64,000 nucleotides of DNA from positions 62,001-126,000 of the forward strand of contig CP038114.1 of assembly GCA_004519485.1 (NCBI GenBank), in the 5' to 3' direction. The DNA is from Nannochloropsis oceanica. Lineage: Eukaryota > Sar > Eustigmatophyceae > Eustigmatales > Monodopsidaceae. Below, piece by piece: positions 1-64,000 of the stretch. The notes beneath the pieces were generated by a model. It was not told where the DNA came from. It was given only the letters and a program-made list of their open reading frames with translations, and did no database searches. A program made the translations under genes and the position numbers. The stretch's first letter is position 1. Each line of letters starts with the position of its first letter.

Positions 1-2
1 GT

Positions 3-410
3 GTGTATGTGAGGGGAACGAGCGCGAGGAAGACAAGGACGTTTAATAACTCATCATTCTACGACATTAAACTCGCACACACAATTCACAGGCCACGCTG
101 GACCGTCCCTTATGTGGACGTCAAGGTGCAAAGTGCTCCGGCTGCCAAAGCCTTCAAGAGCGCCTTCAATGCCCTTAGTACCACTGCCGTGCTTTCCACC
201 GTCATCCGACGCGTACAAGAGCTGTCGGATCCCGTGACAGTGACGGAGGACGCGGGCGAAATTGGAGGGGGGAGATTTGATAAGGTGGAGAAAGGTGTGA
301 GGGGATTATTGTATTACACCGTACCACTGTTATTCATGGGGGTCCCCTTCCCACTGATGATGCTGGTGAACAGCAAGCGGAAGGGACTGTGGGGACAAGA
401 GATGAAGTGA
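3..410 (+). CDS. 3' end of an unknown gene, cut by the left window edge
   Basis: An open frame runs from the window edge to a TGA at 408-410. A plausible 3' splice site (AATTCACAG) ends at 91, so the last exon may begin at 92, with the open sequence before it being intron. The last exon would encode about 105 residues: a basic start (PRWTVPYVDVKVQ), a middle with several hydrophobic stretches, and one predicted membrane segment near the C-terminus (LLYYTVPLLFMGVPFPLMMLV) followed by a positively charged tail. I do not recognise the family. A tail-anchored or multi-pass membrane protein is possible. Composition and third-base use fit coding sequence, but the frame choice rests on one splice site. 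Confidence 0.45.
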   Translation: MYVRGTSARKTRTFNNSSFYDIKLAHTIHRPRWTVPYVDVKVQSAPAAKAFKSAFNALSTTAVLSTVIRRVQELSDPVTVTEDAGEIGGGRFDKVEKGVRGLLYYTVPLLFMGVPFPLMMLVNSKRKGLWGQEMK

Positions 411-995
411 GGAAGGTGACTTGTGACTGGGTACGTGTATCAATAGAAAAGAAGCAAAACACAATGAGTAATATCTCATGAGGGGAAGGCATGACGGGTG
501 ATGACTGAATTGATGTACCAGCGATAGCAAAGAAGTAAAAACAAGGAATATGAAGGAATGAAAAGAGGGCAAACAAAAGTGGGATGAGGCAACAGGCAAA
601 ATGATGCTTTTTGTGGGCCCTTACATACATGCCATACTTTTATTGTTATGTTCTTCAATATCAATGATGGGAGTCTTCTTTTTTGCGAAGCCCAGCTCCT
701 TTCTGTTGTTGTGGGGCGTGCGGAAGTGCGGGGAGGTCGACGAACACAGAAAGAGAAAGTCAAGCAGCTGGCACATGCCACTTCGGCTCTCCTCCCCGTG
801 TGTGTCGTTGCGTCCCACCTTTGTTTATGCACCACCACCACGACATACTTATCCATGCTGTCATCAATCCCGCCATCAACAGGCATCTTATTCCAGCCGT
901 AGACAAGCATGTGGTCGTCCTAAAAAAGAGCGGCGCCCCGGCCCCGTCTATCCTCCTCTGACCGCATCTCGGACACGCTATACCCGCACCCTACG
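411..995. other. Intergenic stretch between the left-edge gene and the coiled-coil gene
   Basis: No convincing gene is seen. Short overlapping frames on both strands have biased composition and no recognisable domain. The stretch should hold the 3' UTR of the left gene and the promoter of the gene starting at 996. Confidence 0.5.
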
Positions 996-3900
996 ATGGT
1001 AAAGGATAAGGCGTCGTCCTTCCTGCGCGTTGGCAGCGGCAGTGGAAGCTCCAGAAGCAGCAATCGCAGCAACAGCAACAACAGTAGTAGCAGCAGTAGT
1101 CATGGCAGTAGTGGTAGCCGTCGGCTAGGGGTGTCGTCGTCCTCATCATCTCATGCACAGTGTGAAGGAGGAGCAGCATCACCACCAAGCTCTAGCACTA
1201 TGGATGCCAGCGGCGGCAGCAAGAGGAACAGCAGAACGTTTGATGCGTTAATGAGTCCACCGCACGGTCCCGGTGCAGCAGCTCTTCCATCATCAATCCC
1301 AGCCGCAGCGTCTAGGACATCGTCGTCGTCCTCTTTTCGAATGTACGTGTGGTGCCACCAATTACGAGAGAAAGGGTGTGATGTTCATATACATGCATGA
1401 ATCACACAGTACTCGCACTCACAACCGCCCTTATCCAATTTCTCTGTTTCTCTTGATCAGTTTTCATGTCCCCTGCCTCTTCCCGTATCTTTATGATCCA
1501 CGACAAGCGGCTCTTCCTTCCTAGCTCATCCATTGCCCCCCTCCTCACTTTCCTTTTCCCTCCGTCCTTTTTGTTAGACCGAGTCTCGTTGGCCGGTTTC
1601 AGCCTTCCGTTCCCTCTTCTCCTACCTCGTCCTCAGCCAGCGCCAGCACCACTCCTACTGCCAGCGGCCCCGCAAGCTTGCCTCCTCTTCGTGCTCCTCC
1701 TCCTCCTCGTTCACCACCTTCTACCCTTTCCAACCCCACACCCAGACCATTGTCAGTAGCAGGGGGGGGGGGAGAAGAAGGAGGAGGAGATGGAGGACCA
1801 GGCGGTGAAGGTGTGCGCCCCTCCTGCCCGGCGCTGTCCTCATCCCAAGGTGAGATAGAGAGCAGGGGGAAGGTGGTTGTGTCCTCATTGACAAAAGAAG
1901 GGATCAATGCGAGAGTGAAAAAGACTATGGACGTGCTGGAAAGATACGGAGAGTTACGACGCGTAGAGCAGCAACAGGTGCAGCAGTGGGTGGGGGATGA
2001 TGGGGAGGTGATGGTAGGGATGGGGAAGGGAGGAGGGAGGGAGAGCGAAGCAGTCCTCCCGAGTCCCTATCATTGTCACCAACATGAAAGAGAAGACGAA
2101 CAAGAACAGGAGAAAGAGGAGGGCGATAAGCAGCAACAGCAGGAGCACCGACCGCGTCAGCCACATCAGGAGCAGCAGCAGAAGCAACATCAGCAACAAC
2201 AACAGCAGCTCGAACAGCAACTCCTGTGTCTACAGCAAGAGCATCGATCCCTCCGGACGCAATTTCACGCCGTTCAGCATGGCGCAAGTGTGCTGGGAGA
2301 GGAAGCGGCCAGGGCGAACGAAGAATTGGACCGATGTACAGGTGCGAGGGAGGTAGGGAGGAAGAGAAGAAAGGTGGCAGGGAGGAAGGGAGGAGCATGT
2401 GTGTTCTGCCTTTGACTGAATCAACCACACCACATGGCGTACACGGGATTTCTTTCTCACCAGCCCTTCCTTCCTCCCTCTTGACCCTCAATGTACAGAA
2501 CTCGTCGAGAACCTGGAAGCGCACTGTTTGGAATGCGAGGAGGAGATAGACACCTTAAACCGAGCCCTGGGCCGGGTGGAGGAAGTAAAGGAGGATGCCG
2601 AGCAGCAACAGCGGGTGTGGGAGGAGAGATGTAGGAGGACTGAAGGGATGATGCGGCTGGTGTTGGAGAGAGAGCAAGGGCTCCTGAAAGAGAACGAACG
2701 CCTGCGGGAAGAGCTGAAGGAAATAAGGAGACGAGCGATCGAGTATGAAGGGATGGTAGCTGCTGCTGCGGCAGCAGGAGGCAGGAGGAGGATGGGGAGG
2801 GAGAGCAGGAGGGAGGGAGGTGGAGGAAGGGAGGGAGGACCGCTGGCCATGGCGCCGACGAGGTCTGGAGGGAGGGTGGGGAAGCTGGGCATGTTTCCAT
2901 CGCCTTCCCCCTTGCCTAATGTTTCTTTCACGTCCTCCTCCCTCTCCTCCCTCTCCTCTCCTCCCACCTCTTGTGCTTCTGCGCTCACTGCGCTCGATGC
3001 GAATACGGAGGCGAGAGCTGCTGTGGGCGGAAATAGGGCAGAGGAAGGGAAAGGAGGGAGCGGGAAGAGATTGACTGGAAGAAGAATGTTTATGGCCGTG
3101 CCCGACGCGCTGAGAAGGGTGAATGTGAAAGGAGTAGGAGAATCAGGTAGAGGGGGAGGAGAGGGACGAGATGGTATGGGAGAAGACGGGCCACAGGGCC
3201 AGCTGGGCCGGCCGCGAGGGATCAGTGAAGGACCTTCAACTGTTTATTTGGCGCAGGAGGAAGGAGCGGAGCGGCGAGAGGAGGGGGAGGATAAAGAAGA
3301 AGAGAAAGCTCAAAAAGAGCAGGAGCAAGAACAGGAGCGGAAGCCGCAGCAGCTTGTGAAGATGACCATGGCGGCCACTATCGCAACACCAGAAGAGGAG
3401 GGAGGGAAAGAGGGAGGGAGGGAAGGACTCTTTATGACACTATACGCCCATCCTGATTTTGAAGCTGAGTTCGGGGGGTTGGTCGGGACTGTCTTTGCCG
3501 AGGCTGTGTCCGGCATTGGTGGTGGTAGGAGTACTGCTAGCAGCAGCAGCAGCAGCAGCAGAAGCTCTTCTTCGAAAACAGCATCCTCTGAATCTTCGTC
3601 ACCCTCGCCCTCCTTCCTCCTTCATCCGGCTTCCCTTTCCGACGCCGGCCCGGGAACCACCGTCTTTTACATCGCCTTTGTCTGCACTGGCCGTCTGGAC
3701 GACCCAGTCCACATGCACGCCCTCCATCCCTTCTTTTCCGCCGGGGCCTCGATTGTCTTATTCTTGATCAGGGCGGGCCGGGGGAGTCAGCTGGCGCGCA
3801 TTCAGCCACTGCAGGAATTAGCTGGGCTCCCGTGCTTCGAGTTCTTGGTGTTTAAAAAAACGTTGCAGAGGGGCCGGGAGGAGGGGTATGAGAGGGAGGT

Positions 3901-4153
3901 AGGAGCGTTGAGGAGTTTTATGTCTAGGGCGATGCCATCGTTGGGGAGGGCTATCGGAGCAGGGAGAGGTCGAGCAGTCGAAGGAGTAGCCGGAGGAGGA
4001 GCAGTAGCGTCAACGAGTCAACCATCGTTGGAGTTACCGCCATTGACGAACTTCTTGTTCGATTCATCGTCCTTGTCTGGCGAAGAGCAACGCCATCAGC
4101 TCAGGCACGAGGAAGAGAATGGTGGGGATGACATAGAGTATCTGGTACCCTGA
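996..4153 (+). CDS. Coiled-coil protein of unknown function, three exons
   Basis: Exons proposed: 996-1342, 1578-2341 and 2499-4153; phases close at both junctions and the donors and acceptors are canonical (CAG/GTGCGAGG, TTTTTGTTAG, AATGTACAG). The product is about 921 residues. The N-terminal 115 residues are Ser-rich and disordered. The second exon carries a Gln-rich stretch (CAG/CAA repeats near 2140-2230). The start of exon 3 is a clear coiled coil rich in Glu, Leu and Arg, with leucines spaced in heptads (ECEEEIDTLNRAL, then EENERLREELKEIRR-like). A Gly/Arg/Glu-rich linker follows. The last 200 residues include a compact, less biased segment (VFYIAFVCTG, HALHPFFSAGASIVLFLIRAG) that may be a folded domain. 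A scaffold role is possible but unproven. An alternative acceptor at 1640 would also keep the frame. Confidence 0.6.
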
Positions 4154-4791
4154 TTATACGGTGTAAATAAAATAGCGGCGACGCAGTTTTGTACATGCAT
4201 ATCAACAGTTGACGTAAATGTGGAAGAAGAAAAATGCAAAAATTAATAAAGCAGAAAGCAAGCAAATAAAATTAGAAAGACGAGTGCGTAGTCCGGGAAA
4301 GTCACCATCCTCAATCTTTTACGAGTACTTATACCTGAATCATGTTGTGCATCTTTTTATTTTACCGACAGTAAAGTGGATTAGGGGGTGTTTAAACAGC
4401 CTCATCGCCGACGAACCCCCTGTAGGAAGGACGGCCACCTCAACGCTTTTCTGCGGCTTTCATGAACCGAATCGCGCTCCCCGTACAGCTTGTCTCTGTG
4501 AGACACTAAGCAATCTGTACGCCTCCGAAATCAGTACCGCATGACGGTCATCACCACGTGCCTGCGAAGTTTGTTGATCTTTTGTACCACCCCTCCCCAC
4601 GCTTCACCTATGCCTTCTCACCATCACACTCAGGCAACGAGAATTTCTTACCCAGCCTCGAGGACCACAACGCTTTGCTCACGGTCTCAAGCCCCGAAAG
4701 TACGCCTTGGGACTTTACGAGACGACAATGCCCATCTTCCTCGCATTGACCAACCTCCCCACCCCCGCTCCGTTACACAGGTTAAAAACCT
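4154..4791. other. Intergenic or 5' exon region upstream of the 4792 frame
   Basis: Just after the stop at 4153 there is a TGTAAATAAA stretch and a TGTACATGCAT at 4190-4200, probably 3' processing signals. Between 4543 and 4780 three overlapping frames are open, and one (around 4670-4780, with a peptide like ALGLYETTMPIFLALTN) looks protein-like. I could not find a splice phase that joins it to the 4792 frame, so no exon is called. Confidence 0.4.
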
Positions 4792-5190
4792 ATGCCGCAT
4801 CCGCTCCTCCTGGGCTGGCTGCTCAAGCAGGCCAATATTTTCAACCTTTACGGAGCCATGAAAGCGTACGGCTTCCACCGCGTCTACCGTCGACTGCTCG
4901 AAGCAAACAACCGGTTGATGGACAAGCCGCAGGATAGACAAATCGTGCAGGACACACTTAAGCAGGCTTTGCGTGCACCTAATCAAGTGGTGCAAATACT
5001 CGACGAATCACACACGGTGGCTTTCCTGGCCCGTTACGCTAAGGAGCTCGCTGCAGACTTGGAGACCAATGCGCCACCTTTCTTCGTAAAAGCGGCCAAG
5101 GTGGTTTTACAAAAAACTCCGATGGGAAAATTAGTCGATGTCTTTGCCGAGTGGCAAGACACAAGCCGGAGCAAGAAGGGGAAGCCTTGA
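4792..5190 (+). CDS. Small unknown protein, possibly the last exon of a longer gene
   Basis: ATG at 4792 opens a 132-residue frame ending in TGA at 5188-5190. In-frame TAA lies just upstream (4783), so either this ATG is the start or an intron acceptor lies close by. The peptide is balanced and helix-rich, not low-complexity: YGAMKAYGFHRVYRRLLEANNRLMD, then a segment like RQIVQDTLKQALRAPNQVVQILDE, and a C-terminus with basic residues (SRSKKGKP). I recognise no family. A TGTACA motif lies 23 bases after the stop. An internal ATG at 4858 is the other candidate start. The upstream stretch 4543-4780 may hold earlier exons. Confidence 0.5.
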   Translation: MPHPLLLGWLLKQANIFNLYGAMKAYGFHRVYRRLLEANNRLMDKPQDRQIVQDTLKQALRAPNQVVQILDESHTVAFLARYAKELAADLETNAPPFFVKAAKVVLQKTPMGKLVDVFAEWQDTSRSKKGKP

Positions 5191-6240
5191 GTCAGCGACG
5201 GCTGAAAGCATGTGTACATAGCATCGTCATAAATCAGTGGAATGTCATAGAGTTTGAGTATGGAGTGCGATAGATTCCTTTGCAAATGCTGCGGGGAGTC
5301 TGAGCATGAAGTGTACATAACAACAACACAACGAGAAAGACTGAGAGAGTAATTTCTTCCGTTCAGTTTCTTGTTTTTTTTTCTTGGCTTATGGAACTGT
5401 GTGTCCCTTTCTCTCACGGTCACTCACTCTCACTCGTTGTCGTTTCCACTCAAGTGCATTCTTTTTCGCTCTGTCTCGTGATTTCAAACAGACGGACAGC
5501 CGGCTTGAAAGTGGGCTGAAAGAAGGACTTTGCTAGCTCCTCAAGACTGATTATTTGGTATCTATCTGTATAAATAAGTATGAAATCTTGAGGACAATTC
5601 CATGTTCATTTTTGTGTCTCCGACCGCTTTTATTTATCACACACACTTTTTCCAATTCAAGTGTCACATGCTCCTTCCCTATCTCTCCACATGCCAAGAT
5701 CTGCTTTCTTCTTCTATTTCTTCCATCTCCTGAAAGAGAAGGAGATCCTCGAGGCAAAATGCGCTGCGCTGAATCTTGTGTCGATTGTTATAAGGTTTGT
5801 GTGTGTGTGTGTGTGCCAGGCTTTCCCACCTATCCGACGCTATCGCTTGTGCTTCTTCTACTGTTCACTCTCTTTCTACACCCTCCTCCTTCCATATTTC
5901 CTTTCCCTCCTTGTATCCACTCTCTCTTCGCGCTTTCCCACTTGCCCTCACCACAATCATTGCCTTAGAACTAGTCCACTCAGTGCCTTGTTTTCCCTTT
6001 CCCCCCTTCTCCATCTTCTTTTTCTTCCTCTTTTTATCTTTATTTTATTTCAATTCGCTTCTCGCTCTGGGCTTTTCCCCAGCCATGAATCATCCCCCCC
6101 CGCTTTTTTCATCACCTCTGATTCTTCGTCCCGCCACATACGCATAGACAAACAGATACACGGACGCGCTCGGGGCAGGAAAAGAGGAAGGGAGGCAAGC
6201 AGATGGGGAGGGAGGGAGTGAGGGGGCAACCTCCCTTCAA
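5191..6240. other. Intergenic region between two 3' ends, pyrimidine-rich
   Basis: Convergent genes end at 5190 and 6241. The right half is a long C/T-rich run that leaves several frames open by composition only. A (GT)9-10 microsatellite lies at about 5796-5815. No gene is supported. Confidence 0.5.
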
Positions 6241-8475
6241 CTACCCCTCCCTCAACAAGCTCCTGAAGAACTGATGGATGCCATTCGTATTCAGCGTCAT
6301 GAATGTGACCGAGATGTAACTCTGATGGTCCTCGTACCTCTCGACATCTCCCCCCGCAAGGCGGTACAGCTTCTCCTTCTCCGCCTCGCCCTCCTCTTGC
6401 TCGGCTTGCTGCCCTCCCTCCCTCCCCTCTTCCCCCTCGGCCTCTTCGGGGCAGATGTGGAAGCCGATGGTGACGGTCATGCTCTCCCCGTCGTAAGAGG
6501 GGCACATCAAGGGAGACCAGTGGTCGAGAAAACAGGAGATGGAGCCCTTCGAAAAGATTGAAGGGAGGGATGGACAGAGTGAAGGAAGAGGGGAAGGAGG
6601 AAGGAGTTTCTCAGGTGAATCAAAATTTTTCGTGGTCATGATCGAGACGGAGAGAAAGAGAGTGAGGGAGAGAGGAAGAAAGATCGAGGGACATCCATAC
6701 CTCCGGGAGAAACGGCTCCCAGTACGTTAAGGGTGCCTCCGTGAGATACGCCGCATCCTTCCTGGTCGACCACAGCAAGGCCATCCTCCCCGTGCGCTCT
6801 TCGGTCACCATCACACGTACACACAACTGAGACTCAAACTCCGGCATATGGCTCCGAGAGAAAAAATCCTCCATCGACGTGAATCGCCGCCTGAGCGGAT
6901 CGCGAGAAGCCGCTGAAAACGGAGCACCGCGAACTTCCCTCCTTTCCTTACCCCCCATCCGGAGGGACGTGAAGCCTCCCTGTTGATCGATCTGGACCCG
7001 GATAGGCCCCGAGGCCGAGAGCATCCGGAGGCCGTCCTGAGGGAGGGGGGCAAGGAGGGAGGGAGGGAAGGAAAGAAAGAGGACGAGGCGGGCGTGAGAA
7101 CATGTTTTCACTGTTGGAAAAAGGAGGAAGAGTGGGAGGTAAGGAAAGAGGATACGGCAGGGTCTATGTATCATCATACGGGATGTGAATTCCACGTACC
7201 ATGGCGTCCCACACCTCGAACGACAAACTGAAGCCATCCTCCAGAGCCTCCCCCATCCAAGCCCGTCGGTGCAAAAGACAGTGGCCGTACTTCACCAAGT
7301 AGGCCCGGTACTCCCCCTGCTCCTCCTCCCTCCCCCCCTCCCTTCCTCCCTCCCCCCTTCCCTCCTTCCCTCGCTGCTGCCGGCGTGGTACCCCCAATAC
7401 TGGCAGCAAACCCGTCGCCACCGGCCTCCAGTATTTATCCCAGGATGACAGGGCTTTGAACTTCTTATTGACAAGGGAGAGCGTGTTGAGCGTTTGGCGC
7501 CCTTCCTTGGCATCGCCCTCCTTCCCTTCCTCCCCCGGCAGGAGGAAGAAAGAGAGGATCATGTGCAAGAGATCACAAGAGGAGAGAACCGCCTGGCAGG
7601 CGGAGGGCGAAGAGGAGGAGGAGAGTAAGAGGGAAGGAGAGGGGGGCGAGAGGGAAGTGCTGGCCAGGGCGCGGGAGAGAGAGGTCAGCAAAAAAGGAAG
7701 ATGGGGGCCCTTCATGGAAGGTACAGAAGAGGAGGAGGAGGAGGAAGAAGAGGAGGGAGAGGAGGAGGGGCAGGAGGGATGGTGGTGGTTGCTGTTGCTG
7801 CTGCTAGTGTGGTGGTGGTGGTGATGGTAGGGGTGACGATGGAGGGCGGGAGGTGGGGGAAGGAGGGACGAGGACTGGAAGATAGAGGGTAGAGGCAGAG
7901 ATGTCTCCATCGCTGGCCCGGCCCCACCGCTATGGCTACCACAGTTGCTGTTGCTGTTGCTGTCGCTGCCGCTGTCGCTGCGTTCATGCGAGCCTACTGT
8001 AGGCAGCGACCCTCTTCTTGAACCACCATCACTACCTTTTCCTCCTCTTTCTTCTCCTCCACCACAATCTCCACACCCTCCCCTTTCGACCAGGCTACTT
8101 CTCGACGCAGACAACAAGGAGGAATGAGAGTGGCAGGGAATGAAGGAGGAAGGGGAGGAGCAGGGAGGGAGGGAGGAAGGGGAGGAGCAGGGAGGGAGGG
8201 AGGAAGGGGAAGAAGCCCCCTCGGAGGCAATAGTTGCGGCCGCTGAAGCGCCAGTATGGGTAGGTGGGGGGGAGCAAGAGCCAGCGGAGGAGGAGAGGGA
8301 GGAGAATGAGGGAAATGAAGCTGATGTCGGGATGCGGGAAGAGAAGGAGGACGAAGAGAAGGAAGGCGAGGAGGTGGGAGGGAAATTGACGGAGGAAACA
8401 GGCTTTTTGATGGTGCAGGTGTAGCTGCTGGGAAAGCCGCTATTGGGGTTGCTGCTATTGTTTTTGTTGCTGTCG

Positions 8476-8549
<74 letters not shown>

Positions 8550-9068
8550 GCTGCTGCTGCTGCTGCTGCTGTTGTTGTTGATGCTACTGCTGCTGCTGCA
8601 GCAGCCGTGATGGTTGTGGAAAGATGATTGCTGCTGCTGGTGCTGCTGCTGGTGCTGCTGCTGCCGTAAAGAGTTGTCCTCTTCACTGCTTTCCTGCAAA
8701 ATGCTGTTCAACGCAGAGACTAGCTGCCGAAGACGGGCATGTGTCATGCCGACTAATCCATTGCTGCTGGGGATAGAAGAGGCGGGAGGGTATGATGCTG
8801 CTGTTGCTGCTGCAACAGCTGCTACAGGAGGAAATGGGGAAGCTGCTGCAGTTTTTGAGCCCGCGTCTCCTTTCTCGGCCTTTGGGTGGGTGTAATTTGA
8901 GGCAGTGCTGTGTATTACCGGTAGCTCGGTATCCATTAGACCGCTTTTTTGAGATGAGGCTTGCAGACGCAGAAGCTGCCTTAGTTCTGTATGAAGGTCA
9001 GTGTATGTGCAAGAAGGATAAATGTGGATAGGCGAGAGAGTCGGAAGGACTGAAAAAAGGGCTGGCAT
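6241..9068 (-). CDS. F-box-like protein with long poly-Asn and Ser-rich tracts
   Basis: Minus-strand exons 9068-7200, 7036-6701 and 6546-6241; all junctions are phase 0 with canonical sites (ATG/GTACGT, CCTCAG, GAG/GTATGG). The product is about 836 residues. The start is the first ATG in frame; a later Met (MDTELP, near 8930) is possible. The first 500 residues are low-complexity: Gln, a run of about 25 Asn encoded by AAC repeats, Ser and His/Ser tracts. A compact segment follows that fits an F-box (LLHMILSFFLL, then LSLVNKKFKALSSWDKYWRP), the part that would bind Skp1 in an SCF ubiquitin ligase. The C-terminal 250 residues, spread over exons 2 and 3, look folded (MEDFFSRSHMPEFESQLCVRV, then SYISVTFMTLNTNGIHQFF) and could recognise substrate. 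The F-box call is by pattern and moderate; the C-terminal domain is unassigned. Confidence 0.6.
8140..8215. repeat. Polypurine minisatellite inside the F-box exon
   Basis: A unit of about 25 to 30 bases built from GGAAGGGGAGGAGCAGGGAG and GGGAGG blocks is repeated two to three times. On the coding strand it reads as a repeated SSLPPCSSP-type peptide. Confidence 0.7.
8475..8595. repeat. (GTT)n then (CTG)n triplet repeat encoding poly-Asn and poly-Ser
   Basis: About 25 uninterrupted GTT units (8475-8550) are followed by CTG units. Read on the minus strand within the F-box gene they give a Ser run and then an Asn run. The length is a multiple of three, as expected for a tolerated coding repeat, and is probably variable between strains. 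Confidence 0.9.
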
Positions 9069-9864
9069 ACTCAAAAGAGGCGCCTTATCTCACATCTTTT
9101 TCACTTGTGCATGCATGTACATTTTCCCATAGATCCGCCCGAATACAAGCATAAGCCAATTCGGAATGGGCGGCATATCAACACTTGCGTACCTTCGGCA
9201 TTGGAAGGCACAAGCTCCAAAAATGAAAGCAGTTGCTCGGCCTGTCCGCGCTTGTCCCCCTCATCATCCATAGCAGTCTTCGTGAATGTTGTTTGTGGGG
9301 AGATGCGATTGGTTTGGGCGTGGGTGAGCAGTGTGAAGGGGGGTGATGTTGGATACTTTTACTGTTACTGTTGCACATATATGCATCCCAAGGTGTTTTG
9401 ACATACTTCAGCAAGCATCCCCTCAGCAAGCAAGGGAAGTGGCATAATTTCCACAGTCACAAGTAGCATGCTGTGGTAAGATAGGAGCTGCGTGATGCGC
9501 CATTGGCCTCATAGATGCATGACAACAGAGGCGCATGACTGCTTTGGTGATAATTCAAGAGCAGCCTGAAAAGCTACTTGGGCCGAGTGCGAGAGACTAG
9601 AGATTGGACGTTCTCGCGCCGCAAATTGTCTGGCAAGTGCCCTCTGGGCCTCCTCCCGCTATCTCACTTGCCGCACTCACCCATCTCCATCCGCAAACTC
9701 TTAACCACAAGAAGGAGCTCTGGCAGCGCCGAAGAAAAGACGTGGACGCACGCGTAAAGAGAGGTACACTTATTAAAAACCTCCCCGAGCGGTCGACTCC
9801 TACTCGTGCGGCTCCGCCACCGCCGCACAACACAACGCACCGGCATATACTACCAGCGTAAACT
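9069..9864. promoter_or_regulatory. Divergent intergenic region between the F-box and DnaJ genes
   Basis: Both flanking genes read outward, so promoters of both lie here. CATGCATGTAC at about 9111-9121 and TAGATGCATGA at about 9512 are present. Short frames in 9105-9860 have no recognisable domain and are not called as genes. Confidence 0.5.
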
Positions 9865-11324
9865 ATGGACTGGAAGTCATGGGCCTTCTTTTGCCTGGTA
9901 CTGTGCGTTTTCTTCGTCTCGGCGGCCTCGTTTGATTTTTTCCAAGTAAGGATCTGTGTGTGCTGAGCTGTGGGTGCGTGGGGGTCATGCGGTGGCATCC
10001 TTGTGTGTATGGGACTTGCCCGTGTCCATCGCCATCCGTCATAGTTGCTATACATACATTTTCCTTTCTGCTTTCTTCTCACTCTCCCTTCACTCATAAA
10101 TATCCTCCCTCTCCCTGCTCTTCCCCAAATCCTCTTGCACAGTCCCGTTCCACGAGCGGTGGCAGCTTCGGTTACGGCGGCTTTCCAGGTGGCGCAGGTG
10201 GCTTCTACCGCCCTGGCGGCGGTGGCAGCGGTGCTGGCGAAGGAGCAAATAATGAAGAATATTATTCTATCCTAGGCATTCCTAAAACGAGTACCTTGAC
10301 CGAAGTGAAACGCGCGTACCGTCATAAAGTTGTGAAACTTCACCCTGATAAAGGAGGGGACGAGAAACAATTCAAGGCCTTGCAAGAAGCGTATGAAGTC
10401 TTGTCTGACCCGGCCAAAAGAAGATTATACGACACCTACGGCAAGGCAGGTGTTGAGGCAGGGGCCGGGGGAGGAAGGGGTGGCCCAAGCCCGGAAGATA
10501 TTTTCTCGTCATTTTTTGGGAGGGGGCGACCAGGACAAGGGGGAGGAGGAGGACCCCGGAGGAGCCCCAATTTGTTTTTACAGGTCGATTTGACATTGGA
10601 AGAGCTATACAAAGGAACGAGTAGGAAAGTTAAATTGAATAGACAAAAAGTGGTGGAGAAACGGATTGTGCTGGAGCCCAAGATTTTGGAAGCGGCCTTT
10701 GAGAGGGGCATGAAAGATGGAGGGAGGGTGGTCTTGGCGGGGGAGGCGGAGGGGCTTGGAAACACGGTACCAGGCGACATTATTATTCAAGTGCGGGAGC
10801 TCAAACACCCTACCTTTGTGCGGCGTAACGCTGATCTCCTTTGTGAGATGAAAGTCTCTCTGACAGAAGCCTTGACTGGCTTTGAACGGCCCCTGCGTCA
10901 CTTGGACGGAAGGCAGCTTTGGGTCAAGGGGAAGGCGGGGCAGGTGACCAGGCCGGGGAGTGTGTGGATCTTGGAGGGAGAGGGTATGCCCCTGCAGGGT
11001 GAGCCCTCCTCACATGGCCGCCTGTTCATAAAATTCTCGGTGGAATTTCCGGTTAGTCTGGCTAAGATGAGTAAGGAGGAAGTCGAGAGGTTGAAGGAGA
11101 TCTTGCCGAAAGCCCCGGTGTTTGTGAAAGGGGAGAAAGCGGAGGAAGCGCCTGTGCTGAAGGCTGGTGATCCTCGTTCTTTTGGCACGGTGGGGTCAGG
11201 GAGAGGAGGAGGGGAGAGGGCGTGGGAGGAGGAGGAGGACGAGGATGAGGAAGATGCGGGGATGGGCTTTGGAGGGTACGGGGGAATGCCGAGGGGAGAG
11301 CAGGTGCAGTGCTCGCAACAGTAG
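9865..11324 (+). CDS. DnaJ/Hsp40 co-chaperone of type A ancestry without the zinc finger; signal peptide and CaaX-like end
   Basis: Exons 9865-9945 and 10143-11324 (CAA/GTAAGG, TTGCACAG; phase 0), 420 residues. Exon 1 encodes a 27-residue hydrophobic start (WAFFCLVLCVFFVSAAS) that reads as an ER signal peptide. After a Gly-rich linker comes the J-domain (EEYYSILGIPK, about residue 64), with the HPD triad at about 92-94 and VLSDPAKRRLYD; it would stimulate an Hsp70 ATPase. A G/F-rich segment follows. The C-terminal substrate-binding part matches DNAJA/Ydj1 (GEAEGLGNTVPGDII, HLDGRQLWVK, ILEGEGMPL), but the four CxxCxGxG zinc-finger repeats are absent and the two flanking halves are joined directly. 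An acidic tract precedes the end CSQQ, which fits a farnesylation box. A signal peptide and a CaaX box are hard to reconcile on one protein. Confidence 0.85.
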
Positions 11325-11801
11325 GAGAAGGAGCGAGAGGGGGTGCCCTCGTAGAAAGGGAGGAAGGTCGCATGCGTAAGCGCAAGTGTGCTGCCCTTCC
11401 ATGGACAGAGGAAAACCAAAGTAAAATCGAAGAAAGAGAGTGTGCATGTACACTACCGGGAGGATCCTACCACGAAATAAAAATATCAGCCACGGAATTG
11501 AAAGAGGGCATCAAAATCATCAAGCAACCACCTGAAAGCTTCCATCCTGCATCCCTTTTTCGCTTAAGTGGTATGACACCTCCATTGATAGGCGTAAGAT
11601 ACATGCCAAATGTGGGGGGAGGTTGAAGCGGTAGTAGATATCTCCCGTCATAATGGGTACTTCCTTCAATATTTCTTTTCGCTCTTGTAAATGCATGTTA
11701 TCTCGTCCCCCCCCCCTGTTGTACAAAATTTTGACCTAAAGTTTGAATTAATCGCCTTTTCTCTCTGCTTCCCTGCCTCCGTCCCTTCCCTTGTTCCAGC
11801 C
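11325..11801. terminator. Shared 3' region of two converging genes
   Basis: DnaJ ends at 11324 and the acyltransferase at 11802. TGTACA occurs at 11447-11452 (3' of DnaJ) and, as a palindrome, at 11720-11725 (3' of the acyltransferase). No gene is seen in between. Confidence 0.4.
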
Positions 11802-13343
11802 CTACTCAACCGGCGTAATCGCCAGATCGCCCTCCCTCTCTCCCTCCCTCCCTCCCTCAAGCACCCGAACCGCCTCCTTCTCCAACATTCCCAGCACATT
11901 TGCCATGGCGCCTGTAACGGGGGGGGAGGAGGCAAGGGGCGAGGGCGGCGGACCGTCTTCTCCTCGTTCGTACACGGCGCGTAACCCCTCCTCGTAAGCC
12001 TCGGCCGTCGGCCACATGTACGCGTGAGGCAGCATGGTGCACTCCACCACACCTGTTCCTGTTGGTAGACCCTCAGCAGCCCAGATTTTCTCTACGCCTG
12101 AGGAATGGAGGGAGGAATGGAAGGAAGGATGAGTGGGTTGCAGCTCAGGATAGACTAACAGTGAGAAGCGGAGGGAAGAGAGGGAAGGAAGGAAGGAAGG
12201 CGGGGTGGAGGGGTAACGGGATAACGAACCTCGAAGACGGATAAGCACGACAGGAATCTTGTATTGCTGGTGCATTTTGAACATGCCCCGTTGGATCTTG
12301 CTGAGGGTAGGCGGGTTGGGGTTGCGCCGCCCCTCGAACGACAGGGCGATGGAGAGCTTGTCTTCCACGATTGCCTTGTCGACGGCGCCGTAGACGGCCT
12401 TGACGCTCTGCCCAGGGAGGCAGGAAGTGACAAAGAGGGGATGAGAAATTTTGAACCATGGAAAAAGAGAAATAGGCCGACAAGGGGAGAGAAGGGAGGA
12501 GGAGAAGGGGAGAGGGCGGCAACCGACAGACTGACGTACATCTTTGCAATACTTGTTGTCCCCCTCCTTCAGCGACGTGCTCCCTAAAATCTTAATCGGC
12601 ACACCGCCAGTCAGGGTGAAGATACCTTTGACAAGAGGGATAGAGGCGAGTTTCTCCCAGTAAATGAGACGGACGCGCTGAATCGCTTGTCGGGAAAGCG
12701 AATGGTACATGGTATGCTGGTAGGGAGGAAGGGAAGGAGGAAGGGTGGAAAAATTAGCGGTACGTTAGGAGGAGGGAAGATGGAATGGCTTGTGAGAATC
12801 TTACCTGGATGAAGAACAGATCCATAAAGGAGATGTGGTTGGACGTGAGCAGGAATTGCTCGAAGTCGATGGGTTGCGGGGGCAATTTCATTTTAATGGT
12901 GATCCAGGGAATAAATTTGAGAGCCCAGCTGGTGATCATGCATATGCTGTACACGCATCGACCTGCCAGGAGATATGCATGTATGTAGAAATATGCGTAC
13001 AACTGTCAGAGGGGACCAGGAAAAGATGAGAGCTGTGGGGAAAAGGGGAAAAGGGGGAAAGATGGCAAAATCCTAGCCCCACTTCCAACATACCTTGCGC
13101 CTTTTTCCTATCCCGGGTCACGGCGTGGATGAGCATAGCAACCGTGACGTTTGTAGCTGTGGCTCCTAAGAGGATACCAAAGACACAGGAGGCGCGGAAG
13201 AGACCCAAAGCTTGTTGCATGTAGGATTGCGGCTTAGCTGGGGGTATGGTGGACAAGGACTCGTCATCCTTGGAAGACGAGGCCGCTGCTACCGGAATGT
13301 CGCCTTCCGGCATAGATATGGCTGGCACAGAGGCGGAAGACAT
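11802..13343 (-). CDS. PlsC-type acyltransferase, likely lysophosphatidate acyltransferase
   Basis: Five minus-strand exons: 13343-13094, 12962-12805, 12716-12540, 12407-12230 and 12097-11802. All phases close, giving 352 residues. It would acylate lysophosphatidate or a related lysophospholipid, making phosphatidate-type intermediates of membrane and storage lipids. The acceptor motif is NHISFMD (the NHxxxxD catalytic pair), at the end of exon 2. Further blocks follow: a GGVPIKILG segment, a variant of the glycerophosphate-binding block (FEGRRNPNPP, where FPEGTRS is usual) and IPVVLIRLRGG. A hydrophobic segment near residue 60 (CVFGILLGATATNVTVAML) is a membrane anchor. The C-terminus carries a GGREGEREG insert. 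The start is the first Met in frame after an open upstream stretch; a longer N-terminus from an upstream exon cannot be excluded. Exact substrate is inferred from family only. Confidence 0.8.
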
Positions 13344-14007
13344 GCTGACTGCTGCCACAGTGGCTGTGTTGGGGTGGGTGCGAGAGTTTGGTTGAGTGAT
13401 TCTCACACGATTTTTGCCTTGTCGTGGGGGAAGAGAGGGGAGGGGTTGAGGAGTTGAAGTCAAGAGACTATCGTTCGGCGCAAGCCATTCCTTCAACAAG
13501 GCAGTGTGCGAAAGGAGGTGGACGTGCAAGCACCTATGCTGAAGTCTCTAAAGCATACCTGTATCGATAGCAGCAAAGGAACACGAGCAACAAGTGCAAG
13601 TTGGGTGGTAAATCCGGAGTAATTATTTTTCTGTAGTTTCCTACAATCCTAAAATTATCTCGTACAACCTATACCCGCGAACAAATGCTACTTACCAGTG
13701 CACAAGTCCGCCACGTCACAGGATAACATACGAGGGTAAGCCTTCCAACGTTGCATTGTTGCATATTCTTCCCTTATTTCTGCCGAATCTCGAATGGCTT
13801 TGACGGGACGGCAGTCAAGTCCGAGGCACACGACTTGGGCCGGGCGCATACGCTCCCCCTCCTTCAGTCTAACCACGGGTATAATTTCTTCTTTTGAGCC
13901 GTTCCATGTTACATGTGTCTCACCCTAAACAACCCCACTAAGTAATTCCCAAGGACATAAGCCCCAATAACCCGTCAAGTGACCAAGGGGGGGGGAGGTT
14001 ACAGAGC
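13344..14007. other. Region between the acyltransferase and fibrillin genes
   Basis: Both flanking genes read leftward. It holds the acyltransferase promoter and an isolated exon-like frame (13696-13924, listed separately). A G run lies near 13987-13996. Confidence 0.4.
13696..13924 (-). CDS. Orphan exon-like frame, gene unknown
   Basis: On the minus strand a good acceptor (GGTTGTTTAG) ends just before 13924, and a good donor (ACTG/GTAAGT) follows 13696. The 76 codons between are open and read as a balanced, charged peptide (IIPVVRLKEGERM, VCLGLDCRPVKAIRD, YATMQRWKAYPRM) that is unlike the low-complexity noise around it. It ends in phase 1. I found no ATG-bearing exon upstream and no acceptor downstream whose phase joins it to the acyltransferase. 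It may be an alternative 5' exon of that gene, a small separate gene or chance. Confidence 0.25.
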
Positions 14008-15471
14008 TCATGCTGTCCTCCCCTCCGCCCACCGTCCTGCCCCGCCCTCCCGGACAAACACAAACACACTCCCCTTTCCGCCTATTCCCCCTGGCGAACG
14101 GCCAATCCTGATTTTATCGTCGACGTAAGTGCTTTCAATCCACCCCACGTTGGGACTGTTTGGGAAGTCCAGCTGAGATGGAGGGAGGATAGAAGGAAAA
14201 CGAAAAGAGACGCAAGTGGGTTACATATTATTGAGGCAAGCTTTTCATGTGGCAACCACCTGACTCTTTAACATGTCTTTCGCCCTTACCTTAGTCCCTC
14301 CTCCAACTGCTCCTCCCTCCCTCCCCTCGCTCTCCTCCCTCCCTCCCTCCCTTACCTTTGGCAGTGACAGCTGCTTTCCCACCTCCATTCCGAAAAGCGT
14401 TATGGGCTCAAACCCCGCGCTCTTGAATGTGAGCGATAGCCTGGAAGGGGAGAGGACCTCCGAGGAGGCCTCCACACGGAGTCGTGCCATGCTATCTCCG
14501 AATTTACCTAGTAGGGGAAAGAAGGAGAGTTGACTCGCGCCTTGGCTTAGCTCCACCACGTTGGCAATGCTTGCGCCGTTGGGAGAGATGTTTTGGTAGA
14601 CCTTGCCGATGACGGCGATGGGAACCAAGCCCAGGACGAGGACGTCTAGGGCGTCTATGAGGATGGCAAGGAAAGAGAGGTTGGAAGGCAGTGTGTGAAT
14701 GCTGTTCCAATGGCCAGCTTGAAAAAAACACCTTTTACTCAGGCTTATGATACTTTTAACTCACACTCTTCCTCAGTTTTTCCTTGTTCCCTAGATCCCC
14801 TCCCTTTCTCTTCCTATTTCCTGTCCTTTTACCTGTATAGATAAGTCTCCACGTTCCCGAAAGCGGCGACGTTCCGTGGGAGAAGGACTCGGTGGGACGA
14901 GGGTTGGGATTAATTGCTTCCAAGTCACGCAGCGTGTCCTCTATGTCCTCCCTATCAGACTCCGATACGGAAAATCCTTTATTTTGCCCGACGAGGAGGA
15001 GGAGGAGTTCTTGCTGGAGTTCCATCAAAGTGGTTTTACTGGCCGTGGCGTCTACCACGTCGGTCACTTGCTCGACTTCATCCGCGTAATTGTCGTCGCT
15101 GCTGTCACTTGGCCAGTCAGGCTGATCACTGGCAGCGGCGAGGAGGAAAGCTGGTGATGAAGTCCGTGCTACTGTGCGGTGGTGCAGCGAGACAGCTGGT
15201 GTGTGTGGGATGGGGTGGGGCAGAGGAAAGGGAGTGAACGATAGTCGCAATTTAGACTGTAGGAAAATGTGCCAAGCATCCAAAGACAGAATAATTATGA
15301 ATATTTATTCCAGTATGTACAAGCACACGTTGTACATCCTTGCGAGTGCTTACATGCGCTTGGACGAGCCCTCAACGACGCGGGCTTGGAGGGGGATAAT
15401 AGAAAAGCGTGCGCAGCGGCCAAAATCAATACGAAAAGCACTCCAACGCGGCGCATGCCCATCATTATCAT
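14008..15471 (-). CDS. Plastid lipid-associated protein (PAP/fibrillin family), plastid-targeted
   Basis: Four minus-strand exons: 15471-15354, 15195-14833, 14654-14356 and 14172-14008; phases close, 314 residues. Fibrillins bind lipids or quinones in plastoglobules and thylakoids. Exon 1 is a targeting exon: a hydrophobic signal peptide (GVLFVLILAAAHAF) with AHAF at the cleavage site, then a Ser/Arg-rich transit-like stretch. The domain begins in exon 2 with the helical LLLLVGQNKGF segment, then GTWRLIYT and, across the splice, DALDVLVLG, the family's WxLLYT...L signature. The last exon has the typical C-terminal block (GWIESTYVDDKIRIGRSPGG, then SVFVFVRE). The gene is divergent from riboflavin synthase, 287 bases away. 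Subfamily and ligand cannot be told. Confidence 0.88.
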
Positions 15472-15758
15472 GACGACGGTATGTATAATGGCCTGTATTA
15501 GGATGTGGGCTGTCGTTGACAGCGTGGGACATGAGATTGGGTCTAAAAAAGCGAGCAAGAGTGCATCACCACAAGCTTGGTTCAATTAAGTCGAGGGTCG
15601 AGCAGGCTATTCTCTTGCTTCACTCATACCTGCATTTTTGGCTCTTTACGACAGAATCCAAGCACGTAGACAACAATTTCTAAGACGTTTGACATCCTTA
15701 CGCACGATTATCTCTAGCAGGCCGCGACGCCCATCCTAGCCTAATCCACTCAACTTTA
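15472..15758. promoter_or_regulatory. Putative bidirectional promoter of two plastid-protein genes
   Basis: The start codons of fibrillin (minus) and riboflavin synthase (plus) are 287 bases apart, head to head. No clear TATA box or known operator is visible, so the call rests on the geometry. Confidence 0.5.
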
Positions 15759-18039
15759 ATGCCGGAACGCAGACCTCCCCGATGTCGCCTCCCCCTCCTC
15801 ATTCTGCCCGTCCTCCTCCCCGTCGTCATTGTCCTACTCAGCCTTTTACCCAGATTCGACGCTTTCCGCTTGCCTACATACACTTCCTTTTCCTCCAGTG
15901 CCAGTACTGCCACGCGCCAATCCTCTTCCGCCACTGTCATCAGTCCCATCTCTCGAGCCACCTTGGCAGGACGACAGAGAGGGAAGGCCCTGGCCGTCTT
16001 CTCGGGCATTGTCGAGCAAATGGGGACTGTGAAAGGTGTGCAGCTCAAGGAAATGGTACTTTGGAGTGGGGATACGGGAAAAGGTGTGTGGGATGCTGCA
16101 GAGAGGGTTGTGTTTGGGGGTGGGTGGGGTGGGTAGGGAGGAGAGGGTAGGAGGTCGTTTTGATGGGGAGGTAGGAAGGAGACGAGGCTAACAATAAGTT
16201 CCTGATGACATGCAAGTGCTTTGTGTGTGTGGGAGGAGCTGCTCGATCGAATTATTTCTCTGCACGCAACCCCCCCGTCTTCTTTCCTCGCACCACCTAC
16301 CCAAGCATTCCTTCCCTTCCATCACTGCCACACAACACAGGCATGGAACTGACCATCACAGATGCAGGAACTGTTCTATCCGACGCCTATGAGGGCTGCA
16401 GCATCGCAGTCAATGGCGTTTGTCTCACCGTCGTCACCTTTACACGTACGTCCTTCCTCTTTTTCCCTCCTCATATCATTTTATCCTAATCCCCTTCACT
16501 CCTTTATCGACTTTTTTTTTTTTTTTTTTTTTCATTCTATTGGATTCCTTTTCTTTCGTTTCTTTTTCCATCCATAGGAATCATCTATCCGCCACCCTGA
16601 AATTTCCTCCGCTCTTCCCTTGCATATAGCGGACACCTTCACAGTAGGCGTTGCGCCCGAGTCCATCCGCCGGACCAATCTCGGGGCACTGTCAGCGGGC
16701 CACAAGGTCAACCTGGAACGGTAAATAATCTTAAGAATATTAAAATTCAAAAGAGGACATGCTCACCAAAACCTCGTTCCCTCCCGCCCTCCTTTCCTTT
16801 CCCTGGTAGGAGCCTGCCGGCCGACGGCCGGAATTCAGGACACATGGTGCAAGGGCACGTGGACGAGACCGGGGAAATACTCAGCAAAACCGTGGAGGGC
16901 GACTCGCTTTGGGTCAAGGTCAAAGCCTCGCCCGCGATCTTGCCGTACATCGTGGAGAAAGGGTAAGGAAGGCAAAAGGGAGTCGGAAGGAGGGGAAGCA
17001 AGAGTGTGGGGGATGCACGGCTTTGATCCCCGTGTCAGGAGCGTGATGGCATTTGCACGAGGTTTGAGAATGATGAGCCCTGGCTGGTTTACTTCATTCG
17101 TTCTGATTAATTGACTTCCCTTCCTTCCAATTTCGACAGGTACATCGCGGTGGACGGGACAAGTCTGACGGTCTGTGAGGTGGATCGGACAGAGGGCTGG
17201 TTCACGTTCATGCTCATCGCCTACACCCAGAAGCACATCATTATTCCGCATAAGGGCGTAGGAGACAGGTAGGTTGAGTCTTTCCACAACCCCCATCGAT
17301 CTCGAAAGTCGCTTGCTTCTCATTTAAGCTATATTATCTTCTAGCTTTCATATTTTTCTAAATCAACGCGTCGGTGGCTTTTTGAGCTTTTCCCCCCTAT
17401 TTCCTTATGCTGCGTGCCGTGACACACGAAAAGTGACACAAATTATAATCCATTAAAATAGGGTAAACCTGGAGGTAGATGTGCTCGCTAAGTACGTGGA
17501 ACGGTCCATGGGCGCCACCCTGGAGGCCTTGCGGGTGGAGATCAAGATGTTGCAAGACAAGGTGTGTTGGTGGGGATGGGGGGCAGGTGTGAGAGACTTG
17601 ATAATGATAATTCAAAGGAGCCATGGCCAGCCAACAGCGACTGGCCGCTGGCGTATTTCATGGCATTCTAGAGATGCCATCGTTGTGTTGATGCGAAGGT
17701 TGGAGAAACGGGTCCAGAATGAAAATTTTGAGGCGTGACATGGAACAATTTGTTCGTTTTTAACGAGTAACATTCCTAGACTCGGAGTAAGGGGCCTCAT
17801 CTCAGGCTGTGGCTTATTCTGTATATCACTTCAGTACTTCACCCACCTCATGTGTAATTCAAGCACGCTTATCATAAGTTATCTCTGGTTTTGTACCTGG
17901 TCACAACACAACTCATCTTCGTCCTCACACTCACAGTCTCATTCGATCCATCCAATATCACTTTCCCCCATTTACATCTCAAACTTTCTCTTTCGCCCTC
18001 AAGGTGGCTAGGCTGGAAGCGGGGGGAGGGTCATCGTAG
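15759..18039 (+). CDS. Riboflavin synthase (alpha-type), plastid-targeted
   Basis: Seven exons: 15759-16083, 16341-16445, 16630-16720, 16810-16962, 17140-17268, 17462-17561 and 18004-18039; phases close at all six junctions, 312 residues. The enzyme dismutates two 6,7-dimethyl-8-ribityllumazine molecules to riboflavin. The N-terminus is a signal peptide (LLILPVLLPVVIVLLSLLP) followed by RFDAF, a two-part plastid signal. Two lumazine-binding barrels follow: the first starts VFSGIVEQMGTV and holds SIAVNGVCLTV and VGVAPESIRRTNL; the second starts GHMVQGHVDETG and holds YIAVDGTSLTV and VNLEVDVLAKYVER. The C-terminal helix (EALRVEIKMLQDKVARLEAG) completes well only if a 442-base last intron is removed; reading through instead gives an unrelated 59-residue tail ending at 17738. 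A 21-T run lies in intron 2 (about 16512-16532). Confidence 0.92.
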
Positions 18040-18689
18040 TGATGAGGAGGAGGGGTGAAGATTCAAATACAAAAAGACGGGAAAAAGAAACAAATAGAAA
18101 GAATTTAAAGATGATGACATGCTATGTGGTTTTTGTGGTCACACTTGCCCACAAGTTCAATTAATCCTCCAAAGGCCCCCGGTAGATCGAAAAAGTCGGC
18201 AGATCGATGGCTTTCTTGGCACACATCGTCCACCATTATTCCATGAATGGTGCGTGGAATAGATGCCAGCACTCAAACCAACGGCTTTAAACAGCTCAAG
18301 TGAAATGTAAAGCTGCTTTTACGCAAAAGCCTGTCTCCGGGCGCAGTCAGTTATGTTCCCGACAACTCGCCAAGGCTGACGAATTCGAAGCACTCGACTG
18401 CCCTTTACCTGCCTTTTTATATCAGAGCACATTTCTCCTCTACATGTACAGGCTTTTGCAACACTATGCATTGGTTGGCAGGCTGGCGGTGCTCCTGGCT
18501 GGGCTTCGAATCGTCATTTTCTTTTCTGTCCAACACGAGAGTGGCCTGCACGACCTGCCCGTGTTCGCATTCATTATCCAGTCTACCCACCTCCTTATGT
18601 ACACCACCTTCTAAATCTTGGTGGCGCTTAGATAGGTGGGCCGACTTATGCGCTTGTCTTTGCAATTTACCAACACGCCACCACACCAC
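18040..18689. other. Intergenic region 5' of the PPPDE gene
   Basis: Contains the 3' UTR of riboflavin synthase and the promoter of the next gene. A 100-codon frame at 18300-18614 lacks an ATG start and any recognisable domain, so it is not called. Confidence 0.45.
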
Positions 18690-19605
18690 ATGCCCACAGC
18701 GATTCACAGTCATTCCACATCCATGTCCGCCTCAATTTCCGGTGGAGGAGGGGAAGAGGAAGCCCCTCGATTCAAAGTGCAGCTTGCTGTATATGACTTG
18801 TCGCAAGGCATGGCTCGGCAGCTCGGCCCCACACTCTTGGGTATGGAGATCGAAGCCATCTACCACACCGGAATCGTGGTATATGGCAAGGAGCACTTTT
18901 TTGGCGGAGGGATTGTGTCAGTGCCCCACGAGGAGTTCATGGCCTCATATCACATGCAACCTTTTCAGATTCTGGAATTGGGAGAGACAGAGGTGGGCGA
19001 GGAGCTTTTCAATGAGTTTTTGCAGGAGGTCAGCCCACGGTTCACGGCGGAGACGTATGGTGAGTAAAAAGAGAAAGTGAAGGTGGGAGGCAAGGAGGAC
19101 GAGTGTCGCCCATAGTGGTAGATTGTTTATGGCAAGTCATCGTCTTTACTGATTTTCATGTACATTCCATTAACCTGACCATTCCTTCTTTCCTTTCTTC
19201 CCCCTCGCCCTCCCTCCCCAAGATCTGATGAGCTGGAACTGCAATAACTTCAGCAACGAAGCCGCGCTTTTCCTCCTGGGTGACGGGATTCCAGCCCACA
19301 TCCTCGCCCTACCCGAACAAGTTTTTTCCTCCCCCCTCGGCGCCCTCCTTCGTCCCGCTATCGAACAAATGCAGGGCGCCATGCGCCCCGCCGTCCCCGG
19401 CTTTCATTTCGAGTCTTACGAAGGAGGGAGAGGAGCTAGGGAGGGAGCGGGGGGGGGGCAGGCGGGGCATCATCACATCAACAACCCCCCTCCACTTGTC
19501 CCCCCGCACCACATGTCGCCGCAAGCGCCCTTACCGGCAGTACCACTAAACAATCCTTGGGCGAATATGCGCGCAGCTTCTACAACGACGACAACAACCA
19601 GCACC

Positions 19606-19644
<39 letters not shown>

Positions 19645-20622
19645 GGCACTGCTGCTGTCCCGGTGACCACTGGCAAGCAACAAGATATCTCAGCGCCCGT
19701 TGAATCCGTCCTCGCCCGCCACGACAAACCTCTTTTATCCATCGACCCTCCGGCTGTTTTGAAGCAAACCGTCAGCACTGTCATCACCAAGCTCAAGACA
19801 CTCTCCACTGCTGCTGTTACCGAGGAAGGGAAGGAAGACGTGCCCCTCTTCTCCCCCGACGACATCGCCTTGCTCGAAGCTACCGAAGCCATAATCCTCC
19901 AACCTCTCACCCCCCTTCCTCACTCCCTCGCCTCCCTCCTCCTCCGCACTCTCCTTCCCCCCTGGCCTGTGAAGGCCGAGTTCTTTTCCCTCTCCCTCCT
20001 TCGGCCCCTCTTCCTCCGCCCCACCTTCCCGACCCCCGCATTGCTGGATCATCTCCTGGCCAAATTTTCTGGTGTCCCTTCGTCCTTCCCTTCCTCGTCT
20101 TCTTCCTCGTTCTCCTCCCCTTCCTCGGTCGTCATTGCCTTTTCCGGGCTTAGCAATGTCTGCGCGCACAAAGCAGGGTGTAAGCTGCTTCTCCATCCCT
20201 CCCGCGCGACCTTGGCAACAGATGCAGCGGTGGCAGCGCTGCTAGATGATCGACCAGCAGTAAGGCAAATGGCAGCAGCGTTCCTCGCCAACATTGCCTT
20301 GGGTATGCAGGGAGGGAGGGAGGGAGGGGGGGAAGGAGCGAAGGAGGAAGGATTGTCGGATGTGGTAGTGCAGATGGTATGCGGGACGCTTGAGGGTTTG
20401 AGGGAGGATGAAGACATGACCTCGGTGTTCAGAAGGCTGCTGTGTGCGGGGAGGATGGTGAAGAAGGGAGGGAGGGAGGCGGGGGCATTGGTGGTGTCCC
20501 TGGGGTTTGACGAGTTGCTGAAGGAGGTGGGGAGGGAGGGAGGGAAGAAGGGGGGGGTGGGGAAGCAGGTGCAAGAGTTGGCGAGGGAAATACTGCAGAT
20601 GGTGGAGGAGGGGAGCAAGTAG
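18690..20622 (+). CDS. PPPDE/DeSI-type thiol peptidase fused to a helical C-terminal (PUL-like) domain
   Basis: Exons 18690-19059 and 19223-20622 (TATG/GTGAGT, CCCCAAG; phase 1), 589 residues. PPPDE proteins are cysteine isopeptidases that remove SUMO or ubiquitin. The fold starts at VQLAVYDLSQGMARQL; the catalytic His is in IYHTGIVVYG (about His59) and the catalytic Cys in SWNCNNFSN (about Cys130), split by the only intron. A Pro/Ser/Thr linker with poly-Thr and poly-Ser (AGC repeats) follows. Residues about 270-585 are helical and repeat-like (FSGLSNVCAHKAGCKLLL, RQMAAAFLANIALG, SLGFDELLKEV), which matches the PUL domain that binds Cdc48/p97 in other proteins. Inserts rich in GGREGG interrupt the domain. 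The start could also be the Met at 18723. The peptidase call is firm; PUL is by pattern. Confidence 0.85.
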
Positions 20623-20912
20623 GGAGGATGAAGAGGGAATAGAGGGATGGGTGGAAGGGAGGCAAAAAGGGGTTGATAGAAGAAAAGAAAGGCCAGGAAC
20701 CTGAGGAAAACGGGTTTCATAAAATGCATGCTCAACCGAAAAATTCTTAGTCTAACTTTCCGTCAACAAATCAAGTTGACGCCCGTCATCCGTTTTCTTC
20801 AAATCTCCAATTCGTAACGGAACTCTCTTTCCCCCCCCGGCTAGTTTACTCTACTGATATCAAATACACATTTTATTTTTGCGCTTTCTCCTGCTTCTCG
20901 CACGGACTCCCC
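20623..20912. terminator. Short shared 3' region of converging genes
   Basis: 290 bases between the stops of the PPPDE gene and the SET gene. AAATGCATGC occurs near 20722. No gene. Confidence 0.4.
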
Positions 20913-22166
20913 TCATTTTTCCTCCATTCCGACCACCACTGCCTGCCCCATCGCGATCGCCGCAGTCACAACCACCCTGTACGTCTCCCTTTCTCCTTCC
21001 CTTCCTCCCTCTCTCTCGACTCGGATATTCGCACCGCCCTCCTCGCCCTTCCTCCTCGCTCCTCCACCAAATAGGAGGCGTATTGGCCAGGTCTCCTTCA
21101 TCTCCTCCCCTCCCTTCTTCCTCTCCTCCCTATCTTTCCCTCCTATCCCAAAGCCCGTCAAGTCAACCGACGCCGACCCCTGCGCGACGCCCGGCGCCAG
21201 CACCACAACAAATGCCTGGGACTTCCGCACCTCTAGGCACTGCTGCTCCCCCTCCTGCTGCAGGTGCTGCTGTGGAGCCTGAGGTAGTTGGATGTCCCTC
21301 AACAGTACTTCACCTGACGCCCACGCCTTGGTCGCCACGGCCTTGCATCCACCCTCTTCGTCAAACGTGACCTCTATCCCTACCTCGTCCTCCCCTCCTT
21401 TGCTCACTCCCCCCTCCGCCTCGTACCCCCTCGAATGCTGCGACCGGAGGTCTAAAAAGTATACCTCCGGGTGTTCTGCCAGATAAGAAGCAATTACATA
21501 GGGCTCCGCCATCGCAAATCTCGGCAATGCCTGCTCAAATCTTAGATACCGGAAGCCCTTTATCGCACCTAGGCACCCGCTCGCCCCGCATTGACAAAGG
21601 GAAATCGCCGCGTCCCCAGCGTCGAATTCAAACAGATTGTAATCACAGGTAAGTTCTTCGCCCGTAGCAATGCCACGCAGGGCTTTCATCCCGTAGGTGA
21701 GCTCCTTATTTGTACAGGCTGTGACGAAGGAGGAAGTGTTGGGGTCGCATCCATGATTCATAAACGCGTCGTACGTATACAGCTGCCGCTTGCCCGGTAG
21801 GTCAGATTGAACGACCGAGTGCTCTTGCATGTCGAGGATGTACTCTTCTCCTGAGCCGGTGAGTCGTAAAGTAACCTTGCCCGCAGCGATGTCTGGCACG
21901 TAGATGCAAGACGTGATGTACAGCGTTTCGCCCGCCTGAAATGATCGCGTGGCAAATAGCCCGAGGCCAAAGGCGTTGGGACGGATTGCTACTCCCGGCG
22001 GCATAGTGGCCTCGACGCACAAGGGCAGGCTTGCGTTTGTGGGGCTGTCGCTGGTGCTAGTGCCGGTGCTGCTGGTGCTGGTACTGATTTCCACCCCTTT
22101 TTCTTCCTCGAAAATGGTCGGTGGGGAAGTGGGACCGGTAACATGCTTCTGAATGGTGGTGATCAT
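20913..22166 (-). CDS. SET-domain protein, likely protein lysine methyltransferase
   Basis: A single minus-strand exon of 417 residues from ATG at 22166. It would transfer methyl from S-adenosylmethionine to lysine on histones or other proteins. The SET motifs are in order: GLGLFATRSFQAGETL (about 67-82), then the knot-forming NHGCDPN (137-143) and GEELTCDYNLFEF (169-181) with the conserved YN-type pair. A post-SET-like cysteine cluster, CQCGASGCLG (191-200), probably binds zinc. The C-terminal half is less conserved, with Gln-rich and GREGGREG stretches, ending in a small beta-like piece. The frame stays open upstream to 22472, but that part overlaps the divergent PPR gene, so MITT at 22166 is preferred. 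Substrate is unknown. Confidence 0.85.
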   Translation of the reverse strand: MITTIQKHVTGPTSPPTIFEEEKGVEISTSTSSTGTSTSDSPTNASLPLCVEATMPPGVAIRPNAFGLGLFATRSFQAGETLYITSCIYVPDIAAGKVTLRLTGSGEEYILDMQEHSVVQSDLPGKRQLYTYDAFMNHGCDPNTSSFVTACTNKELTYGMKALRGIATGEELTCDYNLFEFDAGDAAISLCQCGASGCLGAIKGFRYLRFEQALPRFAMAEPYVIASYLAEHPEVYFLDLRSQHSRGYEAEGGVSKGGEDEVGIEVTFDEEGGCKAVATKAWASGEVLLRDIQLPQAPQQHLQQEGEQQCLEVRKSQAFVVVLAPGVAQGSASVDLTGFGIGGKDREERKKGGEEMKETWPIRLLFGGGARRKGEEGGANIRVEREGGREGERETYRVVVTAAIAMGQAVVVGMEEK

Positions 22167-22399
22167 GGCTGTAGGAAAACGGTAAAAAGGGGCAATTGTT
22201 GTGGTGTGTTGAGAGTTCGGGTAGTCGAAGTGCAGATGATGGCACGAACTTCGAAAAAGAGCACGCCTCGGGCCTCGCCTCGCCCAAAGGCGATTTTTGA
22301 TGACTATGGGAGTCTCGATTGCAGCAGACCGTGAATGTATCCAGGGCCGCACACTCAACACACTTACACCTTCTCCACCCACATACACAGGCCGGCCGC
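22167..22399. promoter_or_regulatory. Putative bidirectional promoter of SET and PPR genes
   Basis: Only 233 bases separate two head-to-head start codons. No recognised element is visible; the call rests on spacing. Confidence 0.45.
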
Positions 22400-23559
22400 A
22401 TGTGGAATGCCGTTGCAGGTGTTGCCACCAGAAGAAGACCGCGACCTCCGCGCCTCCTCCTCCTTCAAACAAACAGTGACCTCAGCGGGTTTAGACAACA
22501 CCCCTCTATTCCCCCATCGTTCCCATGCCGCGCCCGCCAGCACTCCAGTAGCAGCAACAGCAACTACTGCTTTGACAGGAGCAGAAACAGCAGGAGCGCC
22601 CATTTTTCCTCGAATCCCTCTTCCTCAGACAGCCCCTTTCGGCCTCGCATCGGCGGTAGCGGTCGTCGTCCATCCCGCCGCCGCTTCCCCGCCCCCCCCC
22701 CCTCCTTGTCCTCCCCCGAGGAATGGCTTTCTTCCAAGAACCATGAGCGAATTAAACTAGGCTTTGCTATTTTACGAGCGTCCACAGGCGACTTGCGAGC
22801 ACGCCATTTGTACTTGGTGGAGCTGATGCAGCGTTGTCATGGTAAGGGAATGCATCGGGAGGTCTTACGGACATTCCAGGAATTGTGCGAGTTGAAGCAG
22901 GAGGAGTACGCTGCTAGCAAACGAGACCCTTCCTCATCGCCATCATCATTATCATCATTGTCGCCATTGAGCATGAGTAGTAGTAATAAGTGTGACAAAT
23001 ACGTCCCGATTTCACCAAGCGAGGTGGCGCTGGCCTTAAACGCGGCCGTGGCGTCCAATCACACGGTGGCCATGGATAGGGCAGTCAAGGGATTTTTCAA
23101 TTCATTCCCACGCGATCCCAAGAGTGGAAGAGTGATCATGGCAGAGGGCGAAGAAAAGTCGGGCGAGAAAGGCCCGAAATGGTGGGAGTTGATTGCAGCA
23201 GTGATGCCGAAGGAAGGCGGCTGGAGGGCCATGGAGGCTCTTTATCAAGAGGCAAGACGACAGGGGGTGCTTGAGGGGAAGGATAAAAAGAAGGAAGGGG
23301 GATTGAGAGCCAAATTGTTGGAGATATTGGAAGAGGCGGCTGCCAGGTCAGCGGCAGCAGGACCAGCAGCTGTGGAAGGAGGGCGAGGGAGGGAGGGAGG
23401 TAGGTGGATGGGGAGGGAGTTGGAACTGTCGCGGGAAAGCAGTATAGAAGAGTTGCTGCTGGGGACCTTGTCGCCTTCTATGGCACCACGGGCACTGTGG
23501 CTGCTGGAGACAATTGAGGAGGGAGAGGAGGAGGAAGGGAATGGGAATGGCCTTAGCAC

Positions 23560-23600
<41 letters not shown>

Positions 23601-25357
23601 AGAGAAAGAAACCGACTTCCGCAGATTACCATGGAGTCATTTATTTATTGGTGCGGGGGGGATTGGTCGACGAGGGGCTTGCCCTGCTTCGGCGTCTGGT
23701 AGCCCAGGGGGATGAGAGGCCCTTGCGCTCATCTTATCGAGTCCTTATATCCGGGTACTGTCGGCTGGGACGGAGGAAGAGTGCTCTGTACCTCCTGCAG
23801 GACCTGAGACAGTGGAGGAGTAAAAGAGGGGCAGGAGGGGAGGATGAGTATGAGGAGCAAGAGGAGGAAGAGAGGGAGTGCGTCAGGTTGATTGAGGGAA
23901 TTGGGCGGGCAGAAGGGGAGGGGGAGAAGGAGGAAGGACAGGAGGCCCAGCAGCAGCTGTTGCAGCCACGCCACGTGAAGGAGGAGGGGGAGAAAGGGGG
24001 GGAGAGGCTGTCGACCTCACGACTGCTGCGGTCCTTGACGGATAGATATGGCCTGGCTCTTCCTTTATCGTCGTATAGCCGGGTGATGAAGGGCCTGGGG
24101 GAGGGCGGGAGGGAGGACGAGGCGTTGGAGTTGTTAAAGAACATGAGGGCCCGAGGCCTTAAGCCGGACGTGTGGTGCAGTAACTACGCTCTCATGGCAT
24201 GCGCGAGGAGTGAGGGGAAGGAGGGAGGGAGGGTCGTCTGGGAGGTGTTGGATGAGATGGAGGAGGAGGAGAGGAGTGCCTTTACCTATTCCTTGGTCAT
24301 CGAGGGATTGGGAAAGGCGGGGCGGTGGGAGGAGGCCAGGGGGGTTTTGTTTGAGATGAAGAAAAAGGGGATTCAGCCTTCTGTGGGGTGTTACAGCTCG
24401 GCTATAAACGCATTGGGGAAGGCAGGGAGGGCGATGGAGGCCTTGGAATTGCTGGACAAGATGAAGGAGGAGGAGGGGGAGGGAGGGAGGGAGGTAGGGG
24501 TGAAGCCCAATGCGGTGGTGTACACTGCGGCGATCGATGCGTGTGCAAGGAGTGGAATGGTAGAGGAGGCGGTGGGCCTGTTGAGAGAGATGGAGGGAGG
24601 GAGGGAGGGAGGGGGCCTGCCTCCGAACCCTGTGGCGTATGGATGCGCGATCAATGCTTGCGCAAAGGCCAGGGAGGGACGGAAGGCGGTTATGCTGTTG
24701 AGGGAGATGCAGAAGAAGGGCTTGGAAGTGACGGAGATTCACTACGGCGCCGCTATCAACGGCCTAAACCTAAGCGAGGAGGACGATGAACTTTTGTTGC
24801 ATCTCTACGAGGAGGCGAGAGGGAGGGGGGTGACGATGGTGGTGGGCATGTGGGCGGCTGCTATCAAAGCAGGGGATCGGATGGGGGCCTATGAAAGAGT
24901 ACTGAAGGTGGGAGGAGAGATGATGGAGTGTGGACAGAGTCCGAACAAGAAGGCCTTGAAATTGTTGATGCTAGCGGCGGAGAGGGGTGGGAGGTATGAG
25001 GAGGGGGTGGGACTGTTTGAGAGGGTCGTGGGAGAAGGAGGGATGGAGCCGTGTGAGGCGGCGAATAAGTATGCCTTGGTGTGTGCAGAGAAGGTGGGGA
25101 ATACGATGACGATGTTGGGATGCATGAAGAGGGCTGAGAGGATGGGTTGGAGAGGAGAGGGGAAGGGGGTGGAAGAGTGGATGTGCCGCTTGGCGGCACG
25201 GGCGTTAAATCGGGTGGAAATAGAGAAGGAGTGCATAGGAGGGTGGGATGAAAAGGAGAGGTGGATGGCAGTAGCGGAATTGGAGGCGATGGTGGGGTTG
25301 TGGAGGAGGAGAGCGGAAGAGGAGACCTGGCGGAAGAAAAACGGGGGAGGGGTGTGA
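22400..25357 (+). CDS. Pentatricopeptide repeat (PPR) protein, probably organellar
   Basis: A single exon from ATG at 22400, 985 residues. PPR proteins bind organellar RNA base by base. The N-terminus is Arg- and Ser-rich with few acids (MWNAVAGVATRRRPRPPRLL), which fits a mitochondrial presequence; no AF-type plastid signal is seen. Repeats of about 35 residues fill the second half, for example PLSSYSRVMKGLGEGGREDEA, PSVGCYSSAINALGKAGRAM, PNAVVYTAAIDACARSGMVE and PNPVAYGCAINACAKAREGR, so about eight or more motifs. The first third holds Ser-rich and polypurine-coded Gly/Arg/Glu inserts, and one insert (GGREGG) lies between two repeats. A poly-Ser run from AGC repeats is at about 23558-23597. 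No C-terminal editing (DYW) or SMR domain is seen. The RNA target is unknown. Confidence 0.88.
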
Positions 25358-27089
25358 TGGAAGAAAGGAGAGGTAGAGTTTGAGGGGGAGACGAAGATTG
25401 GGTCATAGGTGAGTGTGAAAGATGGGAGAAGGGCAAATGTGAGCAAGATCAGCTAGGGGTGACAGGACAAAAAAGGGAGGGGAACAGCATATGCAAACAA
25501 TGTACAATTTTGACGGAAGTGAATCAAGAAGAATATATATATATCAATGCAGGGGTGGACACTGGACTCGATTTTTTCAGTACTTGGCGAAGCCGGGAAT
25601 TGGACCCATCTACAAAAACAAATGGATTTGGTATGATATCCTGTCCGCTCTAATCCACTGGGAACCCTGGTGCTCGGGTGACCAAGCATAAAATAAGCCC
25701 GGGATAAGGAAGGCAGAAGGGAAAAGGATTAGAAAAGGGAAAAGAGAAATAGAAGATATGTGAATGAGCAATCAGGGAGCGCTCGAACTATACGAGTTTT
25801 GATGGACAGAGCCGAGCGTTCGATTTTCGAACCAATTCGAATTTGATGAGCTCCAAGTGCGAGACTCGGGCGCCGGAGTTGGAACTCGGATCGACCTTTA
25901 CTTTATGCTAAGGCCCTTTTTAGGGTCTAGAGCGGTTTGGAGATGGGTCGCTGTATACGAATCGATCGCAAATTCTTGGGAAAAGCAAAAGACTATCCAG
26001 TCCAGCTTCAGATTCGATTATTGAGTCACTGAAAAGGGTAGTAGCGAAGTGGTGTCATCGTCGTAGTGGCCCTTGCTTTTTGGATTAAAGAACACGCCGT
26101 AATATAATTCGTGCACGCGGCCTTACTGATCGTCCTTGATGAAAGCGTCGCATGACGACTTGTATTCGTGCATGTTTTCCATCAAGGCTACTACCTTCCA
26201 TGTGTATGTGTAGAGGGGGCGAGAGCTGGAGACCAAGTTTCTTCACCTCCCACTTTGTTTGGGGGAGGGATGCCTTTAATTTCTATCACGCGCTGCGGAT
26301 CGGGTATCATAGCATCATCTGTTTGCGCTTGACTGAAGTCCCAGACCAAATGCGGAGTTTAATTATTCCACGGACGGTGCCAAATAAGTTAGTTATGATA
26401 TCAAAAACATCGAAAAACTCTAGTGAAAAGGCTCCCATTGGAAAGGATACTGAATTGTAAGAATTGGTCGATACCTTTCAGAAACTTCAGCATTCTCTTC
26501 CACTATTCGAGGATTTTGTAGGACGCCCGTTTTCCGAGGGTGCAAGCACAAATTAGGGAGGAAAGGATGCGCAATGCGCGCAGTAATTTAAGGGTGCCTT
26601 GGGGGGGGGGCTTAGTCTGTGCGATTTTCCGAACGGATCACGAGAAAGTGTAGTCGAGAAGGCCAAGAACGAGCTATATTTTGCCTGATTTGTGCACAGG
26701 ACACTCGTGGAAGGGAGGTGACCATTGACTCAGGAGGTTATCTCCGCTCTTCTTTCAGGTTGCGAGACAAGTCCGTGCTTGCCCGTTCTGCTTTCCCCGC
26801 ACAAACGAAGGGACAACATTCCTTAAAAAATGAATTGACAATAGTGATTTAAACACAAACTATATCTCTTTCTCCTTTAAAATCTTACTTATCTCTCTGA
26901 TTCTTTCTCTTCGACTATCTTGATTAAGTGGAAATCGATTATCGCTTAGCGGCACGTACACCCATATTTGAGAAAATAAGTCTTCCTGGCTCACGCTCTT
27001 GCGTTGGCCTTGCCTGTTCTTACGGCGCCGTCGTCGTCATTGTGGCGGCTGTGTTAATCTCTGGGTTTAGCGATCCCAGTTGCTGCCTG

Positions 27090-27495
27090 CTCTTTGGTCG
27101 CCCTAAGCATCCCATTTTCCAGCCCCTTGGACGAAAATGTTTCTTTGATAGCTGAGCGAAACAGCTTCGAAAGTGTCTCATCCCGGTCGACAAACCGCAT
27201 TATCTCGGGCATGGCTAGCTACGTGTCAAATGTATGGTTCTCCGCCACCTCCCGCAGTACTCGTGCGTTCACCCAAGGGAAATGCAAATCATTGAACACA
27301 TCCTGCAGTTCCTCCACCGCCTTACTATCTCCCGCCTGCGCCCGCTGGAAGATATCTTGTGTAGCAGGGTTGGGATCAGTGGCCAATTTGGCATTGATGC
27401 CAACGGTTTATTGCGAATCCTTGATTTTGCCAAATACCACCTTGGCGAAGGTTAGGACATTTTGCATCCCTCGTGTGAAGCCCTTGGCAGTCTAA
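27090..27495 (-). pseudogene. Decayed protein-coding remnant of unknown family
   Basis: Read on the minus strand, one frame gives balanced protein-like stretches interrupted by a few stops: KGFTRGMQNVLTFAKVVFGK, then ATQDIFQRAQAGDSKAVEEL, VNARVLREVAENHTFDT and MPEIMRFVDRDETLSKLFR. The opposite strand is open for 133 codons, but that product is Ser/Cys-rich and looks like a shadow. I do not recognise the family. It may be a dead host gene or part of an old mobile element; age cannot be judged from one copy. Confidence 0.45.
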
Positions 27496-27990
27496 CATGA
27501 AAGGGAGGGACAGGAATGATAAAAGAAGGAAGATAGAAATGATGAGATCAATAGCTTCAATGCAAAAGTAGTAAAAAATGGTATGTCTCAACGTATTCGG
27601 ATTGTGAGTATCATCTAGAATGCGAAAGTGGTTGGTAGAGATTGTCGAGCGCCTTCAACACAAATGACGTCAATGTCATCTCATCTCAATTCATTATTGC
27701 TTCAACGACACGATTTCCTTCCATATTTTGCACACCTTGCGTCCCTGCTCGCGCTCAGACGTACCTGCTCATCATTCAAGCGTTTGCCACAGCAGCTACG
27801 TGCTTGCACCACATCTGGCCATGCCAAGCGCTGCGCCTCAGCGGTAGTATACGTAGGGGATGGCAAGCCTCACAAAGAACCAACCAGATGCTTCGATAAT
27901 TGTGTACCTAGTAGGACCCATCGTACAAGCCTGGATAAAGTAAATGGTAAGCTGCAGTCAGTAGCATGATACAATGGTGGGTACCTTAAC

Positions 27991-28290
27991 GGACTTTACA
28001 GAAAGTAATGTCATCTACTTCTATCTTAATGCGAGCACCAAATCAAGCCCGCCCCGCATGACGCGGTAAACGCCGGCATCAGGCCACTGGCGTTTTCGCG
28101 GGACAATGACGCCATCCCGCTCTGAACAAGCCGCTCCTTTGGCTGCCGGTCATCTCGTGCCAACGAGTGGGATTGATGTCGGCATCTACCCAGTCATGCG
28201 GGGCGGGCTTATTTGGTGCTCACATTAAGATAGAAGTAGATGTCATCACGCCGGAGGCAAATCACGTGATGGTGATTAAAACCCCAAACC
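27991..28290. mobile_element. Non-autonomous inverted-repeat element, copy B (rearranged)
   Basis: It starts with a terminal motif (GGACTTTACAGAAAGT) shared with the neighbouring copy. Two long inverted arms follow, 28008-28062 and 28193-28246, about 54 bases each and about 95 percent complementary by eye. The spacer includes a GC-rich core with GCCGGCATCAGGCCACTGGCG at 28072-28092. The right half continues with a GTGATGGTGATTAAAACCCC box also found in the other copies. No coding capacity. Confidence 0.65.
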
Positions 28291-28494
28291 GGACTAGACA
28301 GAAAGTTACGTAAGTTTTCTGCTCTTTTTATTTATTTGGGTTTCAATCACCATCACGGTCATTGCCACCTACATGATGGCATCTACTTCTATCATAATGT
28401 GAGCACCAAATTAAGCCCGCCAGTGTACCGGTACACTTTCCCGTCTATTTGAATAAAAAGAGCAAAAATCTTACACAACTATCTGTATAGTCCG
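28291..28494. mobile_element. MITE-like element, copy A, with 43-base terminal inverted repeats
   Basis: The left terminus 28291-28333 (GGACTAGACAGAAAGTTACG...) and the right terminus 28452-28494, reverse-complemented (GGACTATACAGATAGTTGTG...), agree at about 36 of 43 positions. The 204-base element has no reading frame. Its interior holds boxes shared with copies B and C, and a perfect 16-base palindrome at 28422-28437. The target duplication is not clear. This fits a miniature inverted-repeat DNA transposon moved by a transposase from elsewhere. Confidence 0.65.
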
Positions 28495-28959
28495 TACGGA
28501 TTATGATTCTTATAATTAAAGATTGGCAGTACCTTCCGTACTGCTGTATACCGAAATAACGTTTGAATCCTCCAAACCCCGGCACTATAATCACTTCACG
28601 AAAAGGAATACAAGTTGGGCTCGCAGGAAGTTGGGAGAAGCGCCGTGCGTAGAGAACCCTGGGATAACAAATGGAGTGTTCAGTGTCAGTCAATGTTGAT
28701 AATCACGCCGGTAACATTTTCTAGTCATCAGTATGACGAATATAGGCACCAATTGGTGCCTTAAATAAGAAAGTGGCCACGTGAATAGATCTGCTTACGC
28801 TATATATGAAGTCTTTATATACGATAAATTAACATTAGAAAATTGTAGCATTTCCTTCTCAATTAATGTATTTTTTCGTAATTTTGTTGTATATTTTTTA
28901 CGATATGTATATTTTTTACGATATTTCTACCTCCGTTTGGACACCATTTTATCAAGTGA

Positions 28960-29137
28960 AAACGCCAGTGGCCTGATGCCGGCAGCTTCCCCCTCATGCG
29001 GGGCGGGCTTATTTTGGTGCTCAAAACATGATAGAAGGAGATGTCTTTATGCCGGTGACAAGGCTCGTTATGGTGATTAAAACCCCAAAAAAGTAAAAAA
29101 AGCCAAAAACTTACACAATTTTCTGTATAGTCCGTAT
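28960..29137. mobile_element. Partial copy C of the same inverted-repeat family
   Basis: It contains the GC core in the opposite orientation (CGCCAGTGGCCTGATGCCGGC, about 28961-28981), then the GCGGGGCGGGCTTATTTTGG box, the GGTGATTAAAACCCC box and the right terminal motif (ACACAATTTTCTGTATAGTCC) ending at about 29137. The matching left terminus was not found, so this copy looks truncated. Confidence 0.55.
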
Positions 29138-31434
29138 GATTCACGGGGCCCTCCGTTTTTACTCTTCCATATCAAGAATAGCACCCTGACAGGAATATGA
29201 TGAGTTTGTGATTTCTCACAGCCTCAAAAAAATATGAAAGCACCTTTGTCTATCATCTGCCACATTTAGTATCTAATGTATGTCCATAGAACCTTGTTGC
29301 GTGACCAACTTGCCTTCTACTGCGGCCAGATGGTCACGCAACCCAAGAATGACACTTCGATCTGCTACAGATGTAAACAAGAGTGCTGCAATTGTAGATA
29401 GGAGTGCGCATTGATGAAGCACTTGCAGCGCCAACACAGTACGACGATCTTGGTGAAAGTAACGCTCTTCCCTTCCGACATTTTCTCACGGTGAGACTAG
29501 AGACTTATCTGAAATATCCATTTATCAATTCAGGACGAATGAAACAGCTTACTGTATGCTGTACCTCCCAAGAGAAGTCATAAGGACCTGGCCGGCTTGA
29601 TTACCGGGCCACCAGGACAACTAGAGGTTAGTGGTAGAGGCTACACTCGAAAAAGTGGATCGACAGGCGTGCATGCCATTAAAGCCTCATCACCACCCAT
29701 CTGGCTTGCTTGCGGTATTTTAATTGCGCTGCACGTTACTCCGGACCGGCTTTTGAGCGGAGTTTCTGATTGCATGGCTCGGTACCGGTTGACCCTTCCT
29801 CTTTCCTATCCCAAATCGCATTCTCGACTTCAAGGGGCGCAGGCAAGTGCGGTGTCATAGAGGCAACGGAGCGGAATATGGTAGAAATAAGAAGAGGGGA
29901 TGAGGATGTAGGGTAGGAAGGGAATATTTTGCCGCGAAAGACACATGAGACAGCACTTTACACCAATATATGCCCTAAAGAAAATATGGAATGAGATGTG
30001 AGACTTAGATAAGGTGGTTCGTCATATGTCAGAAGCCACTAGTGGACGAGGTAGGAGGCAAAATAAAGCCCCCACACTTCCTAGAATGCTAAATATGGAC
30101 TGTACGGGAAGGACTGAGTTTCCAATCACTGAGCAATGTCTCGCAAAAGCGGAGTCTGCCACAATTTGGGCCCCTCAAAATTGAGAAAATAAGTCTAATT
30201 TTATAGGAGAGTAAGTGCTTAACGACTTAGAGCTCCCAGGATTGCCGGTGTTTACATTATGCACAAAAGGGTGAGCGGGTGAAGAGGTCCCGGTAATGAT
30301 TCAGCAGATGTTCTATCTCACACGTCTTGCCGCACAAAGTGGGACCACGACTCCAAATCACAACTCAAAATATTGTATCATGACCACAATACACCCATCT
30401 TTCGTGCAGGAAGCGGAGAAAAGGCGTCGAAAGACGCTATTACAATCCGTGGGCGGCGGGTGGGGTGGTAGGGAAATTTGGCATTCGATGCTCTTTTCGG
30501 CTTTTCCTCTGCAATTGGTACCCATTTTCCAAGGCACACCTACAGACGTAGATGCAGAAAATTATGGACTACAACATTGTTCAGGCGAGTCGGTATTGAT
30601 ACTCCTCGATTGTTGTGCTTTTCGGCTTTCCACGCCTTGATTTTTGCTTTCATTTGTTCGTCAAAGCAGTTTCACTCTGATCTTCCCTCCAAACACGTGA
30701 TTTTCCAAGGACATTAATTCTGAATTTAGCCTCTTTCAAGACCAAACTAGTGAACAGATTTAGAGTGTCGAACCATCATAATGTTAAAATGTAATGGTTG
30801 GCCATGATTACTGATTATTATCATGTCTTTAGCCTAGCCAAAGAGCTGGTACTGCATCATGTGAAGTTCCCGCCGATGTGGCGTCATGGTGATGGTTGAT
30901 GTTCGAAACGCTGACTTGCCCCGCGACACGCGCCACCTGAGAGCACAAAGCAGAGCTTAACATCACCATGAAGACAAAGACAATATACAACGCTCATAGC
31001 TTCGCCAAAAAAAAAATGCTCGGTAATAATACTCTCAATGGCATATCGAAAGAGGAAGAGGGGTATTACATACACAGTGTGGGTGCAAGGGGAGCGTGAC
31101 AGGGAGAGAGTCTGGGGGCGAATGGAAATGCCACGCGAAGGTGTTGGAACATACCGCAAAGTCTCAGCCCCTTTTTCACTTCCCCGTCCCCTCCATGCTG
31201 TCCCCACGGCGCAGTGTTTTGAAGACACTACTCTATGTATGTGTATGTATGAATGGATACGGGTGTACACAGCACAGTGTGAGGTTAAAGGCACTTCAGA
31301 CAAGTAGCTGGCCAATATGAAATTTGAATCCTCCTGTCATTCTTGTAGCCGTGCCGCCATTGACACCGTCAAGCCCCCCCCCCACAAACAGACGGCGACA
31401 AAGGAGGAACTTGCAATTAGACATTATCATTACC

Positions 31435-34400
31435 ATGCCACCGCCAGAAGCGGGTAACCCGGCGTGGCAGGCGGCGGGTCTCCGCAGTACTACTTGCCAT
31501 AATGAACAGGGAGAGCCTCGCGACGCTGAGCCTAGTGAAGGTCCGACTCCTCGACCAAAACCAGAACCGCGACCGTCACTATTAACGCCACCACCAAGTT
31601 CTAGCAGGTCATGGCGGGGGAGGCTAGCCAGTACGATACTAGTCTTGGCAGCTGTCGGACTGGTCGTTGCCGCCTTTATTCCGGTAAGTTTCGATCATGA
31701 CAGCTTGGATAGTGATCTTCACTTCAAATGTTATGGTTATGTAATCATTCACTGGACTTTGCCGCTGTCATCTTTAATCTATGTTAAGGCAAAGCATGGG
31801 CGACTACACCAACCGCGACCCAGAACGCACAAATAGGCCCCAAGCTCACGCCCTGAACGACGTGGGATCCTACCTCTCCCGATACACATGCACACAGAGA
31901 CCACGCCACACCGCATTCTCGCCGCCATCCGAGCAGTCACAAGTTGAAATAGTATCAGTACAAGCGTTTGATGGTGACCAGATTCCCTCTTCAACAGCAA
32001 CAAGCCCACCCGGATCAGAGGCGGCAGAGATCGCAACTGTCCTACCCGGGACGAAGAGCTCGACGACCGTAACTCCGGGCTCGCCGACTACCACCACGGG
32101 CTCGTCGACTGCTGCGATCAAAACCAAGGACCTTTTCACCTCCACGCTCCTGGCAGGGGGCCTCCAAAGTGTCCAGCAGGAACAGCAGGCAGGAGCACCA
32201 TCGGCGTCTAAGGGAGTATGCTTCGCGAGCGACATGCCCGAGCTTCTGGAGGCCCTAGATGACGATTCGGGCTGTAGCATCATTAACTTGGTAATATTAG
32301 CGGATGAAAGCAACGGAGAGAACGGCAATGACACCCCTTTTATTTTCGAAAACGAAGTACTAGTTTCGAGCCGGGTCGTAATTCAAGGCAACAGTGTGGT
32401 GCTCCCGCTCTTGGACTGCAGCTCATCGATTCGATGCTTTCGAGTCCTGACCGGTGGGTATCTGGAGCTGCGATATGTGCGAATCAATCAATCAAATGTT
32501 GGAGTGTTGCGTCCTGTGAGACCCCTTCTTGAGGGAATAACGCCCACGGGGATGGTAAAAGAGTACCGGGGGAGCAGTGTCTATTTTGAACCAGATGCGA
32601 CGGGCGGTCGATTCTTGGGCGTTATTTTCGACGATGATCAGAGCGATGAGTTTGAACAGATTCTGGAACAGAGCTTGGCCTTAACGAGTAATCGCATATA
32701 CGGTGGCTTCATTTTTATGGCTGGTGGACGGTTGGAATTCGAATTGTGCTTGTTTTGGGATTTCGAATATATGACCCCCTTGGATCGGATCTACGTGGGC
32801 GGGGACGTGTTGGTCTTGGCGGGAGAAGTGAGCTTCATTGGCTGTGTCTGGATTTATACAACCTTTTTTGGTCTTGAGAATGGTGCGGGGTTCAACATCG
32901 CCTTGTTGGGCGGCGTGGCCACGTACACGCTTTGTGAGGTACGTTTTGCTTTTGCTAGCCCTTAGCCTTTCAAACCGTTATCCTAGCATGGCCGTTATCC
33001 TAGCATGGCACCCCACCTCCTTCCCCATTTCTTGTCTCACAGTTCGCGGAAATCAATGGATTCCTGGGCATGAACGGCGTCGGACAGGCCTTCATGGTCG
33101 CTGGAGGGGTTCAAGTCCTCACGGGCTGCTCCCTTACCTATTTTAGTATTGCCGCATTTTTCAGTGGGACCGGGGAAATGACTGTGTTCGGGGGCGCAAT
33201 TATTGCTGTGGGCACGAGCTTGGTTGATGCCTATGGCTTGCTTGCGTCGTTTGGCGCGGGTATGGATTATTGTGTTACTGCGGGGTTGCTGGTCCACATT
33301 GGCTCGACAGTCAAACAGTACTCCGGACCTTTGACGATGAATATGGTGGGGGGCTATAGCTTCTTGGGGACTGGGACGTATGTGGGAATTGGCTCACCTG
33401 CTTTGGCCACAGTGACGACTATTCAGGAGTCAGGCACGGTGAGTACCAGGCAGAGAGGGGGGGGGGAGAGGGGAGTTTATTTCACTTCCACATGCGTGTG
33501 CTTCGTCTGCGCATGTACTCGATCTTGACTTTTCTCCTGCCATCCTCCTTCCCTCTTTCCTTTCCTCTCCCCACCTCCCTTCGTTTCTAGGGCGGCACCT
33601 GGTACAATGCGGCGGGGGTCAGCACCTTCATTGGCTGTAGCATCACTGAATTCACCGGCATCTCGGCTGCCAACATCTTGGGGGAATTTGCGGCGGTTAG
33701 TGGTAAGTGAATAGGGAGAAATAGATAAGAGGAAAAGAGGCAGGGTATCTTGTGCTGAGCAGCGACTCCTGAACAAGTTTCACACGTGACATCCTCTCCC
33801 TTTCTCCCTCCCCTCTTCCTTCCTTTCTTTCTTCCGTTCTCTCTTCTTCCCAGCTGGTTTGCTCATCTGGATCGGGAGCCCCTTCATCGAGTACAGCGGC
33901 ATAGAATATTTTAAAGGCCTGGGAGGAACCGCGTACGTCGGCACAGGAGCTGCTGTTTTCGGTTACTCCCCTCTCGTGGAGGCAATCGGTATAGTGAATC
34001 CGCACACCGACTTTTGGATTCAAGGGAGTTGTGAGTCCTATGAGGGTGAATGGGCTAGTGGGCCATTGTTTTTCGTGACGGGGAGTCCTCCGGGCAATTG
34101 TCAGGATCATGTGGCGACTCCTCCGCCGGAAAGGAGGAGAGAAAGGGAGGTGGAGGAAGGAGCGAGGGAGGACGAGGAAGGAGCGGTGGGGTTGTTGGGG
34201 ATGGTGGGGGAGGAGAGAAGAGAGTTCTTCAATTCATTGTTTCGGAATAGTGCAAAGAATGAGATGAAAGGCGGGAGGAGGACGAGGCATCTATCTTCAT
34301 CCCTCTTTCCTTCTTCAAAAGGAGGAGAACGAGAGGAAGAGAAGGATATAGGCATCTGGATCCATCACTCGAAGACTCGGCAGATGAACTTCTCTGACTC

Positions 34401-35817
34401 CAAAATGAGACAGTTGATGGTCGAGGAATATCATGTTCCCCCCTTAATCCTCCAAGCCGCCGAGGCTATGCAGTTGGCATTGCAGCGAGGAGAGAAAAAG
34501 AGAGAAAGAGGGAAGACGGGAGGGGTGTATCTGTCTTCTCCGCCTCAAGGGAGTTGTCGGGTGTGCGGGATTGAACACGTAGAGGGGCCTGGGGCCAAGG
34601 CCTGTGTGGTGGAGGAGGAATGCAAGGAGGAGGGATGGGAATGGAGGATGCTGAGGCATGGGATGGAAGAGAAGGAAGAAGAGGAGAAGGAAGAAGAGGA
34701 CAATGAGTGGTTTTCAAACGCCTTTCCCTCCATGCCTTCCTCGTCCTCATCCTCGACCTCATCGTTTGTGGAGTATACGGAGCAGTTCATCATCCTTGGA
34801 GACGTGCACATAACCAGCAGCAGCTACCCTTCCTCGCCCCCTCCCTCTTTCAATTCCTCTGCCTTGGTCGAAACCGCCTTCCGTCACGCCCTCCTCTCGC
34901 TCATTCCCTCCCTCGACGTTCGCCCGCAATCTCTCCAAATTACAGTCTGGTCCGCCGAGCCCGATACGTTCTTCGTTCCCTCTCCCCCTCCCTCCCTCTT
35001 ATCTCCAACCATGTACAAGTTTATCGTCGTCGCCACCGACACAGACAACGCCACAGCCATCACAGATACCCTTTCCTTCTCCTCGTCCTCCTTCTCCTCG
35101 TCCTCCCTCCCTCCCTCTCCCTCGTCCCCTCCCTCCTTCCCCGAAGTCATTCTGGCTTTTATGCAGAAGAGAGGAAAGGAGGGAGGGGAGAAAGGAGGGG
35201 TAGGACAGGTGGAAGTAGCAGTAGAGAAGACGATGCACATCCCGGCATATAATTCTAATGGGTTTCTTCAGCAGGAGCAGGCATGGAAGGAGGGATGGAT
35301 GAAGGGAGGGAAGGAAGGAGGACGTCGAATTACCGCTTGGGCAGAGGAGGAAAATGGGGAGGAGGGAAGGGAGGATGAAGTTTTGTTTTCCATTTCCTTG
35401 AGGGATCCTTCCCTCCCTGCCTTGCCTCTGACGCATCTCACGTATGACCATCCTTATTCCTTGCATCTGCGTGGCTTTTCTCCGTCAGACTCAGTGAAAC
35501 TGCAGCTGCTGCTGAGTGGTTGCGGAAGGGGGAGAGAGGAGGTGGGGGAGGTGCGAGTGTTGGGTGAGGTTCTGATGGATGCCAGGGGCCACGGCGGGGA
35601 GAAAAGGCAGACCGTGATCTTTGTCGAGGACAAGGAAGGAGAAGGGAGGGAGGAAGAGGGCGAGGGCGTAATTGTTATGCAGGTGCCTGCAGGAGACGTT
35701 TCTTTCGCGTTGCAGGCTGTGGATATTTTGACGGGAGGGGTAGGCTTCTCGGCTTCGATGGTGGTCTCGAGGGAGGGGAGGAAGAGGCGCTTGTATGGGC
35801 CGTTGGTGGAGTATTAA
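31435..35817 (+). CDS. Large single-pass membrane protein with a beta-rich repeated ectodomain, unknown family
   Basis: Five exons: 31435-31683, 31898-32938, 33043-33438, 33591-33702 and 33854-35817; phases close with canonical sites, 1253 residues. A Pro-rich N-terminal tail of about 60 residues precedes one membrane segment (about 64-82, STILVLAAVGLVVAAF), so it is probably type II with the rest outside or in the lumen. A Ser/Thr-rich stalk follows, then about 400 residues of Gly- and beta-rich sequence with repeating turns (GGYLELRYVRI, GGRLEFELCLF, FSGTGEMTVFGGAII, GGYSFLGTGTYVGIG, STFIGCSITEFTGISAA) that resemble a parallel beta-helix. The last 550 residues are charged, low-complexity linkers around short folded pieces, one of them Cys-rich (CRVCGIEHVEGPGAKACVV). 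The acceptor at 31897 was chosen because nearer AGs break the phase. A wall- or surface-associated role is inference only. Confidence 0.65.
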
Positions 35818-37554
35818 AGAAAAATTGTTGTGAAGGAGGCATTTCAATGAGTTCGATATGACCAGCCCTATATCGAATAGTATTAAATTTTGTGAGATTG
35901 TATATGTGTAGTAAGCCAGAGATTAGAAGGGGGGGGAAAGCTTAACGATTCACCCATTGTTACGATAGAAAAAATAAATGAGGGAGGGAATAAACATGGC
36001 CCGGCCACTGGCTTTTAGCGCAGTCAAACAGCAGCGCTTCCTGTGATCTGTTGTGTTAGGGAAAGGACGAAGTGCAGATAAACAGACTCAGTGAGTGTTT
36101 ATTAAAAAATCCCGAAACGTTGCAGCTTGTGTTTACATTTACTATTTTCTGTGCCTAATACACCTTGCACTCGCTTTGACCCTCCTCTTATTTGTCCAAG
36201 CCTATTTCTTTCTTTCTATTACTCCAATATGATCGTCCCTGCTTGTCATCTCTCTCCCCTCCGCTGTCTCCTTTCTTTGTCAAACCACCGTATGCACGGA
36301 AAATTGCTCCACATCTTCCCTGCCCACCTCCTCCCTCCTCCCACCCACCTCCCTCCTTTCCTTCCTTCCTACCATTCAAGGGCAATTGTCCATCCTCCGC
36401 ATTCCCGATCCTTTCTAAAACAATCACGACCATCAACCTGTCCATTTTTCTTTCTCCCTTTACCCCTTCCCCTCTCACTGTTTTCTAATGTTTCCTCATT
36501 CCCTCTTTCTTCTGATAATGATTAGTATCAGCCTTCTCGGCTCTTCCCTCCCCCTTCTTCTTTTAAAGCTCGCGTACCTCCTTCAAATTTAAAATATCGC
36601 CCTTCATTACAAAGTAACAAAATTTCCCTTGGTGGAGCACCGCCCTCCTTACTCACCTCCGACGGGATCTACAATACGATTTTTTCTTCCATCCTTCCGT
36701 GCACCCAGTAAGCTTTTTTTTTACGGCGGTAAATTTAACCCACTTATTTTGCTAGATACCCGACTCTCAGGTCTCATGTTGCTCGAATCTTTTTATCGAT
36801 TCCGCCCGCCAGTCCCTTCTTCTTTTTCCCTTGATCCTTTTACTAATGACGGATTTAACCCTCCTTGTAGCACTCCTATTTTCTGGCTGCCCCAATTAGA
36901 AAGCACAACACCGTTGGGATAATGAGCCTCTTGCTTTCATTCTCTTCCATTTCCTTCTCCGCCTCGATAGATACAACTGCATCACGTCTTCATCGTTCTC
37001 CTGCTCGTCTACCTCGTCATCATATTTGTCCTCGTTGTCCTTGTCGTCCTCCTCGTCGTCGTCGTCCTCCTCCTCCTCAGCCCTTGCCTATTCCCCCTCT
37101 GGCTTGGGCATGCCTCCTCAACGACCCATCTGTTTAATTCAAATGTTCACTCTATGATGTCCCCTTCAGTGCCAAAAGGTGACTTCTGCCCCTTACGCCC
37201 TGTTAAAGTCTACTGCTTAACGCTCGGCCGCTGTGTCATCCCAAATTGGATGAAAAAACGACCCAACGTGCAGGCATACGTAAGGCGGTTGTAGACACTT
37301 TCATCACTTTGTCACCTGCCATGGAATCAGTTTTCGTGTAATGAGAAGGTGGGTTCAATATTCCCTACTGTCCGGTGAGGAGGGGGGCGAGATGGAACGT
37401 ACGCTGCGAATTACCAAGTGAGGGAGGGCAATGCAAGCAGTAGTCGCATCGTCACTATTCTCGAAAGCAGCTATGCCTTGCCTCGCACACATGCGCCCTT
37501 ACGCACGACACTCCACACACAACCACCAAGATAGCACTAAGCACACAGCTAATA
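35818..37554. other. Gene-free intergenic stretch
   Basis: The left part holds the 3' region of the large membrane-protein gene. The rest is C/T-rich with frames open only by composition (for example 36127-36525 and 36629-36922), with no domain and no good splice pattern. I see no gene. Confidence 0.5.
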
Positions 37555-38969
37555 ATGGTGGACGATGACCTTTTTGGGTTTTTCAACGAGCTGAAGGAAG
37601 TGAAGCCTCCTGCAGAGGAGGAGGCAGCGGGAGGGGGAGGGGGAAGCAATGACGAGGGAGTGCAGCACATCGGCCCTGCCACCCCACCAGGGGCTACAGG
37701 AAAGCGCGCACGAGGTAAGGGAGACTTTCAGGAAAAAGATGTCCGCGCGGTCCTTGAGGGAGGCATTTGCACGTGAGACGAATCATCATAATCATCCTCC
37801 TCTCATCCACCTTGTGTGCCCCGCACACTCAACCTTCCACTCGCACCACTACAGAAGAAGAGGCCGAATATAATCCATTCGCCAACGAAATCGGCCCTGC
37901 TATGCCCCCCGCCAACCATCCCACCTTCAAAGAAGCCAAGGCCGTAGCCGCCAAGCCCCTCCTCTACGACCCCCCCTCACTTGGCCCCGTCGAACCCTCC
38001 ACACAATACCAACAACAACCACAACAAGCCTTTGCCCCCCCGACCTCTATCTCCGCCGCCCCTACCAAAGTCGTGCTTGTCCACGACGAACAAGCATCAC
38101 CGTCCTCCACCTTCCCTCTCTCCGCTCCTGCCCCCTACCAATCGTACATGGCTCCCTGCCCCGCCGCAACAGCAACAGCAGCAGCAGCTCCTCCTCCCCA
38201 GGTTTCAGGCGCGGGCGTCGGGACACTTTTTACGGTCGGTGCTGGTGTAAAGCCAGCAGTGGGAGGAGGAGGAGTAGCAACGGGACAGCAGCCGGCGTTT
38301 GGAGCGGCAAGGGCGGCTTCGCAGGCGGTGGGAGGTGGGAAACCTAAGAAGTTTATTAGAGTGGGGCCTGGGGAGACGTGGGAGGATCCTACTTTGATCG
38401 AGTGGCCGGAGAGTAAGTACAAGGGAGGGAGGAGGAAGGAGGAAGTGCGGGAGGAAGGGTGAGTAGAGCGTACAATCCCTGACTTCTTTTCTACTTGCTC
38501 ACACTATCTATTTCTATTTATGTTGTTTACACAGATGACTTTCGGTTGTTTTGCGGAGACTTGGGACCAGAGATCAACGATGAGGTACATTCATTTCAAC
38601 CGTTTTGATATTTTTTTTATCGCTTGTCTCCCTGTTGCTTCAATACTTTTTCGCGTCTCACGAGCTCCATCTCTCCCTCCCTCTCTCCCTTCCTAGTTAC
38701 TTGCCAAGGCCTTCGAGGGCAAGTACCCCTCATTCGCCAAAGCCAAGGTGCTACGGGAAAAGCAGACTGGCAAGAGCCGTGGGTATGGTTTCGTGTCTTT
38801 CCTCGACCCGTTCGAGGGGCTCAAGGCCCTGAGGGAGATGAATGGGAGGTACATAGGGAGTCGACCCGTGAAGCTGAAGAAGTGTGATTGGAAGAACAGG
38901 GACCTGAAAGAGGTGCGGAAGAAGGAGAAGGCCAAGAAGAAGTTCTTGGGGAAGTTGGGTTTGGGATGA
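37555..38969 (+). CDS. RBM42: RNA-binding protein 42 (RBM42) orthologue
   Basis: Exons 37555-37714, 37855-38412, 38535-38584 and 38697-38969; phases close, 346 residues. RBM42 is a conserved RRM protein linked to pre-mRNA processing and mRNA handling. The N-terminus begins MVDDDLFGFFNEL and continues with a Pro/Ala/Gln-rich region. The RRM sits at the C-terminus: DFRLFCGDLGPEINDE (RNP2 region), then KVLREKQTGKSRGYGFVSF (RNP1) and MNGRYIGSRPVKLKKCDWK, and it ends with the family's basic helix (VRKKEKAKKKFLGK). The tail order, RRM followed by WKxRxL and a Lys-rich end, is characteristic of RBM42. Exon 3 is only 50 bases long. The gene converges with the kinase gene to its right. Confidence 0.93.
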
Positions 38970-39177
38970 GGGAAAGTCGGGGTGGGGGGTAGGGGGGAGA
39001 AAGGGATTGAAAGGCGGGGGGGGGGCTTATGTAGGAGGGAGAGAAAGAGGGAAGGGGGAAGATTTTGAGGAGAGGATGACTATCGCAAATACACAAGAAA
39101 GACGAAAGTAAGCAAATTAAACAGTTGTATCTGCCAAGTCCTTTGAACCTCTTCCACTTCCATATTACTTGACTTCG

Positions 39178-41157
39178 TCACAAGTGTCGTCGCTGCTGCT
39201 CCTTCATCCATGCCCCCCCTCCCCCCCTCGCCCCCGCTCGAGCCACCTCAATAATCTCCCTTTCCATGGCGGCCTTCGAAAGGATTTTAGATGGCGACTT
39301 GGGGCCCAGGTCAACCACCTGCATGAAGTAGCCCAAGACGATCCATCCACTGGATTTGGCTTTGACTTTCGTTTTCATATTTTCATCTAACCTATTTGAA
39401 TTTGTTGTATTTGTTGTATTGGTATTTGTTTTCATATTTACATATCGAGCAGCGCTGGTTCCATTTGGCCTATCTCCCTCCTCTCTATGGGCGTGGGGCT
39501 GAAAGTAGACATACCCCGGCTCTGTGGCCGTCTGGCAGTGGCCAGAAGAAGAGAGGGAGAATGAGGAGCAGCAGGAAGGGTGGGAGGAAGGGAAGGCGTG
39601 ATGTCTGCGGAGGGAGAGCATAATGCTACAATCACAGGCGCCCAAGGAAATGAGCCAACGCTGGAGGAGGATCTGACACTCCTCTTTGGTGAGCACCTTA
39701 ACGGCGGCCAGGGCCTGGGCGTGCTGCTCGTCTAAGAGAGACTGCTCGTAGCCGTGCCGAGGACAAACAGATCCCCCTTTTCCCTTGTCTTCGTCCTCTT
39801 TCTTCTTCGTGTCTTCATTAGCGTCCGCGACGCTTTTGTCGTGGTTGTCCCTCTCAGAGATATGTCTCACCACCAGCAACGCCTCCAGCCGCTGCACAAT
39901 CGCGGACACCAACCCCGCTCCTTCCTCCCTCTTTTCTTCTCCCCCCTCCTCAGCCCCTTCCTCGCTCTCACAATCGACAAACCCTCTAAACTCCTCCATC
40001 TCCAACAAAGCCAACGCCTCCTCCGTCCCCCCCCTCCCTCCCTCGCCCCCCTTCTCACATAAAGCAATCAGCCTCCTCATCACCAACCCTGCCCCCTCCA
40101 CGTCCAGCACATCCATCGCTTGTAATCTAAGCAAGCGCCGCAATAGAGGCTCTTGCTCTAGGATCTGCGCTACCACAACCATCAGTACATCCAGCCATTC
40201 CTCTTCTTTCTCTCTCTCTTCCTTCAGCTGCTCCTGCTGCTCCTCCTCGTCGTCTTCTTCCTTTTTATCACAATTCGGCGATGTAGTGTTCTCATCCTCA
40301 CCCTGCTCCCCCCTTCTCTCCTCCTCAACAAATAACAGCTTCCTCGCCGCCTCTGTCGCCCTCCCTACCTCCACCTTCCCCCTCCCAAACACCACTTGGC
40401 TATCCACAAAAAACTGACAAAAATTTTGAGGATTCCTCAGCAACCCTTGCAAAGCCCTTGTCATTCGCCCCCTATCTCCAGAAAATAGATTGAGAGGGGT
40501 ATAGTCCTTGTTGGGGCCTCCCACCAGTTCACCCCATTCTGGCTCTAGGCCTCGAGTGTCGTGGAGTGCGTACCGGTAGCGCTGCATGAGCTGAAAGCGG
40601 CTTTCTTGATATTTAAATCGATGTTCTGGGGGTACTAGACGACTACGCGAGGTGTAGCCGGCCTTAGGCTTGAGTTCGAGGGTGAGATGGGGGGAAGAAG
40701 AAGAGGAGGGAGGGAGGGATGGGAGGGGGAAGAAGCGGGTGAGGTCCCTCTGGCATTCAACGGCGCAGGCGTGCAAGTCCAGGCCGTAGATTGCCCGTCG
40801 CGACGGTCGAAAGGGCAAGATCTGCTCTGCTATAGCTGTCAAAAAGGATGGCGAAACAGCGAGGAATGTGCCAGCGTCGAGGTATTGGTGCCCGAGCGCT
40901 GGTCCTGCAACTCGGAGGACGTAGTCTCGCTCGTGTTGAGGGTCATAATGCGCCTTTTCTTCTCCCGGGTGCCGCTCCTTCAGCAGGCGCAGCACATGGT
41001 TTTGAAAGCGAGGATTGTTGCCGCGGTAGGCTAGGAGGACGTGCAGCTTGCCCTCCGCTAGGTAGCTCCAGTCGTTGGGCTCCAGGTGTGGCCGTTGGGA
41101 AAAGGGGAAGTCGGCAGGGGCGGATGATGGCGGCCTTGTGGCGGTAGTATCGTCCAT
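39178..41157 (-). CDS. IPK1: Inositol-pentakisphosphate 2-kinase
   Basis: A single minus-strand exon of 659 residues from ATG at 41157. The enzyme phosphorylates Ins(1,3,4,5,6)P5 at the 2-hydroxyl to make phytate (InsP6). Family blocks are in order: WSYLAEGKLHVLLAYRG (ATP-lid region), YVLRVAGPALG, the signature ELKPKAGY (EIKPKxG in relatives) followed by FKYQESRFQLMQRYRYAL, then YTPLNLFSGDRGRM and, near the C-terminus, CDCSIMLSL (the KDCSIM block) and a late GYFMQVVDLGPKS with the conserved DLD/DLG-type turn. The protein is longer than most relatives (about 450-490) because of acidic and Ser-rich inserts between lobes. The frame remains open upstream without an ATG. It converges with RBM42 and follows the dehydrogenase gene on the same strand. 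Confidence 0.9.
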   Translation of the reverse strand: MDDTTATRPPSSAPADFPFSQRPHLEPNDWSYLAEGKLHVLLAYRGNNPRFQNHVLRLLKERHPGEEKAHYDPQHERDYVLRVAGPALGHQYLDAGTFLAVSPSFLTAIAEQILPFRPSRRAIYGLDLHACAVECQRDLTRFFPLPSLPPSSSSSPHLTLELKPKAGYTSRSRLVPPEHRFKYQESRFQLMQRYRYALHDTRGLEPEWGELVGGPNKDYTPLNLFSGDRGRMTRALQGLLRNPQNFCQFFVDSQVVFGRGKVEVGRATEAARKLLFVEEERRGEQGEDENTTSPNCDKKEEDDEEEQQEQLKEEREKEEEWLDVLMVVVAQILEQEPLLRRLLRLQAMDVLDVEGAGLVMRRLIALCEKGGEGGRGGTEEALALLEMEEFRGFVDCESEEGAEEGGEEKREEGAGLVSAIVQRLEALLVVRHISERDNHDKSVADANEDTKKKEDEDKGKGGSVCPRHGYEQSLLDEQHAQALAAVKVLTKEECQILLQRWLISLGACDCSIMLSLRRHHAFPSSHPSCCSSFSLSSSGHCQTATEPGYVYFQPHAHREEGDRPNGTSAARYVNMKTNTNTTNTTNSNRLDENMKTKVKAKSSGWIVLGYFMQVVDLGPKSPSKILSKAAMEREIIEVARAGARGGGGAWMKEQQRRHL

Positions 41158-41497
41158 GCAGCCAACGGCTTTCAGGCTACCGTCTCCTGCTTTTTGTCGT
41201 CGCACTTTTCGTCGTCATCGTCATCATCGTGCTGTACGTGCGCGTGTGGATGGGAGATGCATGTGTAGGTATATAGTATCGTGGACGGAAAGATGAGAGT
41301 GTAACGGGTATGGGGCGAGAGGTTGACGTCCACACACAAAAACAGACTTCACCCATCTTTCCATGCTCTCGTGTCATTTTTACTTTTACTAGCGTGCGCA
41401 TGGTCAGTCACGATGACCAAGCTAGGTTACAAAGATATAAAACATGGTTCCTCTTGTTACACCCGCATTTGTCCCTTCCTCTCTTTCCTGAACTTAT

Positions 41498-42527
41498 CTA
41501 CAAGTTCAGCTTGATAAAATCTACCACTCGATCCGGTAAGAGCCCACACAACCCATGCAAAAGCCACAGAGGTACCCCGTTTATATTCGCAACTAAATAT
41601 CGTGTTTTTGGGTAGGGGCTAGTAAGGGCATGGGCGACAGCTTCGGACGTGACAGACGCAGGTGAGAGACGCGGCAAGAAGCCCGAAATGGCCTTATCAA
41701 CCTGCGCAAACAGTGGCTCATACAAGGCGTATTGTTCTGGAGTCAGATCTTTTTCGGAGGGGGCGTTGAGCCCCGTCAATTTTCCCCACATGTTGCTCTG
41801 CACTTGGCCAGGCACGAGGAGGGAGACGGACATATCCCACGCCGATAGCTCCAATCGTAGACTGTCCGTCAACCCTTCCACTGCATGCTTGGAAGAGGCA
41901 TAAACCCCATCGCATTGCGCCGCCATTGTCCCCGTGGCCGAGCCGACGTTCACGATTCGCCCGCTGGGTGCTGCTCGGAGAAGGGGAGCAAAGGCTTGCG
42001 TCATTGCAATGATGGCAAGAACATTCACTTCGTACAGTTTTCGCACCCTTTCCATGTCTGCCAGTTCCACAGGAATAGGATATCCAAGTCCAGCGTTATT
42101 AACGAGTCCCCAGACAGGCAGGGGGGCCAGGGTCCGCGCGTGTTCCACGGCTGCTTCCACGTCGGCAGGCTTGGTAACGTCAAGGATGATCGGGTGAAGA
42201 GAGGGCAAGTGGGCGCTTTGCAAGGCCTCAACGTCGGCTTCTTTCCGCACACCTGCCAAGATGGTGAAGCCCAAGTGGGCAAGGTGCTCGGCGATGTGGC
42301 GGCCGATACCCGTGGAGGCACCTGAGAGGGAGGGGAAAAGGTTGAAGAGAGGAACAAAGACGAAGCTCACCATTCAGTCACGCATCACATCCATGCATAC
42401 CTGAAACCACCACGATAGCCCGATTCCCAGGAGGCGGCACAGGATAGGTACGGCATACAGCTAGGCGTAAGGCACTCCAAAGGACGGCCAGGACGCCCAT
42501 GGGAAATGCCCAGTCTTTCATGGCCAT
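41498..42527 (-). CDS. Short-chain dehydrogenase/reductase, membrane-associated
   Basis: Minus-strand exons 42527-42401 and 42321-41498 (TTTCAG/GTATGC, CTCTCAG; phase 1), 316 residues. It is a classical SDR that oxidises or reduces an alcohol/ketone with NAD(P). The cofactor motif SGASTGIGRHIAEHL spans the splice. NNAGLG follows, then the catalytic Ser in VNVGSATGTMA and the YASSKHAVEGL block with the YxxxK pair. The N-terminus is a short hydrophobic anchor (FPMGVLAVLWSALRLAV). The C-terminal block (TRYLVANINGVPLWLLHGL) resembles retinol- and steroid-dehydrogenase-like members. Without the intron the reading frame would start inside the nucleotide motif, so the spliced form is clearly right. 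The substrate cannot be told. Confidence 0.9.
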
Positions 42528-43025
42528 AATGGCGAATGATAAGGAGGGAGGGGATGGAGGCGTGGATTAGGAGGAGGCGGAAGGCAGGCAATGCCGAGGA
42601 AAAAGAGTTGTGTCTGAAATGTGTTGAATGAGGAGGAGAAAACAAGTATGATGAGCTGCGTACATAACAAAAACAAAAAAGCAAAAAAGGCTGGCGCAAC
42701 ATTTTCTCCCCTCATAATTATGTACAACACTATATTTTCAGTTGACCATCCTTGTGGAAATCGATGCGGGTTACGCTTTTAATCCTTCGCAAGAAGTGCA
42801 TAAATCTTCTGGCATTTGAGCCGAAGAAAGCGGTTGGGGTTGAAATCGATGCCATCCTGCTTCCCGACACCCAAATATCGAGATGTGCAATACCTTTTAT
42901 TTAATTTGAATCGAAATATGGTTGCGCTGTAGGAACCTCCCCTCCCCCCCCCCCCCCCCCCCCCAAAAAAACATGAGACATACGCAACGCCCCCCCATAA
43001 AAATATACTCGAGGACAGGAACGAA
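42528..43025. promoter_or_regulatory. Divergent intergenic region with a poly-C/poly-A tract
   Basis: It separates two head-to-head genes. A run of 21 C (42944-42964) is followed directly by seven A. No gene is seen. Confidence 0.5.
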
Positions 43026-43776
43026 ATGGTGATGTCGCAATCTATAGATGATCAAGTGCGCAACCTCTGCCGGGCCATCGACCACGGCCTGCGAGATTGG
43101 CAAGGTAAGACGAGAGTCTCTGCTTTGCACCCAAAGGGGATCTCGACGTTCCCCAAGGGGGATCTCGACGTTCCCCCCACTGCACGCACGACTCTCCACT
43201 CTCCTCCTCTCACCTTCGCCCCCTCTTATGCGCGTACACATCATAGATGCGCGAACTAGCAGTTTGAGCGTGCTTAAGGGACTGGCCAACGCCACGATTG
43301 CCACCAGCTACCTTAAAGATGGCGGGGGTAGTGTCAGGGGCGGAAGCGATCCACACGAGGCCCGTTGGCGACCAGGAGAGGAAAACCTACGTGCTCGACT
43401 GGAAGTGGGCCTCTGGACGCAGCGATTGGCCAATTATCAGCGGCTCCAAACCCAGCTCCAGCGAATGGAGGATGCCGTGGATGCACTACGGGAGTCGCTC
43501 GCTACCCTGCAAGGGTGCTCGTTGCCGATGCGCGAGGCCTTGGGTCGGAGCATCAATCTACTGTATTTGGAGGAACTGCTGGTCGAAGCTGTGGGCGCCT
43601 TAACAGATGAAGGAATTATGTGTGGAGATCTAGTGCAGAAGTCAGGCCATGCGACAACACAGGAGTCTCAGGTCTTGTATGCCTCGGCCTGGGCGGCCCT
43701 GCCGCTGCTGCAGGAACACCGACGGCAGGCATTGAAAGACCTGGTACAGGTGGTGCTATCAGGAGGAGAGGCTTGA
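43026..43776 (+). CDS. Small helical protein, possibly AIRIM (C1orf109)-like
   Basis: Exons 43026-43104 and 43247-43776 (CAAG/GTAAGA, CATCATAG; phase 1), 202 residues. The sequence is almost all helix: SIDDQVRNLCRAIDHGLRDW, TSSLSVLKGLANATIATS, RLANYQRLQTQLQRMEDAVD and a C-terminal RRQALKDLVQVVLSGG. Length, helix order, the LRDxQ..LSxLxxLA pattern near the start and the DLVQxxL pattern near the end recall human AIRIM/C1orf109 (about 200 residues), a partner of the AFG2/SPATA5 ATPase in 60S ribosome maturation. The resemblance is from memory and weak, so this is a suggestion only. The intron contains a tandem duplication of GGGGATCTCGACGTTCCCC (about 43137-43180). The second exon has full coding character. 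Confidence 0.6.
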
Positions 43777-44598
43777 GTATGGAAAATAGATCAAAAAAGG
43801 AGACAGACGGAAATTAAGAGGAGTAGAGCGGTGTGAATGTGAATCAGGGTATGTGTAAAGAACAATGAAAAAAAGCATCATTTCGACATGTATTCCACTT
43901 CACTGCTTTCCATCAGGGCTTACGTCTGGCATTGCCTGCACGATGATTGCCTTTTCTCTGCCATCTTTCATCGGCACAATTAGCGTTGTACTCTTGTGGC
44001 GATTATCACGGGGTGCCCTTAGCTTTTGCACTCCTACTCCCACTCGTTCTCATTTACGTCCAACCGTGCCTCCGACGCTGGAAACGAGTGATTGGGCAGC
44101 CCGCATTTGCACTTTTGAATGATGCTTTACCCGACACTGCTCTTATCCAGAAAAATTCGCTTTGCAAGGACATGAAGGGCAGCGTCTCTTCTAAGAGACG
44201 TGACGTAAGGCTCCAGTATTTGGCTCTTTGAGTGCAGGAGGCCCTCGACAGCCAAGGCTCCGAAACAAGTACGTGTAGAGGCGGCAATAACAAGCGAACT
44301 TGAATAAGAGATGCGGCATTTGCCGTGTTTCTTTTGTGTAGCCGCTTTCAAACCCGAAGAGTGCAGAGTGTCTTTTCGACAGAATTCTCTACTTTTTTTG
44401 GTTTTTATATCTTCGCCTTCCGACAGTGCCGACACGCGCTGTGTCTTTCAATTTATTCTTATTCGTGTGTGATGGGAAAGCGGGCCCACTTCTTTCCTCC
44501 TCTCTCTTTCTCTTTGTCGTTGCTTTCAAGTGAGTCCACCCCCCTTCCCTCCTTCTCCTACCTCCCATTTCATCACTGCCTCCTTCTCCTCATCCTCC
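43777..44598. other. Convergent intergenic region
   Basis: It lies between the stops of the small helical protein gene and the E1 gene. Frames here (for example 43947-44231) have no ATG/domain support. I see nothing further. Confidence 0.45.
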
Positions 44599-47500
44599 TC
44601 AACTGGCCCACCGATAAATAACGGTAGGGATGAGAAAAGGATTGCCCTCATCGTCTGCCGCGGAAGTCTCCAGTTCCAGATATTTGCGATGAGCCCCCAC
44701 AATCTCCACGGGCGCGCCTTCATAGCGCTCCAGCACCCACTCGGCCAAGCCCGTCTCGAGATTGGACGCGTACAGCTGCTTGTTGGCCGGCAGATACTCC
44801 TCGCTGTTGTAGAGGAAGCGCCCCTTCTGCGGCCCCTCCAAGCCCGAGGCCTTGTGGAAGAGCAGGGTGATATTGAGCCCTGTTTGTTCCTTGAACGCGT
44901 TTAAGAACCCGCCCAGGGTGAGAGGCCCCTGCTCGATAACGATGCTGTCCCACTTGGTGAAGTCCGCGGGGTAGGGTTTGACGTGCGCCATCTCTATCTC
45001 GTCGTAGCGCTCTTGCGTCTTGGCGGGTGGAGCTGGCTCTTGGAGGAAGTACATATTCAGTCCCAGGTTGTTGGAAGAGTCCTTGAAGGCCTCCAGGGGC
45101 TTGCCTTGCAGCACCTTGAGCAACTCGATGCAGGCCAGGCCCGTCACTGCCGCCGTGGCCGTGGCGATGGCAGGGATTATTTTCCCCGCAATCATCTTGC
45201 ACTTGTGTCGAGAGGCCTGCTTGATCCGATAGTTGGACGCGCGGAGGTTGCAAGCGGCCGTGACAAAGTCGATGTGGAAATTCAGGTCCTGGTCCTTCTC
45301 AAACTCGGCCGGCTCTGGCACCAATCCTCCCGCATCCACGGCCTCCAGCTCCACGATCAGCCTTTCCAACGTCGCCCGTTCCTCCGCTTCTTGCTGCTGC
45401 TGTTGCTTATCCTTCTGCTGTTGCATCGACTCCACGTCCATGGCATCCTCCTTGCGCAGGCTCTCACTGCTTCCCCCTCTCGTGCCTGCCGCGACCTCGC
45501 CTCCTTCCTCCCCCGCTGCCCCCCCCTCCTTCTTCTCCTCCTCCAACTCAATCTTCTCACTACTAGGCGTCCAAGCCGGCACGGGCAAAGTAGCCAAGAT
45601 ACCCTTTATGTATGTCAGGTCCCGAAATTGGTGATCTTGTGCGACGAGCATTTTATCCGGAGGCTCGATCAAACCGTAGTTCACTGCTAGCAGGTTCGCG
45701 ACCGAAACGACAAAGCCCAGGTGCTGCTCGTTCTCTGCGTTGAACACCGCCGGCTGTGGAAAGCGCTTGGCGCCCGTCCAAAACTTGTCCCCGGTGGAGG
45801 TGACGTGATCTTCGGGAAAGTTGTGAATGAGCTGCAGCAGCTTATCGCGGAAGAGCTTATGAAACAGGCTGAACGCCTCCGCCACCAAGGCCGGGAACGT
45901 CACCCCCCGCGCCTGCGTCAAGTAAGTATGTACCCCCTGCAGGAAGTCGATCTCCTTCCCCAAATCCGCCTTCTGCTTTCCACCGCCGGTCCCATTTCCG
46001 TTTCTTTCCCCCCGCAAAGCGGCCTTGGCGTCCTCTAAGTACAATGCACGGTCCTCCAAAAACTTCTTCGAGTCCGCCGCCCCTTCGACAAACAAGTCAT
46101 TAAATTGCGCGCGCGCCCATTCAATGCAATGCTCAATAAGCGAAGGGAAATTCCGTAAGGTACACATGGGAATGGTATCTCCGTCTGCATCGTCCTTTGG
46201 GCCATCGGCATAGGAGGCCGTCAAGTGAGGGATTATCACCTGCACATTACACTTCGTACCCAGCGTGCCTGACTCCAGCAGCGGCTTGCCATAGAACACA
46301 CATCGTGAGTCCACATAGAGGCGAGCCTTGACGTTATCCAAGGCATTAGTCACGAAATCCAACCCCTCCCAAAACTGATCGGGAAAGACGTTCTCCGTCG
46401 TGGTCGCGACCAGCTCCTCCTTCGCCTCGATCTTTATGGCCGTATTCATGTGCAACACCGCCTCTGTCGCCGCCACTGACTTAGCCTGTCCCACATTTTT
46501 CTCGCGAAACAAAAATTGCCTGTTTAAATTACTAACCTCGATGCGATCATTGTCTGTCACAACGATCCCCCCCTTCGGCCCAGTGCCCAGCCCCAACAAG
46601 GCGAAGTTCTTCAGATACTCACAGCCCAACGCCCCGCATCCCACCACAAAAGTACGCGCGTCTGCAATTTGCTCTTGGACAAAAGTCTTCCCAAACATCG
46701 CCACCAAATCATCGTACCGCGTATTTTGGGTGGCCGTCTCCGCAGCTGAAGGCCGGGCCGTGGGTAAGACCTCAAAAGCATCAAGGTGCAGCCACTGCTT
46801 CAAGGGCTGGTACTTCCCTGTAAACTTCACCACCTCCTGCGCCACCACTCCGCCAAAAAAGGCAGCCAACGGCTGAAAGTCCACTTCTGCAAAAAGTGCC
46901 ATGTTGATGACTACGCTCTCCTCCACCTCCTCCAACGCCAGAGCCACCTCCGGGTCCCCTACCGCCTTGAGCTCCGCATTCCGCGCCTGAGTCAGCCGTA
47001 CCACCTCTGCTGCGTCCCCATCGTCGTTAAGCCTCGGAGACCGACCGTGCGCCTCCTCAAACTTCCACATTCCTTGCAAGGCCAAATGAAGTTGCTCGGC
47101 GCGGCCAAACTTGGCGCCGTCAGTAAAGAGGAGGCCAAACTCGCCCGGGGCAACGGGCTGGGCCAGGTTCTGAGCAAGAGTTCGGTAGCTGTACTGCACA
47201 GGCTTCTTAACTTGCGTCAGCACACCGCCATTCTTGTAAGCGGAGAAGGCCCGAGTATCGCCAATGGCGAGCTTGAAGCCATCGTAGACCGTTTTTTCGC
47301 GCTTCGTCCCGTTCCGGTCTTCAACGACAGTTTTGAAGACATGCTTGATTTTAAAAGGCCCCAAGTCGTTGATACTCTTCGCATTGTCCGCAACGCACTC
47401 CATCCCCGACACATCCGAAATGTCCACCCACCCATCATGCTCACTCTCTTCAATCCCATGACTCCGCCCCCCGTCCTCCTGGCTCAGCAGCGTCACAGTG

Positions 47501-48350
47501 CCCTCTTCATTATTCTCTATGTGAGTAATAATGCGAGTGTGCGGGTTCTCGCCCGTCACATCCCTCACTGTAAATTTAGCTCCAAAGTCCGAAAATACAA
47601 AACCCATCGCTCCCTTTACGTCTGCCGCAATGAAAGCAATACTCCGGGCATGGCAAAACTCATTCCATCGCACCATCTCCGCCAAGCGCAACCCCGTGCA
47701 GACCACCACGTTGTGCATCCCCACCACCGTTTCCGTCAATGGCCCGTGCTGCACTCGCACCGACACCATCGAGTTAAGCTCCGCCAGCTTGCTCGCAACG
47801 GCCCCCGCCCGGGGCTTGCCCACGTCGGCCTCGGTCAAGAAGAAGTTGGAGCCCAGGTCCTTGACTTGGGTTGGGTGCTCGTCCCAGAGCGTCACCGCGC
47901 CGGGACCGGCCAAGATGAGGTTCTTGGCCGTCTCCACGCCCACGCCGCGCAGGCCCATGATCAAGACCTGAAGATGGAGGGCGAAGGGAAGGATAAGTTT
48001 AGGGGCCGTATGTCGGGAAATAGGGAAGGGAGAGCGAGGTGAGAGAGGATGATCCCCCTTCTTGCCCTCTGGCCCGACATCCTGCCACGAGAGCTGCATA
48101 ACAAGCACAGCCGTACACAGAAGATCTCCGTTCGTCCGTCTTCCACGCCCAAGCCTGTATAGCCCTCGTCACCCTCACCCTTCCCCTCCCTCTCTCCTAA
48201 CCCACATACCTTGAGCTGAATGAGCTTAGACATGGCCTCAATCCCAAACGCCCCGATCTGCCTCGAGTACTTGTCCATGAAGGCTGCATTATTCGTCAAT
48301 GCCTTGGTGTCTCGGACAGGGCTGCTGGTATGGAGCGGGGAGCTAGCCAT
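44599..48350 (-). CDS. UBA1: Ubiquitin-activating enzyme E1
   Basis: Minus-strand exons 48350-48210 and 47967-44599 (CTCAAG/GTATGT, TCTTCAG; phase 0), 1169 residues. E1 adenylates ubiquitin with ATP, takes it on a cysteine and passes it to E2 enzymes. It has the start YSRQIGAFGIEAMSKL, then the inactive adenylation half (GLRGVGVETAKNLILAG, about 50) and the active half (VGCGALGCEYLKNFALLG, NLNRQFLFREKNVGQAKS, about 480-545). The catalytic Cys lies in PMCTLRNFPSLIEHC (about residue 649). The C-terminal ubiquitin-fold domain ends the protein (IEQGPLTLGGFLNAF, then RFLYNSEEY). It is about 100 residues longer than yeast or human Uba1; the excess lies in a Gly/Asn-rich loop after the catalytic Cys region and a Glu/Gln-rich insert (about 840-900). 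It looks like the main ubiquitin E1, not the SUMO or NEDD8 form. Confidence 0.96.
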
Positions 48351-48820
48351 TGTGGGATGGGTTAGCGGTGGGATTCTTTTCTTCCCGGGGGCGATGGTGA
48401 TGATTCGCTGCTCGCTGTTTCCGTCTGCTGGTGCTTGTTTGGGCCTGAGGCGCCTATATGAAAGGCGAAAGAGATGAGGTGGAGTAACGAAGGCGTGAGC
48501 AGCTGTCCAGGGTGGGTTACTGCGTGGATGGATGAGAGATGGCCACCACCACACTCTTTCCCCATGGTAACAGTCGCGGAAGCAGGAAATTCGGCGATAA
48601 TTCGTAATGCTATAGCATGTGCACTATAAGAATTCTTAAAAGTGCTTCGTTGAGCGTGGCCCGCAAAGATGGCAATTGACTCACATTGGCAGGTCGCGGA
48701 AAGAATTAGAAAGTCGGGTATGCACAACTTGCCCTCAAATCAACCTCCCCTCAAACCCCCACAGTCTGACGCCCCATATAGCCTACTTATGTTTTTTTGT
48801 GCTTTGGTATCGTATAAAAC
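48351..48820. promoter_or_regulatory. Upstream region of the E1 gene and 3' region of the Rpp38-like gene
   Basis: Both neighbours read leftward. No gene or recognised element is visible. Confidence 0.4.
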
Positions 48821-50435
48821 TCATAGCCGCCATCCCATCCCTCCCTTAACTTCCTTTTCCACCACCACACCCTCCCCGCCATTTATGTATTCCCGCTTCG
48901 CGAGCAAGAAGGCCTGAAATGACTGCAAGCGATTTTGTACACCGGAGACCACATCTTCCTCCATCTCATCCACTCTTTCTCCCTCATCTCCTTTTCCTCT
49001 TTGAGCTGAGACTTCAGATATACCCTCGCTGGCGCAGAACCCCAGAGCGGCGACGCGCTGGAGGCCCAATGACCGACCTAATGAAGTGGAAGCCTTGGGC
49101 AGAACAAAGAAAGGGACACCACGCAAGGCGGCAAGGACAGCAATGTGCTCCACCAGACGTGGCGGCTTGACGTCTCTGTATGTTTATAAGAGTGAAGTGC
49201 GGAGAGAGGGAGAAGGTACTAAGAATGTGTCCGTTCCATTCCTTTTTCCATAGCCTTCCTCCCCCCCCCACATGCACTACTCCACGCAAGCACGCACCTG
49301 CAGATGAAGATGAGGGAAAGCTGACCCTTCTCCAAGGCGCGAGTTACTTCGTTGATACCAATACAGATAAATTTTCGGGCGTACTTGTGGGCGGCCGTCT
49401 ACGGGGAGTGTGATGGAGCAGGTGTGTAAGAAAGAGCCAGCAGTAGACTTCAGGCATGGGCCCGCAATGTGCAGAAGGCGAACTTACCCCTTCCTTGGCC
49501 GAGAATACCTTCACCCGCGATTTTGACCCCTTCTTCTCCTGTTTATCCTTGTCTTGTGGTTTGCTGGAGCTCGGATAGCTGCTGTCCGACTCAGCCGTCC
49601 GTTTCGCAGTGTCCTCGTCCTTCCCCTCTCCTGCCGCTGGGACGACGCCTAACAGCGGTGCGATTTCCTTCTGACACCTATGCCGCGAGGCAGACGAATT
49701 AGTCGACTCCCACATGTGTTGACTGTGAGTTTCCTCAACCCTTCCCAGAGCAAGCTCTTACCTGTCTACAAAAATGTCGCGCTCCGTCCCTAGTAAAAGT
49801 AAAGTAGGTTGGTTTAGGGTCGGGTGAGTGAACGAGAACACGATGGGCATGACAGATCAAGCATGCAAGCGTAGCGATGATAACAAATGAAGTACAGCCA
49901 TGCTTACAAAATTAACGCGCTGGCGCAATGGTGAGCCATTGGACAGCGCGCTAAAGAGCTGAAGTCGACCTCCTCACCCACCTGGCAGCATGATCCATGC
50001 CCCCAAGCCCATGCCCGCATCCTTGTCTTCCTTCTTCGACTTCTTCTTGTTAAGATGCTGATGGTGATGCTCCTGCTGCTGTTGGTTCTGTTGTTGGTGC
50101 TGTTGAAGGTCGCCTGCAGCCTTTGGCAGTATGCCTCTCGGCTGTTGGTGCTGGTGCTGGTAAGGGAACGTGGGAAGAAGTGGAATAGACCGTGGCCGCT
50201 TTTGCCCTGCGACTTTCTTGTTCTTGCTCCCCGGCATAAGCATTTTGGCCACGTCGTGCTTGTGGTAGCCTAGAAATGCCTGTCTAAGCGTACGTGTAGA
50301 GGATGAGGTGTGAGAGCCTGCTGTCTGTGATTACGTAGAGATGATGGACTAGCGGTCACGCAGTCTTCGCTTTCACTTTAAGACTCACAAAGACTTCAAC
50401 GCATCACTCTCAAGCCGCACCCACAAGGACACCAT
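48821..50435 (-). CDS. L7Ae-family protein resembling RNase P/MRP subunit Rpp38
   Basis: Six minus-strand exons: 50435-50389, 50283-49982, 49789-49762, 49677-49488, 49398-49298 and 49175-48821; every phase closes, 340 residues. Rpp38 binds kink-turn RNA in RNase P and RNase MRP, which process pre-tRNA and pre-rRNA. The L7Ae core is split over exons 5 and 6: FICIGINEVTRALEKGQLSL, then CRDVKPPRLVEHIAVLAAL and GVPFFVLPKAS, close to human Rpp38 (GINEVTRALER). The N-terminal half is basic and Gln/His-rich (GSKNKKVAGQKRPRS, then QQ/HH runs, LNKKKSKKEDKD). Exon 1 (47 bases) and exon 3 (28 bases) are very short and least certain; they were chosen because they keep phase and bring an ATG. If exon 1 is wrong, the start would be Met near 50243. 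Other L7Ae proteins (Nhp2, Snu13) are much shorter. Confidence 0.8.
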
Positions 50436-50881
50436 ACTCTTCTGCCTATATTGTGTCGACTTTCGCAGTCGCTGGCTCCTGGAAAAGTGCAGGGTCCTGT
50501 GCTAGGAAGGCTCGTCCTGATCATCGCCACACTTAACTTCAGCCAACTCGCGGCCGCCTTTTGCCCAGTTTCCTACCTCGTCCAGGTACGCGGAGAGTAG
50601 CAAGGATACTCTAATTTAAGCTCTGTACGAGCGTAGGGACGCGCGTATCCGATGATTGACGTGTATATCCAAGGCTTGCCTCGGATTCGCCTTCCCTTTC
50701 TCTCATTTTCCCCCTGCATCTCCTAGCCATCATGGCCACCCCACAACCCTGGGAAATAGTCTAGCAGCATATCATTTTCATAAAAACTACCTTTCTACTG
50801 TCCGTGTGAGCCTTCTCACCACCCTTCTCATACCCGACATAACAGGCCAACCACAACCGCGCCCGCGGCACGCCAACCGCC
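50436..50881. promoter_or_regulatory. Divergent intergenic region
   Basis: It lies between the head-to-head Rpp38-like and CoA-binding genes. A frame opens at 50656, but it is out of frame with the CoA-binding gene and C/T-biased. Nothing else is seen. Confidence 0.4.
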
Positions 50882-51298
50882 ATGTCTGCCGGCAAATTTT
50901 CTCCCTTCCTGTCCGCCACCACCTTTGCTGTCGTCGGGGCTAGCACCCGCCGCGAGAAATTCGGAAATAAGGTGCTCAGATGCTATCTCCAAGACGGCAA
51001 GAAGGCTATTCCCATCAATCCGAGAGAAAAAGAGATCGAGGGCCTTCCTTGCCTTGCCAACCTTTCCTTTCTGACCTGCCCATCTGAGACGGCAGTTTCT
51101 GTCATTACTCCTCCTGCGGTCACTGTGAGCGTGCTCGAACAGGCTGCCAAGCTGGGAATAAAGCATGTGTGGCTGCAACCGGGCTGTGAGAGTCCCGAGG
51201 CGATTGCCACGGCGGAGAGAGTTGGCTTGCTTCCCACTTTGATCTTTGGTGGCCCATGCGTCTTGGTGGAACTCGGCTTTGAGGGGAGGGATCATTGA
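50882..51298 (+). CDS. CoA-binding domain protein (YccU-like Rossmann fold)
   Basis: A single exon, 138 residues, ATG at 50882 in a good context (CGCCATGTC). The whole length is one CoA_binding_2 domain: TFAVVGASTRREKFGNKVL (the GAS.. nucleotide loop), then KAIPINPREKEIEGLPCLANL (the V/INP...I.G motif), AVSVITPPAVTVSVLEQAAK, and GIKHVWLQPGCESPEAIATA (WLQPG is the family's late signature). It ends with a Cys-containing LIFGGPCVLVEL, where the family usually has a cysteine. Bacterial relatives are about 135-145 residues, so the gene is complete. The function of the family is not established beyond CoA or nucleotide binding. No targeting signal is seen, and a bacterial-type origin is possible. 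Confidence 0.88.
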   Translation: MSAGKFSPFLSATTFAVVGASTRREKFGNKVLRCYLQDGKKAIPINPREKEIEGLPCLANLSFLTCPSETAVSVITPPAVTVSVLEQAAKLGIKHVWLQPGCESPEAIATAERVGLLPTLIFGGPCVLVELGFEGRDH

Positions 51299-52206
51299 TT
51301 GGGGTTAAGAACTGACAACAAGAACGGGAATGAAGGTATGGGAACGCCATGAGATTGTTAAGTTTTACGAATGCGAGGGGAATTGGCCAGGTTGCAGAGG
51401 TGTTTGCTAGGGTGTGCAGTGGCGGGCTTGAGGGTTTGGGTACGGGGACGGGGAGGTCTGAAGCCATGGACCAAAAGATGTCTAGAAGAGCAGAGCAAAT
51501 GAGAAAAGTCGTCTCTTAAAGCCTTCGTAATCAGCTATGTCTGTGCTTCGTGTACAGGAAATTTGTGCCGCATGTGAACGAAGGAATCCATGCCAAAAGC
51601 GCAACGGACTTATCTATCCATCTATCTATCTATTATCGAATATATATATATATATCAATAGTTCTTTTTTTCTGCCGCTCCTACACTCCTGTAGAACTAT
51701 CGCACGCAACCTGACGTCCTCTAGGACTTGCATACGGGGGGGAGCCTTCCACCAATAAAACGTTGCCTATTCACCCCTTATTCCTTGTCCGAGTTTTTCT
51801 AGCGACTTTGACAGGTTTTTCATCAGGCAAAGTCTCCGGACGGCATACACAGGGCCAGGAGAGGAAGGGTGAGGGGGACAAAAGAGGAGGTCAGTGGGGA
51901 TAAAACACATACATTGTCCGCATATCCTGCCGCGGTTAACCAAACCGAAGATCATGGGGAGGAGCTTCTCCACGGACGGTATCCTGTAGGTAGCCCTTGT
52001 CACTGCCCGCACTGTAGTCGCACTCACACTTGCATGCGTACGTTTTCTGGCCCGCATTAAAGAAAGGGCTTACTACGCGCAATTCCTTTAACTGAAGCCT
52101 GACGCTGTCCTTCCCTTGCTCTCCCTTCCATCCTCAAACGCTTTCCTAACTTTGCTCAATCCTCCCCAACCCTTTCCTGGTCTCAGACGCACCAACACAG
52201 AGAAGA
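51299..52206. other. Intergenic region with microsatellites
   Basis: ATCT repeats (about 51612-51630) and a (TA)n run (about 51640-51653) lie here. The right end is a C/T-rich stretch leading to the next ATG. No gene is supported. Confidence 0.5.
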
Positions 52207-53277
52207 ATGGGCAAGGTTTTCGAAGGCCAGTGTGTCTCGGGCGCGGAGGTGCTTTGGGTTGCCGTGCATGGCTTTGGTTTTGCCTTGGCGCTCTTGACCG
52301 TGGGAACGGAGCTACTTCATCCCCGCGCGGTGACGGCTGTGGTGGCGGCCGGCGGGACGTACTTTTTGGTGTTGTCGGAGGTCACGGCTCACAGCATTTT
52401 GCAAGAATGGGCACCCTTGGTAGCCGCAGTCTTGGGGGCTGGCCTTCTTTCAATGGGCGGGGCGCGGTTTGCGAGTGGGCAATCTTTCGCGCCTCCCAGC
52501 TTGTCCTCGGGCGCCGGACCTGTCATAATCCTTTCCGTCTTGGCTGGCTACGTGCTCGCCGCATTTCAGATGCAGGCATTGGGTGAAAAAGGCCTGGAGG
52601 ATTGGATTCCATTGGCTTTTGCAGCGGGAATCAGCGGCCTTCTGGCGAACGCTGGCGCTTACTACAGCCCTAACGAGGACTTTTTCCCTAAAGGTCTTAC
52701 GTCTGGTGCGGGCCCCCGCATGGTCATGCTGGGTTTGGGTCTCTTTGTCGGTCCCTCCTTTCTCGGGGCCTTGGAAAGCCACAAAGGCACGTGGGAGCAG
52801 TGGCTTGCCCTGGCAGCCGCGGCGGCAGGATCGGCGCTTTTCGCATTCGGCGGTGCAAGGTACGCCCAAGGGTTCGAGTTCTTCCCGGAAGCTCTGACCA
52901 GGGGTCCGGTTCCCGCTGCAGGGATGGCCTTGCTGGCTGCTTTTATCTACACGTCATTCGTTGAACATTTTGAAGCTCGAAAGCCTGGGGAAGGGGTGGA
53001 GCAGTGGATGCCACTGCTCGGGGCGGTGGTGGGAGCGGGTGTCTTGTCCCATTGCGGCGCGCGTTGGGGTGCAGGAGAGGCCTTCTTGCCCGCGCTGCTG
53101 GAGAGTGGGGCTTACCCTCTTGTGGCCACAGCGGGCCTGGTTATCTACACAGTATTAGCGTTGCATGCGGTGAATGAACCAAAGGGTGGGTTGACGATGT
53201 TGATGAATTTGGCAGGGGCGGCATCAGTCGTGGGGGCTTTGTCGGCCCTCAACAAGAGGAAGTTTGTTGCGGCATGA
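52207..53277 (+). CDS. Membrane protein made of four TMEM14-like repeats
   Basis: A single exon, 356 residues. After an N-terminal hydrophobic part, four units follow with a period of about 66 residues, each opening with Trp (Trp68, 133, 199 and 267). The unit pattern is W-x-P-L, a Gly/Ala-rich helix, G-A/G-A-R/Y, then F-x-P-x-x-L-x-S-G-A and a second helix, for example LSMGGARFASGQSFAPPSLS, FAFGGARYAQGFEFFPEAL and LSHCGARWGAGEAFLPALLE. A fifth, partial unit ends the protein. The pattern G-x-R-F...F-P-A-G-L-x-x-G-A is that of TMEM14, a roughly 100-residue mitochondrial or plastid membrane family including FAX1-type fatty-acid exporters. So the protein looks like a tandem fusion of a unit normally found singly. 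There is no obvious plastid presequence. Function is unknown; transport of a hydrophobic molecule is inference. A TGTACATA lies 24 bases after the stop. Confidence 0.75.
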   Translation: MGKVFEGQCVSGAEVLWVAVHGFGFALALLTVGTELLHPRAVTAVVAAGGTYFLVLSEVTAHSILQEWAPLVAAVLGAGLLSMGGARFASGQSFAPPSLSSGAGPVIILSVLAGYVLAAFQMQALGEKGLEDWIPLAFAAGISGLLANAGAYYSPNEDFFPKGLTSGAGPRMVMLGLGLFVGPSFLGALESHKGTWEQWLALAAAAAGSALFAFGGARYAQGFEFFPEALTRGPVPAAGMALLAAFIYTSFVEHFEARKPGEGVEQWMPLLGAVVGAGVLSHCGARWGAGEAFLPALLESGAYPLVATAGLVIYTVLALHAVNEPKGGLTMLMNLAGAASVVGALSALNKRKFVAA

Positions 53278-53591
53278 GGATGCGGAAGGGGGCGGGTGGT
53301 TGTACATACTCGAGAGGAAGAGGACGCAGGAGAGATAGAGAGAAAAAAGAAAACGGTAAATCGTCTGAGAGAAAGAAAAGGCATAAAGAGAAGTGGAGTG
53401 AAAGCAAGCCGCAAGAAGGCAGCTAAGAGCAAGGTGGCACACAAGCATATAACAGTGTTCACACTTGCTCTGATTTCCTCTTACCCATCACCTCCTATGC
53501 CCTCCATCTCCAATAATATGTTTTTACACACTAGCCGAAGCATATTTTTCCTTCCTCACTTCATCGTAATTTTCCTTCGAGTCTCAACCCT

Positions 53592-54806
53592 TCACACCCC
53601 TCCTTCACCCCCTCCCGCCACCGCCGCAAGCAACTTCATCTTCTTTCTCCGTTTGTTGTTCGGCCGTTTCCAGCTTGGCGTCGCACCCGTGCTCCTCAAT
53701 CCCTCCACAGAAAAGACCACGCGCCAGGTAGGAGGGTTGCTTTTGTTGGCCGCCGACTCCAACCAAGGCACCAACGGGTTTTTCTCCTCCTCCCGGGAGA
53801 GCGGGCCGGGGTGGCAGAACCAAACGGAAAAGAAGGGGGAAGAGTCGTGGCCCGTGCCTTGTGGGTGCTGATACTCATACTTCTGGGCTGGAACGAGATA
53901 GAAAGGTTTTTGAGCTTCGGGGAGAGAGGCGATGGCGTCCAGGTAGTACGCCTTATTCGCTACGTAGTTGGGGAGGAGCAGACAAAAGGGCCTGTCGGAA
54001 GCCAGGCAGAACCGCAGAGCCTTTTCTTTGTGGTCACCCGAGTAGGGGGGATTGGTGACCAAAACATCGTGCCGAGGAATGCGATTCTCCACCACATCTG
54101 CGTAGAAATCCCGCATTTTATTAGTCACGTGCGAGAAGCCAAGCCGACCCAGAAGGCCGACAACGGCGCCTTGGCAGTAGTAAGGATCGTAGATATGGAG
54201 GGCGGGCTTTCCCTGCTGCTTTCCCAAGGCTCGGCATAGCCAGACAAGGAAGGCTTCTAAGTCCTGATAGGCGCGGAAGGGACTCTCGAAGTGGTCGGCG
54301 TACTCGGTGGGGAATGGATAGAGGTGGAGGGAGGGGCGGGTCGTGGGGGAAGGAGAGGGAAACGTGTGGTGCTGTCGCGGCGGAGCTTTGGAGCCGGAGT
54401 TAGACATGGAAGGCGCGGAAGGTGGATAAGAGGAAGCTGTAGTAGAGGATGAAAAGGGCAGTGATAGGAGCTTCTTTTTCTTTTTCTTTTTCTTGTTGCT
54501 GGTGGCCGGGGGGGCACGCGATGGGAATGGGTTATCGACAACTGTGACGTTGAGCGCCACCGGGTCGTCGGAATTGGCCTTGTGTGGGGAGGAAAACACA
54601 GAAGGCGCAGTGGCTGTAGAATTTGTAGACGACGGACGCTTTCGCTTCTTGTGCTTTTTGGTGCTACCCTCTTGCAGAAGCTGAGGGGAGGCGTGAGGGT
54701 GTTGGTGTAGTGATGGTGGAGAGGGGGGCATGGGCAGCACTGGCATCTGCTTCTTCCTCTTCTTCTTCTTGTGCTTCTTGTGCGTGCATGGGTGCGCCTT
54801 CGACAT
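53592..54806 (-). CDS. Methyltransferase-fold protein with NPPY motif and Lys-rich N-terminus
   Basis: A single minus-strand exon, 404 residues from ATG at 54806. The N-terminal 170 residues are disordered with three Lys blocks (KKHKKKKRKK, KKHKKRKRP, a run of eight or more Lys), probably nuclear or nucleolar signals. The C-terminal part is a Rossmann-type methyltransferase: LHIYDPYYCQGAVVGLLGRL (motif I region, about 200-220), then HDVLVTNPPYSGDHKEKAL with NPPY at about 249-252, followed by FCLLLPNYVANK. NPPY is the catalytic tetrapeptide of enzymes that methylate an amide or base amino group, such as adenine N6 or glutamine. The short N-terminal SAM motif (DPYYCQG) is unusual. It ends with basic KRPNNKRRKKMK. 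The target is unknown; DNA, RNA or protein are all possible. Confidence 0.75.
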   Translation of the reverse strand: MSKAHPCTHKKHKKKKRKKQMPVLPMPPSPPSLHQHPHASPQLLQEGSTKKHKKRKRPSSTNSTATAPSVFSSPHKANSDDPVALNVTVVDNPFPSRAPPATSNKKKKKKKKLLSLPFSSSTTASSYPPSAPSMSNSGSKAPPRQHHTFPSPSPTTRPSLHLYPFPTEYADHFESPFRAYQDLEAFLVWLCRALGKQQGKPALHIYDPYYCQGAVVGLLGRLGFSHVTNKMRDFYADVVENRIPRHDVLVTNPPYSGDHKEKALRFCLASDRPFCLLLPNYVANKAYYLDAIASLPEAQKPFYLVPAQKYEYQHPQGTGHDSSPFFSVWFCHPGPLSREEEKNPLVPWLESAANKSNPPTWRVVFSVEGLRSTGATPSWKRPNNKRRKKMKLLAAVAGGGEGGV

Positions 54807-55254
54807 GGCCCCTCTTGTCTTGTATGGATGATGTGTATGTGTAGGGTAGGGTTAGATAGGAAGGAGGGATCGGTTACCTGGAGACAGCCGCTCGCTGCCC
54901 GATGCTCGCCATCAGAGAGAGTCCTTCGCTACCCCATCCCCTCCATACCTACTGAACCCTATAATAATAAATTAAATGATTAATGATTAGTCTTAGTCCC
55001 ATGATCAGCCCGTTGCAATCAGCAGAGACCTTGCTGTCGACATGTTTATTCCTCGCACTCCTTCTCGTCCCTCATGACGCTTTCTTGGATGTACTAGCTA
55101 CTGCTCTGTTCAACCCGACGGACACGACAGCATTTCCTACGTTCCTGAACCTTCTGGCCCCCTTCCCTCTCCACCACACAACACACAGCACACAACACCA
55201 AGCAGCCCCAAATTAACCATCACAACCATAATAATACAGTTTAATCAGCAGCGC
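54807..55254. promoter_or_regulatory. Divergent intergenic region of the methyltransferase and CCCH genes
   Basis: Head-to-head starts 449 bases apart. An A+T-rich patch (ATAATAATAAATTAAATGATTAATG) is at about 54961-54985. No gene is seen. Confidence 0.45.
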
Positions 55255-57303
55255 ATGCCGTCCATGTTTCACTGGGGAGGTGGGAACGGGTGGGAGTGGG
55301 AGCAGGCGTGGACAGGCGAGGACGCTACGTCCTCTTCCTACCAGCAGCATCAACAGCAGCGAGAGCACCTCGATGCCAGCCAGCAATTTCACCAGCACCC
55401 GCTCCAGATGCCACTTCAAGACTACCAAAGTCAGGGGGCGCGGCACAGGAGGAAGAACGCCGATGCCCCTCCTCCTCTTCCCCCTCACCACCGCACCAGC
55501 TCCTCCTCGTCCTTGGCTGCCTCATCTTCCTCCTGGCGTGATCACAACCTCAAACCGCCTCTGACACCCACTCTCTCCCCAACGATATCAACGATGCTTT
55601 CCCCGTCGTCTGGTAGCAGCAGCAGTGGCATCAGTATCAGCGGCAGCGCTAAAGGAAAGAGCGGCCGCTCGGGATCTTCGTCGTCTTCCTCCTCCCCCTC
55701 CCCTACTTCCTCCTCTATTATTGAGAGTCATCGCAAGACAGAGATGTGTCGAAACTGGCCGCGTTGCCGATATGGCATTTCCTGCGCCTTTGCCCACTCC
55801 CCCTCCGAGCTGCGCCGCTTGACTCTAGAGGAGATGGAGCAGAGTGGCCGCATCCCCAACAAGGGCAAGTTCCGCATCTTCCCCTGTCTCACCTGGGTCA
55901 TGACTGGCGCCTGTCCTTACCGCGATCGCTGCGTTTTTATCCACGATGCTAGGGTGAAAGGCGAGCAGGAAGCCTACCTGTTCGCGACCCCCGGCAGTAA
56001 TAACGCTCACCTGTCATCAAAATCACCTCTTTGGTGGCCAGACTACCTCCCCTCTTCCTCTTCCTCCTCCTTATCCTCCTCCTTCTCTTCCTCCACTGCT
56101 TCCTCCGTTAGTGCCTCTACAACGCAGTACGAGGTGGTGGGGAAGGATGGTGGACTGACGTTCTTTGAAGCAACCGTAAAGGCTATTTGGGAGGGGTACA
56201 AACACATCATGGGCAACATCCCCGCCCTCGGGGAGGAAGGGGGAGGGGAAAACGGGGGGGAAGAAGGCTGCGAGGCGGCTTTGAATCGCTTGCCTATTTT
56301 CTTGGCCATCTCTCGTTTGCACCAAAAACAACAGCTGCAACATTGGGAGCAGCAGCAGCAGCAGCAACAACAAGAGCAGCAGCAGCAGTCCTGGAAGAAG
56401 TACCTGACGGCGACAGCATCAGCAGGAGCAGCAGCAACAGCTGCAGCGACGGCTGAGACAACTGGAGCAGACGACGGCTTTGGTTCTGGGTATGTGATGG
56501 GCACGTCGCTATCGCAATCCTCCCCCTCTCTCTCCTACTCCACCTCCTCCTTCCCATCCTCCTTCGATGCTTACGCGCACATCATTCACGCAGCAGCTTC
56601 ACTCCCTGCCCACGCCGTTGTCTCCTTGACGCATCCTACTGCTCCTGCTGCAACTAGTGCCCCTAAACCCTCTACCAGTAGCGTGGATGCAGTTGTCGCA
56701 GTTGTCATGTCTCAAACCCGATTCCAAAATCAGCAGTCACAGCTGCACAAGCAGCAACAGCGGCAACACTCCCCCTCTTTAGTTTTTGTGTCATCCTCCT
56801 CGGACGACGACGACAACAACAACAACAGCAGCAGAAGCAGCAGCAGCAGCAGCAGCAACGGCAATAACAGCTATGATACCTCTGTCCTTCCCTTACTTCT
56901 GCTCCCCTCCCCTGCACTGATCTTCCCTCTCCCCTCCTCCTCCTCCTCCTCCTCCTCCCCCTCCCCCTCCTCCTCCTCCTCCTCCTCCTCCTCTCCCTCT
57001 CCACCCCTCTCCACCTCATCCTCCTACTTGATCAACAATTGGAATTCAAGCACCTGGCCCTCCTCCCCCGCAACAACTTCCGAGACCTATTCTCCCGCTC
57101 TCAGCATCACTTCTGCCGCCTTCTCGCCTGCCTTTCCCAGTCTCACTCTCAGCCCCTTCTCAATCGCACCTTCGCCCTCAGCTGGTCCCTCATCTCCCCC
57201 CTCGCCATCGTTCTCATTGAAAAGTTTTGACGAGATGGTGGGGAAGGAGGGAGGAAAGCTACCGTCGGAGATGCTGGTGGACGGGGAAGAGGAAGAGGAA
57301 TAG
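55255..57303 (+). CDS. Tandem CCCH zinc-finger protein, Ser/Gln-rich
   Basis: A single exon, 682 residues. Two zinc fingers sit at about residues 161-230: KTEMCRNWPRCRYGISCAF (C-x5-C-x5-C-x3-H) and FPCLTWVMTGACPYRDRC (C-x8-C-x5-C-x3-H). The KTEMCRxW lead resembles the TTP/TIS11 K-T-E-x-C start of fingers that bind AU-rich RNA, although the spacing of the first finger is shorter than the usual C-x8. Everything else is low-complexity: Ser, Gln (CAG runs near 56350), Thr/Ala and a Ser run before the end, with acidic residues at the C-terminus (GEEEEE). A role in mRNA turnover or translation control is the family expectation. Polypurine-coded EEGGGENGGEEG lies near residue 325. Confidence 0.8.
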   Translation: MPSMFHWGGGNGWEWEQAWTGEDATSSSYQQHQQQREHLDASQQFHQHPLQMPLQDYQSQGARHRRKNADAPPPLPPHHRTSSSSSLAASSSSWRDHNLKPPLTPTLSPTISTMLSPSSGSSSSGISISGSAKGKSGRSGSSSSSSSPSPTSSSIIESHRKTEMCRNWPRCRYGISCAFAHSPSELRRLTLEEMEQSGRIPNKGKFRIFPCLTWVMTGACPYRDRCVFIHDARVKGEQEAYLFATPGSNNAHLSSKSPLWWPDYLPSSSSSSLSSSFSSSTASSVSASTTQYEVVGKDGGLTFFEATVKAIWEGYKHIMGNIPALGEEGGGENGGEEGCEAALNRLPIFLAISRLHQKQQLQHWEQQQQQQQQEQQQQSWKKYLTATASAGAAATAAATAETTGADDGFGSGYVMGTSLSQSSPSLSYSTSSFPSSFDAYAHIIHAAASLPAHAVVSLTHPTAPAATSAPKPSTSSVDAVVAVVMSQTRFQNQQSQLHKQQQRQHSPSLVFVSSSSDDDDNNNNSSRSSSSSSSNGNNSYDTSVLPLLLLPSPALIFPLPSSSSSSSSPSPSSSSSSSSSPSPPLSTSSSYLINNWNSSTWPSSPATTSETYSPALSITSAAFSPAFPSLTLSPFSIAPSPSAGPSSPPSPSFSLKSFDEMVGKEGGKLPSEMLVDGEEEEE

Positions 57304-58602
57304 AGACAGGACGACGAGAGGGAGGAAGAGGAAAGAGTGGCGTGTTCTTGGTTTTGTTTTGAGTATGCTTTGTCTTCATTAAGGCGCGAGGTTTTGGATG
57401 GGTTGGAGTGAAGTGTAAGACTTACTAGATTGACATGTGAAGGATGGCAAACCGAGCCAAAAAAGGCCTTGGAGAGGTACGATTGGCGCAAGGCGACGGA
57501 AAATTGAGAGAAGAAAGTTAGATGCCAATCGAGAAGGGAAAAACAAGAGATTTTGTACATACCATGTACTCTCTTGCAGAGGTGAATGACCGTAGGGAGG
57601 CAGGGGGTTTAATGGGAGGGTTCTTCTTCGCAGAGGTTTTTAGTTCGAGGCATTGCTTGTGTTCATGTGTATGGGTTTGAAAAGACTTTAATGACTGGGA
57701 GGACCCCCACTGATCAGTAACAAGTGCCGATGGAAAGCAGCCCGATCAGAATGAAAGCAAAGTTACAGAGAAATAGATTGACAGAGATGAGGGGAGCCCT
57801 ATGCGTCCTTACACATCCAGTCACAAGAGTACATCGCTTTATGTACAGCATTTTGACATGGAGGTTGAGCGGTAAACAAAAAAAGAGTCTCATAGTAGAG
57901 CAGTTAGTCCGTAGCACTGAGAGCGTAAACACGCTATGGATGTCAATGAAAGGAAGTAATGACAGCCACACAAAAATGATATGAAAAGATGAATTGAGAG
58001 AATGAATGATAAGCTACGGGATTAATTGGCTAGAAGGGTCCCAAAAAAGAAACGAGAAACAGAAAGGGAATGGCGATGCATGTGAAGAGACAAGGGCGAA
58101 TGGTTGACAAGTCGAGCACGGGGATCTATACAATCAAGTGTTTAGTATGGGTCCCCTTGAGTCGAGGAAGCGCGGGTGCCGAGAACAAGGAAAAACAGAA
58201 GAAAAAACAAGAACTAGCACTACTGCAAAGAGAGAGACTTTTTTTTATTTCCCCTCGTCGCTTACTACCAATAAATTATAGAAAAATATCGCGTAGGACA
58301 CTGAGACAGCAAGGCTGCTCAATCTCGAGAAAACTTTCCCCTAGAAAGCACAAGAATAGGGACAGAGGCACCACGTACATACCACACGTCTCTCTGGAAA
58401 TGTGAACAGCTGCACAGCTGCCTCTCGGAACACCACACACGCGAACCTGCTCCGATTCGTCTCTTTGCCCTGCCCTCTCACGCACTTTGGAACCACGTGC
58501 ACGTCCCACCCACTCATCGCATCGCTCTTTGTCTTTGCCTTCCACAGGTCACTGCGCCAGTCTTCTAAACTGTGCGTGCTCCTGTTCCTACGTCCACTCA
58601 CT
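57304..58602. other. Intergenic region
   Basis: After the CCCH stop, TGTACATACCATGTAC lies at about 57554-57569. The frames in 57724-58405 are short, A-rich and lack domains. The stretch ends in the promoter of the next gene. No gene is supported. Confidence 0.5.
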
Positions 58603-59643
58603 ATGCAGCAACAAGAAGCAGTAGCAGCACGTGCTTGGAATAGCAGACGCGGCTCCACCAAGACTACGACATCTACCTTATCCGTCGCCTTGATGGCCGC
58701 GCTCTTGGCCAGCAGTGTCGTCCCCGAGGCCAGTGCCTTTCTCCCCTTGCACTCCTGTTCTTGCCTGCCCTCCCCCTCATCATGCCGCAGCAGTGTTGCG
58801 AGTCATGCCAGGACTCCGGTCAGCACCCCCCAAAGCTTCGGCAAGCGCGCACTGGTCGTGACGGCCACAGCTGCGTCCTCCTCCAACAAGAAAAAATCCA
58901 CGAAGAAAGGGCTGCGCGGCGATGTCCTGCGGGATTCCGGCAGCAGCACGAGCCGACAGGCCAACGACACGACAGGGTCGGCGGGGGCTGGCTCTGCGTG
59001 TGACCCCAATAACCCTTTCTTTACGTCCGAATTCGGGGAGGATGAAGATGAGAACACAGCAGAAGCAGAAGCAGAGACCGAGGCTGAGAAAGAGAAGCGT
59101 TTGCAGGAAGAGGATGAGTGGCTACTGAACTTTAGCCGGGACGACCCCGACTTGTACACCGAGACCTTCTCCAAGCCCGAGGAGCGGAAAGCCCGGGCTG
59201 CCGCCACCAAGAACCGGTACGACTTTACTTGTCTGACGGTAGAAGAAGTGGCACGGTCCTATCAAGTACCAATTTCGTGGGTTGGGGACGCGTTATGTAA
59301 CTTTGGGGTGGTGCCGCCCATCCAATGGACGGCGCGAATGGGGGATTTAATCGATGGAGAGCAGGCTTATGCGTTGCTGGAGGCGATGCACGGGTGGGAT
59401 CACGCCATTATGTACGACATGTACACTTGGGACAGCTTGCGGGAGTTGGCGGCCTCGCACGATTTACCGATTGCGAAGGTGTTGCAGGTTTGTGACGAGG
59501 AGGGCTTTGCCTTGCCATTCGGGCTGAGGAGTCACTTGCGGTTGGAGCAGTACGCGAGATTGATGCGGCGCCTGGGCCTGGCACGGGAACTGACAGACCA
59601 GATCAAGGAGAATCACCCCGATCCCGATTATCCCTCCACATGA
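58603..59643 (+). CDS. Plastid-targeted protein of unknown function, IF2-N-like helical modules
   Basis: A single exon, 346 residues, ATG at 58603. The N-terminus is a textbook two-part plastid signal: a signal peptide (TLSVALMAALLASSVVPEASAF) with ASAF-LP at cleavage, then a long Ser/Ala/Arg-rich transit region. A middle acidic stretch (EDENTAEAEAETEAEKE) follows. The C-terminal 150 residues hold two similar helical modules, FTCLTVEEVARSYQVPISWV and TWDSLRELAASHDLPIAKVL, both of the type (L)xxLAxxxxxPxxxVxxxxxxxG seen in the N-terminal modules of IF2 and other nucleic-acid-binding winged-helix-like domains. The rest (GLRSHLRLEQYARLMRRLG) is also helical. A role in plastid gene expression is inference from the module only. 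TGTACA lies 50 bases after the stop. Confidence 0.8.
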   Translation: MQQQEAVAARAWNSRRGSTKTTTSTLSVALMAALLASSVVPEASAFLPLHSCSCLPSPSSCRSSVASHARTPVSTPQSFGKRALVVTATAASSSNKKKSTKKGLRGDVLRDSGSSTSRQANDTTGSAGAGSACDPNNPFFTSEFGEDEDENTAEAEAETEAEKEKRLQEEDEWLLNFSRDDPDLYTETFSKPEERKARAAATKNRYDFTCLTVEEVARSYQVPISWVGDALCNFGVVPPIQWTARMGDLIDGEQAYALLEAMHGWDHAIMYDMYTWDSLRELAASHDLPIAKVLQVCDEEGFALPFGLRSHLRLEQYARLMRRLGLARELTDQIKENHPDPDYPST

Positions 59644-60877
59644 AAAGGGAGGTAGGAAGGGAGGGACACGTGGGCGAGAGAGCCCCTTCGCATGTACAGT
59701 TACTCTTCGTCGTCGTGAGCAAACGGACGAGCGAAGGCAAGAAAGCAAGAGAGAAGAGTAATTTAGTAAGGGAGGAAAAAAGCATCAAACGACCGGGCAC
59801 CCCCAAAACTTGAAATGAATGGCAGAAAAGGCATGACTATCTGGCATGTTTCTTTTTCTTCTGTTGTTCTTCGCTTCGGAGCAGTCCTATGGGTCTCTTT
59901 CCTTCCTTGATCCTGCCACCACACGCCCACACACTATGGCGAAGAAAAATACGAGTGGGAAATGAGGAAGAAGAAAGCAGAGGAGAACGTCCTTCCGTAC
60001 ACGTATAGCCACAGAAGAAAGTGAGGTATGAGGACACTAAGGACTCCCCTCGCACAGGATGATACATGGGTATATAAAAGGAAGTAGCGGAGGCAGGTAT
60101 TTTCGTAGGCCTCGGCACATGTCTCTTTTCGTGACATTTCCTTTTGTCCTCCCCACAGACACACACACATTCGTCTTCTCCCTCCCCTCCCTCGATCATT
60201 CCGAAGACAAGGGATAGAAGAGGAAAGGCGATTAACATGCGAGACGTCATAAAAGGAGGAAGGAGGGGAAAAAGTTTAGAAAGAGTGATCCTTTCCTTAT
60301 GTGTAAACTCGCTGCCATTTTATTATCTTTCTTCTCAAGAGCCAAACAAAAAAATAATGAGATGTATTTTTTCCTACTCGCGTGTACGGAACTAATAATG
60401 TGATGTCATGTGTTTGGAGAGGGAGTCCGGTGCTAATCATGAAACCGATCGTGTGGATTCAAGAGTGAGAGTGAAATCAAAGGGTGTGCCGGTAGTGACT
60501 GCGACGCAAACGTAGAACAATAACTCTCATTTCTCCTCTACCTATCTATGATTGGAGCTTGTCAAGATTGGAGGAGAAAATGCGCCTCTACCCTCTTTTG
60601 CTCGGCGTGTGAGAACACATGCACCTAGGCTTGTGGGGCGCCCCGTGTGTGCGTGTGGTTACAGATGCTTGTCTTGCCGATGGTCTCTTTCTCTCTTTCA
60701 CTCTGGTGGTGCCTCTGTACATACTGCCTTCAATCGAATGCTACTCCCGCTTCTTCTTTTTCCCGCGCCCAATTCTGTGGCCTTTCCTGCTGGCTGCCTT
60801 CCTTCTCTCCCTCCCTCTCCTTCCTCCTCCTCCGAGTCCTCCACAGCCCATTTCTCCCTTTCTCAGCGAAGAGCAAT
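59644..60877. terminator. Convergent 3' region, no gene
   Basis: It lies between the stops of the plastid protein and the REEP gene. It contains GA- and CT-rich runs and a few short frames open by composition. I see no gene. Confidence 0.4.
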
Positions 60878-61912
<1,035 letters not shown>

Positions 61913-62697
61913 CTTGACAAAGAGTGGACGAGATAGTGCTGTGGTTAGGAGAACGATAGGAGGGGAGGGAGAGAGGTACATGTGAGATACGGTCGTGGAG
62001 GACGCGTATTGATTAAGGGTGCGCGGACACGGGCGGGTGTTTTTAGGTGGAACCAGAACAAAGAGCAAGAACACCTAACGTCTTTCGTATTGAGCTCCAT
62101 GCCCCCTTGAGGGGACAGCGGTTGCAGCCACACCAACAAGTCCTGAACCTGCAACTGTTGCTGACCAAGACCGTACCCGTGGGATGGCCTGGTTGTGTCC
62201 GGCGGCGTGGTCAAAGAAAAGTGCAGCGCCATGTATGGGCGACGATGTACAGCACAGAAGAACGAAGCTAGACCAGCTTTGCTTAGGACATTAAGAGCTG
62301 ACAAAGCCCGGAGGAACGAATGAAGCAGCGACCACAGCAATGTGAAACAAAGCTAGGGGGTGCGCGTGCTTGAACGAGGACCATGACTGGGATGTGTGTT
62401 ACAAAGAGAAGGGCATGGCGAGTTAAAAACGAGCACACAGCCGTGGTGATGATTCAGGCCACAACTGGGAACAAAATCATCCGCTTCCCTTTTCTTTATC
62501 CCCTCCGCAAACTACCAAAACAGGTCCCCACCTCATGCTGTGCCAGTGCCAGGCGGTGTAATTACTCTTTTGTCAGCATGGCTTGATACACTCGTAGGCG
62601 GACACTCATTTCTGCTTCCCTTCCCACACCTACAGCCGGCTATCCAACGTAACACACAAGAGTGGGGGAAAGTCCTGCCTGAGGCCGCCTGTTGTTC
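61913..62697. promoter_or_regulatory. Divergent intergenic region
   Basis: It lies between the REEP and OTU gene starts, which read outward. Short frames without domains are present. No gene is supported. Confidence 0.45.
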
Positions 62698-64000
62698 ATG
62701 ACCCTATCCTACAGCGACCTCGTCCTTGGTAAGAACTCCTTTTATGCGTGCGGTTTGGCGGGATGTGGAAAGGGGAGGCCGCATTGCCCAATCCAGTGAA
62801 AACGTGTTAGCGTGTATTCCATTGGTGAACCTCGTACTCCCCACCTTGATATGAAACCCTATTACACCGCGAGGGGACGCTTATTTGCATGCGGGTGTTG
62901 ACCCAGTTGTTGCTCACCATCAACTGATAATTGTGTTTTAAGGAAAGCATAGCGTCATGGCACGCTCGACTGTGTGGGCTTAGTGCCTCCTATGAACTGA
63001 CCACTTCTCCCTCTCCTATAGGTTTATGTGTCAATGCGGACACCTACGACGATGGGGAATGTGGGGGGTCTGCAGTAAACAATAGGTGTCACGGTAGTGG
63101 TGGGGCGGATCAACCACCATGTCCCCGCGAGACTGCTGATGCTGCTGTTGCGACCACTGCCGTCGCCACTACGCAATGGGAGTCGCAGCCCCGGCTGCCC
63201 GATGATGCAGAGACTCAGCCGGGCGAAGACGGGTTGGATAGTGGTGGGGAGCAACACCAGCAGCCCTTTCCAGCCGAGGCACTGGGCCGCTTCGACTTTC
63301 GAGTGAAGCCCACGAACTTTGCGCCGGGCTTTAAGACAGTGCGCTCGACGGTGCTCATGGACTGGGACGAGATAAAGTTGTGGTATCAGGGCCAGACCCT
63401 GCTAAAGGAGATAGAGCGGCGTGAATACGTTGTGAAAGGCCTGCGGTGGACTCCCTTCGAGCCCCGGCCTCCGGCCGGAGAGCCTGTCGTGCGGCATCCA
63501 ACCGAACCTCTGGATGAGGAGGAGGGTCAGAGCCTGCGCGTGTTGCGGGATTATGGCGCGAACCTGCGGCCGGTGTGGGTGGATGGTGATGGCTCTTGCT
63601 TGGTACATGCTGTGTCCACGGCGCTCACGGGCTCACAGCTCTACTACGATGCCCTCCGATGGGCCGCGCACAAGGAGCTCCGTGATCACGCCACCTTCTA
63701 CCAACAGGCTGGCTTCGTCACCGAGCAGGACAAGGCCCGTTTTTTGCCACGTTTGGAGGCGGCGGCCAAAGAGGCGGCGGCTCGTGAGCTGAGTGATCGG
63801 GAGAAGAGCATGCGCGAGGCAGCGATACAGATGCGGGACTTCGACAATAGCAGGACTGGCCGTCCCAAGTGGACGCCCGCCTTTCTGGAAGAGGCGGTGG
63901 AGAAGGCCCGGCCCTCAGAGGGCGAGATGCGCGGACCTGCCCAGTATCTGGAGGAGATTCACGTCGCAGCGCTAGCTAACGCCCTCCGTCGACCCATCAT
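62698..64000 (+). CDS. OTU-domain deubiquitinase, 5' part, cut by the right window edge
   Basis: Exon 1 62698-62728 (MTLSYSDLVL + G/GTAAGA) and exon 2 from 63022 (TCCTATAG) in phase 1, open to the window end. About 336 residues are visible. OTU enzymes are cysteine proteases that cut ubiquitin chains. The catalytic loop is VWVDGDGSCLVHAVSTAL, with Asp of DGDGSC and the Cys nucleophile, at about residue 200. Helical ALRWAAHKELRDHATFY follows, then a charged helical insert (RELSDREKSMREAAIQM) and YLEEIHVAALANALRRPII, the typical later OTU strand/helix leading to the catalytic His, which lies beyond the edge. The region before the OTU core has DFRVKPTNFAPG and DWDEIKLWYQGQTLLKEIE-like folded segments. 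The pattern recalls VCPIP1/TNFAIP3-type OTUs. The very short first exon is the least certain part. Confidence 0.85.

Follow-up and report, generated by a model that had tools for sequence, protein, structure and literature searches.

A Nannochloropsis oceanica membrane protein with four tandem two-helix units, not a detectable member of the TMEM14 family

The window analyzed here, a stretch of 64,000 nucleotides from Nannochloropsis oceanica (positions 62001-126000 of contig C17), carries on its plus strand an uninterrupted reading frame for a protein of 356 amino acids, which begins with ATG and is preceded by an in-frame stop 20 codons upstream. Its layout in window coordinates is as follows:

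52207..53277, + strand: membrane protein gene, 356 aa, single open frame
52207..52398, + strand: N-terminal part, residues 1-64, with hydrophobic segments 15-33 and 41-59
52399..52593, + strand: unit 1, residues 65-129 (50.2 bits when left out)
52486..52512, + strand: loop motif F-x-P-x-x-L-x-S-G of unit 1, residues 94-102
52594..52788, + strand: unit 2, residues 130-194 (42.9 bits when left out)
52681..52707, + strand: loop motif of unit 2, residues 159-167
52792..52995, + strand: unit 3, residues 196-263 (43.0 bits when left out)
52879..52905, + strand: loop motif of unit 3, residues 225-233, with R in place of S
52996..53190, + strand: unit 4, residues 264-328 (41.7 bits when left out)
53083..53109, + strand: loop motif of unit 4, residues 293-301
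53191..53277, + strand: C-terminal hydrophobic helix (residues 329-347), basic tail and stop; previously read as a partial fifth unit, profile not significant

Scored with a codon table built from the window's 11 ORFs of at least 1200 nt, from which the frame itself was excluded, ORF 52207-53277 reaches 0.137, a value within the range of 0.053-0.24 covered by 15 of the 16 other window ORFs of at least 750 nt; the sixteenth, an antisense frame at 47086-48042, scores -0.022. All five other frames at the locus score negative. A search of the genome (29,264,788 bases, 32 contigs) with residues 65-327, in which one first-look candidate was scored, returned no second copy of the gene at E ≤ 10. The neighbor genes that were scanned offer no clue to the function of the protein: The convergent ORF 53592-54806 (minus strand) contains an NPPYSGDH stretch similar to that of NPPY-type methyltransferases, and ORF 58603-59643 (plus strand, 346 aa) has a good coding score of 0.181; for both, no Pfam match was obtained at E ≤ 0.001.

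A reading of the sequence alone had proposed a fourfold unit with a period of about 66 residues, and this repeat structure was confirmed: The protein holds four tandem units of 65-68 residues each, and a profile built from any three of them recovers the omitted fourth with 41.7-50.2 bits, the profiles being searched against this protein alone, without decoy proteins. The tryptophan expected near each unit start is found at residues 68, 133, 199, and 267, that is, at spacings of 65, 66, and 68. The block F-x-P-x-x-L-x-S-G-A, which had been ascribed to every unit, is exact in three of the four, but reads FFPEALTRGP in unit 3. Twelve positions are invariant across all units (W4, L7, A10, G21, A22, F30, P32, L35, G38, P41, L48, and G65), which identifies the stretch joining the two helices of each unit as the best-kept part. 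In a lag test of protein self-similarity with 1000 shuffles per kind, either global or local over 10 residues, the score at lag 199 (0.27) exceeded all global (maximum -0.10) and all local shuffles (maximum -0.006); the score at lag 65 (-0.05) exceeded all global, but not all local shuffles. At the DNA level, Tandem Repeats Finder reported no repeat across 51000-54500.

The flanks of the array are less clear-cut. The C-terminal "partial fifth" unit of the sequence-only reading is undetectable: It scores -1.5 to -3.8 bits in three of the five unit profiles and goes unlisted in the remaining two, so that only one further hydrophobic helix, correctly placed, is left of it. Residues 1-64 score -0.3 to -3.6 bits against the unit profiles and thus have no detectable similarity to the units; possibly, they form a degenerate hairpin. 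Both this N-terminal part and the fifth part-unit may be decayed units.

At the protein level, the units agree pairwise in 19 to 27 of 65 positions (29-42%). Across the six unit pairs, third codon positions are identical at 0.28-0.35; the value is 0.42-0.57 for first and 0.49-0.63 for second positions, where the agreement is raised in part by common hydrophobic composition. Low third-position identity together with retained amino-acid similarity argues that the duplications are old and that the protein is probably held by selection. Old duplications whose protein sequence has been preserved in this way argue in turn that the gene is real.

Hydropathy analysis yields 11 hydrophobic segments of 19 residues each: two before the units, two per unit, and one after. 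Each unit opens with an acidic, Trp-bearing entry, followed by two hydrophobic helices: helix A, which is rich in small residues, and helix B, joined to it by a loop in which F, P, L, G, and P are conserved. Across the four units, the content of G, A, and S is 42-68% in the A helices and 26-42% in the B helices. On the assumption that all 11 segments span the membrane, the loops on the A-B side carry eight K/R and seven D/E, a count that includes the C-terminal tail (three K/R, no D/E), with two more R at helix ends on the same side, and the loops on the B-A side carry six K/R and 13 D/E. The positive-inside rule relates loop charge to membrane side, and the charge distribution would accordingly put the basic C-terminus on the inner side together with the loops between helices A and B, and the linkers that carry Trp on the outer side. 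Because the number of helices per unit is even, all four hairpins would enter the membrane in like sense, which allows for rotational pseudo-symmetry without proving it. No charged residue inside the helices is common to the units, and hence active transport finds no direct support.

The structure models are of low confidence and support no particular packing, pore, or ring of the units: AlphaFold2 gave a mean pLDDT of 45.0 and a pTM of 0.32 for the single sequence, and of 48.6 and 0.29 when units 1-2 were aligned with units 3-4. In both, long helices coincide with the hydrophobic segments; in the single-sequence model, unit 2 has a broken helix B, and helices are also placed at residues 12-33 and 39-59 of the N-terminal part. 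In this model, a short helix at or adjoining F-x-P-x-x-L-x-S-G appears in every unit, but measures only three residues in unit 1; it recurs in both units of the paired-unit model. The regular helix pattern, whose absence had been named beforehand as evidence against the sequence-only reading, was observed as two long helices per unit, though only in low-confidence models.

The sequence-only reading had further assigned each unit to the TMEM14 family, and this assignment did not survive at the profile level. Neither the whole protein nor any of the four units nor any of six sub-blocks matched the Tmemb_14 profile (PF03647; 92 positions, cut-off 24.8 bits) at E ≤ 10 in a profile scan whose HMMER filters leave most matches weaker than about E=0.1 unlisted. 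The genome-wide search with PF03647 led to three other places, where the ORFs score 77.3, 55.3, and 16.4 bits; the first two are true TMEM14 genes above the cut-off, and the third is a marginal match to the second half of the profile. Profile-profile comparison (hhalign) of the unit alignment with TMEM14 gave probabilities of 0.7-2.33% across versions, compared with 97.55-99.72% when each of four true TMEM14s was left out in turn as a positive control, and BLASTP against the two TMEM14s of the alga gave E values of 0.68 and 0.64. By these sequence comparisons, no membership of the TMEM14 family can be detected for the protein. Moreover, the equation of one unit with one TMEM14 domain fails on helix number: In three publications, the Tmemb_14 domain is described as consisting of four helices, of which NMR shows three to span the membrane and one to be amphiphilic (PMC4344464, PMC9470853, PMC9333335), whereas each unit has two hydrophobic segments, and only a pair of units would have four. 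A unit therefore amounts to at most half a TMEM14, and if the two are kin, the protein corresponds to two TMEM14 equivalents and not to four. Two side observations concern the TMEM14 proteins of this genome. The short membrane ORF L004:1528-1935 (plus strand, contig C21) has a match to the TMEM14 profile that is confined to the second half and lies below the cut-off (E=0.015); the ORF may be half a TMEM14, or an exon of the gene may have been missed. The TMEM14 protein of contig C12, L002:1480-1797 (plus strand), also matches the mitochondrial Aim19 family below the cut-off (E=0.0018), and a distant link between the two families is possible on the basis of this match.

Most likely, the product of the gene is an orphan membrane protein with pseudo-symmetry, in which four hairpins form one covalent array. 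Beyond this, we tentatively propose a joint reading, to which we give somewhat less than an even chance: A two-helix hairpin would have been duplicated in tandem long ago to yield a polytopic membrane protein, in which the four like-oriented hairpins could act as a covalently fused pseudo-oligomer that binds or passes a small molecule. The small-residue faces of the A helices might pack round a common axis or in an arc, which is a guess, and the conserved loops would together make up a repeated surface for binding or gating on one side of the membrane; since the loop recurs in every unit, this face may carry four equivalent sites. The molecule bound or passed could, again as a guess, be small and hydrophobic or amphipathic.

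The main rival, which we consider somewhat unlikely, assigns no transport to the protein and regards it as a structural membrane scaffold or assembly factor made of stacked small-residue hairpins. The richness of the A helices in G, A, and S and the lack of an intramembrane charge common to the units would suit such a role, as would a weak resemblance to VMA21, an assembly factor of the V-ATPase: When the PDB was searched with the unit profile, the VMA21 chain was the best of 10 sequences listed (E=0.0017), the similarity falling on its loop and second helix. This match covers only 37 residues, however, and the other nine sequences listed are methionyl-tRNA synthetases at E 0.05, which marks the noise level of the search; as a single match near noise, VMA21 was rejected as a relative, and the well-conserved A-B loop points to a functional site that recurs from unit to unit. 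The proposal that the units belong with holin-like proteins of the LrgA/CidA type starts from a Pfam match to LrgA (PF03788) at residues 234-309 (E=0.0016, 18.8 bits). It persists in three of four sub-blocks (E 0.0011, 0.0024, and 0.044; 14.2-19.3 bits), which hold these residues or nearly all of them, and is missing from the fourth (residues 1-194), and none of five controls (one reversed, four locally shuffled) gave any Pfam match at E ≤ 10. The match nevertheless stays below the family cut-off of 28 bits and spans helix B of unit 3 to helix A of unit 4, that is, one of three equivalent junctions of which the others are unmatched. The genome has an LrgA-LrgB gene of its own, to whose product the best BLASTP piece extends over 27 residues (E=0.013) outside the LrgA part, which is no meaningful alignment. 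LrgA was hence discarded as a family assignment, and we regard a relationship of this type as very unlikely.

A further rival, unlikely in our view, sees the units as very distant TMEM14 half-domains and the protein as two tandem four-helix domains of the TMEM14/FAX type that export lipid or porphyrin. It draws on the loop: The unit profile aligns without gaps over 22 columns to the second half of TMEM14 (G-x-R-aromatic...F-x-P-x-x-L-x-x-G), and in a comparison that was chosen once the motif had been noticed, this score was equaled in four of 400 segment-wise column permutations, and in one of 150 with shorter TMEM14 sequences. The first half, by contrast, was matched as well by 24 of 400 permutations (13 of 150 in the version with shorter sequences) and the whole domain by 13 of 150. 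When another membrane protein was cut into 26 overlapping segments that served as decoys, two of the four single units exceeded the best decoy for the second half and none for the first. Supportive as well are the weak mutual alignment of TMEM14's own two halves (score 14.16, probability 3.7%) and the restriction of the marginal L004 match to the second half, but paired units fail to align with the two halves in order (0.6%, 23 columns), and the poor profile and BLASTP results given above weigh on the same side. The complete loop pattern occurs in human TMEM14C and, with I for F, in TMEM14A, yet it is incomplete in the alga's own two TMEM14s. Overall, the shared loop motif is suggestive of kinship between the units and the second half of TMEM14, but not proof of it. 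A bolder version, which we consider improbable, would make the protein a covalent pseudo-tetramer of the TMEM14-half hairpin, in which a hairpin present in two copies in TMEM14 was multiplied further. If this were true, TMEM14/FAX transporters would have grown from a two-helix ancestor and could work as fused rings round a lipid or metabolite path.

Several other candidates were set aside. Matches to Acyl_transf_3 (E 4.7 and 0.51) were taken as chance. ATP-synthase c and V-ATPase proteolipid subunits bear a membrane-embedded acidic residue in helix 2; no such Pfam family was matched at E ≤ 10, and D and E are absent from the helix B segment of every unit. Searched as a whole against the PDB, the protein gave two chance matches only (E 1.3 and 1.4), and against NCBIfam one (E 0.23). 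No relative was found among phages at E ≤ 1 or in PHROGs, nor among viral contigs or prokaryote genome contigs, where short exact peptide patterns (part of the viral search and the means of the prokaryote search) reach close relatives only; plasmids gave three matches to unrelated enzymes at E 6-9, which were taken as chance. As these collections cover prokaryotes, phages, viruses, and plasmids, absence from them is uninformative on other algae. Among the titles listed in literature searches on TMEM14/FAX1, Nannochloropsis, repeats, and fatty acid export, none is on this protein; the one paper listed for TMEM14, FAX1, and Nannochloropsis together is a review on a red alga. The phrase "two Tmemb_14 domains" was not found in a literature search for Tmemb_14/PF03647 and tandem. 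LrgA also forms part of the plastid glycolate/glycerate carrier, and the genome contains an unusual fusion that involves it: In L006:511-2427 (minus strand, contig C21), an adenylate kinase (PF00406, profile positions 23-147) is joined in frame to LrgA and LrgB, with LrgA scoring 27.6-32.6 bits in two scans. We take its LrgA-LrgB parts to be of the plastid glycolate/glycerate carrier type.

We therefore return to the array of four hairpins as the preferred reading and regard the protein as a genuine uncharacterized repeat membrane protein, for which a link to lipid export is at most a possibility. Membrane proteins with many hairpins in one chain are useful for understanding the origin and fusion of oligomeric channels and carriers. 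If the loop motif reflects descent, the protein would also bear on the evolution and working of the TMEM14/FAX transporters, which are still poorly understood. The source organism is probably an oleaginous alga, in which the export of lipid from the plastid has practical interest.

Compared with known systems, the protein shares with TMEM14/FAX proteins membrane helices that are rich in small residues and arranged in hairpins as well as the loop R-aromatic-x5-F/I-x-P-x2-L-x2-G, which human TMEM14C and TMEM14A carry in their second half. It differs from them in having four two-helix units in place of a single four-helix domain and in the lack of any profile or sequence match, the alga's own TMEM14s themselves being without the complete loop pattern. 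With LrgA/CidA (PF03788), it has in common the weak profile match over one junction, which is below the family cut-off and not repeated in the other units. In architecture, the closest parallel known to us comes from archaeal ATPases, whose rotor subunits can contain many hairpins: Like the fused rotor c subunits of V/A-type ATPases, the protein would join tandem two-helix hairpins in a single chain as a covalent pseudo-oligomer, and in Methanopyrus kandleri, the fused c subunit comprises 13 hairpins in one chain (PMC2359735). Since the protein has neither a Pfam match to an ATP-synthase c family at E ≤ 10 nor an acidic residue in helix B, its likeness to these rotor subunits is an analogy of architecture only, with nothing that ties the two by descent.
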